From contig NZ_LVWJ02000011.1 in the NCBI RefSeq assembly GCF_001625015.1, positions 312,501 through 376,500 of the forward strand: 64,000 nucleotides of DNA, in the 5' to 3' direction. Positions 1 through 64,000 of this stretch are shown here, one piece after another (the first letter of the stretch is position 1; each line of letters begins with the position of its first letter). A program made the position numbers and the translations under genes. This DNA comes from Lewinella sp. 4G2. GTDB lineage: Bacteria; Bacteroidota; Bacteroidia; Chitinophagales; Saprospiraceae. The notes beneath the pieces are model-generated. The model did no database searches. It was not told the DNA's origin and saw only the letters and a list, made by a program, of their open reading frames with translations.

Positions 1-56
1 GGGGATCTGACAGCGATAGGTTTGCAGGCTTCGGGGTCTTGACATTATGCTGAACA

Positions 57-83
57 TTGCTAACGCCGGCGGCTTTAACTTGC
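57..83 (+). promoter_or_regulatory. possible promoter of the SNF2 gene
   Basis: TTG at 57-59 is followed after 16 bases by TAACTTGC at 76-83, close to the Bacteroidota -33/-7 pattern TTG-N17-19-TAnnTTTG. The ATG at 112 lies 28 bases downstream. The last two bases of the -7 box do not match, so this is tentative. Nothing else is recognisable in 1-111. Confidence 0.3.
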
Positions 84-111
84 GCGACTGCCCCAAGCCC
101 CGCCTCCGCCC

Positions 112-3100
112 ATGCTACTATCCCTGCACGACCGCCTGAAAAAGGACATTTTATCGCTGGATTACGACGATTTCGTCCACCTCGTCGCCATCATGCTGCA
201 GGGTTACGAAGTGAGTATTTACGATCTATTTCAGACAGCTTTTGTCGTCACTGGCCAGCGTAGTTCGAGCTATACGGAACGGTCGGTGGAGAAGCTATTA
301 AAGCGAGAATTGGTCTACACGACTTGGCGCACCGTGGCCATTTCGGCGCAGTACCGCGTGCCTACCGTATTCGCCGCTCAGCAGTTGCGGCCGGGGCATT
401 TGAAGGCTTTGATTGCGCAAGTGAACCAGCAACGCTCCTTCCCTTCGGGCGATTCACCGCACAGCCGGATGGGCCGCCGGTATGCGGATATCGGTCTGCG
501 GGCCATCCATAAAATTCTGTTGGATAAGTCGCGTGAATTCCGCTCGCTCTACCGCGAGCTCGAGCAACAGACGCCGTACCTGATGTACGAGCGCACGGGC
601 GCGCTCTCCCGCGTAGATGCCGTGCTGGGCACCATCGACTGGCCATTTTGGGACGAGCGGGACGCGGTCTTCCAGGAATTAACCTGGATATCCATTCAAA
701 AAAATTACCGCAACTGGGATGAAGCCACGGCGCAGCGCATGGAGGTTGGGTTTCAGCGCCTTTTCGTCGGGAACCAGCGGCTGCCGGAAATTGCCAGGGC
801 TGGCTTGGTCCTGGCCTGGGGACACTTCCGTGAGCGTACTGATTTATTTAGTGGCGACGACGGTCTGCAATTTTTAGCCGCCATCACCTCGGGCCGCCAA
901 CCCGACGCCTTTTCGGTAGAAAGTATTAATCCTACCGGCACCCAATCCGTAGGTTTCGTGGCCGCAGCGCAGCTACTTTATCTATATGGTAAAAAATTAA
1001 TTGATGCAACTACGCTTTCCACTACGGCGAATACTTTTAAATACAGCAACTACCCTATTTTAGTTAATTGCATCATTGCGCTATCACTCGTTGAAAACGA
1101 GCGCCCGGTAGAAGGCGAAAATTTATACGAAGCCCAATTAAAAAGTGATATCCGCCACCCGCTCGATTGGCTCATTGCGCTGCTCTGCGCCGGGTGGATG
1201 GGGTACAAACTGCGTACTTCCCAACTCAGCCCCCTCCTTACCATCCTGGAAGCGGGTGAATTTGATAACGTCCCCTGGCTACACGGCGAGATCCTCTTTG
1301 CCCTGCGCGCTGTTTCTCCGGCGACCTTCACGGCTCACCAAACTAAGATCGGGGCGCTGACGCAGGTGCCAGCTGAGTCGGGACTTTACGGACTCCTCCC
1401 CCAAAAACCAACCTGGGCCTATACCTTAAGACAGCTCCAAAAAGCAACCGCCGCCAGCGCCACCGAAGCGACGGACCCCGAGTTCCGGACCATCTGGATC
1501 GTCGATTTCGACAACCAGGAAGTGATGTGCAAGGAACAAAAAATGGGCAAGAAAGGCTGGAGCAAGGGCCGCCGCGTAAAGTGGATGGAACTCATCAACC
1601 CCAAAGCCAGCGCCAACCTGGAAGAAGCCGACCAACGCGCCGTGCAGGGCATCTCCATGACGGACGGCCGCATCGTGAGAGCCGGAGGCTACTATTCCGA
1701 GGATATGCTCCACGCCAGCTTCGGCCGCATCCTCTACGAAATTGCGGACCACCCCCGCATCTACCTAGGCGACAAACAACGAATCCCCCTCGAACTGAAA
1801 CGGGCTGAAGCGGAACTGCAAGTCTCCGAAACCGCCGCCGGCCTCAAACTGAGTTTTGACCCACCCGTAGAGCGCGCCGGCTACGTCTGGCGGAAGGATA
1901 CCCCTACCCGCTACAAAGTGTACCACCTGACGGAAGAACAAGCCCAGATCGCTTTCTCAGTCGGCGAAGGCGTGGAGATCCCCAATACGGAGCGGGATAA
2001 AGTGGAGACCGTCGTCGAACAAATCCGCCCCCGCATTCACGTGCAGTCAACGCTGGACCTCATCGACGAAGATCTGGAATCCATCAGCGGTAGTACTAAG
2101 CCCTGCTTTCACCTGCTGCCCTTCGGGGAAGGGTACAAAGTGGAACTTTACGTAAAGCCCGTCCCGGAACATTCCATCTACTTTAAACCGGGTGATGGTT
2201 TGCCGCGGTCCATCGTCGTCCTGGAAGAAGGCCGTCGCTTGCTGGAACGCAACCTCGAAGAAGAGCGCAACGAAGCCGCAGAGGCCATCCTTAGTTGCCC
2301 CACCCTGGCGCGGACGCCGCAGGACAATTACGAATGGGCGATCGGTGAAACCCAAACCGCCCTCCGCATCCTCCTCGAACTGCGCAAACTCGTGCAGGAC
2401 GATCTCATTTACATCGAACACCCGAAGGGCGAAAAACTGAAGATCGTGGCTCAGGCCGGACAGGACACCCTTGCCCTCAAAGTCGGCAAGAGCCGCGATT
2501 GGTTTGAGGTGGATGGGCAACTGACCGTCAACGAAGAACGGGTGGCGAGCCTCCAATCTTTGCTTGAGCACCTTAAAGAACAGCGGGAAAACCCCTTCAT
2601 CGAATTGGGCGAAGGCGAATTCCTCGCCATCACGGATGAGCTGCGCGATAAAGTCCTAGAAATGGAAGGCCTCCTCCACCAACGGGGCAAAGGACTACAA
2701 CTTCCCACCCTCGCGGCGGGTGCCTTCGACGCTATCGCCGAGGACCTCGAGGACGTAGAGTTCGACGACAACTGGCGGGGTGCCCTCGACCGGATTAAAC
2801 TGGCCGAAAGCATCCGCCCCCGCGTGCCCCGCAACTTCAATGCGGAACTGCGCGACTACCAGGTAGAAGGCTACAAGTGGATGATGCGCCTCGCCGAATG
2901 GGGCGTCGGTGGCTGCCTGGCTGATGACATGGGCCTGGGTAAAACCGTCCAGTCACTCGCCATGCTGACTGCCAGGGCGGATAAGGGGCCGGCACTCGTC
3001 ATTGCCCCGGCCTCCGTTACCCGTAACTGGGCCAGGGAAACGGAAAAGTTTGCCCCGGCGCTGCTGCCCGTTCTCATCGCCTCCCGCACCGACGCCCAGC

Positions 3101-4212
3101 ACCTGTCGGACCTTGGGAATGGCGACCTGGCGCTGGTCAGCTACGGGCTACTCCCATTCATCGGGGAAGAATTGGAAGCCAAGGAGTGGGCCACGATCGT
3201 CATCGACGAAGCCCAGGCCATCAAAAATGCAGTGACCAAACGCGCTAAAATTGTGCAAAACCTGAGTGCCGACTTCAAACTGGCCACCACCGGTACGCCG
3301 ATTGAGAATCATTTAGGTGAATTGTGGAGCCTCTTCCGTTTCCTCAACCCCGGCCTACTCGGAGGGAAGAAAGCGTTTAACGAAAAGTACAACCGCCCCA
3401 TCGCGGTACACGGCGACGAACAGATGCGGGAGGCGCTGAAACGCCTGGTGCAACCCTTTATTCTGCGCCGTCGTAAGGATGAAGTCCTTACTGAACTGCC
3501 GCCCAAAACGGAGATCATTCTCGAGGTAGCCCTCAGCGAGGAAGAGACGGCACTCTACGAAGCCATGCGCCGCCAGGCCCTCAAAGAAATTGCGGAAGCC
3601 GGCGAGCAGGAACGGCGGTTCAAGGTCCTCGCTCAACTCACCAAACTGCGGCAGGCGGCGTGCCACCCCCGGCTCGTCCGCCCAACTTCCAAGATCGGTT
3701 CCGCCAAGCTGGAGCTGGTCGGAGAAACCATCCTGGAGATCCTAGATAATGGCCACAAGGCTCTCATTTTTTCTCAGTTCGTCAAGCACCTGAAAATTGT
3801 CGAAAATTGGGTCAAAGGCCAGGGCATCGCCTACCAATACCTCGACGGATCGACGCCGGGCAAGCAGCGGGAGACCGCCGTCAATAAATTCCAGGCCGGC
3901 GAGGGCGATGTATTTCTCATCAGCCTTAAGGCGGGCGGCACGGGCCTCAACCTCACTGAAGCCGACTACGTCCTCCATCTCGACCCCTGGTGGAACCCGG
4001 CCGCCGAAGACCAGGCCAGCGACCGCGCCCATCGCATCGGCCAGCAACGCCCGGTGACGGTTTACCGCTTCGTCAGCCAGGGCACGATCGAGGAGCAGAT
4101 CATTGCTCTCCACTCAGAAAAAAGGGACCTTGCGGACCAAATTTTGTCCGGCACCGGGAACGCGGGTAAACTTGGGGTGGATGAGATTTTGACCTTGATT
4201 GCGGAGGGGTAA
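112..4212 (+). CDS. SNF2-family DNA-dependent ATPase / DEAD-box-like helicase, very long
   Basis: A Swi2/Snf2-type ATP-driven DNA translocase that probably remodels protein-DNA or RNA polymerase complexes. The helicase core is complete and C-terminal: Walker A DDMGLGKT near residue 938, Walker B DEAQ near 1032, a TGTPIEN motif III region, and the helicase C lobe ending in DRAHRIGQ near 1305. About 900 residues precede the core with no motif I can name; a charged segment around 900 leads into RDYQVEGYKWM, the Q-like motif of SNF2 enzymes. No SWIM-type CxC zinc motif is visible. At 1366 residues it is longer than RapA-like enzymes (about 970). The last codons (ILTLIAEG) lie inside the tandem duplication that follows. 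It carries one copy of the dispersed 17-mer at 1353, read as ALTQVP. The core assignment is secure; the substrate is unknown. Confidence 0.93.
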   Translation: MLLSLHDRLKKDILSLDYDDFVHLVAIMLQGYEVSIYDLFQTAFVVTGQRSSSYTERSVEKLLKRELVYTTWRTVAISAQYRVPTVFAAQQLRPGHLKALIAQVNQQRSFPSGDSPHSRMGRRYADIGLRAIHKILLDKSREFRSLYRELEQQTPYLMYERTGALSRVDAVLGTIDWPFWDERDAVFQELTWISIQKNYRNWDEATAQRMEVGFQRLFVGNQRLPEIARAGLVLAWGHFRERTDLFSGDDGLQFLAAITSGRQPDAFSVESINPTGTQSVGFVAAAQLLYLYGKKLIDATTLSTTANTFKYSNYPILVNCIIALSLVENERPVEGENLYEAQLKSDIRHPLDWLIALLCAGWMGYKLRTSQLSPLLTILEAGEFDNVPWLHGEILFALRAVSPATFTAHQTKIGALTQVPAESGLYGLLPQKPTWAYTLRQLQKATAASATEATDPEFRTIWIVDFDNQEVMCKEQKMGKKGWSKGRRVKWMELINPKASANLEEADQRAVQGISMTDGRIVRAGGYYSEDMLHASFGRILYEIADHPRIYLGDKQRIPLELKRAEAELQVSETAAGLKLSFDPPVERAGYVWRKDTPTRYKVYHLTEEQAQIAFSVGEGVEIPNTERDKVETVVEQIRPRIHVQSTLDLIDEDLESISGSTKPCFHLLPFGEGYKVELYVKPVPEHSIYFKPGDGLPRSIVVLEEGRRLLERNLEEERNEAAEAILSCPTLARTPQDNYEWAIGETQTALRILLELRKLVQDDLIYIEHPKGEKLKIVAQAGQDTLALKVGKSRDWFEVDGQLTVNEERVASLQSLLEHLKEQRENPFIELGEGEFLAITDELRDKVLEMEGLLHQRGKGLQLPTLAAGAFDAIAEDLEDVEFDDNWRGALDRIKLAESIRPRVPRNFNAELRDYQVEGYKWMMRLAEWGVGGCLADDMGLGKTVQSLAMLTARADKGPALVIAPASVTRNWARETEKFAPALLPVLIASRTDAQHLSDLGNGDLALVSYGLLPFIGEELEAKEWATIVIDEAQAIKNAVTKRAKIVQNLSADFKLATTGTPIENHLGELWSLFRFLNPGLLGGKKAFNEKYNRPIAVHGDEQMREALKRLVQPFILRRRKDEVLTELPPKTEIILEVALSEEETALYEAMRRQALKEIAEAGEQERRFKVLAQLTKLRQAACHPRLVRPTSKIGSAKLELVGETILEILDNGHKALIFSQFVKHLKIVENWVKGQGIAYQYLDGSTPGKQRETAVNKFQAGEGDVFLISLKAGGTGLNLTEADYVLHLDPWWNPAAEDQASDRAHRIGQQRPVTVYRFVSQGTIEEQIIALHSEKRDLADQILSGTGNAGKLGVDEILTLIAEG

Positions 4213-4214
4213 AG

Positions 4215-4315
4215 GTTTTCGACAAGAAGCCAAAGAGGGGAAAGAGGAATAAGAAGTTTGCTTCCGGGCCATGCCCCTTATCCTTCTTTTCCTCCTTATT
4301 CCCCTTGTCGAAAAC
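4215..4315. terminator. long inverted repeat after SNF2 gene (copy 1)
   Basis: GTTTTCGACAAG (4215-4226) is perfectly complementary to CTTGTCGAAAAC (4304-4315). The loop is purine-rich on its left half and pyrimidine-rich on its right half, so the stem extends imperfectly. The whole structure is repeated 237 bases downstream (4452-4552). It may end SNF2 transcription, but there is no clear run of T. Confidence 0.45.
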
Positions 4316-4359
4316 TATCACGTGCAGCGTCTACTTACCTTTCCAACGAAAATCAGCCC

Positions 4360-4449
4360 ATGACCATCAACGCCACCACCGCCACCGCCAAAGAACTCTA
4401 CCGCATCATGTCCACCGCCGTTATTTTGACCTTGATTGCGGAGGGGTAA
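4360..4449 (+). pseudogene. chimeric 29-codon remnant: flavin reductase start fused to SNF2 end
   Basis: Starting at the ATG that corresponds to the true flavin reductase start in the other repeat unit, 21 codons (MTINATTATAKEL...) run directly into the duplicated SNF2 tail ILTLIAEG and stop. It is the junction product of the tandem duplication. It keeps the native upstream region of the flavin reductase gene, so it could be translated, but it has no domain. Confidence 0.75.
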
Positions 4450-4596
4450 AGGTTTTCGACAAGAAGCTAAAGAGGGAAAAGAGGAATAAGAAGTTTGCTT
4501 CCGGGCCATGCCCCTTATCCTTCTTTTCCTCCTTATTCCCCTTGTCGAAAACTATCACGGGCAGCGTCTACTTACCTTTCCAACGAAAATCAGCCC

Positions 4597-5463
4597 ATGA
4601 CCATCAACGCCACCACCGCTACCGCCAAAGAACTCTACCGCATCATGTCCACCGCCGTCGCGCCGCGGCCCATTTGCTTTGCGAGCACGGTCAGTGCGGC
4701 GGGTGCGGTCAACCTCAGCCCCTACAGTTTTTTCAACGTCATGAGCGTCAATCCCCCCATCCTCGGCTTTGCCGTTACGCGGCGGGGGGCGGATAATTCT
4801 ACCAAGGATACGCTCAATAATGTCCTGGAAGTCCCGGAGGTCTGCATCAACATCGTCGAGCACCGTTACGTCGAGCAGATGTCGCTAGCCAGCACTCAGT
4901 ATCCACCCGGCGTCAACGAGTTTGAGAAGGCGGCGCTGTCGCAGGTGCCAAGTGAAGGGATCAGGCCGCCCCGGCTGGGGGAAGCCTCCATCAGCTTTGA
5001 ATGTACCGTAGACCAAGTAATCGCCCTCGGTGACGGACCGATCGCCGGCAACCTGGTACTAGCCAGAATAAAGACCATCCACCTGGCCGATGACATCCTC
5101 GGTAATGACGGCAAAGTGGACAGCGAAAAGCTGGACCTGGTCGGCAGGATGGGCGGCAACCATTACGTCCGCGCGACGGAGGCGGCGAAGTTCCTCGTCG
5201 CTAAACCCACCGGCCAGCCCGGCCTGGGCATCGACGGATTACCGGAACGCGTCCGCTTCAGTGAAGAACTATCTGGGAATGAGCTCGGCAGACTGGGTAA
5301 CCTCACCACCCTTCCAACGCCGGAGGAGCTGGCTGCCACCCGTGAAGAAGCCCGCGTGCAGTACGCTTTACTTGATGGGGAGGAGGCATTGGTTACTTTA
5401 GCGAAGGAGAGCTTGGCGGTGGGGGATACGGAATTTGCTTTGCGGGTTTTGTTGGTGGAGTGA
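4597..5463 (+). CDS. flavin reductase-like, FMN-binding split-barrel protein
   Basis: A 288-residue protein of the flavin reductase-like (DIM6/NTAB) family, which bind FMN or FAD in a split beta-barrel and often act as NAD(P)H:flavin oxidoreductases. The family signature is near the N-terminus: the start MTINATTATAKEL leads into RPICFASTVSAAGAVNLSPY and SFFNVMSVNPPILGF. The frame is open upstream to 4495, but that stretch is the duplicated spacer, so the ATG at 4597 is preferred. A TACCTTTC box at 4573-4580 may be part of its promoter. The gene also contains a dispersed 17-mer copy at 4932 (ALSQVP). The substrate cannot be told from sequence. Confidence 0.88.
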   Translation: MTINATTATAKELYRIMSTAVAPRPICFASTVSAAGAVNLSPYSFFNVMSVNPPILGFAVTRRGADNSTKDTLNNVLEVPEVCINIVEHRYVEQMSLASTQYPPGVNEFEKAALSQVPSEGIRPPRLGEASISFECTVDQVIALGDGPIAGNLVLARIKTIHLADDILGNDGKVDSEKLDLVGRMGGNHYVRATEAAKFLVAKPTGQPGLGIDGLPERVRFSEELSGNELGRLGNLTTLPTPEELAATREEARVQYALLDGEEALVTLAKESLAVGDTEFALRVLLVE

Positions 5464-5522
5464 TTAGCAAAGAAGTCTAATTCTCATCCAACTTCAATTT
5501 GAAAGTAATTAATTGATATATC

Positions 5523-5933
5523 ATGAAATACCCACACGCTACTGATCCCAATAAAGTGGGCACTTATCCTGCATCAGTGAAGTCTGGTGGGGGTTATGTG
5601 TGGGATACAGTCTTGGAATACAGAGTATGGCTTCATCCAGAATTAGGGGCAGAGGATATTTTTGACGGTGATGATTACTTCTACGCATTTGAAAGCCACA
5701 AAGAGGCACTGAAATTTTCGTCTTCCGTAAAGGGTACCGAACAGCCTTTAGTACTAGTTTTTCAACAAGAATACATTGACGAACCCGAGCCGGAAACCTA
5801 TCAGCTTGTTAGACAAGAAAGGATTACAGAATGGGATCCTGCGTGGTTATCGAGAAGCAAAAGAGATGAAAAAACGGTAACCCTATTTTTTGAGAATCCA
5901 ATTCCTGACAGATTAGACCTGCTCCGACAATAG
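5523..5933 (+). CDS. conserved-looking small protein of unknown function
   Basis: 136 residues with no signal peptide or membrane segment, acidic, rich in Tyr, Phe and Trp. The order of motifs (GGGYVWDTVLEYRVW, then FYAFESHKEALKFS) suggests a compact cytoplasmic domain. I do not recognise the family. The gene and its 5' spacer are visibly more AT-rich than its neighbours, which may mean recent acquisition. It converges on the carbonic anhydrase gene with an 18-bp gap. Confidence 0.7.
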   Translation: MKYPHATDPNKVGTYPASVKSGGGYVWDTVLEYRVWLHPELGAEDIFDGDDYFYAFESHKEALKFSSSVKGTEQPLVLVFQQEYIDEPEPETYQLVRQERITEWDPAWLSRSKRDEKTVTLFFENPIPDRLDLLRQ

Positions 5934-5951
5934 CGGTATTTACTTAATTTT

Positions 5952-6482
5952 TCATCCTTTACGTGACTCTTCCACAAACCAACTCGCATACTTAGGGTAA
6001 GCCGCCGCAATCCGTTCAATCGTATCCTCTCGCTGCGCCGGGTCGAGGTCTTTAATCTTCTTGGCGGGGATGCCGGCGTAGACGGAATTGGCTTCGCAGT
6101 GCATACCCGCCGGCACCACCGCCCCGGCTCCGATGATGACGTTGGACTCAATCACCGCCCCATCCATAATGATCGCACCCATCCCAATCAGGACGCTATC
6201 GTGGATGGTACACCCGTGTACGCAGGCCCGGTGGCCGATGCTCACGTCATTTCCAATCGTCGTTCCAGCCCGTTCGTAGGTGCCGTGGATGATTACTCCA
6301 TCCTGAATGTTGACGCGGTCGCCACAAGTGATGTGGTTAACGTCTCCACGAACCACGGCGTTAAACCATACCGAGCAGTCATCACCCAGGGTTACTTCTC
6401 CAATGATGGTGGCAGTTTGGGCCAGAAAAGTGCGGGCACCAATTAAAGGATCGTGACCGCGGACGGGGATGAAGAGAGCCAT
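5952..6482 (-). CDS. gamma-carbonic anhydrase family protein (left-handed beta-helix)
   Basis: 176 residues of hexapeptide repeats ([LIV]-G-x4) forming a left-handed parallel beta-helix, as in the YrdA/PaaY/gamma-carbonic anhydrase family. The three metal-ligand histidines fit H66 (VIIHGTYE), H84 and H89 (GHRACVHG). The C-terminal helix after PAKKIKDL is typical of the family. Members are Zn- or Fe-dependent trimers, and many have unproven carbonic anhydrase activity. It stands alone. Its upstream region is a degenerate AGTCT-type repeat tract. Confidence 0.92.
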   Translation of the reverse strand: MALFIPVRGHDPLIGARTFLAQTATIIGEVTLGDDCSVWFNAVVRGDVNHITCGDRVNIQDGVIIHGTYERAGTTIGNDVSIGHRACVHGCTIHDSVLIGMGAIIMDGAVIESNVIIGAGAVVPAGMHCEANSVYAGIPAKKIKDLDPAQREDTIERIAAAYPKYASWFVEESRKG

Positions 6483-6487
6483 GGGTG

Positions 6488-6650
6488 TATAGTCTTTAGT
6501 CTGTAGTTTATAGTCTGTAGTCTTCGGTCATCAGCCTGTTGATCTCAGGTTCTCCAGGCGGCCTCAAATCCGAGCGCAGCGACCATTTAAGGTTCCTGGA
6601 GCGGCCGGTTTTTAGTCTATAGTCTGCAGTCTATAGTCTGTAGTTTCCGA
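6488..6650. repeat. degenerate short repeats of the TATAGTCTGTAGT type
   Basis: Two clusters, 6488-6525 and 6610-6645, consist of imperfect copies of TATAGTCTGTAGT and related words, separated by about 90 bases of unrelated sequence. With the flanks this fills most of the 350-base gap between the carbonic anhydrase start and the next gene. A similar tract (GTTAGATTTTAGACTTT twice) precedes the aminopeptidase P gene at 42.9 kb. Confidence 0.6.
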
Positions 6651-6834
6651 GTCCACTCCGTCCGCCAAAGACAAGTTTGGCTCAAGGTACGAGTGAAAGC
6701 GTGCATCTTATCACCACGCTTTTTGTAGAATCTCGAAGCCGTCGCCGACTAACCGTTTGTTGCCTCAACACTTCTCTTTGTGCTTTGGGCAACCATTCGC
6801 TAGATCGTTCATCAGGGGAAAAAACAACCGAACC

Positions 6835-9111
6835 GTGTTGCCCAGATTACGCTACCTACTGCTATTATTGGTTTTGACGCCGTTCGCCACGATGACGGCC
6901 CAAACCGAGGCGGAACTTCTACAGTACGCCGCTACCTTCCCCCCCATGCCCCGCGGCGCTACGCAACTAGCCACCGTGACGACTTCGGAAGATGACCTCT
7001 TCACCACCTCCGCCGGCTCGCCCGCCAGCGACCTGGAGTGGTGCGTTTTTGATTCCGACTATATGGACGGAGAGACGGATGGCTACGATACTTTTTACCC
7101 CGTGGACCCCTCCGAAGATTTCCCCGGTCAGGACCGGGTGAAGATCGTTGAGACCGTTAGCCAACTACAGACCTCCGAGACCTACGGTGGGGCCAATGGT
7201 TCCCGCATCGTTCTGGGCATTGCCGAAAAACCCTTCCCCTTCTTTTACCGGGGTGACGATGGCATCGATAATGATTACTACGTTATCCAGCACTTCGACT
7301 ACCGCAACGGCCACATCCAACTTAGTGGTGAGGCGAGCGATTACCGCTTGGTTCAGGCCTCCGCAGCCGACGGGGTGCGTACCCCCGGTTGGTACCTTTT
7401 TTATACGGCCGACGGTGAAATTGACCTGATCGCCTTTATCCACAACTGTGACGACCCAGCTGCTGACCAACCGGCGCAGTTGGCGGCTGCTTTTTGTAAT
7501 GCCGGTCGCCAGCTGAGTTTGACCAATCCGGTACAGTTTCGGTTCGCTACACCCGTCTCCGCAACGCCGGAATTCCCCATTGCCGTGGGGGCACAAATTG
7601 GTGGGGCAGGCAAGGAGGTCATTAGCGGCTCCTGTACTGACCCCTCCGGTAACGTATTCGTCTTTGGCCTGACGGATAGTGACCTTGATCCCACCTCCGT
7701 AAAAGTGCGTAACGAATTTTTCGTCGCGAAGATGAATGAAGATGGTACCGTAGCCTGGACCACCGAATTCCCCGCCAGCGAAAGCAGCCTGATCTTCGAC
7801 GCTACGGCAGATGACGACTACGTTTACGCCGCAGGCCGCACTTTTGGGAACCTTCCCGGATTTACCAACGCTGGGCGCTGGGATGGCATCATTCTCAAGA
7901 TCGACAACCAAACCGGAGAGGTAGTGGACTGGACGCAGTTTGGCACTTCCGTCATTGATGGCTTTGGTAACATCACTTTGGACGACGCCGGGAACCTCTT
8001 CGTATCCGGCGCCGGTGCTCCCCAGGTCTTGATGGGCATTGGTGATCCTTATTTCCTCGTTGCCAAGTTCGATGCTGCTACCCTTGATCTGATTTGGGAG
8101 AGCCCCGAAACCGTCCTCCCTAATACCCAACGGGCCGCCGAAAGCTGGGGCGGTATCACCTACCTTCCCGGGGCAACGCCGGGGAATGGCAAGCTCCTAC
8201 TGGGCGGTTGGTTCATCGATAATACGGCCGGCCCGGTCGGCGCTCAGGGTTTCCTGGCCCTCTACGATCAACTGGGTGGCAACGGCCCCCGACGGATCGA
8301 AACGGCCACCATCGGGAGCCCCGGTTTCCGAGCGGACTGGGTCTGGGGCAGTACGGCCGACGCTGACGGCAATATTTACGCCGCTGGGTACACGACCGGC
8401 AACCTGGCCGGCGCTCCAGGTGGGGAAGGCGACGCCTTTATTGTTAAGTATAATCCCGATTTAGGGAACCCCCGCTTCGTCCAAATCGGATCGGACAAAT
8501 CCGAACGCTTCCGCTCCATTGAAATAGATGATCTTGGGAATATCTTCGTCAGTGGCCACACCTACGGCGACCTGGCTGGCACCAATTTGGACGACAGTGG
8601 ACTTACCGCGGACGTCGTCATTTACAAGTTCGATTCCGACCTTCAGGAACTGGAGCGCCGGCAATTCGGTACCGACCGTGAAGAACGCGGTTTCCTCTCC
8701 CTCTTTGCCGACCGCGTCTACGTAGGCGGAATGACCGAAGGCAGTATGCGCGACGGTAATCTTGGTAGTTTCGACGCCTTTATCGTTACCCTTTCCACTG
8801 ATGACCTCACCACGGTAGAAGACATCACGCTAAATATTGGTGAGGAGGTAAGCCTGAACGATGAGGAAGATCCGGTTGCGACTCCGCTAAAAGCCTTCCC
8901 CAACCCCAGTTCGGGCGCATATCAACTCGGCGCCTTCCCCTACCGGATCGCCACCCTCGAAGCCATCAGTTTTACGGGCACCGCCGCGCGCCGCTTTTCC
9001 GGCTTCGATCTGACCAATTTCGACCTCTCCGGTCTGACCCCGGGCATCTACCAGATTAAAGCTACCACGGACCGCGGCAAAGTATTTTTCACCAAAGTGA
9101 TGCTGCGCTAA
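6835..9111 (+). CDS. secreted SBBP-like beta-propeller protein with T9SS type A sorting domain
   Basis: An exported protein of about 758 residues. I choose the GTG at 6835 because it places a normal signal peptide (VLPRLRYLLLLLVLTPFATMTAQ) at the N-terminus; an in-frame codon at 6757 would add 26 polar residues in front. The middle holds repeated segments of the form GNIYAAGYTTGNLAG / GNIFVSGHTYGDLAG, typical of SBBP beta-propeller repeats in Bacteroidota. The C-terminus is a type A sorting domain: AFPNPSSGAYQLG, then LTPGIYQIKATT and KVMLR. It should be moved by SecYEG and then the T9SS and anchored or released at the surface. No T9SS machinery gene lies in the window. Confidence 0.88.
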   Translation: MLPRLRYLLLLLVLTPFATMTAQTEAELLQYAATFPPMPRGATQLATVTTSEDDLFTTSAGSPASDLEWCVFDSDYMDGETDGYDTFYPVDPSEDFPGQDRVKIVETVSQLQTSETYGGANGSRIVLGIAEKPFPFFYRGDDGIDNDYYVIQHFDYRNGHIQLSGEASDYRLVQASAADGVRTPGWYLFYTADGEIDLIAFIHNCDDPAADQPAQLAAAFCNAGRQLSLTNPVQFRFATPVSATPEFPIAVGAQIGGAGKEVISGSCTDPSGNVFVFGLTDSDLDPTSVKVRNEFFVAKMNEDGTVAWTTEFPASESSLIFDATADDDYVYAAGRTFGNLPGFTNAGRWDGIILKIDNQTGEVVDWTQFGTSVIDGFGNITLDDAGNLFVSGAGAPQVLMGIGDPYFLVAKFDAATLDLIWESPETVLPNTQRAAESWGGITYLPGATPGNGKLLLGGWFIDNTAGPVGAQGFLALYDQLGGNGPRRIETATIGSPGFRADWVWGSTADADGNIYAAGYTTGNLAGAPGGEGDAFIVKYNPDLGNPRFVQIGSDKSERFRSIEIDDLGNIFVSGHTYGDLAGTNLDDSGLTADVVIYKFDSDLQELERRQFGTDREERGFLSLFADRVYVGGMTEGSMRDGNLGSFDAFIVTLSTDDLTTVEDITLNIGEEVSLNDEEDPVATPLKAFPNPSSGAYQLGAFPYRIATLEAISFTGTAARRFSGFDLTNFDLSGLTPGIYQIKATTDRGKVFFTKVMLR

Positions 9112-9217
9112 AGAACTGCCTCTTGTTCAAAGAAGTAGCAGATTATCCCAAATACTGAGGTAGCAAGCCCGACTAAGCTACTACCCGACTACCCGACTAA
9201 AATACTACCAGACTAAA

Positions 9218-10129
9218 TCACGCTACCTCAAAACCCCGCGCCGCTTCCAAAACCGCAAACCAGTCCTGCCGGTCCAAATCAATTGCCAGGGCAGACTTAG
9301 CTTCGATCAAGCGCTCCGCTTTGGTGGTGCCGACTACGGGGACGAGGCCAGCCGGATGCTTCAGTAGCCAGGCCAGCAGGATGACGTTCTCCGATACGCC
9401 GTACTTCTCGCCCAGGGTCTTGACCATATCGCGAAGACGGAGCACATTGGTGCCTTCCCCTTTGAAGTAGGCATTACCGCCAATGGGGCTCCAGATCATG
9501 GGTTTAACTTGCTTCCGCAGTAACTCATCAAAGGTGCCATCGAATAATAGGTCCGGGTGCAAAGGATTACACTCCACCTGGTTCGTGACGAGTGGAAAAC
9601 AATCATTGATCAGGTCAAACTGCGCCGTCGTGAAATTGCTCACGCCGAAGTGGCGGACCTTTCCCGCGTCCTTCAGCTCCTGAAAGGCTTCTCCAACTTC
9701 GGCCGGATCCATGAGTGGATCGGGGCGGTGGATCAGGAAGAGGTCCAGGTAGTCCGTCCGCAAATTTTGGAGGGATCGTTCCGCGCTCTCGATGATGTAG
9801 GTTTTGCTCGTGTCGTAGCTCTTGATACGGTTTTCCGGCCGGCGGTGGGTCGTCATCCGAATGCCACACTTTGAGACAAGCTGGATCTGCTGGCGCACGC
9901 CGGGACTGAGTTCGGAAAGCGCTTCCCCGAAATCCGATTCGTTGGAGTAGTGCCCGTAGATATCCGCGTGGTCGAAGGTCGTGATGCCGTTTTCGAGGCA
10001 GGTCATGATGAGTTCCGCCATTTGGTGGGCGGAGTGTTCAGCGCCCCATTCTCCCCAGGTCATGGTTCCGGCGACGATGCGGGAGATGATAGGGCCGGCG
10101 GGGGCGAGTTGGATCTGGTCAGCGTGCAT
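9218..10129 (-). CDS. aldo/keto reductase (YdhF-like)
   Basis: A cytoplasmic NADPH-dependent oxidoreductase with a TIM-barrel fold. Starting from the ATG at 10129 (303 residues), the catalytic tetrad fits D53 and Y58 (FDHADIYGHY), K87 (LVSKCG) and H134 (FLIHRPDP). SNFTTAQF and the C-terminal VVGTTKAERL region match cofactor-binding loops. The frame is open to 10270, but those residues are not family-like and would cover the divergent promoter region. The closest family memory is E. coli YdhF. The substrate is unknown. It is divergent from the TMEM220-like gene. Confidence 0.92.
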   Translation of the reverse strand: MHADQIQLAPAGPIISRIVAGTMTWGEWGAEHSAHQMAELIMTCLENGITTFDHADIYGHYSNESDFGEALSELSPGVRQQIQLVSKCGIRMTTHRRPENRIKSYDTSKTYIIESAERSLQNLRTDYLDLFLIHRPDPLMDPAEVGEAFQELKDAGKVRHFGVSNFTTAQFDLINDCFPLVTNQVECNPLHPDLLFDGTFDELLRKQVKPMIWSPIGGNAYFKGEGTNVLRLRDMVKTLGEKYGVSENVILLAWLLKHPAGLVPVVGTTKAERLIEAKSALAIDLDRQDWFAVLEAARGFEVA

Positions 10130-10135
10130 AGGTTG

Positions 10136-10165
10136 GCAAGATAGACAGCCCACGGATTCCTGCAA
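10136..10165 (-). promoter_or_regulatory. possible promoter of the aldo/keto reductase gene
   Basis: On the minus strand, TTG (10165-10163) and TATCTTGC (10143-10136) are separated by 19 bases, immediately upstream of the ATG at 10129. The -7 box matches TAnnTT, with the last two bases swapped relative to the TAnnTTTG consensus. Confidence 0.35.
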
Positions 10166-10213
10166 CGGATTTGCCATCGCAATACCGATATTGTTGCCCC
10201 AATCAGCCAACCC

Positions 10214-10603
10214 ATGAAATACTTCTCCCTTGCCATTGCCGTTCTCTTCAGTCTCGCAGCCTACTGGCAACTGAACGACCCGGACCCCGGGCAGTGGGTA
10301 GCCGTCTACGGCATGGTGGCTTACGTTTCCGTTCGCTACTTTTTTGGTGGATTGCGGCCCATCGTAGCCTTGTTACCGGCCGTGGCCATCTTCGTTTGGT
10401 GGTGTACCTACATCCCTGCCTTCGCCGATTGGGTAAGCCAGGGGATGCCCACCATCACCGGTTCAATGAAGGCGGAGAACGAATACATCGAGTTGACGCG
10501 AGAATTTTTGGGTCTATTACTGGCTTGGGTTGCACTAGCCACCTACGCTTATCTTTCTCGTCCGGGACGCACCAAGGATGCCTCCCTGCTCGACGCAGCC
10601 TGA
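10214..10603 (+). CDS. TMEM220-family small membrane protein
   Basis: 129 residues with about four predicted membrane helices. The N-terminal helix runs into the QLNDPDPGQWVAVY motif characteristic of the TMEM220 family. The function of the family is unknown. The stop codon is 51 bases before the PAP2 gene, and the gap is an inverted repeat, so the two genes are probably co-transcribed. Confidence 0.85.
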   Translation: MKYFSLAIAVLFSLAAYWQLNDPDPGQWVAVYGMVAYVSVRYFFGGLRPIVALLPAVAIFVWWCTYIPAFADWVSQGMPTITGSMKAENEYIELTREFLGLLLAWVALATYAYLSRPGRTKDASLLDAA

Positions 10604-10654
10604 GGGGAACACCGGCCGGCGGCACCGCGTTAGCCCAGTAAATCAACGTTCCCC
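10604..10654 (+). promoter_or_regulatory. inverted repeat abutting the PAP2 start codon
   Basis: GGGGAAC (10604-10610, at the stop codon of the upstream gene) pairs with GTTCCCC (10648-10654), which ends directly against the ATG at 10655. The interior contains the self-complementary CCGGCCGG. The fold would enclose the leader of the PAP2 gene and could affect its translation. Confidence 0.4.
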
Positions 10655-11359
10655 ATGCCCAGTAGAACCGAAGAACTTCGCCCGGTGATCAAACGCGACG
10701 ATCGCCTGCTCCTGAAAGTCGTCATCGGTTTATTCCTCACCTACGCCATCCTGGCCATCATCGTCGTTTCCGCTGGCCTGGACCGCTGGACGACGCTCGA
10801 CCGAACCTTTACGCTCGCCCTACAACGAGCTTCCTCCCCCACTATGGACGCCATCATGGAGTTCATCAGTTGGTGGGCATCCGTCCCCGGTGCCTGCATC
10901 GTGATCCTCGGTATGGGCTTACTCTTCGCCCTCCGCAAGCGATGGGTTGAAGTAGGGTTTATGTTCCTTCCGTTGCTAGTCGTCCCCATTGTTTCGGTCG
11001 TTAAGCGCCTCTTCAATCGGGCCCGCCCCACGGCGGATACCGTCCGGGTAATCCGTGATTTCAACCACGAGAGTTTTCCCAGTGGCCACGTCGTTTTCTA
11101 CGTCGTCCTGTTCGGCTTGGTGACCTATTTGCTATACCGCCACTGGCGCATCTCCAACTGGCTGCGTTTCCCCATCATCGCTTTCAGCATCTTCCTCATC
11201 GCTACGGTGCCCTTTTCCCGGATGTACCTCGGTGCCCACTGGTTCACGGACGTTACGGCGGGTTTTGTGCTGGGGGCGATGCTGCTGATTGGGTTGGTGG
11301 TTTGGTATAATCGAGTTTTGCGGAATAGGAATAAGGGCGCTGCCGCGGGTGCGGTGTGA
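10655..11359 (+). CDS. PAP2-family membrane phosphatase
   Basis: A 234-residue integral membrane enzyme of the PAP2/vanadium haloperoxidase superfamily, which dephosphorylates lipid phosphates such as phosphatidic acid, PGP or undecaprenyl diphosphate. All three signature motifs are present: K118-x6-RP125 (KRLFNRARP), PSGH at 142-145, and SRMYLGAHWFTD at 188-199 with catalytic H195 and D199. About six membrane helices frame these motifs, so the active site should face the periplasm. The last codons (NKGAAAGAV) are a copy of the dispersed 17-mer, beyond the conserved domain. Which lipid it uses is not readable. Confidence 0.92.
   Translation: MPSRTEELRPVIKRDDRLLLKVVIGLFLTYAILAIIVVSAGLDRWTTLDRTFTLALQRASSPTMDAIMEFISWWASVPGACIVILGMGLLFALRKRWVEVGFMFLPLLVVPIVSVVKRLFNRARPTADTVRVIRDFNHESFPSGHVVFYVVLFGLVTYLLYRHWRISNWLRFPIIAFSIFLIATVPFSRMYLGAHWFTDVTAGFVLGAMLLIGLVVWYNRVLRNRNKGAAAGAV
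11336..11352 (+). repeat. dispersed 17-mer copy at the 3' end of the PAP2 gene
   Basis: GGCGCTGCCGCGGGTGC forms the last codons of PAP2 (GAAAG). The sequence in front (GGAATAAG) resembles that in front of the intergenic copy at 15799. Confidence 0.8.
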
Positions 11360-11376
11360 AGGGGGGGGTACTGTAC

Positions 11377-11562
11377 CTCGTCGGACGAATTCCGCGAAGC
11401 GGTTCGTCCGACGAGTGAAATACGCTGACATTGTAGTCCCCTGCATCCGAATGCAATTGTGAAAGCATTTGGGATTCATGAATTTAAACCATAGTGCTTT
11501 CCACTCGTCAGACGAAAATTTGCCTGCGCTATCGCTTGAGGCAAATTGATTCGTCGGACGAG
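11377..11562. repeat. BIME-like pair of palindromes
   Basis: CTCGTCGGACGAA (11377-11389) and TTCGTCCGACGAG (11403-11415) form a perfect 13-bp stem whose inner part folds again as CCGC-GAA-GCGG. A related hairpin has arms at 11504-11516 and 11550-11562, inside which AATTTGCC pairs with GGCAAATT. Together they occupy much of the 332-base gap before alaS, which has no ORF I can support. Confidence 0.75.
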
Positions 11563-11607
11563 GTTTTGCCGGGCGACCACCCCCGCTCTTCCATCCCCAG
11601 AAACCTC

Positions 11608-11624
11608 GCACCTGCGTCAGCGCC
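11608..11624 (-). repeat. dispersed 17-mer copy, intergenic
   Basis: GGCGCTGACGCAGGTGC on the minus strand, 22 bases upstream of the alaS -33 element. Confidence 0.75.
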
Positions 11625-11645
11625 CAAATAATCCACGAAAACCAG

Positions 11646-11673
11646 TTGGCTAGCGCAACCTTACGTAGCTTTG
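11646..11673 (+). promoter_or_regulatory. alaS promoter
   Basis: TTG (11646-11648), 17 bases, then TAGCTTTG (11666-11673): an exact match to the Bacteroidota housekeeping promoter TTG-N17-TAnnTTTG. Transcription would begin near 11680, leaving a leader of only about a dozen bases before the ATG at 11692. It also rules out the in-frame TTG at 11671 as the start. Confidence 0.7.
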
Positions 11674-11691
11674 CTCGCCCAATTGAAAAGT

Positions 11692-14328
11692 ATGAAGACT
11701 TCCGCCCAGATTCGCCAGGATTTCCTGGACTTTTTCCGCAGCAAAGAACACAAGATCGTGCCCTCCGCACCCATCGTGAATAAGGACGACCCGAGCCTGA
11801 TGTTTACCAACGCGGGGATGAACCAATTCAAGGATTTCTTCCTGGGTGATAAGACCCCGGACCGGCGGCGGATCGCCGATACGCAGAAGTGTATGCGCGT
11901 CTCCGGCAAGCACAATGACTTGGAGGACGTGGGCCGCGACGGTACCCACCACACCATGTTCGAGATGCTGGGCAACTGGTCGATTGGCGACTATTTCAAG
12001 CCCGAAGCAATTGCCTGGAGCTTTGAATTCCTGACCGAAAAAATGGGTATCGACCCGGAACGTCTCTACGCCACCGTCTTCGAAGGCGCCCCCGACGAAG
12101 GCGTGCCCCGCGACGACGAAGCGGACGCCGAGTGGCGCAAAGTGCTGCCCGCCAGCCGCATCCTTGAAGGGAATAAAAAAGATAACTTTTGGGAGATGGG
12201 CGACACCGGCCCCTGCGGCCCGTGTACCGAGATCCACTACGACATGCGCCCCGCCGAAGAACGGCTGAAGGTGAATGGCGCCGACCTCGTCAACGTCGAC
12301 GACTCCGGCGTGGTGGAGATCTGGAACAACGTTTTCATCCAGTTCAACCGCAAGGCCGACGGCAGTCTCGAAAACCTGCCCGAACAGCACGTCGATACCG
12401 GAATGGGTTTCGAACGCCTCTGCATGGTGATGCAGGATAAGGAAGCCACCTACGATACGGACGTCTTTACGCCCATCATCGCCGAGATCGAGCGCCTGAC
12501 CGGCCACACCTACGGAGGTTCTTACGCCGCCGACGCCAAGGCCGACATGGCCACCCGCGTGATCGCCGATCACCTCCGCGCCGTGGCCTTCACCATTGCC
12601 GACGGACAGCTACCTGGCTCCGGTGGGGCGGGTTACGTCGTGCGCCGGATTTTGCGCCGGGCCGTTCGTTACGCCTACTCCTTCCTGGACCAGAAGGACC
12701 CCTTCATCAACAAATTGATGCCCGTGCTCGTGCGGGAAATGGGCGACGCCTTCCCCGAACTCAAGCAACAGGAAGGGCAGATCACGAAGATCATTGAGAG
12801 CGAGGAGAAATCCTTCCTCAACACGCTGGAAAATGGACTCACGCGCTTCGCCGGGCTGGAAGTGAAGAACGGCAAGATCAGCGGTAAGGACGCCTTTGAA
12901 CTGTACGACACCTTCGGCTTCCCGATCGATCTCACCCAACTCCTCGCTACGGAAGCGGGCCACGAGGTGGACATCGAAGGCTTCGAAGCCGGCCTCGCCG
13001 CCCAGAAAGCCCGGGGCCGCGCCGACGCCGCCAAAGTGGTGGGGGACTGGACGGTGCTCTCCGACGAAGACTCAACCTTCATCGGTTACGACTACCTCTC
13101 CGACGCCGGCGCCCGCATCACCAAGTACCGGACGGTGGAAGTCAAAAAGAAACCGCAGTACCAAGTGGTCCTGGACCGCACCCCCTTCTACGGTGAAAGC
13201 GGTGGGCAGGCCGGGGATACGGGCAGTATCCGCGTGGGTGATGAGACGATCTACGTCGTCGATACCCAGAAGGAAAATGACCTGACCGTCCACACCGTCA
13301 ACAAATTACCGGAGGACCCAACGGCCGACGTCATCACCCAGGTGGACGAACGGAAGCGTCAGGCGACCAGCGCTAACCACACGGCGGCCCACCTCATTCA
13401 CGCGGCACTACACCAGGTGCTGGGTAGCCACGCCATCCAGAAGGGGCAGGACGTACAGGCCAAACGAATGCGCTTCGATTTCAGCCACTACGAAGCGATG
13501 ACGGCCGAGGAGGTCGCCCAAACGGAAAAATTGGTCAACGAAAAAATCCGCCAAAACATCGCGCTGCTGGAGCAACGGGACGTCCCCATCGCCGAGGCCA
13601 AAAACTCCGGCGCGATGATGCTCTTCGGCGAGAAGTACGGCGATGCGGTGCGGATCATCACTTTTGATCCTGACTTCAGCTCGGAGTTGTGTGGGGGTAC
13701 CCACGTCCGCCATACCGGCGAACTGGGTTTCTGTAAGATCACCGCCGAATCCGGGGTTGCCGCGGGCGTCCGCCGCATTGAGGCCGTTACCGGTGAAGGG
13801 GCGACGGCTTACGTCAACGAGCGGCTCGCGACCTTGGCGGAGATCCGGGGTTTGGTGAAAGGTTCCAGCAACCCAGTGAAATCCGTAGCCGATCTGCAGG
13901 AGGAGAACCGCCAATTGAAAAAGGAGATCGACAAGATGCAGGCCGCCGCGGCGGGAGACATCAAAGGTGACCTCCAGAAGGCTTTTGCGGAAGTCAACGG
14001 CATCAACTTCGTAGCCGCCAAGGTGGCGCTGACGGACAAAGCCGCCATCAAAAACCTCGCCTTCCAACTGACGGGAGAGCAGCATAATTCTATCGTCCTC
14101 CTGGCCAGCGAGAAGGAAGGTAAGCCATCATTAGCCCTCGCCTTAAGCAAAGATCTCGCAGATAAAGGAGCGTACAACGCCGGCAAGATGATCCGGGGCA
14201 TCGCCAAGCACATCCGTGGCGGTGGAGGCGGCCAACCCTTCTACGCCGAAGCCGGTGGCGCCGATGCCTCGGGAATCGATGCGGCCCTTGAGGCAGCCCG
14301 CGAAGCCGTAGCGAACCCGAGCAAATAA
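11692..14328 (+). CDS. alaS: alanine--tRNA ligase
   Basis: A full-length 878-residue AlaRS (E. coli enzyme 876). The class II aminoacylation core comes first (FFRSKEHKIVPSAP, then FTNAGMNQFKD), followed by the editing domain with the HTAAHLIHAAL metal site and SSELCGGTHVRHTGELG. The C-Ala/DHHA1 part ends in RGGGGGQPFYAEAGG. The enzyme charges tRNA-Ala and clears mischarged Ser and Gly. The ATG at 11692 is chosen because an in-frame TTG at 11671 lies within the promoter. It is monocistronic by position, with repeat-filled gaps on both sides. Confidence 0.98.
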   Translation: MKTSAQIRQDFLDFFRSKEHKIVPSAPIVNKDDPSLMFTNAGMNQFKDFFLGDKTPDRRRIADTQKCMRVSGKHNDLEDVGRDGTHHTMFEMLGNWSIGDYFKPEAIAWSFEFLTEKMGIDPERLYATVFEGAPDEGVPRDDEADAEWRKVLPASRILEGNKKDNFWEMGDTGPCGPCTEIHYDMRPAEERLKVNGADLVNVDDSGVVEIWNNVFIQFNRKADGSLENLPEQHVDTGMGFERLCMVMQDKEATYDTDVFTPIIAEIERLTGHTYGGSYAADAKADMATRVIADHLRAVAFTIADGQLPGSGGAGYVVRRILRRAVRYAYSFLDQKDPFINKLMPVLVREMGDAFPELKQQEGQITKIIESEEKSFLNTLENGLTRFAGLEVKNGKISGKDAFELYDTFGFPIDLTQLLATEAGHEVDIEGFEAGLAAQKARGRADAAKVVGDWTVLSDEDSTFIGYDYLSDAGARITKYRTVEVKKKPQYQVVLDRTPFYGESGGQAGDTGSIRVGDETIYVVDTQKENDLTVHTVNKLPEDPTADVITQVDERKRQATSANHTAAHLIHAALHQVLGSHAIQKGQDVQAKRMRFDFSHYEAMTAEEVAQTEKLVNEKIRQNIALLEQRDVPIAEAKNSGAMMLFGEKYGDAVRIITFDPDFSSELCGGTHVRHTGELGFCKITAESGVAAGVRRIEAVTGEGATAYVNERLATLAEIRGLVKGSSNPVKSVADLQEENRQLKKEIDKMQAAAAGDIKGDLQKAFAEVNGINFVAAKVALTDKAAIKNLAFQLTGEQHNSIVLLASEKEGKPSLALALSKDLADKGAYNAGKMIRGIAKHIRGGGGGQPFYAEAGGADASGIDAALEAAREAVANPSK

Positions 14329-14334
14329 TGCGTC

Positions 14335-14447
14335 GGACCCTGAAGGGGCCCCCGTAGCCCAGCGTCCCAAGGCCAAATAAATGTACTGGACTCTGAAGGA
14401 GTCCCCCGTAGCCCAGCGTCCCAAGGCGAAAGGCCGACGACGCTGGG
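14335..14447. repeat. two-copy hairpin repeat between alaS and the SCP2-like gene
   Basis: A 39-40 bp unit ending in GTAGCCCAGCGTCCCAAGGC occurs at 14335-14373 and 14388-14427. The second copy begins with a perfect GGACTC-TGAAG-GAGTCC hairpin; the first has one mismatch. CCCAGCGTC (14413-14421) also pairs with GACGCTGGG (14439-14447). It may act as the alaS terminator or as a REP-like element. Confidence 0.65.
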
Positions 14448-14503
14448 TTTCCCCACCAAGCGAATTTTCGCTACCTTGCCCACCAACCAAAAATTCCCCC
14501 ACC

Positions 14504-14803
14504 ATGACCTTCGAAGAATTCAAAGCCGGCGTAGAAAAAGCGGGCGCCAAAGCACCTAACCTCGGCAAATCCCTCAAACTCAACCTCGACGAAGGGACCA
14601 TCCACATCGACATGACGGGCGACAATGGTGCCGTCGTAACCGAGGAGGATAAGGAAGCCGATACCGTTGTTACCACCAACGTCGACACCCTCGACCAACT
14701 CCGCACTGGACAGCTTAACCCCATGATGGCGATGATGGGAGGTAAGGTGAAGATCAAGGGCGATATGGGCTTGGCGATGAAATTGCAGGGGTTGCTTAGT
14801 TAG
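14504..14803 (+). CDS. SCP2 sterol-transfer-like domain protein
   Basis: A 99-residue stand-alone SCP2-like domain, a small alpha/beta fold with a hydrophobic tunnel for acyl chains or other lipids. Recognisable features are KLNLDEGTIHIDMTG in the beta-sheet and the C-terminal GQLNPMMAMMGGKVKIKGDM, whose KIKGD turn is the family signature. It is likely a cytoplasmic lipid carrier, with no obvious partner gene. A TACCTTGC box at 14472-14479 may be its -7 element. Confidence 0.85.
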   Translation: MTFEEFKAGVEKAGAKAPNLGKSLKLNLDEGTIHIDMTGDNGAVVTEEDKEADTVVTTNVDTLDQLRTGQLNPMMAMMGGKVKIKGDMGLAMKLQGLLS

Positions 14804-14911
14804 TATCGAGTTGCGAGAGACAAGTATCGAGTTACGAGTGGCAAGTATCGAGTTACGAGTGTCGCAACTTGCAACTCGCTACTTGATACTCGCAACTCGT
14901 TACTCGCAACT
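14804..14911. repeat. convergent tandem repeats forming a large hairpin
   Basis: Three direct copies of a 21-bp unit TATCGAGTTRCGAGWGRCAAG are followed by inverted versions of the same words (CTTGCAACTCGCTACTTGATACTCGCAACTC and so on). The tract fills the entire gap between two convergent stop codons and can fold from either strand, so it may serve as a bidirectional terminator. Confidence 0.7.
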
Positions 14912-15694
14912 CTACACCCGTTCATATTTCGCCCGCACGAACATAAAAATCCCGTAGGCGAGCAGCCCCGTCCCTACAACCGCGAGGACGGCGTTGCCCC
15001 ATCCGTCGCCCAGGTATTCGAGGGCGCCCTGGATGCCACGGAACTCTCCGGCGTCATTCTGCATGGCGGCCTGGTAGAGGAAATAGGCGATGATTCCGTA
15101 AACGATGGATCGGGCCACGAGACCGATGCGGCCCGTGGTGCGGAAAGCCTCTTCCGTTTCGTCGGAGAGTTGTTGGTCTTTTACGCCTTCCATGTGCTTA
15201 TCCGCGACGCCGCGGTACACCTGGTAGATGGCTACGCCCACCATGATGGCGGCGATGGCGTAGACGGCGAATTGCCCCCAGCTGTATTCGAGAATTTTGG
15301 CGATCATGGTTTCCTTCCCCCCGGTGCTACCGCCGCCGGCGAAAGCCTCCTTGAAGGCAAAGACGGCCAGCACGCCGTAAGCCGTTCCGCTCACGGCCCA
15401 CCCCACTCGTTTTACGCTTCCCGAGGCATCGTGCCCTTCATTTTCCGTGTCCTTCACGGCGGTGTACCAGCGGTAGCTACAATAGCAAAGCAGCCCCAGC
15501 CCGATGGCCGTCAGCAGGATCTGCCCGGCCGGGTTATTTCCTAACCAGGCGATGACGTCCTTGGGGCCGGTGGCACCCCGCGAGATCCCGATCAGGGTAG
15601 CCACGGCGAAGAAGCCAATTAGTGAGTACACGACGCCCTTGGCCGTATAGCCCCATTCGAATAAGGTTTGTTGTTTACTTTTTGATAGTCCCAT
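14912..15694 (-). CDS. DUF1206 membrane protein
   Basis: 260 residues with about six membrane helices arranged as three similar pairs. Each pair contains a motif like RxGYxxKGVVY: WGYTAKGVVYSLIG, GWAVSGTAYGVLA and GLVARSIVYGIIAYF. This triplication is the hallmark of DUF1206. The family function is unknown. It is converging with the SCP2-like gene and monocistronic. Confidence 0.88.
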   Translation of the reverse strand: MGLSKSKQQTLFEWGYTAKGVVYSLIGFFAVATLIGISRGATGPKDVIAWLGNNPAGQILLTAIGLGLLCYCSYRWYTAVKDTENEGHDASGSVKRVGWAVSGTAYGVLAVFAFKEAFAGGGSTGGKETMIAKILEYSWGQFAVYAIAAIMVGVAIYQVYRGVADKHMEGVKDQQLSDETEEAFRTTGRIGLVARSIVYGIIAYFLYQAAMQNDAGEFRGIQGALEYLGDGWGNAVLAVVGTGLLAYGIFMFVRAKYERV

Positions 15695-15798
15695 GCTGGA
15701 TGCTTTTTAAATAAAGCACGATTCCCGCCCCACTAGTTCGTTTCGGGGCTTACGCGTGCGGGCCATTCCTCCAATTTTGGGATTATATAGAGGAATAG

Positions 15799-15816
15799 GG
15801 CGCTGCCGCGGGTGCC
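15799..15816 (+). repeat. dispersed 17-mer copy, intergenic
   Basis: GGCGCTGCCGCGGGTGCC in the roughly 300-base gap between the DUF1206 start and the next gene. The rest of that gap shows only a possible TACCTTAA box at 15965-15972 upstream of the next gene. Confidence 0.75.
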
Positions 15817-15992
15817 AGGTTAAGGGGCAAGAAATCAGGGCGGGGCTCATCCGAAGGACCGACAGGCTTATTTTCGGACCGAAAATCCACAAAATACTGG
15901 CCGGCCGACAGCAAGATTGAAAGCAAAAGGAGGATTAGTGCGTTAGACATCCACGCCAGCTTGCTACCTTAAGCCTTACAACACTGCGGACC

Positions 15993-18764
15993 ATGCGCCA
16001 CCTTTTACTCCTACTCACCTTACTAATCCTCCCCCTAGCCGCCGGGGCGACGCACAACCGGGCGGGAGAGATCATCGTGCGCAAGGCGGGAGACTGCGGT
16101 AGCATCAACGATCAGCTAAGGATTGAGGCCACCATCATCACCTATACCGAAACCATCCAAACGGAGGTGGACAGGGATAGCCTGATCATCTCCTGGGGCA
16201 TCGGCCAGCCTTCGGAGACAATCGCACGGACGGCACGGATCTCGTTGGGGAACGGTATTCAACGCAACGAGTATACGCAAACTCATACTTACAGTGGGCC
16301 GGGCACTTATTTCATCAGCTTTCAGGATCAGAACCGTGTGGCCAATGTGCTCAATATTGATGGAGGTTCGTCGGTAAATATTCCCTTTAGCGTTTATACC
16401 GTTTACACGCTAATTAATCCTTTATTTGGAGGGTGCAACTCTTCACCGGAGATGACCCAAATCCCCATTGAAAACGCGTGTAGCGGTTCCGTGTGGACGC
16501 ACAATCCCGGCGCCTTCGACGTAGATGGAGACTCACTCGCATTTGAGTTCACGATTCCGCAACGGGCACCGAATATTCCAATTGCGGACTACGTTTTACC
16601 CAATCGCTTTGGCGGCACAACGGGGTCATTAACGATTGACGAAGAGTCCGGACAGATCACCTGGAATACGCCAGTTACTCCCGGAGAATACAACCTTGCC
16701 TTCCTCATCAAATCCTTCCGAAACGGCCTCCCGCTGGACACCGTGGTCCGCGATATGCAGATCTTCGTGGAGGAGTGCAGCAACGACCCACCGACGCTGG
16801 ACATTCCCGTAGAAGAGATCTGCGTAGTGGCGGGTGAACTCATCGAGTTCGACGTAATCGCCGGAGCGCCAATTGAGGACGATCCACAACTCGTACGGTT
16901 GGAAGCCAGCGGCCGGCCTTTTGACCTGCCGGATAATCCCGCCACCTTTACGCCAAATGATTCGCTCTATAACGAAGATCCGTTTCAGCGCACTTTCCGG
17001 TGGCGACCTACCTGTTCGGAAGTAAGTAATCAGCCGTACTTCGTTGTATTCCGGGCGGAAGATGACTTTTTCCAGCGTTCCAACGTTGGCGACCGTCAGG
17101 GTGGTTTGGCGACTCTGAGGTCGGTCTCCATCAAAGTAGTTGCCCCACCACCGGAGGACCTACAGACGGTAGCGGACAACGAATCCGTATTGCTCTCCTG
17201 GGAGAAACCTTACGCATGCGAGGACCAGGACAATCCGCGTTTTCGTGGTTTTAGCGTATGGCGGCGCATTGGAAGCAATCCCTTCGTGGTCGACACGTGT
17301 GAGACCGGGCTACAGGGGCGCGGCTACACCGAGATCACCGACCAACCGACCATGGAAATGGATAATGGGCGGTACGTGTTTTTAGACCTTGACATTACTC
17401 CTGGCCGCACGTATTGTTACCGGGTGGTCGCGGATTTTGGAAGACCCGTCGCAGGTAGCAATGCCTTCTTTGGCCTCCTGGAGTCCATCCCCTCCGAAGA
17501 GATCTGCGTCCAATTAGAAAGGGATTTACCGTTACTGACGAAGGTGGACGTCACGGAAACAGATGATTCGGATGGTGAAATCGACGTCTGTTGGGTATTG
17601 CCCAATGCCGACGCCCTGGATACTCTCCTGAATGAAGGCCCCTACCGCTACGTCCTTAGCCGCGCGACGGGGCAGACGACAGACCCCGGGAGCTTCTCCC
17701 CCATCGCTACCTTTGAAACGGAGTTCTTCGGGGAGGAGGTAGATACTTGCTTCACTGATACGGGCCTGAACACGACCGACGATGCCTATACCTACCGCAT
17801 CGAATTATTCGTAGCGGTTGAAACCGAGCCAGTTGGCGAACCCCAACCCGGCAGCAGCGTCCGCCTGGAGGGGAGCCCCACGGATGAAGCCAACGTGTTG
17901 AATTGGTCCTTCACCGTACCGTGGACGAACTTCAGCTACGACGTACTTCGCCGCGGCCCGGGTGAAGCCGACTTTACGTTGCGGGCGACTACGCAAGAAC
18001 AAACCTTCCGCGATGAGAACCTGACCAACGGTGAGGAATACTGTTACATCATCCTGGCATCCGGCACCTACAACGTTGAAGGCCTGCCGGAACTACTGCT
18101 GAACAATAGCCAGGAGCTGTGTCTGGTCCCGGAGGATAATGTCCCCCCGTGTCCACCGACCCTTTCCATTACCAGCCCTTGTGATCGAGGGGTAGATTGT
18201 ACGGATGCGAATAACTTGTTTAACACCCTGAATTGGGTGCGGCCAATCGACGTGTGTGGTGATGGTGACGTCGCCGGCTACCGCATCTACTTCGCGGCCG
18301 GCCCCGACGCGGAATTCAACCAGATCGTCGAACTCAACGGAGAACGGACGAATACGTACGATGACTTCCCAATGAACGGTATTACCGGTTGCTACGCCAT
18401 CACAGCCTTCGACCAGAACGGTAACGAAAGCGAGTTCAGCGAGGTGATTTGTGTGACGAATTGCCCAATCTATGATCTCCCCAACACCTTCACCCCGAAC
18501 GGTGACGGGCAGAACGAAGTATTTGTACCCATCAGCCGTTGTTTTGTGGACCGGGTTGACTTCCAGATCTTCAACCGCTGGGGCCAATTGGTCTTCGAGA
18601 CGGAGGACCCGGCTTTGAACTGGACCGGCGTTAATCAGTCGGGTGATGCATTAGCTTCGGGGACTTACTACTACGTGGCGACGATCTTTGAAGAGCGGTT
18701 GGAGGGGGTTACGGCTTCTTCGGAGCAGTTGTCTGGGTATATTGAATTGATTCGGGGGGAGTGA
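15993..18764 (+). CDS. large secreted fibronectin/PKD-like protein with T9SS type B (CHU_C) sorting domain
   Basis: 923 residues. A signal peptide (LLLLLTLLILPLAAGATHNRAGE) is followed by a region with the THNRAGEI motif common in Bacteroidota adhesin-like proteins, several Ig- or fibronectin-like beta domains (for example VLSWEKPYACEDQDN, LNWSFTVPWTNFSYDVLRR) and a gliding-motility-associated CHU_C domain: LPNTFTPNGDGQNEVF, FNRWGQLVFET, LASGTYYYVATI. Type B domains send cargo through the T9SS with a PorE/SprF-type partner. It is likely a surface adhesin or matrix protein. A hairpin terminator follows 44 bases after the stop. Confidence 0.9.
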   Translation: MRHLLLLLTLLILPLAAGATHNRAGEIIVRKAGDCGSINDQLRIEATIITYTETIQTEVDRDSLIISWGIGQPSETIARTARISLGNGIQRNEYTQTHTYSGPGTYFISFQDQNRVANVLNIDGGSSVNIPFSVYTVYTLINPLFGGCNSSPEMTQIPIENACSGSVWTHNPGAFDVDGDSLAFEFTIPQRAPNIPIADYVLPNRFGGTTGSLTIDEESGQITWNTPVTPGEYNLAFLIKSFRNGLPLDTVVRDMQIFVEECSNDPPTLDIPVEEICVVAGELIEFDVIAGAPIEDDPQLVRLEASGRPFDLPDNPATFTPNDSLYNEDPFQRTFRWRPTCSEVSNQPYFVVFRAEDDFFQRSNVGDRQGGLATLRSVSIKVVAPPPEDLQTVADNESVLLSWEKPYACEDQDNPRFRGFSVWRRIGSNPFVVDTCETGLQGRGYTEITDQPTMEMDNGRYVFLDLDITPGRTYCYRVVADFGRPVAGSNAFFGLLESIPSEEICVQLERDLPLLTKVDVTETDDSDGEIDVCWVLPNADALDTLLNEGPYRYVLSRATGQTTDPGSFSPIATFETEFFGEEVDTCFTDTGLNTTDDAYTYRIELFVAVETEPVGEPQPGSSVRLEGSPTDEANVLNWSFTVPWTNFSYDVLRRGPGEADFTLRATTQEQTFRDENLTNGEEYCYIILASGTYNVEGLPELLLNNSQELCLVPEDNVPPCPPTLSITSPCDRGVDCTDANNLFNTLNWVRPIDVCGDGDVAGYRIYFAAGPDAEFNQIVELNGERTNTYDDFPMNGITGCYAITAFDQNGNESEFSEVICVTNCPIYDLPNTFTPNGDGQNEVFVPISRCFVDRVDFQIFNRWGQLVFETEDPALNWTGVNQSGDALASGTYYYVATIFEERLEGVTASSEQLSGYIELIRGE

Positions 18765-18807
18765 CGGTTTCGACCTGGTTCAGTATCTGATCAACTTCTC
18801 TATTTTG

Positions 18808-18829
18808 GTATGGCTTCGCCATACTTTTT
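18808..18829 (+). terminator. intrinsic terminator after the type B protein
   Basis: A perfect GTATGGC-TTC-GCCATAC hairpin followed by five T. It lies within a roughly 180-base gap that holds nothing else recognisable. Confidence 0.8.
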
Positions 18830-18948
18830 CCGGAAGAAGATTAAGGCGGAAGAGAGGGATAAGAGGAGAGAGTTGGTAGACCATGAGAATTTGGTGCTGA
18901 CCTAGGTGACTTAACTAGACTCACGGCTTACTGTAACTCCTTCGTTAC

Positions 18949-19248
18949 CTAGCAACAATTGGCGAAAAACAGTCTGATGCGGTCGCGGTAAGTGTTGGCG
19001 ATGCAATACTTCATGCTATTGCCGTCTACCGTTCCGCTGATCAGTCCGGCGGCCCTGAGTTCCTTTAGGTGGCGGGCGATGGTGGGTTGGGAGAGGTCCA
19101 TATCCTCGGTGAATTCCCGGCCGATGCAGCAGTTGATGTCCATCAGCTTTTGGAGGATGGCAATGCGGGCGGGGTGGCCCAGTGCCTTGAACAGGGCCGC
19201 GTACTGCAGTTGCTCGGCGGTGTAGGCGGGGGTTTTAGTAAGGCCCAT
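18949..19248 (-). CDS. ArsR-family transcriptional regulator
   Basis: A winged-helix repressor of about 99 residues from the ATG at 19248 (MGLTKTPAYTAEQLQYAALF); the frame is open to 19293, 4 bases from the upstream gene. The ArsR/SmtB fold is clear: ALGHPARIAILQKLMD, the recognition helix DLSQPTIARHLKELRAAGLI and the wing DGNSMKYC. Cysteines sit as a CC pair before the recognition helix (INCCIGREF) and again at the extreme C-terminus (FFANCC), which suggests As(III)- or thiophilic-metal sensing. It follows the DUF6428 gene in a probable two-gene operon. Confidence 0.88.
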   Translation of the reverse strand: MGLTKTPAYTAEQLQYAALFKALGHPARIAILQKLMDINCCIGREFTEDMDLSQPTIARHLKELRAAGLISGTVDGNSMKYCIANTYRDRIRLFFANCC

Positions 19249-19297
19249 TCGGAAGGGATTAATTCCAGATGAAAAAAAGGGGTAGCCTGACAATTCT

Positions 19298-19789
19298 TTA
19301 GCAGCAGCCGCTTCCCGGTTTACAGGTGGATTCCGCTTTGGCTTTCGAGAAACTACTAGCGAGACTCACCATCGTCTTCTTGACTTTTCCGGGGATGATA
19401 CCGCAGGCGTCCAGGGCAAGGCAGTCTGTTTGTTTGCCGGTGAGTTGAAGGGCGCCGTCGCGGGCTTCCAGACCAAATTTCTGGATGGTGTCCTTCCCCT
19501 GATATTCCACCTCCAGCGGGAGGTTGCCGAGGCCTAGTTGGGTCTCCGCCATTTCAATGATCTTCCGCAAGCCGGCTACGGATAGCCGGTGATCTAAGTC
19601 ATTCGCGACCCAGAGTTGGAGGTTGGCGGTTCGTTCGTCGCGAAGGGTGCCGCCGCAATCGATGAAGCGCTTCGTCACTTCCCCTAATTCCGTGACGTGA
19701 AAGTGGGCGGGTACTGGGGTACCGTCCGGCAACAGGATGCTTAGGGTATCGCCGGTAGGTTGGAAGGCTTTGAGTTCGGAAAGGAGCAT
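19298..19789 (-). CDS. DUF6428 family protein, arsenic-locus type
   Basis: 163 residues, cytoplasmic, matching the DUF6428 family by its start (LLSELKAF) and the HFHVTELGEVTKRFIDCGG segment. The family is usually encoded beside ArsR repressors in arsenic-resistance loci, with unknown biochemical role. The tail ends in KPGSGCC, so both proteins of this operon carry a C-terminal Cys-Cys. No arsenate reductase or efflux gene is next to it here. Confidence 0.8.
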   Translation of the reverse strand: MLLSELKAFQPTGDTLSILLPDGTPVPAHFHVTELGEVTKRFIDCGGTLRDERTANLQLWVANDLDHRLSVAGLRKIIEMAETQLGLGNLPLEVEYQGKDTIQKFGLEARDGALQLTGKQTDCLALDACGIIPGKVKKTMVSLASSFSKAKAESTCKPGSGCC

Positions 19790-20074
19790 GGAGATTTAAT
19801 TTTAGTGGGGTTTGATACTTCGGTGAGTCAGACATCTACAACTCACCACAAAGCTATATAGCAATATTACTATTAACTACCGAGATCTGCAATTGTTGTT
19901 GGGGAAACTTTAAAACAGTAGACATCAGTGCCGGGCCCGTGGCCGACAAAACCTGGCTCCCCCTACGGAGGTTATGAAATACTGAACGGCTATATTTGAA
20001 CGTTCACGTGGTCACCCGTCCGTTGTTGAGTTATTCGACCGATTCATGCGGGCCGGTCTTATTCGCTTTCCAGA

Positions 20075-21328
20075 ATGAAATACGTCTTCCTTTTCGTCGT
20101 CCTGTTACCCCTCTGCATGAGTGGGACCGTCCTGGGCCAGGAGGTGGGGAGATCGTCCTTACCCGGCACCCGCGGCAGCGCCCAGCTATTTGAGCAACGG
20201 ATAGAGCCCGACAAACTGGTGCCGCAAGATCGCTACCCGACCTACCAGGAATACGAGGAATTGATGTACACGCTGGCGCGGACCTACCCCGATCGGTGTG
20301 CGCTGGAAAGATGGGGCACCCTACCCTCCGGCAAACAGATTCTGACACTGCGCCTGAGCGAAAATGTGCGCCACCGGCAGGGAAAGCCCCAGGTATTGCT
20401 CACCGCCGCGATGCACGGTGACGAACTCGCCGGCTACTGGCTGCTGCTGAATATGGCCGAAAAAATGCTGCGGGGTGACCACGCCTTTTTGCTGGGTGAT
20501 CTCGAGGTATTCATCAATCCACTGGCCAATCCCGACGGCGCTTACTACTCCAGTGACCAACACCTGCTCAGCAGCCGGCGGGGCAACCGCAACGGCGTGG
20601 ACCTGAACCGGAACTACCCCGACCCCGACGACGGCGCCCACCCCGATAACCGAACGTACCAGCCGGAAACGGAGATCTTCATGCGGGCCGCCGCCGACCA
20701 TAGTTTTGACCTCGCGCTCAATATCCACGGTGGCGCGGAGGTGTTTAATTACCCCTGGGATACCTACCGGAACCGCCACCCCGACAACGTTTGGTGGCGC
20801 CGCATCAGCCGGGAATTTGCCCAACGTGCGCAAATCAGCAGTGGCCGCGATGGTTACTTTGAGGACCGGCAAAACGGCGTAACGAACGGTCACGATTGGT
20901 ACCCCATCTCAGGATCCCGCCAGGATTACATGAACTATTACCACCGTTGCCGCGAAGCGACGCTGGAGGTGAGTGACGCCAAACGCTTCCCCGCCGACGA
21001 CCTTACCCAGCTGTGGGACTACGTAAGTGGCCCCATCTACGGCTACGTGAATGAGGCCCGCAACGGCCTCCACGGCGAGGTGGTGGACGACCTGACCGGT
21101 GACCCTATCCCCGCCCGCATCTACATCCCGGGCCACGATAAGGATAACTCCGACGTGTTTGCGGACGGCGATTTTGGTGACTTCCAGCGCTACCTAGCCG
21201 ACGGCGAATACGAGGTGGAAGTCAGCGCTAAGGGCTATCTGCCCCAACGCCACCGGGTGATCGTCCGGAAAGACCGACGCACGAAGCTTGAAGTGCGAAT
21301 GCGCCGCCGTAGCGAGATCAGCCGGTAG
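20075..21328 (+). CDS. secreted M14 zinc carboxypeptidase with regulatory-like domain
   Basis: 417 residues with a signal peptide (MKYVFLFVVLLPLCMSGTVLG). Metallocarboxypeptidase fold: zinc ligands H114 and E117 (AAMHGDE) and H218 (NIHGG), substrate-binding DLNRNYP near 177-182, and catalytic E298 in EATLEVSD. From about 340 follows a carboxypeptidase regulatory-like beta domain (LHGEVVDDLTGDPIPARI ... YEVEVSAKGYLPQR) as in CPN/CPM-type enzymes. It should trim C-terminal residues from extracellular peptides. It has no T9SS tail, so it is probably periplasmic. It carries a dispersed 17-mer copy at 20165. Confidence 0.92.
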   Translation: MKYVFLFVVLLPLCMSGTVLGQEVGRSSLPGTRGSAQLFEQRIEPDKLVPQDRYPTYQEYEELMYTLARTYPDRCALERWGTLPSGKQILTLRLSENVRHRQGKPQVLLTAAMHGDELAGYWLLLNMAEKMLRGDHAFLLGDLEVFINPLANPDGAYYSSDQHLLSSRRGNRNGVDLNRNYPDPDDGAHPDNRTYQPETEIFMRAAADHSFDLALNIHGGAEVFNYPWDTYRNRHPDNVWWRRISREFAQRAQISSGRDGYFEDRQNGVTNGHDWYPISGSRQDYMNYYHRCREATLEVSDAKRFPADDLTQLWDYVSGPIYGYVNEARNGLHGEVVDDLTGDPIPARIYIPGHDKDNSDVFADGDFGDFQRYLADGEYEVEVSAKGYLPQRHRVIVRKDRRTKLEVRMRRRSEISR

Positions 21329-21384
21329 GCGGCACAACCTGGCATTGAGCGCGCCGAAAACCCCGGCGGGTCGCTGCTCCTGAT

Positions 21385-21392
21385 TACCTTTG
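21385..21392 (+). promoter_or_regulatory. -7 promoter element of pruA
   Basis: TACCTTTG, an exact TAnnTTTG box 49 bases before the start codon. No TTG is found at the ideal distance upstream. Confidence 0.45.
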
Positions 21393-21441
21393 CGGGCATC
21401 CCGATGCACCGGCCTAACCAGCCACTAAAACCAAGCCAGAG

Positions 21442-23076
21442 ATGTCCAACGCGATCTTCCACATTGACGTGCCCGCCAACGAGCCCGTACTGAATTACGC
21501 CCCCGGCAGCCCGGAGCGCGCCAACCTTAAAGCAGCCCTGAAAGCGGCGAAAGCCAAGGCCGTAGAACTACCCGCCTTCATCAACGGCGAGCGCATTCTG
21601 GAAGGCGAGAAAGTGAGCGTCCACCCGCCCCACGAACGGGACCACCTCCTTGGTCATTTCTACCGGGGCACGGAGGACCACGTACACCAGGCTATCGATG
21701 CCGCGTTGGCCGCCAAGGAATCCTGGGCCGCAACGCCCTGGCACGAACGTGCCGCCGTTTTTCTGCGGGCAGCCGACCTTCTGAGTGGGCCCTTCCGCGC
21801 GCGGATGAACGCGGCAACAATGCTCGGCCAGTCCAAAAATGCTTACCAGGCGGAGATCGACGCGGTTGCCGAACTGTGTGACTTCTTCCGCTTCAACGCC
21901 TACTTCTACCAGGAGATCATCAAGGAGCAGCCCTTGCACTCCCCCAAACCGACCTGGAATAAGGTGGAGTACCGCCCCCTCGAAGGTTTCGTAGTGGCCA
22001 TCACGCCCTTCAATTTCACCTCCATCGCGGCGAACCTGCCCGCGGCGCCCGCGCTTTGTGGCAACGTTTGCGTGTGGAAACCCTCCGAAACGCAGATCTA
22101 CTCCGCCGTCGTGATCATGGAGCTGTTTGAAGCGGCCGGATTGCCCAAGGGCGTCATCAACCTGATCTACACGGACGGGCCGAAGATGGGCGACATCGTC
22201 TTCAAACACCGCGAATTTGCCGGTCTTCACTTCACCGGCTCTACCGGTGTCTTCCAGCATTTGTGGAAGGAAATTGGCAACAACATCAGCAGCTACCGGA
22301 GCTACCCACGGGTCGTGGGCGAGACGGGTGGTAAGGATTTCATTGCGGTCCACCCCTCTTCCAATCCAGACCAGGTGGCCGTGGCCTGCCTGCGGGGTGC
22401 CTTTGAGTTCCAGGGCCAGAAGTGTTCGGCGGCCAGCCGGGCTTACCTGCCTGCTTCGCTGTGGCCCGCCATCAAGGAACGCTTGCTCGCGGACATGAAG
22501 ACCCTCAAGATGGGCACCGTCGAAGATTTCGGCAACTTCATCAACGCCGTGATCGACGAGCGGGCCTTCGACAAGATCGCCGGCTACATCGACGGCGAAA
22601 AGGATAAGGCAACCAGCGAGATCATTGCCGGTGGCGGCTACGATAAATCCAAAGGCTTCTTCATCGAGCCCACCGTGATCGTGACGACCGACCCGCGTTC
22701 CACTACGATGGAAGAAGAGATCTTTGGCCCCGTCCTGACCATCTACGTTTACGAAGACGACCAGTGGGAAGAAACGCTGAAGTTGGTGGACACCACTTCA
22801 CCCTACGCCCTCACCGGCGCCATTTTTGCTCAGGACCGGATCGTGATCAACCACGCCACCCGCGCCCTCGAGAACGCCGCCGGCAACTTCTACGTGAACG
22901 ATAAGCCCACGGGCGCCGTCGTTGGCCAGCAGCCCTTCGGTGGTGCGCGCGGTAGTGGTACGAACGATAAAGCCGGCTCCGCCCTCAACCTGCAGCGGTG
23001 GATCTCTCCACGGTTGATCAAAGAGAACTTTGCGGCGCCGCTGGATTACCGGTATGCGTTTTTGGGGGAGGAGTAG
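21442..23076 (+). CDS. pruA: L-glutamate gamma-semialdehyde dehydrogenase
   Basis: 544 residues, the usual length of the stand-alone bacterial/mitochondrial type (delta-1-pyrroline-5-carboxylate dehydrogenase). It oxidises glutamate semialdehyde to glutamate with NAD+, the last step of proline catabolism. Signatures are VVAITPFNFTSIAANLP (NAD-binding entry), FTGSTGVFQHLW, GETGGKDF with the general-base Glu, and FQGQKCSAASR with nucleophile C328. The C-terminal NFYVNDKPTGAVVGQQPFGG is specific for this subfamily. No proline dehydrogenase gene lies beside it. A strong terminator follows. Confidence 0.96.
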   Translation: MSNAIFHIDVPANEPVLNYAPGSPERANLKAALKAAKAKAVELPAFINGERILEGEKVSVHPPHERDHLLGHFYRGTEDHVHQAIDAALAAKESWAATPWHERAAVFLRAADLLSGPFRARMNAATMLGQSKNAYQAEIDAVAELCDFFRFNAYFYQEIIKEQPLHSPKPTWNKVEYRPLEGFVVAITPFNFTSIAANLPAAPALCGNVCVWKPSETQIYSAVVIMELFEAAGLPKGVINLIYTDGPKMGDIVFKHREFAGLHFTGSTGVFQHLWKEIGNNISSYRSYPRVVGETGGKDFIAVHPSSNPDQVAVACLRGAFEFQGQKCSAASRAYLPASLWPAIKERLLADMKTLKMGTVEDFGNFINAVIDERAFDKIAGYIDGEKDKATSEIIAGGGYDKSKGFFIEPTVIVTTDPRSTTMEEEIFGPVLTIYVYEDDQWEETLKLVDTTSPYALTGAIFAQDRIVINHATRALENAAGNFYVNDKPTGAVVGQQPFGGARGSGTNDKAGSALNLQRWISPRLIKENFAAPLDYRYAFLGEE

Positions 23077-23108
23077 GGTGACCCGAATCAATTCACCTCA
23101 CTTTTACT

Positions 23109-23149
23109 AAAAGCGGAGTCAATGGATCACCCAGTGGCTCCGCTTTTTT
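23109..23149 (+). terminator. intrinsic terminator after pruA
   Basis: AAAGCGGAG and CTCCGCTTT form a stem around a roughly 20-base loop, followed by a T run (TTTTTT). Confidence 0.85.
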
Positions 23150-23188
23150 CGATTATAAGAGTAACTAATCAATAAACCATCTTGAAAT

Positions 23189-24184
23189 ATGCGATTTTAT
23201 TTACTACTTATGATGATGCATTGTTCAATGCTGTATTGTCAACACAATAGTATCAGTAACATCGTTTGGTCTGCTACAGTCGAGGTAAACACTGGCTGGG
23301 AAAGCGAGGGCGAGTTGAATCATCGTTCAAAAGTGGTAAAGTATGTATCAAATACAGACGATCAGGCTCACATGATTGGCGTTAATGACTTTGACTTACA
23401 GCACAGTATTGTAAGTGCGATTGTTCGTAAAGAGCTATCCGTATACCGGGATGAAGATTTGACCTCCCCTTTAACCGATAGTGAAGTTGACCAAATATTC
23501 ATTCGGACAGGCCTAGTAGATAACAACAATAGATACTTAAATTCATCTGGCACAGATATAGTAACGACTTCACTAAACAGGATAAAGGGTAGCATAGGCC
23601 TAGTCTTAGATATAGAGTTGTCTGAAATGGGAGACTTAAATCAGGAGGTACGAGCGGGGCATTTAACATGGGAAGCATTGAATATTCGATATAATCTATA
23701 TTTCAAGATTCATCCCTTAAATGATAAGATCGCATTGACGGATGAATACACGTACGTTGAAAGGAAATATTTCCAAATGCCCTTTATCGCAATGAAAGAA
23801 TCATTTTCTTCCAAACAAGAAAAGGAACAAGTACTCATTCAGCTGTCTAATGCTATTGCTAGTAATATTAATGCATTCAATAACACGCTAGATTGGGGCG
23901 AACCATATCCATCTACAATCGCAAGTTTGGACGGGGGTGTGGACACAGTAGAAGTTATTGATGAAAACTTTAATGTTACTTATGTACCTTTTATTAGAGA
24001 GGCATTTTCTAAGCGCGTAAGTGGGTTACGTTTTTATCAGTTCTGGGCTTGGGATAGCAACACAAACAGATTGTATGTGGATCCAATAGGTTATGCTCCC
24101 TTGCATAGCGTAAGCGAACAGGATGGCTCATTCATCTATTGGCAACCAGAAATAAACTGGGTTCGACCAAAGTATAGAAATTGA
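23189..24184 (+). CDS. AT-rich secreted protein of unknown function
   Basis: 331 residues beginning MRFYLLLMMMHCSMLYCQH, a signal-peptide-like N-terminus. The body is acidic and rich in Asn and Ser. I recognise no family. The C-terminal RFYQFWAWDSNTNRLYVDPI faintly recalls GldN/PorN-like proteins, but the core GldN motifs are missing. Codon use and base composition are clearly more AT-rich than the neighbours on both sides, pointing to horizontal acquisition. The stop overlaps the extended frame of the next gene, and the AT-rich stretch ends there. Confidence 0.7.
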   Translation: MRFYLLLMMMHCSMLYCQHNSISNIVWSATVEVNTGWESEGELNHRSKVVKYVSNTDDQAHMIGVNDFDLQHSIVSAIVRKELSVYRDEDLTSPLTDSEVDQIFIRTGLVDNNNRYLNSSGTDIVTTSLNRIKGSIGLVLDIELSEMGDLNQEVRAGHLTWEALNIRYNLYFKIHPLNDKIALTDEYTYVERKYFQMPFIAMKESFSSKQEKEQVLIQLSNAIASNINAFNNTLDWGEPYPSTIASLDGGVDTVEVIDENFNVTYVPFIREAFSKRVSGLRFYQFWAWDSNTNRLYVDPIGYAPLHSVSEQDGSFIYWQPEINWVRPKYRN

Positions 24185-24249
24185 CGATATACAAATCCAT
24201 GGTCATCTCCTATTTAAAATCGACTTTCGCTTTTCTAATAAATGTCCTC

Positions 24250-25356
24250 ATGAAAAAAGAAGAAAAATACACCACCATCCACTACCAGAATTACCTGGAG
24301 CTGGACAAGCTATTATCCATCCAAAACAACCGGAGTGCGGCGTTGGGGGAGAATGCGCACGACGAGACGCTCTTCATCATCATGCACCAGGTGTACGAGT
24401 TGTGGTTCAAGCAGATCATGACGGAGCTGGATAGCGTTTGCGCCCTTTTCCGGGAAGAGCGGGTGGACGAGGACAACATGAATACCGTACTCCTTCGGCT
24501 CAAACGGATCTCTACCATCATTGATCTGATGATCGAGCAGATTAAGGTGATGGAGACAATGACACCGCTGGATTTTCTGGACTTTCGGGATTACCTCTTC
24601 CCCGCCTCCGGCTTCCAGAGTATGCAATTCCGGATGATTGAATCTACCCTCGGCCTGCGGGAGGGGGACCGGATGACTTACCACGGAAAATCGTACAAGA
24701 TCGCCTTTACGGAACCGCAGCAGGCCCGGCTGGAGGACATCGAAAATAACGGCAGCCTTTTTGAATTGGTGGAACGGTGGCTGGAGCGCACGCCTTTCCT
24801 TCAACTGGAAGGTTTCGATTTTTTGAGTGAATACCGGCAATCCGTTCACCACATGATTGAACGGGAGCGGAAAAACATTCAGGAGAGCGAGTACCTGACC
24901 GACCGGATGAAGGAAATTCGGCTGAAAATGCTGGGGGATAGCAACAGTTACTTCAAGCACGTCCTTTCCCGCGAAGAACACGAGCGGCTCATTGCGGAAG
25001 GCCAGAACCGGCTCTCCTACGATGCGACGATTGCGGCGCTCCTCATCAATCTCTACCGGGATAAACCCATCCTCAACATCCCCTTCAACCTGCTGACGGA
25101 GCTCACGAACATCGATGAGTTACTCACTACTTGGCGCTACCGCCACGCCCAAATGGTGATGCGGATGATCGGCAACAAGATCGGTACCGGCGGCTCCTCC
25201 GGCCACGATTACCTGGCGGCAACGGCGGAGAAGCACAAGATCTTTAAGGATCTGCATAATATTTCTTCGTTGTTAATCTCCCGCTCGGAGTTGCCGCAAC
25301 TGCCGGAGGACGTAGCGAAAAAGCTAGGATTTTACTTTTCTACCGGGCGGGCATAG
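24250..25356 (+). CDS. tryptophan 2,3-dioxygenase family protein
   Basis: A 368-residue heme enzyme of the tryptophan 2,3-dioxygenase fold, longer than typical bacterial TDO (about 280). Key residues: distal H46 in FIIMHQVYELWFKQ, R113 in DFRDYLFPASGFQSMQFR, proximal H299 in RHAQMVMRMIG, followed by the GTGGSSGHDYL loop. It should open the indole ring of tryptophan to N-formylkynurenine. The ATG at 24250 is used because the frame-open extension to 24181 has no family match. No kynureninase or formamidase gene is adjacent. It converges with the acyl-CoA reductase gene. Confidence 0.92.
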   Translation: MKKEEKYTTIHYQNYLELDKLLSIQNNRSAALGENAHDETLFIIMHQVYELWFKQIMTELDSVCALFREERVDEDNMNTVLLRLKRISTIIDLMIEQIKVMETMTPLDFLDFRDYLFPASGFQSMQFRMIESTLGLREGDRMTYHGKSYKIAFTEPQQARLEDIENNGSLFELVERWLERTPFLQLEGFDFLSEYRQSVHHMIERERKNIQESEYLTDRMKEIRLKMLGDSNSYFKHVLSREEHERLIAEGQNRLSYDATIAALLINLYRDKPILNIPFNLLTELTNIDELLTTWRYRHAQMVMRMIGNKIGTGGSSGHDYLAATAEKHKIFKDLHNISSLLISRSELPQLPEDVAKKLGFYFSTGRA

Positions 25357-25371
25357 CGCTCAACGGCTGGC

Positions 25372-26403
25372 TTACAGCGACAACAAAAACTCCATCGTAT
25401 CCACCCCGTCCGCATAATCAGTCAGGCCTGGCTGCTGCGCCTCGCCGAAGGCAAAGGTGGGCTGCTGCAGAACGCCCGGTGAGGCCACGACGAGTTGGAT
25501 GGCCTCCGCCTTTTCGAGTAGCTCTTGCGCTACCGTCTCAATACCGTCGTAGTAACTAAAGTGCAGCGTAGCGATGCGCGAGATAATCGCCTCTTCCTCC
25601 AGAACCATCAGCGGCCCGGTGAGGTGGAAGGATTCTTTGTTCAGCGTCGTCAGAGCGTAATTGTAGTCGAAATTATTCTTCCACTTGGTGTGGTTCTGCA
25701 GTTGCTTCCACTCGTGGAAGATTTCGAGCAATGGTTGAAAATCGTAGCCCCGCGGCACGTAGAGTTTGGATACGTTGCGGCAACCCAGGCCGTAGTAGGT
25801 AAATACGTCGCGGCCGAGTGCGCGCATCTCCTCCTCGGTTTCCCTACCGTTCAGTACCGCCACGGCGTTCCGGTTCCGGCGGATGATGTGGGGCACCTTT
25901 CCGAAGTACGCCTTGAAGTAGCGCGCGGTATTGTCGGAGCCAGTGGCGATCACCGCGTCGTAATTCTTCAGGTTTTCAACGATAGAAAAGTAGTCGGCGG
26001 CTCGCTCGTCAAATTTCCCCAGCAGTTTGATCAAATAGGGCAGCACGTAGGGGTCCTTACTACTCAGTTTGATCTGTGCTCGGTGGCCGGCCACGTACAC
26101 ACAAAGCATATCGTGAAAGCCCACCAGTGGAATATTCCCCGCGAGGACGAGACCTACCGTCTTCCTCTCACTGGGCGCTGCCGCAGGTGCGAGGGAAGGA
26201 TAGGCGGCTACCCAAGCACGCAGTTTGTTGGCGTCCAAAAATTCGTCCCGGATGGCAGAAAGGGAGGCTCGTTGCCCGGCGATGTCGAACCACTCGTTGT
26301 TGAAGGCCGTCCTTTTTTGGAGAGCGGTGAGGAATTCATCCTCGGGGCCGGATAGGTGGGTGGCTAGTTGTTGGAGGGTGTGGAGGCGGTCTTGGAGGGT
26401 CAT
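25372..26403 (-). CDS. acyl-CoA reductase (LuxC-like)
   Basis: 343 residues of the LuxC/acyl-CoA reductase branch of the aldehyde dehydrogenase superfamily. The nucleophile is C208 in TYYGLGCRNVSK; the nucleotide-binding region includes VGLVLAGNIPLVGFHD and AVIATGSDNTARYF. Members reduce acyl-CoA or acyl-ACP to the aldehyde with NADPH. No luxD/luxE-like partner is nearby, so the product could feed alcohol or wax synthesis or aldehyde salvage. A copy of the dispersed 17-mer at 26174 encodes LAPAAAP in a poorly conserved linker. Confidence 0.9.
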   Translation of the reverse strand: MTLQDRLHTLQQLATHLSGPEDEFLTALQKRTAFNNEWFDIAGQRASLSAIRDEFLDANKLRAWVAAYPSLAPAAAPSERKTVGLVLAGNIPLVGFHDMLCVYVAGHRAQIKLSSKDPYVLPYLIKLLGKFDERAADYFSIVENLKNYDAVIATGSDNTARYFKAYFGKVPHIIRRNRNAVAVLNGRETEEEMRALGRDVFTYYGLGCRNVSKLYVPRGYDFQPLLEIFHEWKQLQNHTKWKNNFDYNYALTTLNKESFHLTGPLMVLEEEAIISRIATLHFSYYDGIETVAQELLEKAEAIQLVVASPGVLQQPTFAFGEAQQPGLTDYADGVDTMEFLLSL

Positions 26404-26432
26404 ACCGCAAAGGTAATATCCCCCTACCGTGA

Positions 26433-26539
26433 GGTTTGCCCGAAGGCGAACTATCCCAGTAGGTTAACCCAAAGGCGAACTATTCCAGTAGTGTTGCCCG
26501 AAGGCGAACTAATCCGGTAGGTTTGCCTTCAGGCGAACC
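26433..26539. repeat. REP array, 4 units upstream of the RAYT gene
   Basis: Four units in a perfect 29-bp period (26433, 26462, 26491, 26520), each 20 bp of hairpin type GGTTTGCCCGAAGGCGAACT plus a 9-bp spacer like ATCCCAGTA. The arm GGCGAAC is invariant; the left arm and loop vary. It matches the hairpins downstream of the transposase gene. Confidence 0.85.
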
Positions 26540-26597
26540 AATCATGTCAACATCAAAATATTAAACACAAAATGTTTATTCACTTCACTTAATGTTT

Positions 26598-26605
26598 TAC
26601 CTTGC
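26598..26605 (+). promoter_or_regulatory. possible -7 element of the RAYT gene
   Basis: TACCTTGC, 18 bases before the ATG at 26623 and just downstream of the REP array. No clear -33 TTG is seen. Confidence 0.3.
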
Positions 26606-26622
26606 AAATCCAAAACAGCAGC

Positions 26623-27357
26623 ATGAACTCTTTAAAAAACACCTACCGCACCGGCCAACTCCCCCATCTCCAGCCCAAGCGGGCAACCTATTCAGTAATA
26701 ATCCTCGTCGACGATGCAGTGCCTAAACCTATTCTTTACAAATTAGCCAACGATCGAAACGAAAAACTTTCGGGTATACTTAGGTTCAAAAAGGCTGACT
26801 GGCGTAACGCGTACTTCAAAGCCCGATCCTCTTTCGATCGGCGCTTAGACATTTTACTACAACAGCACGCGAATCAGACACACCCGCTCGCAGATGCACG
26901 TGCAGCACAGGTTATCGTGGATACCCTAAAAAAGTATGACGGTGTATACTACGACCTGTACAGTTACTCCGTGATGTCTAATCACGTGCATATAGAAATA
27001 GACCTTAGCGTGCAGACCGACGACTTGAACTACGTCCCCCTTAGCAAAGTGATGAATTTGATTAAGGGTGGATCTTCTTTCCGGATCAACCGAATTTTAG
27101 GACGACGGGGCAAACCTCTTTGGGCTCGCCGCTACAGGGACCGCTTTATTCGAGGGGAAACGCATTTATACTCCGCCTACCGCTATACTTTAAATAATCC
27201 AGTTGCTGCAGGGATTACACAACAAATTGGGGACCATCCATTCACCGGTGGTAAAAGCTGGGAGGAGATTTCTGCGTTAGCGGAGCGGCGGGTTTATCCT
27301 TCACCTCAATATTGGTATGATCGGCTTATGGCTTACGACTTGGGGGAAGTTGGGTGA
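26623..27357 (+). CDS. REP-associated tyrosine transposase (RAYT, Y1 HUH)
   Basis: A 244-residue single-domain Y1 transposase of the IS200/IS605-related RAYT type. The HUH metal motif is H121-V-H123 (MSNHVHIEI) and the catalytic tyrosine lies in the helix SAYRYTLNNPVAAG (Y188 by position). RAYTs bind and cleave single-stranded REP hairpins and are linked to REP spread. Here the gene lies between four and three copies of the cognate-looking hairpin. Composition is more AT-rich than its neighbours. The ATG at 26623 is preferred over an in-frame TTG at 26602. Confidence 0.92.
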   Translation: MNSLKNTYRTGQLPHLQPKRATYSVIILVDDAVPKPILYKLANDRNEKLSGILRFKKADWRNAYFKARSSFDRRLDILLQQHANQTHPLADARAAQVIVDTLKKYDGVYYDLYSYSVMSNHVHIEIDLSVQTDDLNYVPLSKVMNLIKGGSSFRINRILGRRGKPLWARRYRDRFIRGETHLYSAYRYTLNNPVAAGITQQIGDHPFTGGKSWEEISALAERRVYPSPQYWYDRLMAYDLGEVG

Positions 27358-27381
27358 GCTGCTTCTTCCTAATTTCCTATT

Positions 27382-27504
27382 GGTTCGCCTGAAGGCGAAC
27401 CTACCGGTTGGGAGCAGGAGTGGCTAAAGCATGGGTTCGCCTGAAGGCAAACCTACCTGTTGGGGTTGGCGTGGCTTAAGCACGGGTTCGCCTGAAGGCG
27501 AACC
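27382..27504. repeat. REP array, 3 units downstream of the RAYT gene
   Basis: GGTTCGCC-TGAA-GGCGAACC, a perfect 8-bp hairpin, at 27382-27401, with copies at 27434-27453 (one substitution in the right arm) and 27485-27504. Spacing is 51-52 bases, with spacer words such as CTACCNGTTGGG and GTGGCTWAAGCA conserved too. The last copy ends 12 bases before the DUF1415 stop codon. Confidence 0.88.
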
Positions 27505-27515
27505 TACCAGTAGAG

Positions 27516-28019
27516 TTACGGCGCAATGCTCCGCATCCTCGCCACGTTACGCCCCGGTATCCCCTCCACGTCCGGGTGCCCTGCCACCGCCTCCGCTACG
27601 CTCTCGACCCGTAACAATTGCACCACCGGCCACGGTGATCGATTCGTCAAATTGGCCTGGTCTTCAAACTCCAGGCCTTCGAACTGGTAATCCGGGTGAA
27701 AGTGGGCCAATTGGACCAACTCCGCTGCGCCCGTCTCCGCGAGGGCTTCCTCGAAGGTGAAAACGAAATCTAAAAAGGTCTCAAAATCCGCCAGCAGGTG
27801 GGGGACGACTAGGAGAGTGGTTTCTACTTTACTCCGCTCCTTCCCTACGAAACTTTGCACCTGCGACAGCGCCGAATAGAAAAGCGTCTCGATGTCTTCC
27901 GCTTCGAGCACTTCTGCACTAACCAGGCCTTTGCGCCAGGGGACGGCGGCGAAGGGGCAGAGGCCATGACGAAGCACGAAGGTCTCGACCCACCGCAAAA
28001 CGGCATCGGCGGGGCTCAC
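27516..28019 (-). CDS. DUF1415 family protein
   Basis: 167 residues, soluble, matching DUF1415 by LCPFAAVPWR near the N-terminus, LLADFETFLDFV, and the signature VQLAHFHPDYQFEG ... ANLTNRSPWPVVQLLR. Function unknown. The start codon overlaps the stop of the upstream RluA-type gene by 4 bases (ATGA), so the two are translationally coupled. It contains a dispersed 17-mer copy at 27857 (SALSQVQ). Confidence 0.88.
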   Translation of the reverse strand: MSPADAVLRWVETFVLRHGLCPFAAVPWRKGLVSAEVLEAEDIETLFYSALSQVQSFVGKERSKVETTLLVVPHLLADFETFLDFVFTFEEALAETGAAELVQLAHFHPDYQFEGLEFEDQANLTNRSPWPVVQLLRVESVAEAVAGHPDVEGIPGRNVARMRSIAP

Positions 28020-29065
28020 GTAAGGGTATCATTTTGCCGCTTGGAAGTCGCGTAATTGCGCCAGCGATCGAGCATGGTTTGCATGTCTTCGGGGAGGTCG
28101 CTGTCGAAGGACATCCGCTCGCCGGTTACGGGGTGGGTGAAGGCAATCGACTTGGCGTGGAGGGCTTGGCGGGGGCACAACTCAAAACAACGCTCGGCGA
28201 AAATGCGGTACTTGGAGTAAATGGTACCCTTAACGATCCGGTCGCCACCGTACCGCGCGTCGTTGAACAGCGGGTGACCGATGGACTGCATGTGGACGCG
28301 GATCTGGTGCGTCCGCCCCGTCTCCAATTTGAGTTGCAATAGGCTAACGTAGTACAAGCCCTCCAACGTCTCGTAGTGGGTGATGGCGTGCTTGTGCTTC
28401 TCTTCCGGATCCGCAAAGACGCGGTATTTCTGGCGGTTTTTTTCGTCGCGGCCGAGGTGGGCCTCGATGGTATCCGCCGGCGGATCGGGTTCCCCCCAAC
28501 AAATAGCTTGGTAAACGCGGTCGATGCTGTGATCAAAAAACTGTTTCGCCAGGTGCGTCATCACCTCCGCGGATTTGGCGACGAGCAACAAGCCCGACGT
28601 ATCCTTATCAATCCGGTGTACGAGCCCCGCACGGCTATCATCGTTTCCCTCCAATGTGGGGATATCTTCCCGACCCAGGTAAAATTTGAGGGCGTTCACC
28701 AAGGTCCCATCCCGGTGCCCGGGGGCCGGGTGGACGACCATCCCCGCCGGCTTGTGAATCACCATCAGGTGCTCATCTTCGTAGCGCACATCCAGCGGAA
28801 TATCCTGGGCGATGACGTACTCCTCCCCTTCCGGCCGGTAGCGCGGGATTTGAATGGAGATAACCTCCCCCGGATTGACGAGGTAGTTGGCCTTCACCTG
28901 CTTTCCGTCTACCAAAATGGTCCCTTTCTTGAGGCCGTTTTGAATGCGGTTGCGGGAAATCTTCGGAAGGCGCTCGGTGACGAACTTATCGATCCGGACC
29001 GGCTGCTGCTTGGGGTCGATGGTGATGGTTTGGGTCTCGAAGTGGTCTACTGGTGGCTTGGGCAT
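28016..29065 (-). CDS. RluA-family pseudouridine synthase (RluD-like)
   Basis: 349 residues: an N-terminal S4 RNA-binding domain (RIDKFVTERLPKISRNRIQ, about residues 24-70) and a RluA catalytic domain with the nucleophile D153 in HRIDKDTSGLLLVAKS. TGRTHQIRVHMQSIGHPL is the C-terminal signature. It isomerises uridines in rRNA; by architecture it is closest to RluD, which modifies the 23S helix 69 loop. The first gene of an operon with DUF1415. Confidence 0.93.
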   Translation of the reverse strand: MPKPPVDHFETQTITIDPKQQPVRIDKFVTERLPKISRNRIQNGLKKGTILVDGKQVKANYLVNPGEVISIQIPRYRPEGEEYVIAQDIPLDVRYEDEHLMVIHKPAGMVVHPAPGHRDGTLVNALKFYLGREDIPTLEGNDDSRAGLVHRIDKDTSGLLLVAKSAEVMTHLAKQFFDHSIDRVYQAICWGEPDPPADTIEAHLGRDEKNRQKYRVFADPEEKHKHAITHYETLEGLYYVSLLQLKLETGRTHQIRVHMQSIGHPLFNDARYGGDRIVKGTIYSKYRIFAERCFELCPRQALHAKSIAFTHPVTGERMSFDSDLPEDMQTMLDRWRNYATSKRQNDTLT

Positions 29066-29114
29066 AAGAGCGGGATAATATTAAACTCGGAGGGTGCGTG
29101 GTTGCGCTACGCGC

Positions 29115-29300
29115 TATTTCGCAGGAGAGGTAGAGGAAAAGAGTAAAGGAGGTTGCACCACAACACTACCGAAAGAGTTCCTTAGCACTTGATTAGCTGG
29201 AGCATGGACGAGGAAATCAAGCCAATTGGTTTCCGAAAAAACTGAAAAACTAAGCAGGATAATCGCCTCTACTTCTCCTCATCTCTACCTCTCCTGCGAA
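29115..29300. repeat. MITE-like element with 18-bp inverted ends
   Basis: TTCGCAGGAGAGGTAGAG (29118-29135) recurs as its exact complement at 29283-29300. The roughly 150 bp between them have no ORF. A further copy of the arm is at 44107-44127. The element fills most of the 275-base gap between the two minus-strand operons. Confidence 0.65.
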
Positions 29301-29340
29301 CCAAATCACAAAAGCAAACAGAGATGCTCTGACCGCAAAA

Positions 29341-31431
29341 CTAATACCCCCCAAAGTAACGCCGCATAAACCACTCCGCCGCGTAAAGCGTCAGCAGCAC
29401 GAAGAAGATCCATTTGAGGTGGATGACGGAGCGGGTATTAATCGTCTCCAGCAAGACGGGTTTAACGGTGCCGGCGGCTTCCAACCGGGCGGGCAATTCG
29501 GCCAACTGGTTCGGGAAAAGCAGATCGCCACCGTAGCGGGCGGAGAGTTGGCGGAGTAGATCGTGGTCCGCTTCCAGGGCAAAGCGTTCAACTTCTACGG
29601 CCTGGACGCTGAAGCGGCCATTGTAGGTTAAATCCTCACCGCCGGCGTTGGTGCGGGCACGGAAGCGGTAATTCCCGACGGGTAAAATTCCCGCGTTAAG
29701 GGCGTAGGCGTTACTCGTACGGGTGAAGGTGTAGGGATACTCGCGGCCGTCTTCGCCGGTCACGGTAACGGTGGCTTCGGGGTCGTTGATGAGTTCGTAG
29801 TTGCTGTTGTACAATTCGGCGTCGAGCTGGACGGGCTCGTTTTCGTCAAAGATGTTCTCGGAAAGCACCACACGGAAGCGGCGCTTGTCATCCTGCACCG
29901 TCAGGTACTGGGTGAGTTGGCTGATGAGCTCATCGAATCGGTCGTGGTTACCCCCGTCCAGAAAATCAAACAGGCGCCATTGCCAGAGGCCGGAGCCGGC
30001 CAGTACGCCCGTCCGCACGCCCCGGCTTTCGCCGATCACGACGAGTGGGTAATCCGTATCAACGCTACCGATGCGCTGCCGCAGGAGCGGTGTTCCGCCC
30101 GGGTTTACGGTAAATTCCCCAAAGGCCGCGGTGAGGGGCGGGAAATTGGGGATCCCCCGCTTCAGTTCATCCGAAAGCGTAAATAAGTTGAAGCCAGAGG
30201 CCAGGCGCGCACTGACGTCGTTCCCCTTCGCGCCAGCTGTTCCTTTAAAACTGACGAGGTCCTGAGCACCATTAAAAGTATTGGATGGAACTTGCTCTCC
30301 CAGCACGAACAGCGTCGGCACCTTAGCCTGCGCCAATTGATCGAGGGTACCCTTAATGGAGTTCTTGACCGACGGCAACTGGTGGAGGATCACCAAATCA
30401 AAGTCCGCCAGCCGACCACTGAATTTACCTGCGTAGCCAACGGCCACTTCGTTGTTCTGCCCCACGGCCAACGCCTGCTTGAAGGCCGTCAGATCCGGGT
30501 GGGGCGCGGCGGCCAGGATGAGGATCTTTTGTCGGGCGTCCAGGACGTCCACGAAAATATCCCGCCGGTTATTGGCCGTGCTGATCTCATCGGGAATCCC
30601 CGTCAGCGCAATCCGGTAACGTTGAACGCCCGGCTTATCGGCGGTAAGGATAACTTCCTTCGTCGTGAAGAAATCGTTCCCCTGGATGGGGATGTTTTCG
30701 GTGTGCAGGATCTTCCCCCCATCTCCGACGCTGCTGACGGTGAGCTTGGTACTGGAACCAGCCGCACTACGGGCCGCCACGTCGATTTGAATGGAAAACC
30801 GATCGTCGAGGTAAGCAATTTTATTGTGGAAGACACGGCGAACGAGCAAATCCCGCCGCACGGTCGTATCCCCCAACCCGACGGTGTAGACGGGAGCTTG
30901 CAGTTGGAGGTCGCGGTAGGCGGGGTTCGTCCCTTCGTTGTAGATGCCATCCGTAGCCAGGACGACGGCGCCCAGATTCTGGGTACCGTAAACGTCGCTA
31001 ATCTCGGTCATGACGGCGTCCAGGTTGGTCCGTTTGTCGGTGAATTGCAGCCCACCATCGGTACGGACGTTCTGGCCGAAGGTGTATTCCACTACCTGGT
31101 ATTTCTCGGCGAGGGAATTGCGGAGCGCATTCCACTGCTCGCGGTAGGCCGTGGTGTCGACCTCCATACCGATGGATTCGGATACGTCCTGGGCCAGGAC
31201 GACGACGGGCTCCTGCTGGTCCTGATCCACGTAGCGCAGCAGGGGCGAGAGCAACAGGGCGGCCAGTAAGCTGTAGCCCAGCCAGCGGAGGATTCCCATC
31301 CCCCATACCAGGCCACGCGGCTGCTCGCGGAATTGCTGCTCCCGAAAGTACAGAACGAGGGCAACGACGAGCCCCGCAACGGCGCACAGCAACAGGAACC
31401 AGGCGGGGTATTCGAAGGAAAGGTTATCCAT
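29341..31431 (-). CDS. VWA-like membrane protein
   Basis: 696 residues. Two N-terminal membrane helices (about 10-28 and 45-62) are followed by a von Willebrand A-type fold with a MIDAS-like DVSES (VLAQDVSESIGM), then a region with a glutamine amidotransferase-like look (ILILAAAPHPDLTAFKQAL), beta-sandwich segments, and a C-terminal membrane helix (IFFVLLTLYAAEWF). Architecture resembles BatA-type and large VWA membrane proteins of Bacteroidota, usually of unknown role in envelope stability. It stands alone, with the regulator gene upstream. Confidence 0.8.
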   Translation of the reverse strand: MDNLSFEYPAWFLLLCAVAGLVVALVLYFREQQFREQPRGLVWGMGILRWLGYSLLAALLLSPLLRYVDQDQQEPVVVLAQDVSESIGMEVDTTAYREQWNALRNSLAEKYQVVEYTFGQNVRTDGGLQFTDKRTNLDAVMTEISDVYGTQNLGAVVLATDGIYNEGTNPAYRDLQLQAPVYTVGLGDTTVRRDLLVRRVFHNKIAYLDDRFSIQIDVAARSAAGSSTKLTVSSVGDGGKILHTENIPIQGNDFFTTKEVILTADKPGVQRYRIALTGIPDEISTANNRRDIFVDVLDARQKILILAAAPHPDLTAFKQALAVGQNNEVAVGYAGKFSGRLADFDLVILHQLPSVKNSIKGTLDQLAQAKVPTLFVLGEQVPSNTFNGAQDLVSFKGTAGAKGNDVSARLASGFNLFTLSDELKRGIPNFPPLTAAFGEFTVNPGGTPLLRQRIGSVDTDYPLVVIGESRGVRTGVLAGSGLWQWRLFDFLDGGNHDRFDELISQLTQYLTVQDDKRRFRVVLSENIFDENEPVQLDAELYNSNYELINDPEATVTVTGEDGREYPYTFTRTSNAYALNAGILPVGNYRFRARTNAGGEDLTYNGRFSVQAVEVERFALEADHDLLRQLSARYGGDLLFPNQLAELPARLEAAGTVKPVLLETINTRSVIHLKWIFFVLLTLYAAEWFMRRYFGGY

Positions 31432-31691
31432 TTATAACGTTGGTTGGCGGGGCAGCAAACGGCTACTCCACCGGATAGTCAAAAGTGTCCGGGCCGGCGA
31501 GCGCGCGATGATCTTTTGCGCACGGCTGGGCCCTACGCAATATTACGATGGGCAAGTCCTTCGTAGTATGAATACCCACTTAAAGGTGGGCCGTGACCGG
31601 GAACTTCGTCACCCGGAATCCCCGAATACCTCCAGCTGCGCAGATGTGGCCTCTGCACGAGTACTGACCAACACCCAAATCAAGGAGATGA

Positions 31692-32381
31692 TTACTTGCC
31701 CGAGCTGAACTTGTACCCCACGCCCCGAACACTCAAAAAGTGCTTGGGCGACTTGGGTTCCGCTTCGAAGTACTTCCGGAAAGAGAGGATAAAATTGTCG
31801 ATCGTCCGGGTGCTCGGGTAAACGTCGTAACCCCACACGGACTGGAGAATTTGCTGGCGGCTGACGACTTCGCCCTCCCGGTCGGTCAGGAGCTTGAGCA
31901 GCATGGCTTCCTTTTTGGTGAGGGTAAAATCTCCCTGGTTACCCGTCGCTTCGTAGGTGGCGAAGTTGACCTTGTTGTTGCCAAATTCAAAGAGGTCGGG
32001 CTTGACGAGGGGGCTCTTGCTCGTCCGTTCGATGAGGCGGCGAACGCGGAGGTGGAGTTCCTCAAACACGAAAGGCTTGGTGAGGTAATCGTCGGCACCC
32101 TTTTTGAGGCCTTCGATCCGGTCCTGGGCCTGGTCTTTAGCCGTGAGGAAGATGATGGGTGTTTCCCGATCGCTGAGGCGTATCTGTTCGACGACCTGGA
32201 AGCCGTTGACTTCAGGGAGCATTACGTCCACCACCATCACATCGAAGTGCTGCTCGGCGGCGTGCTTAAGGGCAGTCCGGCCGTCGGCGGCGGTGACGAC
32301 CTCGTAGTCTTCCATCTCGAAGTTGAGTTTTACGGTTTCGCGGATGTTTTCTTCGTCTTCAACGAGCAGAATTCTAAGCAT
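31692..32381 (-). CDS. OmpR/PhoB-family response regulator
   Basis: 229 residues: a receiver domain with acidic pocket E8/D9, phospho-acceptor D52 (VVDVMLPEVNG), T80 and K102, then a winged-helix DNA-binding domain with RQQILQSVWGYDVYPSTRTIDNFI and the end RGVGYKFSSG. It should bind direct-repeat operators when phosphorylated. No sensor kinase gene is beside it in the window, so it is an orphan by position. A 260-base gap to the next gene on the same strand suggests separate transcription. Confidence 0.94.
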   Translation of the reverse strand: MLRILLVEDEENIRETVKLNFEMEDYEVVTAADGRTALKHAAEQHFDVMVVDVMLPEVNGFQVVEQIRLSDRETPIIFLTAKDQAQDRIEGLKKGADDYLTKPFVFEELHLRVRRLIERTSKSPLVKPDLFEFGNNKVNFATYEATGNQGDFTLTKKEAMLLKLLTDREGEVVSRQQILQSVWGYDVYPSTRTIDNFILSFRKYFEAEPKSPKHFLSVRGVGYKFSSGK

Positions 32382-32584
32382 TGATTACCTGTTGGGTTAC
32401 CTCGGAGTACGCACGGAAGGCTGGCCTGGTTGCGACGGGAAGGCTAATGTGACCTAAACGTGGCTTTATCAATGAAGCAAGCGCCTTGTTAGGCTATTGA
32501 ACTACCGTTTTGGGGTGTCAACCGTTCTACCCGGGCCGGGCTTCGTATTTATTGTACCTTGTCCTTCTATCCACCTACTTAAGC

Positions 32585-33130
32585 ATGGCACAAAACTGGT
32601 TCTTTCTCCGTACGGCCCTGAAAGATTTTCGCTCCACCGGGGCGATTGCCAGCTCCAGCAAAGCGCTCGTTAAAAAGCTCGTGGCGCCGCTGCCGACTGA
32701 CCGCCCCCTGCGGATCGTCGAGCTCGGCCCGGGCAACGGGTGCGTGACGGAAGCCATCCTCGGCCGCGTCCACGCCGACAGTGAGGTGACGGCTTTCGAG
32801 ATCAACCCCACCTTCGTGGAAGAACTACGGGGCATCCAGGATCGCCGGCTAACGGTCCGTCCGGTTGGAGCGGAACAGTTGCTACAGTTCTATGCGGAAG
32901 GCAGCGTGGACTACGTCATTTCTAGCCTACCCCTCTCGATGATCCCCAAGGAGATCAAATCCGAGATCCTCCGTCAATCCCAATTGGTCCTGGCGGAGCG
33001 GGGGCAATTCATCCAGTACCAGTATGCGTTGCAGGACCGGTCCTTACTCAAGCGTTACTTCGGGAAGGTGACGACGAGTTTCACGATGGCCAATTTGCCG
33101 CCGGCCTTCATCTATTGTTGCTTCGGTTAG
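32585..33130 (+). CDS. class I SAM methyltransferase, phospholipid N-methyltransferase-like
   Basis: 181 residues. SAM-binding motif I is ELGPGNGCVTEAIL (46-59), with the acidic post-I residue in FEIN. The N-terminal FLRTALKDFRSTGAIASSS and the VISSLPLSMIP segment match the PmtA-type phospholipid N-methyltransferase family, which acts on phosphatidylethanolamine. The start at 32585 removes 25 hydrophobic residues of the open frame that do not belong to the family. Other small-lipid or rRNA methyltransferases are possible. Confidence 0.85.
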   Translation: MAQNWFFLRTALKDFRSTGAIASSSKALVKKLVAPLPTDRPLRIVELGPGNGCVTEAILGRVHADSEVTAFEINPTFVEELRGIQDRRLTVRPVGAEQLLQFYAEGSVDYVISSLPLSMIPKEIKSEILRQSQLVLAERGQFIQYQYALQDRSLLKRYFGKVTTSFTMANLPPAFIYCCFG

Positions 33131-33152
33131 CCCGGGCCACAATTCCCCTACC

Positions 33153-34406
33153 CTACTTTTTGTATTTGGCCTTCAGCTGAAAGCCGGGCCACTGCACTTC
33201 CATTCCGTGGACCATCCCGCCGTGCACCAGCGGGGTGAGGCCGGTGGAGATGATGTTCTCCCCTTCGTTGAGGTACTTGAGTTCCAGCCCGTCGAAGACC
33301 GGCGAGTGGGTGGCGAAGACGTAGCAATCCTCGTTCGTATTCCAGATGATGTGGCCATTCAGGTAGACGCCGTTGGCGTAGCAGGGAGACCAGCTTACCC
33401 AATTGAGTTGGAGGGCGATGGCGTCTTCCGGGTTGTCGTTTACCGTCACGTTTTGTTCGAATTCTCCCGAGCGCGTAACCCAGTTGCGGGGAGCGGGGCC
33501 GGAGGAGTGGGCGACGACGCGGTAGGGGCGGTCAGCCAAACGGAGTCCCTCCCGTACCTCAGATACCCGGTACTTCCCGTCTGCACCGAGCACTCTTGCC
33601 TGGACGCCGAAGGACTCCTGATCGGGTAACCATTCCGTATCCCACTTTACGGAGAAGTCATCGTCCGGGTTTGTCGAATATCCCAAGGTGTGGTGGGCTT
33701 GTCCCCGATGCGTTTGCCAGTGCTTGCGGTCCTGAATACCGCGGCCGGACCAGTCTACTTCGCGACCCACCAGGATGTAGTCGGCCGCCTTCCCCATTTC
33801 CTGGGCACCTGCGGCAGCGCCCGCAATGGATAAGTAGCTGAGCGCGGGTACGGAGGCCGGGATGGGAGCGAGTTGCGGGCCCGGCTCGTCAGCATAGTAG
33901 ATGCGGAAAGTGAGGCCGTAAAAGACGTTTTGTGGCCAGCCCCAGCGTTGGGCGGTATCGAGTGACATGGCGAAACGGATGCCCTGTCCGTCGGTCAACT
34001 GGTCGAGGGGGATGGGCACGGTGCGGTTCGTGTGGTACATGTATTCCGTCTGTGGCGCAGGGATGTAATCGGGCTCGGGAACGGGGATGGGCGCGTGGCC
34101 GTTGATGGAGATGCGCAGGTCTCGGCTATCTTCGTGGCTCTGGACTTTTTCCAGGCAAACCTCGGCCCGGGTTGCTCCTCGCATATCGATCGCTGCAGGC
34201 ATGAGAAGTTGGTTGCCGTCGCGCAATTCGGGCGCAATTTTTTCCGGTTGGGCAGCGTACCCGTAGCGGCCACCGACGCGCAGGAAGGCTTCCCCGCCGG
34301 CGGGCATCACCCAGGTATATTCGCGGTAAACGGAATTGGGCGACCACTGGGCGGCGAGAAAAGTAGGAAAGATGAGCAGCCCCAGGAAGTACAGAAATCT
34401 ATGCAT
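33153..34406 (-). CDS. secreted protein of unknown function
   Basis: 417 residues with a signal peptide (MHRFLYFLGLLIFPTFLAAQ). The mature part is rich in aromatic residues and beta-strands and has no motif I recognise. It has no T9SS tail. A dispersed 17-mer copy at 33804 encodes GAAAGAQ in a low-complexity linker. It converges with the methyltransferase gene and diverges from the lipoprotein gene. Confidence 0.75.
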   Translation of the reverse strand: MHRFLYFLGLLIFPTFLAAQWSPNSVYREYTWVMPAGGEAFLRVGGRYGYAAQPEKIAPELRDGNQLLMPAAIDMRGATRAEVCLEKVQSHEDSRDLRISINGHAPIPVPEPDYIPAPQTEYMYHTNRTVPIPLDQLTDGQGIRFAMSLDTAQRWGWPQNVFYGLTFRIYYADEPGPQLAPIPASVPALSYLSIAGAAAGAQEMGKAADYILVGREVDWSGRGIQDRKHWQTHRGQAHHTLGYSTNPDDDFSVKWDTEWLPDQESFGVQARVLGADGKYRVSEVREGLRLADRPYRVVAHSSGPAPRNWVTRSGEFEQNVTVNDNPEDAIALQLNWVSWSPCYANGVYLNGHIIWNTNEDCYVFATHSPVFDGLELKYLNEGENIISTGLTPLVHGGMVHGMEVQWPGFQLKAKYKK

Positions 34407-34471
34407 GGCTCCAAGATATTACGCAAAACCCTGGTTTAGTTTATCGTTGCATCCCACAATTGTGTCTCCTT

Positions 34472-34479
34472 TATTTTTG
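34472..34479 (+). promoter_or_regulatory. -7 element of the lipoprotein gene
   Basis: TATTTTTG matches TAnnTTTG, 9 bases before the start codon. A TTG lies 22 bases upstream, rather far for the usual 17-19. Confidence 0.4.
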
Positions 34480-34488
34480 CTGAATACT

Positions 34489-35487
34489 ATGTACCGCATT
34501 CTACCCTTTTTTGTCGTGTTGCTATTTTCTGCTTGCTCGACGTCCGAGCCGGACACCGGTATTTATTACTGGAAATCCACGTGGGAATTAGATGAGGCGG
34601 AGCAGCAAAAAATTCAGCAGCACGGCTTGGACCGCGTTTATCTGCGATTATTTGACCTAGACACAAAAGGTACAAATTTCGAGGATCGCGGTCGCATTCT
34701 GTTACCAGACAATCCAGACTTTTCGGAGGGGTTAACCTACGTCCCGGTAATATTCATCGTAAATCGCATTTGGAAAAATGGACAGGCGCCGGAATCCGTA
34801 GCCAGAGCCTTACTGGCGCGGTTGGATTATTATTTAAATAAATATCCCACGCTCCGAAATTCGGACGAGCTACAAATTGATTGCGACTGGACGGCGCTGA
34901 CCCGGGATGCCTACTTCGGGATGCTGAGCGAAGTAAAGCGGCAAAGACCGGGCCTCGACCTGAGTGTGACCATCCGCCTCCACCAGTACCGCGAACGAAC
35001 GGACAACGGCGTACCCCCCGCCGACCGCGGCCTCCTCATGTGCTACAACCTCGCCGCAGCCAACAAATGGGAAACCCGGGACGCCATTTACGACGAGGAC
35101 CTCCTCCGTGGCTACCTAAAAGCCGACCTCTACCCCCTCCCGCTTGACGTTGCCCTCCCCCTCTTCCGCTGGGGCGCCGCCTTCCGTGGCCGGAAATTCC
35201 TGGGGCTAACGGACCACCCCGAGATGATTGACGCCAACCTTTTTGTGACGGAGGAAGACGGACAATTTGCCGTCAAAGGGAAAAGATATACCGTCCAACG
35301 TGACACCCTGGTGAATGGCCACTTCCTCCGCCCGGGCGACGTTATCCGAGGCGACGGGATCGTAAATACCGAAGTACTTTCCGCCGCGCGGGAGTTGTTG
35401 GTTGAAAAGACGAACCCGCGGTACCTGCTGTACTTTGATTGGCAGGAAGGGGTGCTGGAACGCTTGCCTACTAAAGCAGCGGATTAA
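34489..35487 (+). CDS. lipoprotein of unknown function
   Basis: 332 residues starting at the ATG that puts a lipobox (LLFSAC) at Cys 16-18; the open frame extends to 34336 without a sensible N-terminus. The mature part looks like a TIM-barrel-type domain (ELQIDCDWTALTRDAYFGML, VTIRLHQYRERTDNG, GLLMCYNL), in the style of DUF3142-like glycosidase-related proteins, but I cannot place it in a named family. It lies 77 bases upstream of the next gene on the same strand and is probably co-transcribed with it. Confidence 0.78.
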   Translation: MYRILPFFVVLLFSACSTSEPDTGIYYWKSTWELDEAEQQKIQQHGLDRVYLRLFDLDTKGTNFEDRGRILLPDNPDFSEGLTYVPVIFIVNRIWKNGQAPESVARALLARLDYYLNKYPTLRNSDELQIDCDWTALTRDAYFGMLSEVKRQRPGLDLSVTIRLHQYRERTDNGVPPADRGLLMCYNLAAANKWETRDAIYDEDLLRGYLKADLYPLPLDVALPLFRWGAAFRGRKFLGLTDHPEMIDANLFVTEEDGQFAVKGKRYTVQRDTLVNGHFLRPGDVIRGDGIVNTEVLSAARELLVEKTNPRYLLYFDWQEGVLERLPTKAAD

Positions 35488-35564
35488 AATCGAGATTAAG
35501 CATGGGCTAAATAGCAGCACCGGCTATGACTAGGTTACTTTTACCTGACTTCGAAAATCGCCCC

Positions 35565-37970
35565 ATGAAAATGCTCCGTCTTCTTTCCATTGTATCACTG
35601 TTTCTCTGTTATGGCCACATAAACGCCTGCGGATTTTCCATCCTGGGCGATGAATACCGCGTAGCCCTCTTCAACCCCTACTTGATTGGGCAGGAATACG
35701 AACTATTCTTCTACTCTTCAGAAAAATTCCACCCCGGCACCAACGCTACGGCCGGCAGGGACCGGATGCGCAACGGAGAACAATGGGCCCAGGAACTCGG
35801 CGGCGGCGTGACGGCGGAACAGGTCCTTCAACTCGTGTACGATACCGGACTGGACGACTGGCAAAAACTAAAGGCTGGTAAAAAGAACCTTACCCACAAG
35901 ACCAACCCCGGCTGGGAACGCTTCCGCCAGCGACCGGCTTTGGTGGACTACCTCCTCTACGCCAAGGCCTACGAAAAACCTTCTGACGTTGGTACCTACT
36001 GGTGGATGGATGAGGACGAGGCGGACGACCAACAAAAAAGCGATGCAGAGCTCGCCCTCACCGCGGAGACCGCTTACGCCGACGCTGAAACTGGATCCTT
36101 CCTGCAGGAACGCTGGGCCTACCAACTACTCGTCCAGGCCTACTACGCGGACGACCTGCCTGCGGCGGACCGGCTCTTCACCCAACACTTCGAGGGGAAC
36201 GACGAGAGCGTGCTGGCCGACTGGGCCCGCTACCACATGGCGGGGTTTTACAAGGACGACGTAAGACGCACCATCATGCTGGCCAACGCCTTCCGCGAAG
36301 TTCCGGAAAAGGCGCACGCGGTATTCACGCGTACCGCCAACGAATTTAATGTCCTGGATTATCTGGACCAGGCGAGTAACGATTACGAACGGTCCAACCT
36401 CTACGCCCTGGCAGCAGCGAAACGGCCGGACCGCGCCCTGGATCTACTTAAAGAAGCGTACCGCTATGACCCTACCAATCCGGTCCTGGACCTCCTAATG
36501 ACGCGGGAGATCAACAAGCTGGAAGACTGGCTGATGAGCTTTCGGCTAACCAATATGGCACCCGCCGTACACGCTGGTTACTTCGGCCCGGAGCAAGATT
36601 TCAGCTACCGGGATCTTTACCCTGAACTCGGGGATCGGGCCACGGCCTTCCGGGAAAAGAATTACCGCCGCGACCGGGCCTACCTGAAAGAAGTACGCGC
36701 CTTCGCCAAGCAATTCACCTCCCCCACCCCGGACATGACCGTCCTGTACCGCGCCCATCTGGCCTTCCTGGATGAAGATTACGATGCGGCCATCACCCTG
36801 CTGCCCGCCGCCGCGGAGGTCAACCCCAAATACGCGCTTCAGGGGGACATCATTTATTACTTGGCGGCAATCCAACGGCCCGGCAACGACCTGCAGGAGT
36901 TGAAGGAACTCGTCAGCAACCGCCTCCCTGAACTTGAGGAAGCCCTCGCACCACCACCAGGGACGGAGGAACGGGCGCGGTATGATTCCGGAGATTATTA
37001 CTACGGAGAAAACCAGGAAGAAGGCAACCGTTCCTCCGCCTTATCCCGGGCCACTTCGCTGCGGTGTGAGGCCCTGAAGGATACCGTTTCCGCCTACTTC
37101 ATGAGCGTGCGATCATTGCCCTACATCAATGGTTACGGGTATTCCAGTAAGTACTATTCCTACATCGATTACCTGGACCGCGACCTTAGTTACCAGGTCT
37201 ACGATGGCATCATCGCAACGATTAGTCGTGCCCCAAAAGATCGCTTTGAACGGATGCTAGCCAAGAAGGGGTTTGTCGACGTTAACGCCGTCCGCGACGT
37301 CGCCGGCACCTCCGCCCTCCGCCGCCGGGACGTGGCGAAGGCACTGGAGTACATCTCACCGATTGGAAACAAATGGTACGCGGAGACCTATGCGTTTAGC
37401 GATTACCTCCAGCAGTCCGTCTTCACCCGCCCCTTCGAAACCACTGCTCCCTTCCCCGGCAAAGCGGCCACGCTGCGGAAATTACTGGACCTGGAACAGG
37501 CGACTCAACAGACGGGCGAAGCCGGAGCTGCCGCCTGCTACGAACTCGCCAACGCCTGGTACAATATGAGTTACTACGGTGAATCCTGGATGATGCTCAG
37601 CTACGGCTGGTCGGGCTACCTCGAGCCCGGCTATCAAGCCTGGCCGTTCACCAACGGGCACATGGCCCTTCCGCACAATCGGGCGGATTACCGCGCCACC
37701 CAGTCCGGCGCTTACGTGCTTGGTTACCTGGATTGCGCCTACGATTTGTCCGACGAACCGGAGTTACTCGCTCAAATTGCTTACCTGCGTGGTATGGTGG
37801 ACTGGCAGGTACCTCTTACCGCGAAAACCTCCAATTACACCTGGAGCAACGACTACACGTTTACGGCGGATTCCATCTACCGGGTCGCATTCTCCCCCTT
37901 TATCCGCCAGTATCAAGGTACCGAATTTTACGACGTCGCAACGGGGCGGTGCAGTGCCCTGAGTTTCTGA
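35565..37970 (+). CDS. large exported protein, repeat-like helical, unknown function
   Basis: 801 residues from the ATG at 35565, with a signal peptide (LRLLSIVSLFLCYGHINACG). The mature start ACGFSILGDEYRVALFNP and long helical segments with TPR-like spacing (WARYHMAGFYKDDVRRTI, LYRAHLAFLDEDYDAAI, YALAAAKRPDRALDL) suggest a large scaffold. No enzyme motif is recognised. Proximity to the lipoprotein gene suggests the two work together at the outer membrane. Confidence 0.78.
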   Translation: MKMLRLLSIVSLFLCYGHINACGFSILGDEYRVALFNPYLIGQEYELFFYSSEKFHPGTNATAGRDRMRNGEQWAQELGGGVTAEQVLQLVYDTGLDDWQKLKAGKKNLTHKTNPGWERFRQRPALVDYLLYAKAYEKPSDVGTYWWMDEDEADDQQKSDAELALTAETAYADAETGSFLQERWAYQLLVQAYYADDLPAADRLFTQHFEGNDESVLADWARYHMAGFYKDDVRRTIMLANAFREVPEKAHAVFTRTANEFNVLDYLDQASNDYERSNLYALAAAKRPDRALDLLKEAYRYDPTNPVLDLLMTREINKLEDWLMSFRLTNMAPAVHAGYFGPEQDFSYRDLYPELGDRATAFREKNYRRDRAYLKEVRAFAKQFTSPTPDMTVLYRAHLAFLDEDYDAAITLLPAAAEVNPKYALQGDIIYYLAAIQRPGNDLQELKELVSNRLPELEEALAPPPGTEERARYDSGDYYYGENQEEGNRSSALSRATSLRCEALKDTVSAYFMSVRSLPYINGYGYSSKYYSYIDYLDRDLSYQVYDGIIATISRAPKDRFERMLAKKGFVDVNAVRDVAGTSALRRRDVAKALEYISPIGNKWYAETYAFSDYLQQSVFTRPFETTAPFPGKAATLRKLLDLEQATQQTGEAGAAACYELANAWYNMSYYGESWMMLSYGWSGYLEPGYQAWPFTNGHMALPHNRADYRATQSGAYVLGYLDCAYDLSDEPELLAQIAYLRGMVDWQVPLTAKTSNYTWSNDYTFTADSIYRVAFSPFIRQYQGTEFYDVATGRCSALSF

Positions 37971-38075
37971 CCATTGCAATTCATTTGACGGTGCATCATC
38001 CGCAAGTTTACTGCGAACCTTTATGGGGCCTTTCCCCCTTTTAGAACTGAGCCTAAACCCACCAACCACAGCCAC

Positions 38076-38609
38076 ATGCGTTACCTATTTTTCTTTCTGC
38101 TCACCGCAGCTCTAGCGGCCTGTTCGTCGCCCGAACCCGTGAACACCAACGACGCTACCAGCGGCCCGGCGGAAGAGATTTCGCTGCCGGCTCCCGGCAT
38201 TTCCGAGCGGCCGGCCATCACTGGAGAGGCGGAGATTGATTTGACCGGCCTGGCAGAGTTTCCAACTCAGCTGCAGGGTTGTTCCTGTGCCCTTACGCTG
38301 GACGCGCCGGTGGATGATTTCGATAGCGACTACCTATTCGTATTCGGTTACGGCCGCGGCGATGGCGTCATCGGCATCGACGGGCAGGAGTTACAAGTCC
38401 GGTGGGACCGGCAGCCGCAGGACCTGGATTCTGATGTGGATGAAGATGTCTACGTCCACGAAGACGATACTTACCGCGTCGTGACTCGGCTTTACGAAGA
38501 AGGTGATACCGGTTTTGGGGGGACGATGTTTTCCGGCTCCGTCCGCGTCATTGTCAAAGCTACGGGTGCCTATAAGCAGGCTCGCATTACGGGGGATTGT
38601 AGCTGTTAG
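38076..38609 (+). CDS. lipoprotein with Cys-rich ends, unknown function
   Basis: 177 residues with a lipobox (LTAALAAC). The mature part is acidic, with a GCSCAL motif midway and a GDCSC C-terminus, which might form disulphides or bind a metal. No family recognised. It stands 105 bases after the large exported protein on the same strand. Confidence 0.7.
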   Translation: MRYLFFFLLTAALAACSSPEPVNTNDATSGPAEEISLPAPGISERPAITGEAEIDLTGLAEFPTQLQGCSCALTLDAPVDDFDSDYLFVFGYGRGDGVIGIDGQELQVRWDRQPQDLDSDVDEDVYVHEDDTYRVVTRLYEEGDTGFGGTMFSGSVRVIVKATGAYKQARITGDCSC

Positions 38610-38624
38610 TGCAACTCTTTCGCT

Positions 38625-39116
38625 TTACCCATACCGCTCAATGAAGTCCGCTTTTTGTTTCAGGTAGCGTTCGTCGGCGACGGCGGCGTCCCACTTGGCT
38701 TTGAAGATGCGGGCGGCTTCGGCCTTTACCGGGTCTTCGGGCGTACGGGGTAGTTCGGGCCGGCCATGGGCGCCACTGACGCCCTTTTTGTCGTCGGGGA
38801 CGGGCCCGTCATACTTCTTCCCGCCCTTATGGTTGGCGTAGCGGCGAGCGCGGGTGTAGCCCATCTGCAAGAATTTGCGGGCCATATCGGCACCGACGAA
38901 TTCCCCCTTATCCAGGTATTCCTGAAACTGGGCCCAGATCTTTTCTGATGATTTGGTGGCCGTTTCCGGGTCCTTGAATCGCCAGTTGGGTAGGATCTCC
39001 GACTTGTAGGGTTCGACCGTGAGCACGCCCTGTTCCCCACGCCCAATCGCGTAGAGTTCAGGGCGTTCCCGTAGGTCCAGTTGCTTGTAGTCTAAGCTGT
39101 AATCGAATTTCCTCAC
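38625..39116 (-). CDS. DUF4385 family protein
   Basis: 163 residues, basic, soluble, matching DUF4385: start RKFDYSLDYKQLDLRERPELY and YTRARRYANHKGGKKYDG. Function unknown. Its start codon overlaps the stop of the DJ-1-like gene by 4 bases (ATGA), so it is translationally coupled downstream of it. Confidence 0.88.
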   Translation of the reverse strand: MRKFDYSLDYKQLDLRERPELYAIGRGEQGVLTVEPYKSEILPNWRFKDPETATKSSEKIWAQFQEYLDKGEFVGADMARKFLQMGYTRARRYANHKGGKKYDGPVPDDKKGVSGAHGRPELPRTPEDPVKAEAARIFKAKWDAAVADERYLKQKADFIERYG

Positions 39117-39664
39117 GCGGGTACGGCGGCTCTGCTGAAGACCTCCACCATCTTTTCGTTGAAGGCGGGGATGTCATCCGGGTTCCGGCTGGTGACGAGA
39201 GTGCCGTCCACCACTACCGGTTCATCTACCACAATCGCGCCGGCGTTGACGAGGTCGGTCCGGATCGCTTTGTAGGCCGTCATCCGTTTGCCCTGCACGA
39301 GGCCGGCGGAGATCATCGTCTGGCTACCGTGGCAGATGGCCGCAACCGGTTTGCCTTCGCGAAAAAAGTGATCGACGAACGCCAGGGCATCGCCATTAAT
39401 GCGCAGCGCGTCGGGGCTCAATACGCCGCCGGGTAGCAGTAGCGCATCGTAGTCGCTACCCATCGTTTCTTCGGAGAGGACGACGTCCACATCGTAGGTG
39501 CCTCCCCAGTCATCTCCGGCCCAGGCCTTGATCTTGCCGGATTCCGGGCTGATGAGGGTCACGGTTGCGCCAGCCTCCTCGAGTGCCTTCCGCGGTTGGG
39601 TGAGTTCGACTTCCTCGAAGCCGTTAGTAGCCAGGGCGGCCACGCGTAAATTTGATAGTTGCAT
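39113..39664 (-). CDS. DJ-1/PfpI type 1 glutamine amidotransferase-like protein
   Basis: 183 residues of the DJ-1/PfpI superfamily. Conserved E18 and the nucleophile elbow AAICHGSQT with C111 are present, and H112 follows. Members include stress-linked glyoxalases, deglycases and proteases such as PfpI/YhbO; the C-terminal RNPDDIPAFNEKMVEVF is like the YhbO subgroup. It is the first gene of a two-gene operon with DUF4385 and probably serves in general stress. Confidence 0.93.
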   Translation of the reverse strand: MQLSNLRVAALATNGFEEVELTQPRKALEEAGATVTLISPESGKIKAWAGDDWGGTYDVDVVLSEETMGSDYDALLLPGGVLSPDALRINGDALAFVDHFFREGKPVAAICHGSQTMISAGLVQGKRMTAYKAIRTDLVNAGAIVVDEPVVVDGTLVTSRNPDDIPAFNEKMVEVFSRAAVPA

Positions 39665-39754
39665 GCTTGGGTTGTTTAAATGACTAATGCATTCCTCCTA
39701 ACGCAAGCGAAGGGTTTCGGAGTTCGTTTTTCCCCGCTGCATCAACCCGATTTG

Positions 39755-39771
39755 GGCGCTGCCGCGGGTGC
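39755..39771 (+). repeat. dispersed 17-mer copy, intergenic
   Basis: GGCGCTGCCGCGGGTGC in the 244-base gap between the DJ-1-like gene and the DUF5655 gene. The rest of the gap shows nothing recognisable. Confidence 0.75.
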
Positions 39772-39908
39772 AAAGGAAGTGGGGAGAGGATCAATCCGCC
39801 ACTCTCAGGATAAGTACGCCAAGAAATAGCTAAACCTGATGTTCCAGAACACTCCCCCAGCGAATGGACTTATGAATAACGGACCCAAGCCACCCAACCG
39901 ACCAAGCT

Positions 39909-40391
39909 ATGCCCGAAATCTGGACCTGCCCCAAATGCCAACGAGAGTTCTTCCGCCAAAACCAAACCCACTACTGCAGTGACCGGACCATCGAAGACAT
40001 CTTCGAAGGCAAAGCCGCCGACGTCGTACTCGCTTTCGACGCCCTCCTCCTCGCCGTAGCCGAATGGGAGCCCCAAGTGATTGGCGCCGGCAAAAACGCC
40101 ATCATCTTCAACAATGGCAAAGCCTGGATGGTCGTCCGCGCCCTCAAAACGGAGCTGGACGTGTCCTTCTTTTACAATGAGATCCTCAAAAGCTCCGCCA
40201 TCAAAACCGCCCGGCTGGATAATATGGGCAAGAACAAATACGTCCACACCCTCCGCCTCCGCGATGAGAGTGACGTCACCCCGGAGGTAGTCGATCTACT
40301 CCGCAAAGGCTTTGATTTCATCCTAAATAGTAAGCGGCTCCCGAAATTGAAGAAGGTGGTGACCAAGAAGAAGGTGCGGAAGAAGAAATAG
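39909..40391 (+). CDS. DUF5655 protein with zinc ribbon
   Basis: 160 residues. An N-terminal C-x2-C...H-x-C cluster (C7, C10, H21, C23) looks like a zinc-binding knuckle, followed by the DUF5655 domain (AIIFNNGKAWMVVRALKTELDVSFFY) and a strongly basic Lys-rich tail (VVTKKKVRKKK). The charges suggest nucleic-acid contact, but the family function is unknown. Confidence 0.85.
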   Translation: MPEIWTCPKCQREFFRQNQTHYCSDRTIEDIFEGKAADVVLAFDALLLAVAEWEPQVIGAGKNAIIFNNGKAWMVVRALKTELDVSFFYNEILKSSAIKTARLDNMGKNKYVHTLRLRDESDVTPEVVDLLRKGFDFILNSKRLPKLKKVVTKKKVRKKK

Positions 40392-40438
40392 GATTGGTGG
40401 GGATTACACGGTATACCTACATGAATCCAATGTTTCGT

Positions 40439-40446
40439 TAACTTTG
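40439..40446 (+). promoter_or_regulatory. -7 element upstream of the MNT gene
   Basis: TAACTTTG, an exact TAnnTTTG box, 66 bases before the start codon. No TTG at the standard distance. Confidence 0.4.
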
Positions 40447-40512
40447 GAACATCGGTTTATTCTTCGAATCCAAAGTGTGCAACTCAACGAGACTCTCTAG
40501 ACTCCAGTCACT

Positions 40513-40812
40513 ATGACAAAGGCAGAAGTAATTAGAAAACTAAGAGAAAATCGATTGGACATCAAAAAGAGGTTCCATGCAGAGATCGTAGCCCTTTACG
40601 GAAGTTATGCCCGTGATGAGCAATCCGCCGAAAGCGATTTAGACCTCCTCTACCAATTGGAGGAGAATACCATTTTCGGTTTGGTGGAGATGGAGGAATT
40701 GGAAAACTACCTTAAAAATCTCTTCAACGTCCCCGCCGTGGACTTGGCAAACTCAAACTACCTCAATCCCGTAGTTGAATTAGAGATACAAAGTGATCTA
40801 GTCTATGTATGA
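40513..40812 (+). CDS. MNT-type minimal nucleotidyltransferase (MntA-like)
   Basis: 99 residues with the polymerase-beta motif GSYAR (30-34) and the paired aspartates of SDLDL (D42, D44). In HEPN-MNT toxin-antitoxin modules such as HepT-MntA this protein AMPylates and silences the HEPN ribonuclease. Here no HEPN gene follows: the stop overlaps the ATG of a 31-codon reading frame (ATGA) with no HEPN RxxxxH motif. The region is AT-rich. So this is an orphan, or the module lost its toxin. Confidence 0.85.
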   Translation: MTKAEVIRKLRENRLDIKKRFHAEIVALYGSYARDEQSAESDLDLLYQLEENTIFGLVEMEELENYLKNLFNVPAVDLANSNYLNPVVELEIQSDLVYV

Positions 40813-40904
40813 CAATTAAAATTAAATCCGCATTTAACCGGCTTGCGTGTATTAAAAGTTTATGCTTTGTAAAAGGGCCGAAGGTCCGGTCCAACTTAGC
40901 GTAG
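40809..40904 (+). CDS. small overlapping ORF after MNT, doubtful
   Basis: 31 codons beginning at an ATG that overlaps the MNT stop (ATGA): MTIKIKSAFNRLACIKSL and so on, ending SNLA. The coupling overlap and its basic composition are the only support. No similarity recognised. It could be a decayed remnant of the expected HEPN partner, or chance. Confidence 0.25.
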   Translation: MTIKIKSAFNRLACIKSLCFVKGPKVRSNLA

Positions 40905-41065
40905 GATGAAATAGGCCGCTAGGCCATGGAATCCTACGTGTTCGTTCAGTTAAATCAAATAAATCACACAATTACCATTAAATAAGCCGCTTGGCAATGC
41001 AATCCACATATTCGTTGAATTCAATTAAGCAATTGGTATCAATTAAAATCAATCACCCCAACCCC
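40905..41065. repeat. diverged direct repeats in AT-rich spacer
   Basis: GGCCGCTAGGCCATGGAATCC near 40912 and AGCCGCTTGGCAATGCAATCC near 40984 begin two diverged copies of a roughly 70-80 base unit, each continuing into CGTTCAGTTAAAT- or CGTTGAATTCAATT-like words. The unit lies between the MNT gene and the aminopeptidase stop. No gene seen. Confidence 0.45.
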
Positions 41066-42871
41066 CTACCCACCAATCATCTCCAACAAAAAGGCATTTT
41101 CCTCCGCCGAAAGTAATTCCTTCATTTCTGTGGCTACCCATTGGTTGTATTGATCCAACCATTGCACCTGCGGCAGCGCCAGCATATCTTCTTTGACCAG
41201 TGAGCGATTAATGGGGAATACGGTGAGGTCCTCAAACTCCAACCAGCCATCCTGGCCTTCGACGGGGCGGACGGCGACGAGGTTTTCGATACGGATACCG
41301 TACTCACCCTCCTTGTAAAAACCGGGCTCGTTGCTGAGGACCATCCCCGCCGCGAGGGGGACGCGACCATTGGCGGCGTTGACGCGGGAGTGAATGCCCA
41401 TCGGCCCTTCGTGGACGTTGAGGAAATAACCCACCCCGTGGCCCGTGCCGTGGCCGTAATTGAGGCAGGCGGACCACAGTGGCATACGGGCCAAAGTATC
41501 GAGCTGGACGCCCGTAGTGCCTACGGGAAAACGCGCCATCGCCAGATCAATGTGGCCCATGAGGACGCGGGTGTAATTTTCACGCATCTCGTCCGTCACC
41601 TCTCCCATTGGAATGGTACGGGTGATGTCGGTCGTTCCACTCGTGTACTGGCCACCGGAGTCCAGGAGCAACAATCCCTTTTTCTCCAATTTGGCAGACC
41701 CCTCCTCGGGCGCCCGGTAATGAATGATGGCCCCGTTCCCGGCGTAGCCGACGATGGCCGGAAAGCTATCCGTAACGTAGCCCGGCTGCTCGGCGCGCAG
41801 TGCCGTGAGTTTTCGCGCTACGTCGGCCTCATAGATTTCTTCGTCGGACGTTTTTAGCCAGTGAAACAAACGCAGCAGCGCGACAGCATCGTGTTTCATC
41901 GTTTGGCGAAGATGACCAAGCGCTACCTCGTTTTTGATGGCCTTCCAACCGGGGATGGGACTGGCGATTTGGCTACATTCATCACCACCGGCATAAGTAG
42001 CCAAACGGCTGGAAAGCGTGGCGGGGTCGAAGCCAATATCCGCGTTGGAAGCATTGACGCGGCGCAGGAAACTGCTAATTTTCTTGTAATCGTGGGTCTG
42101 AATGCTCTGGCCATCGGGCGCTTTTTCCGTCCACTCCCGGAATTCGGGGCGGGGCGCGGCGAATAAGGCGTGGTCACCCTGAGTACCCACCACCAGGTAG
42201 GCTACGCAAAGGGGATTAAATTCGATATCGCTACCCCGAATATTGAGCAGCCAGGCTACTTCATCGAGGGCGGAGATTACATAGTAATCCAGCCCCTGCT
42301 CCCCCTGCCAGGCCATCATGCGTTCCAGGCGATCTTGCCAGGATTCGCCGGCGAGGTCTGCCTCGTGCTCAAAGACCGGCTGGTTGGGTACTTCGGGGCG
42401 GTCGGACCAAATACCCCGCAGCAAATCTTCCTCGAGGATAAGATTAAGATCGTTGTCCGCCAATTTCTTGGCCATGCGACGGGCGGTGGTGGCGCTAATG
42501 ACGCGCCCATCCGCCCCTACATTCTGGCCGGACATCAACGTGCTTCCTAACCAGTCCTCTATACTCGGCGTACCGGCTACGCGATCTTTCATGAGTTCCG
42601 TTTCCACGTCAGCGAGCTCGGTATCGGCCTGGGCGAAGTACCGCCCGTCCGTCCACAACTTACTCTCGTGGAGGGTTACGACGAGCGTACCCGCACTCCC
42701 CGTAAAGCCACTCAACCACTCCCGACCGGCCCACCGTGGCGCAGGGTACTCACTCTGGTGCGGATCGGTAGAGGGGACGACGTAAGCATCAATCTGGTGC
42801 TCAAGCATAGCCCGGCGGAGGGCGGCGAGTTTTTCGGTGACGGTCATGGAAGAGATATTTTGTTGCTGCAT
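41066..42871 (-). CDS. pepP: Xaa-Pro aminopeptidase (M24, aminopeptidase P)
   Basis: 601 residues, the long three-domain type found in eukaryotes and many Bacteroidota. It removes N-terminal residues preceding proline. The pita-bread catalytic domain has the five metal ligands: LLDSGGQYTSGTTDITRT (two Asp), GHGTGHGVGYFLNVHEGP (His), SNEPGFY and RIEN (Glu). The start at 42871 has an AGGAA about 10 bases upstream; the internal ATG at 42847 (MTVTEKLAALRR) is a close alternative. It carries a 17-mer copy at 41164 (ALPQVQW). Confidence 0.93.
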   Translation of the reverse strand: MQQQNISSMTVTEKLAALRRAMLEHQIDAYVVPSTDPHQSEYPAPRWAGREWLSGFTGSAGTLVVTLHESKLWTDGRYFAQADTELADVETELMKDRVAGTPSIEDWLGSTLMSGQNVGADGRVISATTARRMAKKLADNDLNLILEEDLLRGIWSDRPEVPNQPVFEHEADLAGESWQDRLERMMAWQGEQGLDYYVISALDEVAWLLNIRGSDIEFNPLCVAYLVVGTQGDHALFAAPRPEFREWTEKAPDGQSIQTHDYKKISSFLRRVNASNADIGFDPATLSSRLATYAGGDECSQIASPIPGWKAIKNEVALGHLRQTMKHDAVALLRLFHWLKTSDEEIYEADVARKLTALRAEQPGYVTDSFPAIVGYAGNGAIIHYRAPEEGSAKLEKKGLLLLDSGGQYTSGTTDITRTIPMGEVTDEMRENYTRVLMGHIDLAMARFPVGTTGVQLDTLARMPLWSACLNYGHGTGHGVGYFLNVHEGPMGIHSRVNAANGRVPLAAGMVLSNEPGFYKEGEYGIRIENLVAVRPVEGQDGWLEFEDLTVFPINRSLVKEDMLALPQVQWLDQYNQWVATEMKELLSAEENAFLLEMIGG

Positions 42872-42897
42872 ATTACGGAAATTCCTGATAGACTTTA

Positions 42898-42955
42898 GAC
42901 GTTAGATTTTAGACTTTGGACGGACTTTAGAAGTTAGATTTTAGACTTTAGAGTG
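42898..42955. repeat. degenerate AGACTTT repeats
   Basis: GTTAGATTTTAGACTTT occurs twice with a 32-base period (42901, 42933), within a run of related words TAGACTTTAGAC. It lies directly upstream of pepP and is similar in style to the tract at 6488. Confidence 0.6.
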
Positions 42956-43096
42956 GTGCTGAGTTGAAAGGTGCCTGGATTTCGAAAAGCAGTAATGGAC
43001 AAAATTCCCCGGTAACCTACCGAGGTCCAACGTCCAAAATCCATCAGCCCGATAGTGCGGTATAAAATCTAAAGTCCCTCCCCGTACCTTCGCACC

Positions 43097-43900
43097 ATGA
43101 AAGCACCCCGCCGTTTCCAACGTTCCCAGGCTCGCAATTCCACCACCCCACCCGGTCTCGACCGGCCGAAGGATGACATCATTGGGATGCGCCTCAACAA
43201 GTACCTCGCGCACAGCGGCGTAGCCAGTCGGCGGCAGGCAGCCGAGCTGATTAAGGCGGGGAAGTGCCAGGTGAACGGCGAGGTGCAGAAAAGCCCCGGT
43301 TATCAAATTGAGGAAGGGGATGTCGTAGTCGTGGCTGGTAAGGAAGTCTCGCCCGACGAGCAATTCGTCTACATCCTGCTCAACAAGCCGAAGAACGTGA
43401 TCACTACCACGTCGGACGAGATGGACCGGACCACCGTCATGGACCTCCTCGGCGATCCTAATCTGGACAACTACCGCCTCTTCCCCGTAGGCCGATTGGA
43501 TAAGGATACGACCGGTCTCCTCCTCATCACCAACGACGGAGACACCGCCAAACGATTGACCCACCCCAGCCACGAAGTCGTCAAAACCTACCACGCTACC
43601 CTGGACCGCGACTTCAGCGAAATGGACCTCACCAAAATGCAGATCGGCTACGATTTGGAGGACGGCCCCTTCGCCGTGGACTGGGTCCGGTTCGCCAAGG
43701 AAGACGATCGCCAAACGGTGGCGTTGCAGATCCACATTGGCCGTAACCGCATCGTCCGCCGCGCCTTTGATGAATTGGGCTACACGGTGCAGCGCCTGGA
43801 CCGGGTTTACTTCGGTGGACTTACGAAGAAGGATTTACCGCGGGGTTTTTGGCGGTTTTTGAGTGAGGAGGAGGTGCGGATGGTAAGGCATTTTAGTTAG
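43097..43900 (+). CDS. RsuA/RluB-family pseudouridine synthase
   Basis: 267 residues: basic N-terminus, S4 domain (MRLNKYLAHSGVASRRQAAELI, about 31-80) and RsuA-type catalytic domain with D135 in VGRLDKDTTGLLLITND and IGRNRIVRRAFDELGY. It isomerises a uridine in rRNA; the length and basic head fit RluB/RluF-like enzymes of the large subunit. A TACCTTCG box at 43085-43092 ends 4 bases before the ATG, which would mean a very short or leaderless transcript. Confidence 0.93.
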   Translation: MKAPRRFQRSQARNSTTPPGLDRPKDDIIGMRLNKYLAHSGVASRRQAAELIKAGKCQVNGEVQKSPGYQIEEGDVVVVAGKEVSPDEQFVYILLNKPKNVITTTSDEMDRTTVMDLLGDPNLDNYRLFPVGRLDKDTTGLLLITNDGDTAKRLTHPSHEVVKTYHATLDRDFSEMDLTKMQIGYDLEDGPFAVDWVRFAKEDDRQTVALQIHIGRNRIVRRAFDELGYTVQRLDRVYFGGLTKKDLPRGFWRFLSEEEVRMVRHFS

Positions 43901-44017
43901 TGGCCTCCGGCGGTTGCCAGGGAGGAAGTAGAGAAACTGAGGCTTTTGGCTTCACCGAGAGCAACTCATTTTTCGCAGGAGTCGGGGAGGTTGGGGAGGC
44001 CTGCGGCGCTGCGTGAC

Positions 44018-44077
44018 TGCCCGCCCCGAAGGGCTGGCTTGGGTAGCGATGGCACACCGTCAGGTGGCCCATTCTAC
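44018..44077 (+). repeat. 60-bp dispersed repeat, copy 1
   Basis: Begins TGCCCGCCCCGAAGGGC and ends GGTGGCCCATTCTAC, with a GAA-capped hairpin at its head. It lies in the 500-base gap between the pseudouridine synthase and the MBL-fold gene. Confidence 0.75.
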
Positions 44078-44106
44078 AAATCAGGAGGCGTGGCCCAACC
44101 CGCCAT

Positions 44107-44127
44107 TATTTCGCAGGAGAGGTAGAG
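44107..44127 (+). repeat. solo copy of the MITE-like arm
   Basis: TATTTCGCAGGAGAGGTAGAG, identical to the left end at 29115. A shortened version TTTCGCAGGAG is at 43971. Confidence 0.65.
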
Positions 44128-44319
44128 ATTAGGAGTAAAAGAGTTATCGTAGCGTTTTGTGTTTCAATTTCATTCAAACTGATCGTGCAATAAAAGGGCA
44201 ATTGAAAATGGCGTAGCACACAGTCATTTTGATGCTTTGCCCCGGAGGGGTAAACCTTGTAGCCCGTGGTTAGATCGGCACGATCTCGCCTCGGGTTTTC
44301 GATTTAGGCGCCCGCAATT

Positions 44320-44379
44320 TGCCCGTCCCGAAGGGCCGGCTTGCGTAGCGATGGCACACCGTCAGGTGGCCCATTCTAC
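44320..44379 (+). repeat. 60-bp dispersed repeat, copy 2
   Basis: Same unit as at 44018, in the same orientation and with about three substitutions, ending 22 bases before the MBL stop codon. Between the two copies is a GCCCCGGAGGGGTAAAC-type hairpin and no ORF I can support. Confidence 0.75.
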
Positions 44380-44400
44380 TGTGACCCATTAAATCTCCCC

Positions 44401-45450
44401 CTACCCCAACTCCCCCACCACAAAATTCACCTCCGCCCCCAGCAAAAAATCACCCAGGCCCGCCCCTTCCATCGCAGCCGTAGCCCGACGGACGGGCTCC
44501 CCCGCCGGCTCCCAGCTCAAGTCGTAGGTGCCGTGGTGCATGGGCCACCAGTAGCGGGCGCCGAGGTCGCGGAAGCCGCGGAAGGCTTCTTCGGGGTTGG
44601 CGTGGTTGTCCTGCATCATGAAGGCGGGGGCGTAGGCGCCAATGCCGAGCATGGCTACGTCGATGGAGGGATATAGCTCCCCTATCTCTTGCCAGTAGGC
44701 CGTCGCGGCGGAATCCCCGCCGAAGTAAATGGTATTGAGGCCATTGGAGGCGGGCTCCCCTACCCGCTCAATCATAAAGCTGCCCCAGAGGGTACGGTTA
44801 AAGTCCGTCAGCCCCCGGCGGCACCAGTGGCGGGAGGGGAGGAAGGTGATCCGGACTGCCGTGCCCTCCGTATCGTACACCTGGAACCAGGCGGCTTCCT
44901 CGATGACCGTTGGCCCGAAACCACGTAGGTCATCGGCACGGTCCACCCAAGGTTGAATGGTCTTGGTTAAGCCCAGCGGACAGAGAATCTTCAGCAGGTG
45001 GTTGCTGGCGACGATCTTGCTGATGGAGTCCTTATCCACGTGGTCCCGGTGGTCGTGGCTTAGGAGGAGGTAGTCGACTTGGGTCAAGTCCTCCGCACCG
45101 AAGGGGAGTTGAAAGCGGCGGGGGACGAAAGGCATATCCGCCAATTGGGGATCGATCAGCAAGCGCGTGCCACCAATTTGGATGAGGTAGCAGGCGTGGC
45201 CCAGCCATACGATCCAATCCTTGGACTTATCCGTCAGGTAATCGGTGGAGGAGTGAACGTTCGGTACCCAGTCATCCACCTTCTTTTCCTTGCGTTGGGG
45301 GTTGCGGGAGGTGACCATTTTAAAGACGACGCTCCAATCCGGACGGAATGAGTCCCGTTCGTACAAAAATTCCGTCCCATCGTGGGGGTTTCCCTGCCGG
45401 TCCGCGCGGGCGGGGATGAAGGGAAGGTCTGGGTTGCGCAGGTACTTCAA
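44401..45450 (-). CDS. MBL-fold metallo-hydrolase (NAPE-PLD/UlaG-like)
   Basis: 349 residues of the metallo-beta-lactamase fold. The di-zinc motif is SHDHRDHVD (H132, H134, D136, H137), with further ligands in PSRHWCRRGL, FGGDSA and PMHHGTY. GHACYLIQIGGTRLLIDP precedes it. The closest family is the NAPE-PLD-like/UlaG branch, which hydrolyses phosphodiesters or lactones. The substrate is unknown. It is last in a probable operon after DoxX and YjbR genes. Confidence 0.9.
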   Translation of the reverse strand: MKYLRNPDLPFIPARADRQGNPHDGTEFLYERDSFRPDWSVVFKMVTSRNPQRKEKKVDDWVPNVHSSTDYLTDKSKDWIVWLGHACYLIQIGGTRLLIDPQLADMPFVPRRFQLPFGAEDLTQVDYLLLSHDHRDHVDKDSISKIVASNHLLKILCPLGLTKTIQPWVDRADDLRGFGPTVIEEAAWFQVYDTEGTAVRITFLPSRHWCRRGLTDFNRTLWGSFMIERVGEPASNGLNTIYFGGDSAATAYWQEIGELYPSIDVAMLGIGAYAPAFMMQDNHANPEEAFRGFRDLGARYWWPMHHGTYDLSWEPAGEPVRRATAAMEGAGLGDFLLGAEVNFVVGELG

Positions 45451-45483
45451 GGTGGGTCTTCGGTGGTGTGTGGTGAACGAACG

Positions 45484-45840
45484 TTACAGCCCCAACTCAG
45501 TTCGGAGTTTCTTCGTCATCTTGGCAACGACGAGATCGTGGCTGTGGTCGATCAGTTCGAAGACGAGGTCCTGGCGGAGGTCACCCTCGTCGATGTAGAG
45601 GCTGTTCCAGTGGGTCTTATTCATATGCCAGGCGCCGCGGATGGCCGGGTAGCGTTCGCGGAGGTCGATCGCGCGTTCGGGGTCACACTTCAGGTTGATG
45701 CGGAGGTCTTCACTGTCGAGGCTGATGACCCCGAACATCTTTCCGCCTACCTTGAAGACCAGGGCGGTGGGGCCGAAGGGGATGCCTTCCGTTGTATGAG
45801 GTTTGGCCAGGATGTATTCCCGGAGGTCGTCGATGGTCAT
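45484..45840 (-). CDS. MmcQ/YjbR family protein
   Basis: 118 residues with the YjbR fold: IPFGPTALVFKVGGKMFGVI and the signature AWHMNKTHWNSLYID, ending in the basic MTKKLRTEL helix. YjbR has a double-wing DNA-binding-like fold, but its role is not known. It is 5 bases downstream of the DoxX gene. Confidence 0.9.
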   Translation of the reverse strand: MTIDDLREYILAKPHTTEGIPFGPTALVFKVGGKMFGVISLDSEDLRINLKCDPERAIDLRERYPAIRGAWHMNKTHWNSLYIDEGDLRQDLVFELIDHSHDLVVAKMTKKLRTELGL

Positions 45841-45845
45841 CGTCC

Positions 45846-46208
45846 CTAAATTACCTGGGTGGTCGGGCTGCCGTCGCCCAGGCTGGGGCGGTAGAGGTAG
45901 GCACCAACGTAAGTCAGTACGCTGAGGACGATTGGGGCGATGGGCATCTCACCGGCGTGGAGCCAGCTAAAGGCCATCGCTCCACCCCAGTAGCTGGCGG
46001 CGAGGATCACTCCCAGGAGCCTTGTCCGGGGAATGGCGAGGGCGGCCAGAGCAATGAGTTCCACGACGCCCAGAATATAGGGAGCCATGGTGTTGCCATT
46101 CATCTCCGCCGCAAATTCTGCTGGCTTCACGAATTTAATAACGCCAGAACCCAGGAGGGCGAAGCCAACGAGGCCGAGGAGGATGAGACCAATTTTTTGC
46201 TTATTCAT
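45846..46208 (-). CDS. DoxX-like small membrane protein
   Basis: 120 residues with four predicted helices (GLILLGLVGFALLGSGVIKF, ILGVVELIALAALAI, LLGVILAASYWGGAMAF, IVLSVLTYVGAYLY), the DoxX fold. The ATG at 46208 (MNKQKIGLILL) is preferred to the longer frame. Family members assist thiol/redox metabolism or quinone chemistry; here the role is unknown. First gene of a DoxX-YjbR-MBL operon, divergent from the amidohydrolase gene. Confidence 0.85.
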   Translation of the reverse strand: MNKQKIGLILLGLVGFALLGSGVIKFVKPAEFAAEMNGNTMAPYILGVVELIALAALAIPRTRLLGVILAASYWGGAMAFSWLHAGEMPIAPIVLSVLTYVGAYLYRPSLGDGSPTTQVI

Positions 46209-46313
46209 AAGTAGGCACTTTAATTGTGTACGCAACCTACTTCAAAAAGTGGGGCCCACCAAATTGTCCTAAGGCCACTAATCCACCTGATTAGCCAGCC
46301 TTTCCCAATTCGG

Positions 46314-46321
46314 TATATTCG
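46314..46321 (+). promoter_or_regulatory. possible -7 element of the amidohydrolase gene
   Basis: TATATTCG, close to TAnnTTTG, 4 bases before the ATG at 46326. This would give an almost leaderless mRNA, the same arrangement as at 43085. Confidence 0.3.
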
Positions 46322-46325
46322 CTGC

Positions 46326-47606
46326 ATGAAAGCTACCCATTTTCTCTTCACGCTGCTCCTTGCCCTTTCCCTCGCACCCGCGGCAGCGCAAAAAACGACT
46401 TACCTGCACTGCGGCCGCATCATCGATGGTGTCGGCAATAACCTGACCGAACGGACGATCGTGGTAACGGACGAACGCATTACCGACGTCCGGGCCGGCT
46501 ACCAACCCGCCGGTGCCGGAGTAGAAATTATTGATCTGAAGACTTCTACCGTGCTGCCTGGCCTCATTGATCTGCACGTACACGTCGAGCAGCAATCCAG
46601 CCCCGGCTCCTACATGGAGCGGTTTACGATGGACCCGGCCGACGTGGCCCTCCGCGCTACGACCTACCTCGACAAAACCCTGATGGCCGGCTTTACGACC
46701 GTCCGGGATTTGGGTGGGACCGGCGTCAACGTCTCCCTTCGGAGTGCCGTGAACAAAGGATACATTCGGGGGCCACGCATCTTTACCGCCGAAAAATCGA
46801 TCGCCAGCACGGGTGGCCACGCCGACCCTTCTAACGGTCGCAACAGCGAGCTTTCCTTCGACGCCGGACCGGAAGCGGGCGTCATCAACAGTTCCGACGA
46901 AGCGTACAAAGCGGTCCGTACCCGCTACCAACGGGGGGCGGACTGCATCAAAATTACCGCGACCGGCGGCGTCCTCAGCGTAGCGAAAGACGGGCAGGGG
47001 CCGCAATTCAGAACCGAAGAAATTGAAGCCATCGTTGCCGCCGCCAAAGATTACGGGATGCACACGGCCGCCCACGCTCACGGAAAGGAAGGAATGGAGC
47101 GCGCCATTCGGGCCGGTATCACCACCATCGAGCACGGTACTTACATGGACGAAGAAACCATGGATCTGATGATTGAATACGGAACGATTTACGTCCCTAC
47201 CCTCCTCGCCGGTGCCTTCGTGGCCGAGAAAGCGGAGATCCCCGGCTACTTCCCCGCCGTGATCGTACCTAAAGCGCGGACGATCGGCCCGGCCCTCATT
47301 ACCACCTTTGGGCGCGCCTACGAACACGGAGTCAAGATTGCCTTCGGAACCGACAGCGGCGTCAGTGCCCACGGCGACAACGCCAAGGAGTTTGCCCTCA
47401 TGGTGGAGGCCGGCATGCCGGAAATGGAGGCCATCAACAGCGCGACCTCGGTAGCAGCCGAAGTGCTGGGGCGGCAGGATGATCTGGGTCAAATCAAGCC
47501 AGGGTATTTGGCCGACATAGTCGCCGTAAAGGGCAACCCACTCAATAATATCACCGCCCTGGAGCAGGTCCATTTCGTCATGAAGGAGGGCCAACGGGTG
47601 AAGTAA
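46326..47606 (+). CDS. exported metal-dependent amidohydrolase / imidazolonepropionase-like
   Basis: 426 residues from the ATG that yields a signal peptide (MKATHFLFTLLLALSLAPAAAQ). Amidohydrolase-superfamily TIM barrel: H84 and H86 (IDLHVHVE), carbamylated-lysine candidate K209 (CIKITATGG), H250 (TAAHAHGKEG), H270 (IEHGTY) and D343 (FGTDSG). It resembles the Xaa-Pro dipeptidase-like group that cleaves peptides ending in proline or arginine, and other imide hydrolases. Probably periplasmic. The signal peptide encodes a copy of the 17-mer at 46374 (APAAA). Confidence 0.9.
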   Translation: MKATHFLFTLLLALSLAPAAAQKTTYLHCGRIIDGVGNNLTERTIVVTDERITDVRAGYQPAGAGVEIIDLKTSTVLPGLIDLHVHVEQQSSPGSYMERFTMDPADVALRATTYLDKTLMAGFTTVRDLGGTGVNVSLRSAVNKGYIRGPRIFTAEKSIASTGGHADPSNGRNSELSFDAGPEAGVINSSDEAYKAVRTRYQRGADCIKITATGGVLSVAKDGQGPQFRTEEIEAIVAAAKDYGMHTAAHAHGKEGMERAIRAGITTIEHGTYMDEETMDLMIEYGTIYVPTLLAGAFVAEKAEIPGYFPAVIVPKARTIGPALITTFGRAYEHGVKIAFGTDSGVSAHGDNAKEFALMVEAGMPEMEAINSATSVAAEVLGRQDDLGQIKPGYLADIVAVKGNPLNNITALEQVHFVMKEGQRVK

Positions 47607-47739
47607 CGACCACGCAACAATGCTGCCGGCTAGCTTGTAAGTATTTCGTTGTCTTGAGCTTTTCTGACTTTTCGCGGTAAGATTTACGCCGCCGTTTCTA
47701 TCACCTGAGCCCACTTTTAAGTTTCACACCCCTTGAAAT

Positions 47740-47768
47740 CGTTGATGTTTGGCCCCGCTTGCGGGGGC
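47740..47768 (+). terminator. hairpin downstream of the amidohydrolase
   Basis: GCCCCGC-TT-GCGGGGGC near 47752-47768 forms a strong stem but has no T run. It lies in the 215-base gap before the HTH gene and may be a terminator or REP-type element. Confidence 0.4.
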
Positions 47769-47821
47769 ACGACCAAACCAGTCTCCACGCTTGAGGGCAC
47801 ACCGCTTTTACACGCACACAC

Positions 47822-48802
47822 ATGTTAAACCAAGTCACTTACTTCGAGCGTCTGCTCGCTTTGCACCCCAGCAAATTTGAAATGGCTAAACGCCTGACGA
47901 GCATTCTATCCATCAGTAGCGATGCTGTTTACCGGCGCATCCGCGGTGATACCGCGCTGACGACCGACGAGCTTTTTGAGCTGCAGCGGCACTTCCACGT
48001 GAATCTAACCGACTCCGCGAGCGCGGGTATGTTCGAGTTCAATTTCGCCGAGCGGGAAATCAAGAGCCCGGGTGATTACGTCGACCAATTGGAGGCGCGG
48101 ATGGCCATGGTCAAAGAACTAACTGGCTTGCGGCTACTGATCGCCAACCCGGGGCTACCCTTCTTTCACGAAATGATCTGGCCCCGGCTATTTGCCTTCA
48201 AACTATACATCTACGGCAGCACGGTGTGGAACTTTAGTGGGTGGCAGGACCTGAAATTCAAGCCGGAAGTCATCGATCAAAAGGTGCTGGACCGCGCCTT
48301 CGCCATCGGTGAATACTCCTACACCGTACCGGGCATCGAGTTGTGGACGCTCGGTATCCTCCACGCTACGCTGGACCAGATCGAGTTCATGCACCTGGCC
48401 GGCAAGTTTGCCGACGATGAGCAGGCCGACCTCTTACTGAGAGAACTGAGTAGTTTGGTTGATCACCTCGCGGAAATGTCCAGTACGGGCCGCAAATTCG
48501 TACCGGGAGCGGACCCAGAGCAGGGCGCCCTATTTTCCCCAGCCCACAACGAATTGGCCAACAACGATAACGTGGTGGTCATTGAATCCGACCAGGCCAC
48601 CACGCTCTTCGCCACCTTCATTACGCCCAACTTCCTGCAAACGGTAAACCCTACTGTAGTGGGCCTGACGCAAAAATGGTTCCACGGTATTGATGCCCTT
48701 TCTACCCCACTCGGGGCTACCGCCGGGCGGCAGCGGGGTTGGTATTTCAAGCGGCTACGGAAGCAGTTAAAGGATGTTCGAAACCGGATTGAAAACGAGT
48801 AG
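47822..48802 (+). CDS. HTH-domain regulator of Bacteroidota type
   Basis: 326 residues. The N-terminal 65 residues look like an XRE/BetR helix-turn-helix (SISSDAVYRRIRGDTALTTDELFELQRHFHVNLTD). The rest is a long alpha-helical domain with no named family. Proteins of this layout are common and uncharacterised in Bacteroidota. It stands alone, and convergent to DUF4294 with a structured element between. Confidence 0.75.
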   Translation: MLNQVTYFERLLALHPSKFEMAKRLTSILSISSDAVYRRIRGDTALTTDELFELQRHFHVNLTDSASAGMFEFNFAEREIKSPGDYVDQLEARMAMVKELTGLRLLIANPGLPFFHEMIWPRLFAFKLYIYGSTVWNFSGWQDLKFKPEVIDQKVLDRAFAIGEYSYTVPGIELWTLGILHATLDQIEFMHLAGKFADDEQADLLLRELSSLVDHLAEMSSTGRKFVPGADPEQGALFSPAHNELANNDNVVVIESDQATTLFATFITPNFLQTVNPTVVGLTQKWFHGIDALSTPLGATAGRQRGWYFKRLRKQLKDVRNRIENE

Positions 48803-48896
48803 AATTAAAAATTAATTCTGAGTCGCCACGCGTTATGCGAATTTTGCAACTCACGTAAGGGCCCTAAATATATCTTCGCACCAGAATTGACGGACT

Positions 48897-49016
48897 CCGG
48901 AAAGTGACACTGTTCAAACTCTATTTTTATTGTAATCTCAGTTTTAGAACCGATCACCACATTAGTGGTCATCGGTTTTGCTGATTCTAGGGGTCTGCTC
49001 TTCCGGGTCACTTTCC
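48897..49016. repeat. 120-bp element with 10-bp inverted ends and internal hairpin
   Basis: GGAAAGTGAC (48899-48908) and GTCACTTTCC (49005-49014) are perfect inverted ends. Between them AACCGATCACCAC pairs with GTGGTCATCGGTT around a 4-base loop, with one C-C mismatch. It could be a bidirectional terminator between convergent genes, a small structured RNA or a mini-transposon. Confidence 0.6.
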
Positions 49017-49034
49017 CCGAACGGTAAACTAGAA

Positions 49035-49670
49035 TCACCTGACCTCGACCGCGGTACTGTCCAGTTCTACGGTGGGAATCTCGTAGCTGACGTTAAAATC
49101 GTCAATCACCGCATCCAGGATCTTATCCTCTCCGACGGTGTACTGCTGCTTTAATTTGTGGCCGTAGAGCCCGCCGAGGGTAGCCCAGTAGCGCGCCGTC
49201 ATCCCGCCCCTGAGTTCCTTGATGAGGTCGTAGATCGGCGTATCGATCTCGTTTTCGATCATCGCGATCAGGATCTTGCCCTGGGTTTTGGACATCTTTT
49301 TCAGCGGCTCCTCAAACTTCTCCTGCAGCTCTTTTTGCAGGTTTTTGTTGTAGCGTTTGCGCTCCTTTTTGCTCATGTTCTGCGTCATGTATTCCGTCTC
49401 CCGGAAGATCCGGATGGCGTCCACGGCGAAGGGATAGGCACGTTGCGCGTAGATCCGGTAGCGGCGGTAAAGCTTAAAATCCTCCTCCGAATCGAAGGCC
49501 TCGGGCGAAGTCACCGACATATCGTCCAGCTGTGCGACGATCAGCGTATCCCCACAATCGTCCACGACGTAGGGGTAATATTTCCCGTCCACCTTAGTGT
49601 ACCCACTATTCTGGGCGCTGACGCAGGTACCGAGCAAGGACAAGCAAAGAAGGGTGAATAGAATGCGCAT
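49035..49670 (-). CDS. DUF4294 exported protein
   Basis: 211 residues with a signal peptide (MRILFTLLCLSLLGTCVSAQ) and the DUF4294 body: DLDDMSVTSPEAF-like strands, then KLYRRYRIYAQRAYPFAVDAIRIF and ALRGGMTARYW-like end (here ELRGGMTARYWATLGGLYG). A widespread Bacteroidota periplasmic family of unknown function. The signal peptide cleavage region coincides with a one-mismatch copy of the 17-mer at 49614 (GTCVSAQ). Confidence 0.9.
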   Translation of the reverse strand: MRILFTLLCLSLLGTCVSAQNSGYTKVDGKYYPYVVDDCGDTLIVAQLDDMSVTSPEAFDSEEDFKLYRRYRIYAQRAYPFAVDAIRIFRETEYMTQNMSKKERKRYNKNLQKELQEKFEEPLKKMSKTQGKILIAMIENEIDTPIYDLIKELRGGMTARYWATLGGLYGHKLKQQYTVGEDKILDAVIDDFNVSYEIPTVELDSTAVEVR

Positions 49671-49834
49671 GGGGTATTCGTTAGGCTACTACTATAAATG
49701 TTTTTCCGAGGGGGAAAGGTGTACAGGGTTTTGTTAAAAGATTTGGGTTGAGTAACCGAAATAGAGTGGTAACCAATTGGTTGAGCACTTAAAAAGGACT
49801 CCTATTTATTTCTCGTCAGCCCAAAAATAACGAA

Positions 49835-49858
49835 GGCGGCACCATTACTAGTACCGCC
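49835..49858 (-). terminator. terminator of the beta-helix gene
   Basis: On the minus strand GGCGGTAC...GTGCCGCC folds into an 8-bp stem with one mismatch, then TTCGTTATTTTT. It lies 31 bases past the stop codon of the beta-helix gene, so the gene ends there by design rather than by truncation of the locus. Confidence 0.75.
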
Positions 49859-49888
49859 TCCGCTGGATGAATCGAAATCTGTTCTCGG

Positions 49889-52800
49889 CTACTGTGGATT
49901 GGGCCGGCCAATCACAATGGTCAGGTTTTTACCCCGGAAATCGGTCACCTCCGGGTAAGTACCTCCCGGGCTGATGAACATCTTACCCGGTGCGGTGGAC
50001 GCCGTGATGGCATCGTTGATGGTTGCGTACCAAAGTTGCGTTTCTTCCAGGAAGACCCTTCCGTTCAAAGCTTCGCCGATGACCACGATCTGGGTGGAAG
50101 CAGCCGAACTGCTCGTCACGTCGATGGTAGCCGTCTTGGAACCAGCCATACTCGGGTCAAACTCAACTTCGATGGTGGCCGACTCATTCGGTGCCAGCGT
50201 GGTGGTGGAAGGCGTACCCACCACAAAGTCAGCACTCGAAGATTGAAAGCTGAGCCCGGTTACGTTAGCATTACCAGTATTTTGGATGGTAAAGGTCCGC
50301 GTCACGCGAGCGGCATTCTCGATGATGGTGGTACCGAAGTTGGTACTGACCTGCCCCGTTTCCACGAGGTTACCGCAGGCGACGACGACGTTACGCGTTA
50401 CCTGAGTGGCCGCGTTACCCGCGTCATCCATAACGTTGAAGGTGACGGGGTAGGTCCCGGCCGTGGTCAGATCTACCTGAGAGTCATCAACCGTGATGTT
50501 GTTACTCAACCCACAATTATCAGTAGCCGTAGCGCCGGGGTCGGAGTAGGTTCCGCTAGTACACGTCAGCATCAGTGGGTTGGCACCGATGAGCGCAATG
50601 GTAGGCGCAGTCTGGTCCAGCACCGTCAGCACGATCTGGCAAGCCGTTGCCCCGGAGGTGTTCCCCGCAACGTCGCTGAGGGTTAGGTTGACCGTAAGGG
50701 TGCTGTTGTTGGTCTGGCCGGTCACGATACCACTGACGGATTGCTGTACGGTGTTGGTACCCAGATTACAGTTGTCCATCGCATCCGTAATTCCTGTGGT
50801 CAGATCCGGCACCATTACGGCGCAGTTGGGGTCTCCGTTCATGACCACGTTGCGGGCCGTTGGGCTGGGGCAGGTAAAGGTTGGCGGGGTGTTATCCGTA
50901 CCCGCCGCGACCGTTACCGTAGAGGCAAAGGTGTCGTCACAGGTAGCGTCGTCAGTATCGGCGACGGAGATGGTGTATCCTCCGGCGGCCAGATTAGTGA
51001 AGTTCCCATCTGTATTCGTGATTGGAGTTCCACCTCCCATCGGCGTTGCCGTGTAGGTGATGGGGGTGGTTGCATTATTACAGGAGGTGCAGGTAGCTAC
51101 GACGGTGATGGAACCATCCGCGGCACCGGGGCAACCCTCCGCTGTGGGCGTAGCCGAAGTGATGCTGAGGTCACAGGCGGGAACCGCTGTCCCGGAAACC
51201 GTGAAGGTATAAGGGTCGGCTCCCGGCAGACAGGCATCGGAATTAACGGTCACGGTAGCCGTGTTGCTTCCGGCGGCCAATGGGGCGTACCGAACGGTAA
51301 AGGTGGCCGTAGCACCACCGGCGACGGTAGTTGGAAGTGTGCCCACTAACGCAAAGCGCATCCCCTGAGTGACGTCAATACTGGAGATGTTCAGCGGAGA
51401 ACCGCCTGAGTTGGAGATGGTGAAGGTCCGGTCCACGGTCGTTCCGACGAATACGTTGTTGCCAAAGTCCGTGTCGTTAGTGGCCGAGGCAGTAGCCGCG
51501 CCATTGGTGATCGGGTTACCCGCACCGCTGAGGGCGATACGGCCTACGGTGATGGCGGGGGCTGCGGCTACGGGCGCCGTTGAGAAGGTGGTAGTATTCA
51601 GGATGTTCGAAGCACCGCTACTATTGGACATATTGTAAGTATCACCGGAGCCATTATCGGAGGAAGAGCCGTCAGCAGCGCCCCAGTAATTGCCGGATGC
51701 GTCGATTTTGCTACCATTAATCAGGACGATAGCATCAGTCGAGTTACAAGCAAAATTGTTATTGATGATCTTCAATTCTTCATCGCTGGAATTAGCGGAG
51801 AAGTTTGCGCTGACGCCGATACTATTACCCTCCAGCGTATTCTCCGACAGAGTAGTATTGGTAAGTACGATATTGCCACCAGTACTTATGTTAATCGCCC
51901 GAAAACGGTCCTTCACCCGGTTCTTCGTAATGAGTGCGGGCGAAGAATTATTGACGCTAATGGCCGTGCTCCCTTGGTTGAGGTTAAGTCCGGCAGCCAG
52001 GCTGGGAATGTTTACCCCCTGAATGGTGACGTTATCACAATCGTCTACTCGCAATACGTCCGCGAAGACCTGTTCATAGGCGTCGGTAGCCTTCATAACT
52101 ACCTCGCTATTCGCAAGCGTGCCGTCAGAGATTTTGAGATCTTCAATACCGGTTAGGCGATAAGCGCGACTACAGTCTACGAATGCATTGTCCTCAACAA
52201 ATAAGCGCTTATTGGTGTTGGCGTTTGTCGTGAGATTAGTCAATGTGATGGCGCTTCGCGTACTGTTCCCTTCCACCCGGGTTAGTACGTTGTCCGTAAT
52301 GGTTACATCACTAGTACGGTTAACGAGCACGGCGAAGAACTTAAGGTCTGGAAAGGCGGAATTCGTCACCGCTACGCGTTCACACAGGTCTAGCGAGGCA
52401 CCTTGGTCGCGATTACCAATTGTAATATCATCCAGCGTTACTTGCTCACAATTTTCCACGGTCATCCCCGTACCGCTTTTATTCGTGCCGGAAAAGCTGA
52501 TATCGAATCCACTGACGGTCAAATTATCGCATTCACTGAAGTACAGTGGGAGGGTGGTGCACTCCTTAAGTCCATCACCATCAGCGATCAGCACTTCCGG
52601 TGATCCAGACGTTGCAAGGATGGGATTATCAATTCCGGTGATGCGAAAACCGCGTGGGCATGCATTCATATCGTTACCCCTTACGTTCATACGCAGACCA
52701 TTTGCATCCGGGGTTATCGTGGCGAGACTAATGGCTGCGTAGTTTGTTGCGGTGGCACTTTGATTAATGACGTTATTAAGAATGCTTGCTCCTTTACAAC

Positions 52801-55294
52801 GGAAAATGGAGATGGCATTACGCTGGGAACTATTCACCGTACAGTTCTGCACGGTCAGTGTTTCCGTATTCGTAACCTTTATGCCTTCCACTCGCTTACC
52901 AACCGTTACGTTATCAATCAATAGGTTAGGACAATTGTTGGCGTCAATGCCGGTTCCACTCGTACCACCTCCAGTATGGCTGAGGTCAAAATCTCTAAGG
53001 TTAAGATTTGCGCAGTTATTGGCATATATTATCGTTGCTCGCGCAGTCTTATGGCCATCGCTATCCCGTAACAGTATTTCTGGATCAGTACTCGTGACGC
53101 TTGAATTTTTCAGCGTAACGTCTGGAATGCCAATAATCTGTAGTACGTTCTCATCATTGGAGAAGGTATTATTTCGAACGTTCATACGGTTACCCGCGCT
53201 TCCGGTAATATTACTCAATTGGATGGAAGAGCTACCGTTACCTGCGCCCGTATCGGTAAAAGCATTGCCCGTCACGGTATGTCCGGTACCTCGGTCAATT
53301 CTAACTCCTTCCCGAAATAAAGTGGTAAATGTGGAGCTTGTTACACTGGTAGTATTACAATTCAATAACTGCACTCCTCTTTCTCGTGCTGAACTTACCA
53401 ACCGGTCAATTGTCACGCCGTCGCTATTTAACACCAAAATACTATTGCCCCGCCTAGCCGTACTACCCAGTGGGTCTACGTAGGAGAGATCAAAGTTTTC
53501 GAGTATCAGGTTATCGCAGTTGTCACACGTAAGCACCGTCCCCGTAGTACTCTTGTGGCCGTCAGTATCCTTGAGTAAAATTTCGGGGTCCGTGGGCGAG
53601 AGGACAGTGTTCCTAAGCTTCAGTCCGCTAACATTTTTTACGGATAGCGTACTACCTCCACCGGAAATAGAGTTATTTCGAACGTTAAGGCGGCTTCCAG
53701 CTACCCCCGTTATATCATGTACTTTAATGTAAGTAGCACTAATATTCGTAGCACCATTACTAAACATATTATTAGTAATGGTGTGGTTAGTCCCCAGCCG
53801 AACATTAACATTGTCTCCTTTGACATTGGAGAAGCTGGAATTTATTATTTCAGTACCCGTACAGGTAAATAGCTCAATGCCTTTATCGCGTCTATCCACC
53901 GTAAGGTTATCCACCGATAAGTTATCACACAAGCTTGCGCTGATGGCCGTACCGCGTATGTTTGACCCATTTGGATCCACATAAGAAAGGTCAAAATTAT
54001 CCAGGCTGAGATTGTCGCAATTCGCCAGCTTGAGTACCGTACCAGACATGTCTACTCCTACGTTTGTAGGTAGTAAAATTTCGGGGCTTCCCGAATTCGC
54101 AATGGTGAGATTATCCATCGCTTGAATCAGCAGAGCATTACTACCGAATTGAAAGCTGTTTCCAGATACCGATAGACGATTACCACCTACACCTGCACTG
54201 ATGTTATTGAGGCTAAGCGCCGCCTGCCCGGCGTCAAAGTTGCTACTGAGGAAAGTATTGTTTTGAATCGTTACGTCTGAGCCCATTACCACCTGCAAAC
54301 CATTCTTTTGAATATTCTCGAAGATTGAATTCTCCACCACAACGATGTCTGCATCCCTAATAAATATGCCTTCAAACAAATGCTTGGCGATGACATTGCG
54401 GATAGTGAGGTTATCACAATTGTTGATGTTCATTGCATCTCCACGCCGGAAGGTAGTGCCAGCTTGATCGTAGCTTACATTAATACCATCGATGGTAGCA
54501 TTATGGCAATTAGATATTCCCAACTTACGCCCATTCGTTGACGTAATCTCCGCCCCCTGGATCTGAACTTCATCGGCAGCTGTGATTCCGATGGTGATGT
54601 CACCAATATTGTTGAAGTTGAAAGCCGCACCACCGTTCGTAATAACATTACCGCGTATATTCAACAAGCGCGGCGCTCCACCAACTCCCTGGATGCTCCC
54701 AAGGTCGATGTGAGTCGTATTGCTTTTTGCACCATTGAAAGCGTTATTGGTGACGGTAACGTCCGCCGCATCTAATATCTTGACAGCGTTTCCAACGTTA
54801 GTGAACACCATATCCGTCACGCTTACTTTCACCGCTTGGTTCGTGTGGACGCCGCCCACTTTACCCTGGTTAAAGTTCGTATTGGTCGAAGCAATCTCTA
54901 GCCCGAGGACGGTCAGTTCCATCACTGGAGTATTACCCAGCGTTTTGAAAACCCCGGAACTATTGCGGTCACTCTCAATCTTCACCGTAGGCATCCCGGC
55001 CGCGTAGCCCATCGACGTTGATCCATCAATGGTCAGATCATCAGAGATTGCAATCATATCAACAGTACTCAGCGAGATAGTACCGGAAAAACCCGCAAAC
55101 GAGATGATGTCCGGCCCCGCCGTAGTATTAGCCTGATCTATAGCCCAACGCAGCGAGCCTGCCGTGTTAATGTCGTCACTGTCGTTGGTGACGATGAAAG
55201 TGGCCGCCTTTAGCGAAGTCGCCGCGGTAAAAAACACGAGCAGCAGTGCCACGATAGGGCGTAGCTGCGGAATAAAAGTTCTGTGGTGGAACAT
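49889..55294 (-). CDS. giant secreted parallel beta-helix / choice-of-anchor protein without T9SS tail
   Basis: 1801 residues. Signal peptide (IVALLLVFFTAATSLKA), then the common FIVTNDSDDINTAGSLRWAI start of right-handed beta-helix cell-surface proteins. Residues about 60-1200 are several dozen beta-helix coils (NCDNLTIRNV-like words; NNxF/NNTF). After that come choice-of-anchor D domains (about 1245-1345 and 1690-1745), a SprB-like segment (CPGAADGSITV), an HYR-like segment and a DUF5011-type domain (PGATATDNCGLSNNI). The last residues are NLTIVIGRPNPQ and stop: no type A or type B sorting domain is present. It may be anchored by a partner or be secreted by another route. Confidence 0.88.
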   Translation of the reverse strand: MFHHRTFIPQLRPIVALLLVFFTAATSLKAATFIVTNDSDDINTAGSLRWAIDQANTTAGPDIISFAGFSGTISLSTVDMIAISDDLTIDGSTSMGYAAGMPTVKIESDRNSSGVFKTLGNTPVMELTVLGLEIASTNTNFNQGKVGGVHTNQAVKVSVTDMVFTNVGNAVKILDAADVTVTNNAFNGAKSNTTHIDLGSIQGVGGAPRLLNIRGNVITNGGAAFNFNNIGDITIGITAADEVQIQGAEITSTNGRKLGISNCHNATIDGINVSYDQAGTTFRRGDAMNINNCDNLTIRNVIAKHLFEGIFIRDADIVVVENSIFENIQKNGLQVVMGSDVTIQNNTFLSSNFDAGQAALSLNNISAGVGGNRLSVSGNSFQFGSNALLIQAMDNLTIANSGSPEILLPTNVGVDMSGTVLKLANCDNLSLDNFDLSYVDPNGSNIRGTAISASLCDNLSVDNLTVDRRDKGIELFTCTGTEIINSSFSNVKGDNVNVRLGTNHTITNNMFSNGATNISATYIKVHDITGVAGSRLNVRNNSISGGGSTLSVKNVSGLKLRNTVLSPTDPEILLKDTDGHKSTTGTVLTCDNCDNLILENFDLSYVDPLGSTARRGNSILVLNSDGVTIDRLVSSARERGVQLLNCNTTSVTSSTFTTLFREGVRIDRGTGHTVTGNAFTDTGAGNGSSSIQLSNITGSAGNRMNVRNNTFSNDENVLQIIGIPDVTLKNSSVTSTDPEILLRDSDGHKTARATIIYANNCANLNLRDFDLSHTGGGTSGTGIDANNCPNLLIDNVTVGKRVEGIKVTNTETLTVQNCTVNSSQRNAISIFRCKGASILNNVINQSATATNYAAISLATITPDANGLRMNVRGNDMNACPRGFRITGIDNPILATSGSPEVLIADGDGLKECTTLPLYFSECDNLTVSGFDISFSGTNKSGTGMTVENCEQVTLDDITIGNRDQGASLDLCERVAVTNSAFPDLKFFAVLVNRTSDVTITDNVLTRVEGNSTRSAITLTNLTTNANTNKRLFVEDNAFVDCSRAYRLTGIEDLKISDGTLANSEVVMKATDAYEQVFADVLRVDDCDNVTIQGVNIPSLAAGLNLNQGSTAISVNNSSPALITKNRVKDRFRAINISTGGNIVLTNTTLSENTLEGNSIGVSANFSANSSDEELKIINNNFACNSTDAIVLINGSKIDASGNYWGAADGSSSDNGSGDTYNMSNSSGASNILNTTTFSTAPVAAAPAITVGRIALSGAGNPITNGAATASATNDTDFGNNVFVGTTVDRTFTISNSGGSPLNISSIDVTQGMRFALVGTLPTTVAGGATATFTVRYAPLAAGSNTATVTVNSDACLPGADPYTFTVSGTAVPACDLSITSATPTAEGCPGAADGSITVVATCTSCNNATTPITYTATPMGGGTPITNTDGNFTNLAAGGYTISVADTDDATCDDTFASTVTVAAGTDNTPPTFTCPSPTARNVVMNGDPNCAVMVPDLTTGITDAMDNCNLGTNTVQQSVSGIVTGQTNNSTLTVNLTLSDVAGNTSGATACQIVLTVLDQTAPTIALIGANPLMLTCTSGTYSDPGATATDNCGLSNNITVDDSQVDLTTAGTYPVTFNVMDDAGNAATQVTRNVVVACGNLVETGQVSTNFGTTIIENAARVTRTFTIQNTGNANVTGLSFQSSSADFVVGTPSTTTLAPNESATIEVEFDPSMAGSKTATIDVTSSSAASTQIVVIGEALNGRVFLEETQLWYATINDAITASTAPGKMFISPGGTYPEVTDFRGKNLTIVIGRPNPQ

Positions 55295-55435
55295 GACAGT
55301 GGTGAAGCAGCCAACCGCCGCGAGTACCTAGACCCTACGCCCAAATCATGAAATTTGAATGCAGACGAACGAATAAGTGTGGTTAGACAGTGAAGGTAAC
55401 GAAGAGGAAAGCCTGGTTAGTAGTTTAAATCGCGC

Positions 55436-55443
55436 GCAAGGTA
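55436..55443 (-). promoter_or_regulatory. possible -7 element of the beta-helix gene
   Basis: TACCTTGC on the minus strand about 140 bases upstream of the start, with TTG (55467-55465) 21 bases further upstream. The same box TACCTTGC is seen at 14472 and 26598. Confidence 0.35.
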
Positions 55444-55521
55444 ATTAGACTCAGGCGTCATTTCCAACCTTCACGTACACTTTCGGCCATTACGGAGAGG
55501 AATGGACATCCAACAAGAAAC

Positions 55522-58500
55522 CTACCGCAGCAAATTCACCACCCCACTCCCCAAGGTAACCTCCCCGTCCGACCAACGCACCCGGTACCGGACAATGTAA
55601 GTCCCCGTTGGCCGATCATCGCCGTCCCAGCCGGCGTTGAGGTCACCAGCCGGAAAGTCACCTGCGCGGAAGACTTCCCCGCCCCACCGGTCGTACACGG
55701 CCATTTCTTCCACCGTCGCCCTACCCGCGCGGGTGTAGACCATCAGACGGTCGTTGACGCCATCACCGTTGGGGCTGAAGGCCGTGGGCAGGTAGGCATC
55801 CCGGCGGCGGGCGATTTGTACTAACGTGGAGTCGGTCGCCAGGCAGCCGGATTCATCCATTACCGTGGCAAATACCAATGTTGGATTCAGCGGCTCCATA
55901 TCTAGGGCCGGGCAGTTAAGGCAGGTGGCCTCCGCCAGGGTATCACTCACCAGGTAGCTGTATACGTAGCCACCGCGGCCCCCGTCGGCACTGGCGGGTA
56001 ATTGAATGCGGTCCCCTTCGAGAACGACTACGTTATCGGGCAGATCCACGGTGAGTGGAGCGGGGTCCGAAATGGTAAAGGTCTCCGTTACCTCACAGCC
56101 ATTTCCGTATTGTATCGCTACGGTGTAGCCACCCGTCGCCACGCTGTCCAGCACTGCTGGGCTGGTAAAGAGAGAGTCGTTAACCCGTAAGCTTGTGGCA
56201 CCAATCAAATCACCAATCAGGATACGCGCGTCGTCTGCGCCGGCGCAGGAGATGTCCAGCACCTCAACCAAGTCGTCGATCATGGGTGCGGTCGTCAGGC
56301 TGAACGTGTAATTCACCACGCTATCGCAAGTGCCGGGCCGGGTGAATCGCCGTTCCACCACCGTATCTCTGGCAACCGTGATTATCTCATCACCCACTGC
56401 TACTGGTCCCGCCTCGCACAGCGTTTCGGCCACGCTTACGGTAGTTTCCCGACCCACAAAAACCCGGTAGGTCTGGGCGCTGTCGCAGGTGCCAGGTTGG
56501 GGATATAATTCAGTAAAGACGGTATCCTGAGTAATAAAGTAGGTTCCTTGATCGGTTGTAAGCATCTCTGCATTACAGTAGTTCAGTACGGTCGTATTGG
56601 CTGCGCCTTCCTCCACGGAAATTTGATAGGTGACGGTACTGTCGCAAGCCCCCGCCGTAGGATATACCTCGGTGAAGGTGGTATCCTGGGTGACGAAGTA
56701 ATCGGACCGCTCAGTAACGAACAACGTCGGCTCACAGAAGCGATCGGTGACCAGCATACTTGGCGCCTCGTCAATAAAGATGCGGTAGGTCTGGATGCTG
56801 TCGCATTCCCCCGGCCGTAAGTACGTTTCCTCGATCACCGTATCGCGGGTCACGAAATAGGTATCCTGCCCGGTCGTTACGGTGGAGGGGCCACATCTCC
56901 GGTCCCTTACCTCGGCACCCGCGGCAGCGCCCAACTGGACGGTGGTTACGCGCGAACCCGTACATCCTTCTGCGGTGGTAAACGGCTCGTTGATCACCGT
57001 ATCCTGAGTGACGAAGTAAGTCCCACCAGCAGTAACCACCGGCCCGGGCTGGCAGATAAACTCGTTAAATTGTTCGTCCACGGCGGGTCGAATCGTGACC
57101 GTGTAGGTATGCACGGAATCGCAAGTGCCAGGACGGACAAAGGTCTCCTCAATCACCGTATCCCGGGTAACGAAGTAGGTACTGATGCCAGTCGCGAAAG
57201 TCTCCGGACCACAGAGTTGGTCACTACTCGCCCCCGTTACCCCACTACCAATCGTAACCGTGTAGGTATGCACGGAATCGCAGGTGCCAGGCCGGACAAA
57301 GGTTTCCTCAATAACCGTATCTCGTGTTATGAAATAGGTACCGAGGCCAGTCGTGTATAGTTCCGGACCACAAAGTTGGTCACTACTCGCCCCCGTCACC
57401 CCACTACCGATCGTGACCGTGTAGGTGTGCACGGAATCGCAAGTGCCGGGCCGGACAAAGGTTTCCTCAATCACCGTATCCCGCGTGACGAAGTAGGTGC
57501 TGAGACCAGTCGCGAAAGTCTCCGGACCACAAAGTTGGTCACTACTCGCCCCCATCACCCCACTACCGATGGTAACCGTGTAGGTATGCACGGAATCGCA
57601 AGTTCCGGGCCGAACAAAGGTTTCCTCAATCACCGTATCCTGCGTCACGAAGTAGGTATTGAGACCAGCCGCGTAGGTCTCCGGACCACAAAGTTGGTCA
57701 CTACTCGCCCCCGTCACCCCACTGCCGATCGTGACCGTGTAGGTATGCACGGAATCGCAAGTGCCAGCACGGACGAAGGTCTCCTCAATCACCGTATCCC
57801 GCGTAACGAAGTAGGTACTAAGGCCGGTCGCAAAAGTCTCCGGGCCACACAAACTGAAGTCACTACCAGCCTGCACCGCGGGCGTAATGGTAACGCGGAA
57901 AACCTCAGTACTATCGCACCCCGCTGCGGAGGTAAAGCGCTCCGTAATCACCGTATCCTGGGTAACGAAGTAGGACGCCGCACCCGTACTAACTAACTGC
58001 GGCCCACACTGGCTGACGGTAGTTTCATTCAAGAATAATTCGTTCACCGTAACCTCCGTGATGCGCAAACTGTCTCCTCCACTCTCGGCGACGTACCGCT
58101 CTCGGATCGTCGTATCCTGGGTAACGAAGTAATCCGCTTGCGGGGTGGTGAATAGCCCCGGCCCGCACTGGGTAGCGGTTCCCGTGGTGGTTACGGCAGA
58201 CGGGCGGACGAGTACGTATGTCTGCATCGAATCGCAGCCATTACTCCCTACGTAAGTCTCCGTAATAATAGTATCACCATTGATCGCGTAGGTGCCCTGA
58301 GCGGTGATGAGGTTATCCTGATTAAAGGGATCAAAAGTGAGCGTGTCCCGCGTAAGGTCATTGACAGTCACCGAATAGGTGATTGTGCTATCACACCCCG
58401 TCACGCTGCTGTACAATTCGTTGATCAGGGTATCTTGCGTGACGAAGTACACCGCCCGCTCGGTCACCACCTCCCCCGGGCCACACTGGTTGACCGGGAT

Positions 58501-61500
58501 GACCTCCTGGCTTTCTTCGCCAATGAAGATCTGGTAGGTATGGACGCTGTCACATTCGCCAGGGCGCGCGTAGGTCTCTTCGATAACGGTGTCCCGCTCC
58601 ACGAAGTAATTGGTCTGCCCGGAAAAGAATACCGTCGGCTCGCAGAAATTGGAGGTCGTCGTAGCGCCCAGAACGTCGCTGATCGTGATGCGATACGTTT
58701 GGAGACTATCGCAGTTCTCTACCGTCGTGTAGGTTTCCGTAAAGACGGTATCCTGAGTGATGAAGTAGTCTTGCTGGTCGGTTTGAAAAGCGCTGGCACC
58801 GCACAACGTCCGTTGGGTTTCGTTGCTCGGCGATGAGTTGGTCGTGATGATGAAGCGGTGCAAACTATCGCAGAAGGCCAGCGTCTGATACATCTCCTCG
58901 ATGATCGTATCCTGGTTGATTCGGTAGCGTCGCATCCCGGTGATGTAATCCGTCCCGGCACAGACTACGGGGAAGCTCTCCCCCACGATGCCACCGGCGT
59001 CAATACTCACCCGGTAGATCTGGGTACTGTCACATCCACCCGCGCTGGGGTAGGTTTCGTTGATTACGGTATCCTGCGTAACGAAGTAGGTCCGTAGATC
59101 GGTAGTAACCCGCGTATTGCCGCAGCCTTCCAACTCAATGTCTGGCCCCGACACGTTTTCGTTGATTGTGATGGTATAGGTGACGGTGCTATCACAACCG
59201 TCAAAAGCGGAGAACACTTCGGTGATGACAGTATCCTGCGTAACGAAGTAGGTCTCCGCACCAGTAAAGTAGGCCGTTGGCGCGCAGTAATTATCCCGCA
59301 CCGCTCCGGTGATGGCCTCCCCTACGGTAATTACGTAGGACTGTACACTGTCACAACCACTCACGCGGAGGTAGGTCTCTTCGAAGGTGGTATCCTGGGT
59401 AATGAAGTAATCCTGCTGGTCCGTACTGTACGGCCCTGGCGCGCAGAGGTAATCCGTCGCTTCCTCCTCCACCACCAGGCGGACGTAGAGGGCAAAACTG
59501 ACCGTACTGTCACACCCATTCGCGGCTACGTAGGTTTCGGAAATCAGCGTATCGGTTGTGATGGTGTACACCCCCTGGTCCGTAATAAATTGGTTCAGCG
59601 GCAGACAGGGGATTTGAAAGGTGGTCTGCGGACTCTCCAGCACGGTGATGAGGTAGCGCTGCGTACTGTCCACCCCACTGCTGGCGGTGTACATCTCCGT
59701 AATGGTCGTATCCTGAGTAACGAAGTAGGCCGATTGGTTAGTGATGTACAGCCCCTGCCCGCACTGGTCCACCAAAATGTCCGGCCCCGTTACGTCGTTG
59801 GCCGTAACCTGAAAGGTGATGTTGCGGACGCTATCGCAACCATTAGCTCCCGTGTATACCTCGCGCTCCGTCTCTCCATCCGCCGGCGTATAGGTCATCT
59901 GCGCGGTCGTGTAAGAATCCCCGGCGGAGAGCATGACCAGGGTATCGATGGGTGCAATGGACCCATCCACCACCGTATAGCGCGTGGCACCGGAACAGGT
60001 GGCATTCGTTTGCTCCAATTCAACAATACCCGGCACGGAAAGCGTGATGGATGCGTAGCTCAAATTGCTCGCCGTTCCGCTAATGACGTTCCAGGAATAG
60101 CCAGCCGCGGCAGGTTCGGGTACGGTAATGGTGACCGTCGCTTCGTCGCAGGCGGTGATGGTTTGGTCTGCTTCAAGGTCCAACCCACCGTTGGTGATCC
60201 GGATGGTATCGGTCAGTTGGCACTCCCCTTCGTCGAAGACGATATTCAGGTAGTACGTACCGGGGCCAGGGGGTTGAAATTCCGCATCCGTGGAGCCATC
60301 CTGCCACAAATAATCCGCCACGAAACCGGGTGGGACGTTCGGTGAGACCGGGGGAATGTTCGCATTACAAATGTCCAGATCGGGCCCGAGGAATTCCCGG
60401 TCGAGGGAGCGGACCACTCCGTTGGTTTCAAAGACCCACCCCGGGCTGGAATTATTGATGTTGGTGGAGTTCCGGCCGGCCAGCTTACCACCCGGCCCAG
60501 TTGCGCTCACATTATCAAGGCGGACGTAATCCATCTCCGCTTCCGCGCCTGCCACCATCCGGATCGTGGACGTGGCACCGGCCCGATCCGGTTCAATACC
60601 GATGGGGAAACAGGCCGTCCCGACGGCAATCAACCGCTCGTGAATGACCAGGCTTTCGGGGTCCTGATCCAGCGCGTAGTTCTTTCCTTTCGTAAGAATC
60701 AGACTATCCACGCTTACCGGGCCGTCAAAGATGCCCCCTCCGCGAAAGATCGCCGTCCGCACCCGCGCCCGCTCCGGCCCGGGTCCGCCGGGGGAGTTAG
60801 CGATGAGCTCCGCGTTCTGTTCGTTGTCCGGGCTGGTATATTCCAGCGTCATGTCGTAGTCACCTGGGTTCAGATAGGCCGTACCGTAACTACTGGGGAA
60901 GATGATATAGGCATCATCCACCAGTAACTGCGTCTCCCGCGAGCTGATCATCCGAATGGGGAAAGAGCTGGCGGTTAGCGTACACCTACTGGACCCAAGG
61001 TCACAGATCGTCTGTACCGGTGAGCCCGCCGGCGCCGGGCTGATGATAATGAGCGAGATATCGATCTCATGGTCATTGGAATTAAAGCGCCCGTTCTTAC
61101 AGTCGATGATCGTACCGTCCAGGATCGGGCCTCGCAGGTTAAGCGTACCGGAACCGAGGATGTTGAGCTCATCCACCTCCCGGCCGGCGGGTTGGAAATT
61201 GACGGTGCCCGTCCCGCGGAAATTGTGATTCTCCAATTCGTTGGTGATGCGGTTATCCAAAAAGCAGGAGCCGTAGAAATCAAAGTCGTCACCCAGGAAA
61301 TTGACGTCTTCGTCCAGGCCACGCGCGTCGAAAGTGCGGCATTCCGGGACGGAGCTTCCCGCTGGGGTAGCTCCTTCGTAAAAGCGGAGTTCGCCGGCCG
61401 CGTTGAAGGACGCCGCGTCGAGCACCACGTCATCGATACGGGAGGGGATACAGGCTCCGCCGGCACCACCGGTCGTTTCGGACCAGTGGGCGGAATCAAA

Positions 61501-63792
61501 CCAACTCCCGGCTCCACCGACCCAGTAAACGGTGCGGGAAGTGGGCGCGCCGGTGAAGGTCCAGCCCGCTGCACCCCCCAGGTCGAGGGATTCGGTGGCC
61601 GTCCAGGTGGTGCCCGCCGCGGCTACGTTCTCGATCTGTAGGTTCATTCCACTCTGCGGAGTTGCGGATCGAAGCGTATACGTACCCGATACCGACTCCA
61701 GGGTGATCTTGTCCGTACAACTCCCCTCCGCCCGGAAATTATCGGTGGCCAGTTCGCTGCCACCACCGGTCCCCTCAAAGCTGTAGGTAGAGCCCGGGCT
61801 GAGCAACAGGTTATCGATCCGCCCATTCAGATTGAAGGTGGTGCTGCGGAGCACCTCTACGGTCTCCGCGTAAAAATCGCGTGCTTTAATTTCCGTGGGC
61901 CCGCTCGTAAAAATGGACTTGATGTGGTTCTGCTCCGTGCCGTCGGATTCCAACTCAATCTCCAGTTCCGCCTCCGTTTCGTAGGAAATTAGACTTGCCT
62001 GGCTGGCTTCGAAAAACGAAGTCCCGTCGGCATCCAATTGAAATCTGCGGCGTGCGGTTCCGTTGGTGGATTTCAAATAAATGGTGGAGGTGCCAAAATC
62101 AACGGAGGCGTCATTACGAGTAAGCAGGAACCCCCCGCAGCTGAGCGGATAATCAGCGGTGATCAAGCTTCCCTGATCGACAATGATATCGGAACTCGCC
62201 TCCAGGCTATCCAGCAGGGTCCATTCGCCATTCAGGCCCTGGAATTCAAGTCGCAGTCTAGCGGTTCCGCCGTCACTCTGAATCTCTTTCCCGGCGCCGT
62301 CTCCCCGGAAGTTGAGGCGCGCGTTCTGGGCTTCCGAATCCCAGGTACAGTTCGTGGTAAGGTAGAGCGAACCGTAGAGGTCGAGGTCGCCATTTCGCTC
62401 CATGTACAAGGTAGCGGCATCGTTATTCCCCCGCCAATCCATCGTGCGAGCGGAAACCTGGCCTTCGAGAATGGTTACCGTTTGCCCCGGCACGGTAAAA
62501 CTGGCTGCGTCAAAAATGACGTTATTCGAAGGCCCGGGCACGCAGGCTCCGGATGGGCCACCGCTGGTGTAGGACCAGTGATTGGTATCCGTCCAGTCGC
62601 CGGAGTTCCCGACCCAGTACCGGTCGAAACCGTTGGCGCTGACAAAACTCCAACCACTGACGTTCCCAAAGCCGCCACTTTCGTTCGCGGTAAAATTGGC
62701 CCCGCCCGAGGCGGAGATATTGGTAAAATCCGCACCTTCGACGTTAATCGTCGCTGCGGCCGGAGCACTGAAAAAGGCTTCCTGGTCGGCGGTGAAACCA
62801 ATGCGTTCCGTACAGGTGCCGAGGATCCGCAATTCATCCTCTACGGTGATGACGGTCCCATCGTTGATCTCGTGTTGCCAGCCGGGGCCGTATTCTAGTT
62901 CGGATGCCCGAAGATTAGGATTCAAACGAGTGTCGCCATTTAGGGTAACTGCATCAAAGCTCAACTCCTGATTGGGCACGCTAAAGTCAAAACGCTCATC
63001 CATACTCAGGTAGCTCCCCGGACCGGTTTGCACGTAAGTAAACTCGGCAATCCGCGGTACGGCCTCGCCGCCGATCCGGAGGTAAACGATGTTGTTCGCA
63101 GTGATTTCAACCCTGAGCGTGGCGCAGCTCGCGGCCTCGGTAGCATCCAGGTCCAACTCAACGGTACCGGTCGCTTGGATAAAGAGATCAGCGTAATCCT
63201 CCTGGCCGTCTCCCCGAAAAGTGACGGCGCTCGCAGCTAGGGTCGCCCCCGCCGCAAAGTCTACCGCACCGGATTGCTTGAGAAATCGCCTCGTAGAAGA
63301 GAAGTCCCCCTGGACATTAAATATGGATGTCGGGGTTCCCTCCAACGTGACCGCGCTACGGATCAGCTTACCGCCCGTATTAATTGAGGTTGGACCGTTC
63401 GTGCCCCGAAAGGTGAGGAGGGATGAATACTGCCACTCCAGCGACCCCGAAATAAATAGGTCACCGTGAATATCCAGGCCACCATCAGTCGAAGAAAAGC
63501 CGCCGCCGATCAGGGCCGCTCCCGGCTCGTTCGTCGTGATTCTAAGGTTACGGCACTGCGCAAAGATTTGCAACAAGTCAATTGTCTGGTCCGGGCCCGT
63601 GAAGGAGTTGGCGTCGATAAAAACGTCGTCGTTCGCCGAAGGGATGGAGAAGTACAGGTTGCTGCCACCACTCGTCGTGGCCCAGTGGCCGACGTCATCC
63701 CATTCCCCGCTGCCCCCGACCCAGTAGTAGGAGTCCGCGGAAAGCGTACAACTCAGGGAAAGCAGGAGTAGAAGTAGGTGAAAAGCTTTCAT
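55522..63792 (-). CDS. giant T9SS type B surface protein with about 22 tandem 53-residue repeats
   Basis: About 2756 residues from the ATG at 63792, which gives a signal peptide (MKAFHLLLLLLSLSCTLSA). Three N-terminal modules begin YWVGGSGEWDDVGHW, YWVGNSGDWTDTNHW and YWVGGAGSWFDSAHW, each roughly 390 residues. A long run of 53-residue repeats of the form CGPxxxxTGxxTYFVTQDTVIxExFxxxxxCDSxxTYxVTI follows, about 22 units, five of them nearly identical. A SprB-like segment and a CHU_C type B sorting domain end the protein (YLPTAFSPNGDGVNDRLMVY, YDRWGGEVFR, PTGTYIVRYRVRW). A surface adhesin is likely; each repeat has one or two Cys. Two 17-mer copies lie inside. Confidence 0.9.
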   Translation of the reverse strand: MKAFHLLLLLLSLSCTLSADSYYWVGGSGEWDDVGHWATTSGGSNLYFSIPSANDDVFIDANSFTGPDQTIDLLQIFAQCRNLRITTNEPGAALIGGGFSSTDGGLDIHGDLFISGSLEWQYSSLLTFRGTNGPTSINTGGKLIRSAVTLEGTPTSIFNVQGDFSSTRRFLKQSGAVDFAAGATLAASAVTFRGDGQEDYADLFIQATGTVELDLDATEAASCATLRVEITANNIVYLRIGGEAVPRIAEFTYVQTGPGSYLSMDERFDFSVPNQELSFDAVTLNGDTRLNPNLRASELEYGPGWQHEINDGTVITVEDELRILGTCTERIGFTADQEAFFSAPAAATINVEGADFTNISASGGANFTANESGGFGNVSGWSFVSANGFDRYWVGNSGDWTDTNHWSYTSGGPSGACVPGPSNNVIFDAASFTVPGQTVTILEGQVSARTMDWRGNNDAATLYMERNGDLDLYGSLYLTTNCTWDSEAQNARLNFRGDGAGKEIQSDGGTARLRLEFQGLNGEWTLLDSLEASSDIIVDQGSLITADYPLSCGGFLLTRNDASVDFGTSTIYLKSTNGTARRRFQLDADGTSFFEASQASLISYETEAELEIELESDGTEQNHIKSIFTSGPTEIKARDFYAETVEVLRSTTFNLNGRIDNLLLSPGSTYSFEGTGGGSELATDNFRAEGSCTDKITLESVSGTYTLRSATPQSGMNLQIENVAAAGTTWTATESLDLGGAAGWTFTGAPTSRTVYWVGGAGSWFDSAHWSETTGGAGGACIPSRIDDVVLDAASFNAAGELRFYEGATPAGSSVPECRTFDARGLDEDVNFLGDDFDFYGSCFLDNRITNELENHNFRGTGTVNFQPAGREVDELNILGSGTLNLRGPILDGTIIDCKNGRFNSNDHEIDISLIIISPAPAGSPVQTICDLGSSRCTLTASSFPIRMISSRETQLLVDDAYIIFPSSYGTAYLNPGDYDMTLEYTSPDNEQNAELIANSPGGPGPERARVRTAIFRGGGIFDGPVSVDSLILTKGKNYALDQDPESLVIHERLIAVGTACFPIGIEPDRAGATSTIRMVAGAEAEMDYVRLDNVSATGPGGKLAGRNSTNINNSSPGWVFETNGVVRSLDREFLGPDLDICNANIPPVSPNVPPGFVADYLWQDGSTDAEFQPPGPGTYYLNIVFDEGECQLTDTIRITNGGLDLEADQTITACDEATVTITVPEPAAAGYSWNVISGTASNLSYASITLSVPGIVELEQTNATCSGATRYTVVDGSIAPIDTLVMLSAGDSYTTAQMTYTPADGETEREVYTGANGCDSVRNITFQVTANDVTGPDILVDQCGQGLYITNQSAYFVTQDTTITEMYTASSGVDSTQRYLITVLESPQTTFQIPCLPLNQFITDQGVYTITTDTLISETYVAANGCDSTVSFALYVRLVVEEEATDYLCAPGPYSTDQQDYFITQDTTFEETYLRVSGCDSVQSYVITVGEAITGAVRDNYCAPTAYFTGAETYFVTQDTVITEVFSAFDGCDSTVTYTITINENVSGPDIELEGCGNTRVTTDLRTYFVTQDTVINETYPSAGGCDSTQIYRVSIDAGGIVGESFPVVCAGTDYITGMRRYRINQDTIIEEMYQTLAFCDSLHRFIITTNSSPSNETQRTLCGASAFQTDQQDYFITQDTVFTETYTTVENCDSLQTYRITISDVLGATTTSNFCEPTVFFSGQTNYFVERDTVIEETYARPGECDSVHTYQIFIGEESQEVIPVNQCGPGEVVTERAVYFVTQDTLINELYSSVTGCDSTITYSVTVNDLTRDTLTFDPFNQDNLITAQGTYAINGDTIITETYVGSNGCDSMQTYVLVRPSAVTTTGTATQCGPGLFTTPQADYFVTQDTTIRERYVAESGGDSLRITEVTVNELFLNETTVSQCGPQLVSTGAASYFVTQDTVITERFTSAAGCDSTEVFRVTITPAVQAGSDFSLCGPETFATGLSTYFVTRDTVIEETFVRAGTCDSVHTYTVTIGSGVTGASSDQLCGPETYAAGLNTYFVTQDTVIEETFVRPGTCDSVHTYTVTIGSGVMGASSDQLCGPETFATGLSTYFVTRDTVIEETFVRPGTCDSVHTYTVTIGSGVTGASSDQLCGPELYTTGLGTYFITRDTVIEETFVRPGTCDSVHTYTVTIGSGVTGASSDQLCGPETFATGISTYFVTRDTVIEETFVRPGTCDSVHTYTVTIRPAVDEQFNEFICQPGPVVTAGGTYFVTQDTVINEPFTTAEGCTGSRVTTVQLGAAAGAEVRDRRCGPSTVTTGQDTYFVTRDTVIEETYLRPGECDSIQTYRIFIDEAPSMLVTDRFCEPTLFVTERSDYFVTQDTTFTEVYPTAGACDSTVTYQISVEEGAANTTVLNYCNAEMLTTDQGTYFITQDTVFTELYPQPGTCDSAQTYRVFVGRETTVSVAETLCEAGPVAVGDEIITVARDTVVERRFTRPGTCDSVVNYTFSLTTAPMIDDLVEVLDISCAGADDARILIGDLIGATSLRVNDSLFTSPAVLDSVATGGYTVAIQYGNGCEVTETFTISDPAPLTVDLPDNVVVLEGDRIQLPASADGGRGGYVYSYLVSDTLAEATCLNCPALDMEPLNPTLVFATVMDESGCLATDSTLVQIARRRDAYLPTAFSPNGDGVNDRLMVYTRAGRATVEEMAVYDRWGGEVFRAGDFPAGDLNAGWDGDDRPTGTYIVRYRVRWSDGEVTLGSGVVNLLR
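57070..57864 (-). repeat. five near-identical 159-bp tandem units inside the giant gene
   Basis: The word GTGTAGGT recurs at 57101, 57260, 57419, 57578 and 57737, a constant 159-bp period, with only scattered substitutions between units. Units outside this block share the protein pattern but have diverged in DNA, so the block is recent amplification or gene conversion. Confidence 0.9.
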
Positions 63793-63860
63793 ATAAATTC
63801 CTTTTCGCGCCCGGTGCAACGGGGCAAACCATCGGTTTGCTAAGCGGATCTAATGCTTTT

Positions 63861-63868
63861 CAAAGATA
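63861..63868 (-). promoter_or_regulatory. -7 element of the giant type B gene
   Basis: TATCTTTG on the minus strand, an exact TAnnTTTG box, 69 bases upstream of the ATG at 63792. No TTG at the ideal distance upstream. Confidence 0.45.
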
Positions 63869-63906
63869 CGGACCAGGAAGGATGGTGTTTGCTCGGGATC
63901 CGACCT

Positions 63907-63999
63907 TTAACGCATGAGGTGAACCTCCCCGGCTCCGTGCTCCACCGTTCCGTTATCCCAGCGGACGCGATACCGCACCACGTAGGTCGCGGAGTTGAA
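63907..63999 (-). CDS. C-terminal end of another T9SS type B protein (partial)
   Basis: Reading in from the right edge of the window, 30 codons give NSATYVVRYRVRWDNGTVEHG and end HLMR, then TAA at 63907-63909. This lines up with the last residues of the giant protein (GTYIVRYRVRWSDGEVTLGSGVVNLLR in its own sequence), so it is the tail of a paralogous CHU_C-type cargo gene that continues past the window. The 115-base gap to the next start holds the promoter above. Confidence 0.85.
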   Translation of the reverse strand, partial: FNSATYVVRYRVRWDNGTVEHGAGEVHLMR

Positions 64000-64000
64000 G

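Follow-up and report, generated by a model that had tools for sequence, protein, structure and literature searches.

A tandem duplication at an SNF2-flavin reductase junction of Lewinella sp. 4G2 spans a dispersed palindrome with a nine-base register

How a gene junction comes to be present twice, and whether anything follows from it, is the question raised by a locus near the start of the 64,000-nucleotide stretch of Lewinella sp. 4G2 DNA analyzed here (the window), in which the end of an SNF2-family helicase gene, the spacer behind it, and the beginning of a flavin reductase gene are repeated head to tail. The reading that we favor, with a probability of roughly 0.8, is an ordinary, lineage-specific, non-homologous tandem duplication of ∼236 bp across a non-autonomous 101-bp palindromic element between the two genes. 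The duplication as such is routine; the interest of the locus lies in phased palindromes and their association with genes for GxxExxY proteins. The features concerned are the following:

112-4212, plus strand: SNF2-family helicase gene, 1366 aa, intact (ORF; Pfam SNF2-rel_dom, 3.8e-64; Helicase_C, 4e-25)
4186-4422, plus strand: first copy of the 236/237-bp unit, with SNF2 tail, spacer, and reductase head (repeat alignment, Tandem Repeats Finder)
4215-4315, no strand: phased palindrome (type A/A), copy 1, beginning 2 bp past the SNF2 stop (repeat alignment, genome search, arm analysis)
4360-4449, plus strand: chimeric 29-codon ORF, 21 reductase codons plus ILTLIAEG and stop (ORF translation, repeat alignment)
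4423-4659, plus strand: second copy of the unit, running on into the intact reductase (repeat alignment, Tandem Repeats Finder)
4452-4552, no strand: phased palindrome (type A/A), copy 2 (repeat alignment, arm analysis)
4597-5463, plus strand: flavin reductase-like gene, 288 aa, intact (Pfam Flavin_Reduct, 3.4e-16; start as in the N. antarctica orthologue)

As claimed in a first-pass annotation of this DNA, positions 4186-4421 are present again at 4423-4658, in register with a spacing of 237 and at 98% identity (Tandem Repeats Finder score, 918), a likeness far beyond chance. The unit comprises the last eight codons and stop codon of the SNF2 gene, the spacer, and 21 flavin reductase codons. 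The further remark that the duplication is not brand new also holds, with the copies differing at 4 of 236 positions (4231 C/4468 T, 4240 G/4477 A, 4323 T/4560 G, and 4383 C/4620 T). At the joint sits one odd base, T4422, opposite C4659, and no microhomology was found there: the two sides of the breakpoints mismatch (GGTGGATGAG/ATTTTGACCT, CACCGCCGTT/ATTTTGACCT, and CACCGCCGT/CGCGCCGCGG), and an origin by homologous recombination, or by slippage at direct repeats, is accordingly unlikely. To judge from these bases, the duplication likely arose by a blunt join with one base added or mutated, so that ∼236 bp, from the SNF2 3′ end through the palindromic element to the first 21 reductase codons, would have been joined without homology. 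Small tandem duplications are known to arise spontaneously through illegitimate joining, and the locus resembles such products in having two head-to-tail copies, intact flanking genes, and a chimeric junction ORF, while differing in that its unit bears a dispersed palindrome and its joint lacks microhomology. A plasmid search returned two records, each of them a helicase match.

The chimeric mini-gene described in the first-pass annotation is likewise present. Running from the ATG at 4360 to the TAA at 4447-4449, it encodes MTINATTATAKELYRIMSTAV followed by ILTLIAEG. Its existence is a matter of duplication geometry: breakpoints in two co-directional neighbors always leave both genes whole and create a head-to-tail fusion, and since 237 equals 3 × 79, the ORF stays in the SNF2 frame, an outcome with a one-in-three chance. 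Its product has no match in Pfam, and the sole substitution that falls in coding sequence common to the ORF and the reductase, at 4383, leaves the amino acid unchanged. We consider the ORF probably functionless and most likely a neutral by-product, of an event that may itself have been near neutral.

The suggestions that the doubled spacer might change transcription of the reductase and the SNF2 terminator found no support. The reductase retains its entire spacer, supplied by the second copy, and a consensus scan (loops of 3 to 8 bases, blind to the palindrome itself) revealed no terminator-like site in the spacer at 4213-4596. By eye, no T run lies 3′ of the palindrome, which ends in GAAAAC; within the loop sizes scanned, no G+C-rich stem-loop followed by a T run, the mark of an intrinsic terminator, was found in the spacer. 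Similarly, a consensus scan for sigma-70-type promoters, a class that does not cover those of Bacteroidota, found no promoter-like site in the spacer. Positions 4000-4800 gave 15 Rfam matches up to an E value of 1, all to microRNA or snoRNA models and far under the cut-offs, and we dismiss the microRNA matches as chance.

A comparison of the junction among relatives, which the first-pass annotation had proposed, bears on the age of the duplication. The source genome is a relative of Neolewinella, its nearest named reductase being that of N. antarctica (76% identity). Among the 20 other genomes of the genus, with 1.5 kb of flank covered per locus (upstream only 819 bp at locus L003 and 540 bp at L005), N. 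antarctica alone has an SNF2 gene beside the reductase in the flanks examined, and there the junction is single, with an unrelated spacer of ∼320 bp. With one copy in that species, the duplication is probably lineage-specific and younger than the split from N. antarctica.

What the first-pass annotation had missed is that the spacer forms a 101-bp imperfect palindrome, a dispersed one with tandem duplications at other loci of the genome as well; its arms have 42 columns, and its ends read GTTTTCGAC or TTTCGCA. A genome search with the whole unit returned the two window copies and many further matches; all of those with E < 0.04 fall in unit positions 18-149, the part surrounding the palindrome. 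The coding ends are matched from E 0.05 upward (40 of 60 candidates scored). The terminus of its arms, GTTTTCGACAAG (type A), has 32 exact sites in the genome against 1 for the backward control, and 0 to 2 in each of 20 congeners. A sister terminus, TTTCGCAAAGAAG (type B), has 38 sites in the genome (control, 0) and 0 to 3 per genome in the 20 congeners; the B-terminus sites of three of these (G001, G002, and G014) were rejected as the same element by a weight-matrix scan. Among the 21 genus genomes searched, the dispersed palindrome is restricted to the source genome.

Arms of the two types pair as AA, AB, BA, and BB. The stretches inspected held 37 arm clusters (15 convergent, 15 tandem, 6 divergent, and 1 undetermined), none of them inside an ORF as called by a simple script, although a few overlap the end of a called ORF, by 58 bp at most. 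Bacterial MITEs are short, non-autonomous, bounded by two inverted ends, and dispersed in intergenic DNA. The spacer palindrome resembles them, for it is short, dispersed between genes, devoid of an ORF of its own, and inverted at its ends, and it is best read as a non-autonomous palindromic element. It differs from MITEs in the degenerate nine-base register of each arm and in having no linked classical transposase. By eye, no target-site duplication was obvious in the flanks of several copies. A candidate autonomous partner of the MITE type, with common ends, is a gene inside inverted A arms at C14:1936683-1937033. Among the matches listed for Lewinella palindromes, intergenic motifs, phased or periodic intergenic palindromes, and duplication chimeras in the literature, none was judged relevant.

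The nine-base register, which is unexplained, was measured on the 30 columns after the exact terminus, with sites picked by the terminus alone so that the body of the arm was unselected by pattern. The lag-9 information autocorrelation is 0.69 for A (32 sites) and 0.74 for B (38 sites), the sites not being independent because of shared ancestry and some tandem copies; all other lags from 2 to 13 give at most 0.16 in both. Conservation ends at column 42 in A and at column 40 in B. Columns 19, 24, 28, and 30 of the A arm have the same base in all 32 sites, and the commonest base is found in 17 of 32 at column 16 and in 14 of 32 at column 34. A coding function of the arms was rejected: in-frame stops are present, and it is the third codon base (NNG) on which the invariant positions fall.

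Neighboring tandem copies (49 pairs) show 118 differences, 31 in conserved and 87 in variable columns, a variable share exceeding the expected 22/39 (binomial P = 7e-5), with the caveat that arms were found by a weight matrix built from earlier arms, so that badly decayed ones may be missed and variable columns thereby favored. This distribution speaks against targeted mutation limited to the variable columns, and selection fits better. We also dropped the idea, which had some support at first, that mismatches between an element's two arms are selected for (anti-pairing). Arm-to-arm matches within one element number 151 of 408 over all types, versus 176.7 expected (sd 7.4); the deficit is seen in AA and BB elements (96 of 272 versus 128.5, sd 7.4) and is absent from AB and BA elements (63 of 153 versus 57.8), which we attribute to the existence of two distinct end types.

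Tandem duplication recurs at other loci of the element. Same-strand arms at least 85% identical and at most 400 bp apart occur in 14 of the 37 clusters, the window included, meaning that sites of the element duplicate often. A 464-kb sample, made up of the window and 20 stretches of 20 kb at even spacing, contains 10 mostly non-coding array rows whose units are 100 bp or longer (two rows, in L088, overlap), and 5 of the 10, the window's among them, bear arms of type A, B, or a third family, C; left out of this count was an array at L083 19203-19450 (unit 104, C arms), 71% of which lies in a called ORF. Given both counts, the duplication in the window is part of a recurrent local pattern. Other tandem arrays in the genome bear unrelated palindromes, of the RAYT/REP type and others, and a propensity for duplication is therefore no peculiarity of the A/B element. 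The distinguishing trait of the window event, as judged by a non-systematic comparison with the other arrays, is a unit that reaches into both neighboring genes. Two further array rows in the window, at 57092-57974, are entirely coding.

A comparison with REP elements brings out likenesses as well as differences. According to PMC3733652, REPs of the GTAG and CGTC super-families measure 20-40 bp, have a stem of 5-13 bp, and are tagged at one end by GTAG or CGTC; large REP/BIME clusters are reiterated in tandem together with flanking DNA, some families are found in a single species, and GTAG-type REPs often lie near a RAYT gene. Dispersed palindromes, tandem clusters with flanking DNA, and restriction to a species are shared by the window element. 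As far as that account goes, the window palindrome is of another size, at 101 bp and with arms of ∼42 nt as opposed to stems of 5-13 bp, has a nine-base rhythm, shows neither a GTAG nor a CGTC tag at its ends, and belongs to arms linked to GxxExxY (PDDEXK) proteins, whereas REPs are linked to Y1_Tnp. By eye, no A or B arms were present in the 450 bp on each side of the genome's six Y1_Tnp matches, and RAYT was rejected on this count (0 of 6 loci) as the mobilizer of the A/B element. Several of the six loci have palindromes of their own.

The link to GxxExxY proteins starts from the source genome, in which a genome search found two PF13366 (PDDEXK_3) genes only. The gene at C14:1936683-1937033 is enclosed by inverted A arms, and that at C19:222625-222975 by inverted arms of family C (TTTCGCAGGAG...), which also form several arrays in the 464-kb sample. 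Both proteins belong to the GxxExxY family (TIGR04256; 99 and 103.5 bits, cut-off 35) and also exceed the cut-off of PF13366. For a wider test, the best-scoring loci were drawn by protein family alone (2 own, 30 from the taxonomic family, and 30 from the phylum), and each upstream flank was aligned to the reverse complement of the downstream flank and compared with 200 dinucleotide shuffles; 9 of 32 family loci, whose flanks were short, and 1 of 30 phylum loci were dropped, leaving 23 and 29. Inverted flanks exceeded all 200 shuffles at 15 of the 23 family loci, a count that includes the source genome's two (13 of 21 without these test-prompting genes; 14 of 22 when repeated with fresh shuffles under a tighter rule on length), and at 12 of the 29 phylum loci. 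More than 2 of the 200 shuffles reached the score, leaving no convincing arms, at 7 of 23 and 11 of 29 loci, respectively. Scores at 27 reductase control loci never exceeded 16 (median, 11). For 600 random placements in the source genome, the median was likewise 11, the 99th percentile lay at 19, and the highest score was 42. By the harder yardstick of a score above this 99th percentile, 14 of 23 family and 7 of 29 phylum loci stand out, the latter count indicating a weaker signal across the phylum than in the family.

The sequences of the arms around GxxExxY genes vary between loci. In the family set (28 arms), self-match is 0.377 at lag 9 (shuffle mean, 0.274; maximum, 0.305), the highest value among lags 3 to 19. 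In the phylum set (20 arms), the values at lags 9 and 10 are 0.338 and 0.341 (shuffle maxima, 0.295 and 0.304, respectively), which makes for a looser rhythm than in the family. All 58 proteins collected agree in the D column and in the ExK columns, the collection having required K and an E, D, or Q two places before it and left D free (4 of 62 loci gave no protein). By sequence, no related solved structure was found for GxxExxY proteins, the best of three PDB matches having an E value of 0.61. PF13366 putative nuclease genes occur in 73 of the 148 Bacteroidota genomes searched, and no role for the GxxExxY putative nucleases is described in the literature searched. Within the open library searched, the names GxxExxY, PDDEXK_3, PF13366, or TIGR04256 occur in PMC8934634, PMC12085832, and PMC9756366, and in the first of these the passage bearing the family name concerns reverse transcriptases; PMC11270868, whose topic is rRNA insertion sequences, is not used as evidence here. 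Among the matches listed for open-access literature (subscription papers and preprints being outside the search), the text available held no description of flanking repeats of GxxExxY genes. The link between these genes and inverted arms is statistically supported and, as far as this literature goes, previously undescribed.

How the tandem copies arose could be explained otherwise. Two variants of a single junction might have been set in tandem by the assembler, and the assembly is indeed in 21 contigs; we hold such an artefact to be very improbable, however, because the four substitutions are spread over the unit, the joint base adds a further difference, the surrounding contig measures 398,648 bp, and the listed contamination is 0.06. 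Improbable as well, if less so, is a selected regulatory duplication, in which a doubled spacer with two hairpins and one short upstream ORF would tune expression of the reductase. The start site of the first copy and its context nearly match those of the reductase, making an upstream-ORF effect conceivable, and the one shared-coding difference, at 4383, being synonymous, agrees with this account. Yet the reductase has kept its full spacer, that spacer is free of sigma-70-type promoter-like sites (in a scan that does not extend to Bacteroidota promoters), and arms of the same family stand in tandem at 13 other clusters with different neighbors.

A larger part for the element itself deserves more weight, even though we think it unlikely: a GxxExxY-type PDDEXK protein would cut or nick the phased palindrome, and repair would give tandem copies. 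It would fit with the inverted arms around the C14 and C19 genes, the genome's only two PF13366 matches, with the enrichment of inverted flanks across family and phylum, and with the invariant D and ExK columns of all 58 proteins (K and E/D/Q having been required at collection). It fits less well with the tandem duplication of other palindrome families, with window breakpoints that are set off from the ends of the original element, by 29 bp on its left and 106 bp on its right, and with the 7 of 23 family and 11 of 29 phylum loci at which the arms are unconvincing. The preferred reading, an ordinary non-homologous duplication, leaves room for the palindrome, as a hairpin or when cut there, to provoke such events, and for the element to be a non-autonomous relative of elements carrying GxxExxY (PF13366) genes. 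That GxxExxY proteins may mobilize or cut the palindromes is, on the sequence evidence, a promising if unproven idea.

As a tentative and broader proposal, which we consider somewhat more likely to be wrong than right, the GxxExxY (PF13366) proteins could be the enzymes of unrecognized, widespread small mobile elements in Bacteroidota, in which a PDDEXK-type gene of ∼130 codons lies between inverted arms of degenerate nine-base repeats and gene-less palindromic copies are scattered; the palindrome in the window would be such a copy, and cutting there would yield tandem duplications. The arms and the genes for these little-studied putative nucleases hint that a kind of mobile element has gone unnoticed, and if the link is causal, it would provide a testable function for GxxExxY proteins and an explanation for a class of bacterial intergenic repeats.

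The motif GCAAAGACGCAAAG is familiar from intergenic repeats of such a kind. It has matches in 10 of 61 genomes of the family, with no control matches, and was read in 7 of 10 loci (3 on the other strand). Our conclusion is independent of this motif, which by eye appears coding-like at 2 of the 7 loci read (L141 and L145) and intergenic-repeat-like at 5.

Three phased palindromes also lie directly behind a second SNF2 gene of Lewinella sp. 4G2 (genome G000), at G000:C14:514200-517301 (locus L039). In the Neolewinella antarctica SNF2-reductase junction locus L002, the spacer, judged by eye only, holds at 1180-1330 a different inverted repeat, CACAGAAACACAAAAGCACACAAG, with a roughly nine-base phasing.

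Tandem arrangements recur among the dispersed palindromes. Type-B palindromes form an array with a period of 146 bp at G000:C14:896115-897032 (in stretch L124), and a period of 144-147 bp is likewise found in the arrays at G000 C11:99901 and C14:538613 and in an array of the third family, C, at L087:370. Within the window, this family and further repeats are represented as follows:

29117, 43971 and 44109: termini of the C family, TTTCGCAGGAG, the latter two in tandem at a spacing of 138 bp
26908-27138, together with the stretches 26436-26538 and 27382-27508: Y1_Tnp gene of the RAYT type (27.5 bits) and short palindromic repeats
57092-57849: tandem repeat inside an ORF, 4.8 copies of a 159-bp unit
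14802-14912 and 42889-42952: short tandem repeats, units of 7-25 bp

The RAYT-type gene is bordered on both sides by short palindromic repeats of its own, of the GGTTCGCCTGAAGGCGAACC type, with which it makes up a REPtron-like unit. The ORF with the 159-bp repeat probably encodes a repetitive protein.

GxxExxY genes, coding for putative nucleases, are paired in tandem in two other Bacteroidota genomes, at G204:C4:68680-69767 and G143:C1:1593378-1594187 (start-to-start spacing 740 and 477 bp, respectively), as if entire elements, too, had been duplicated.
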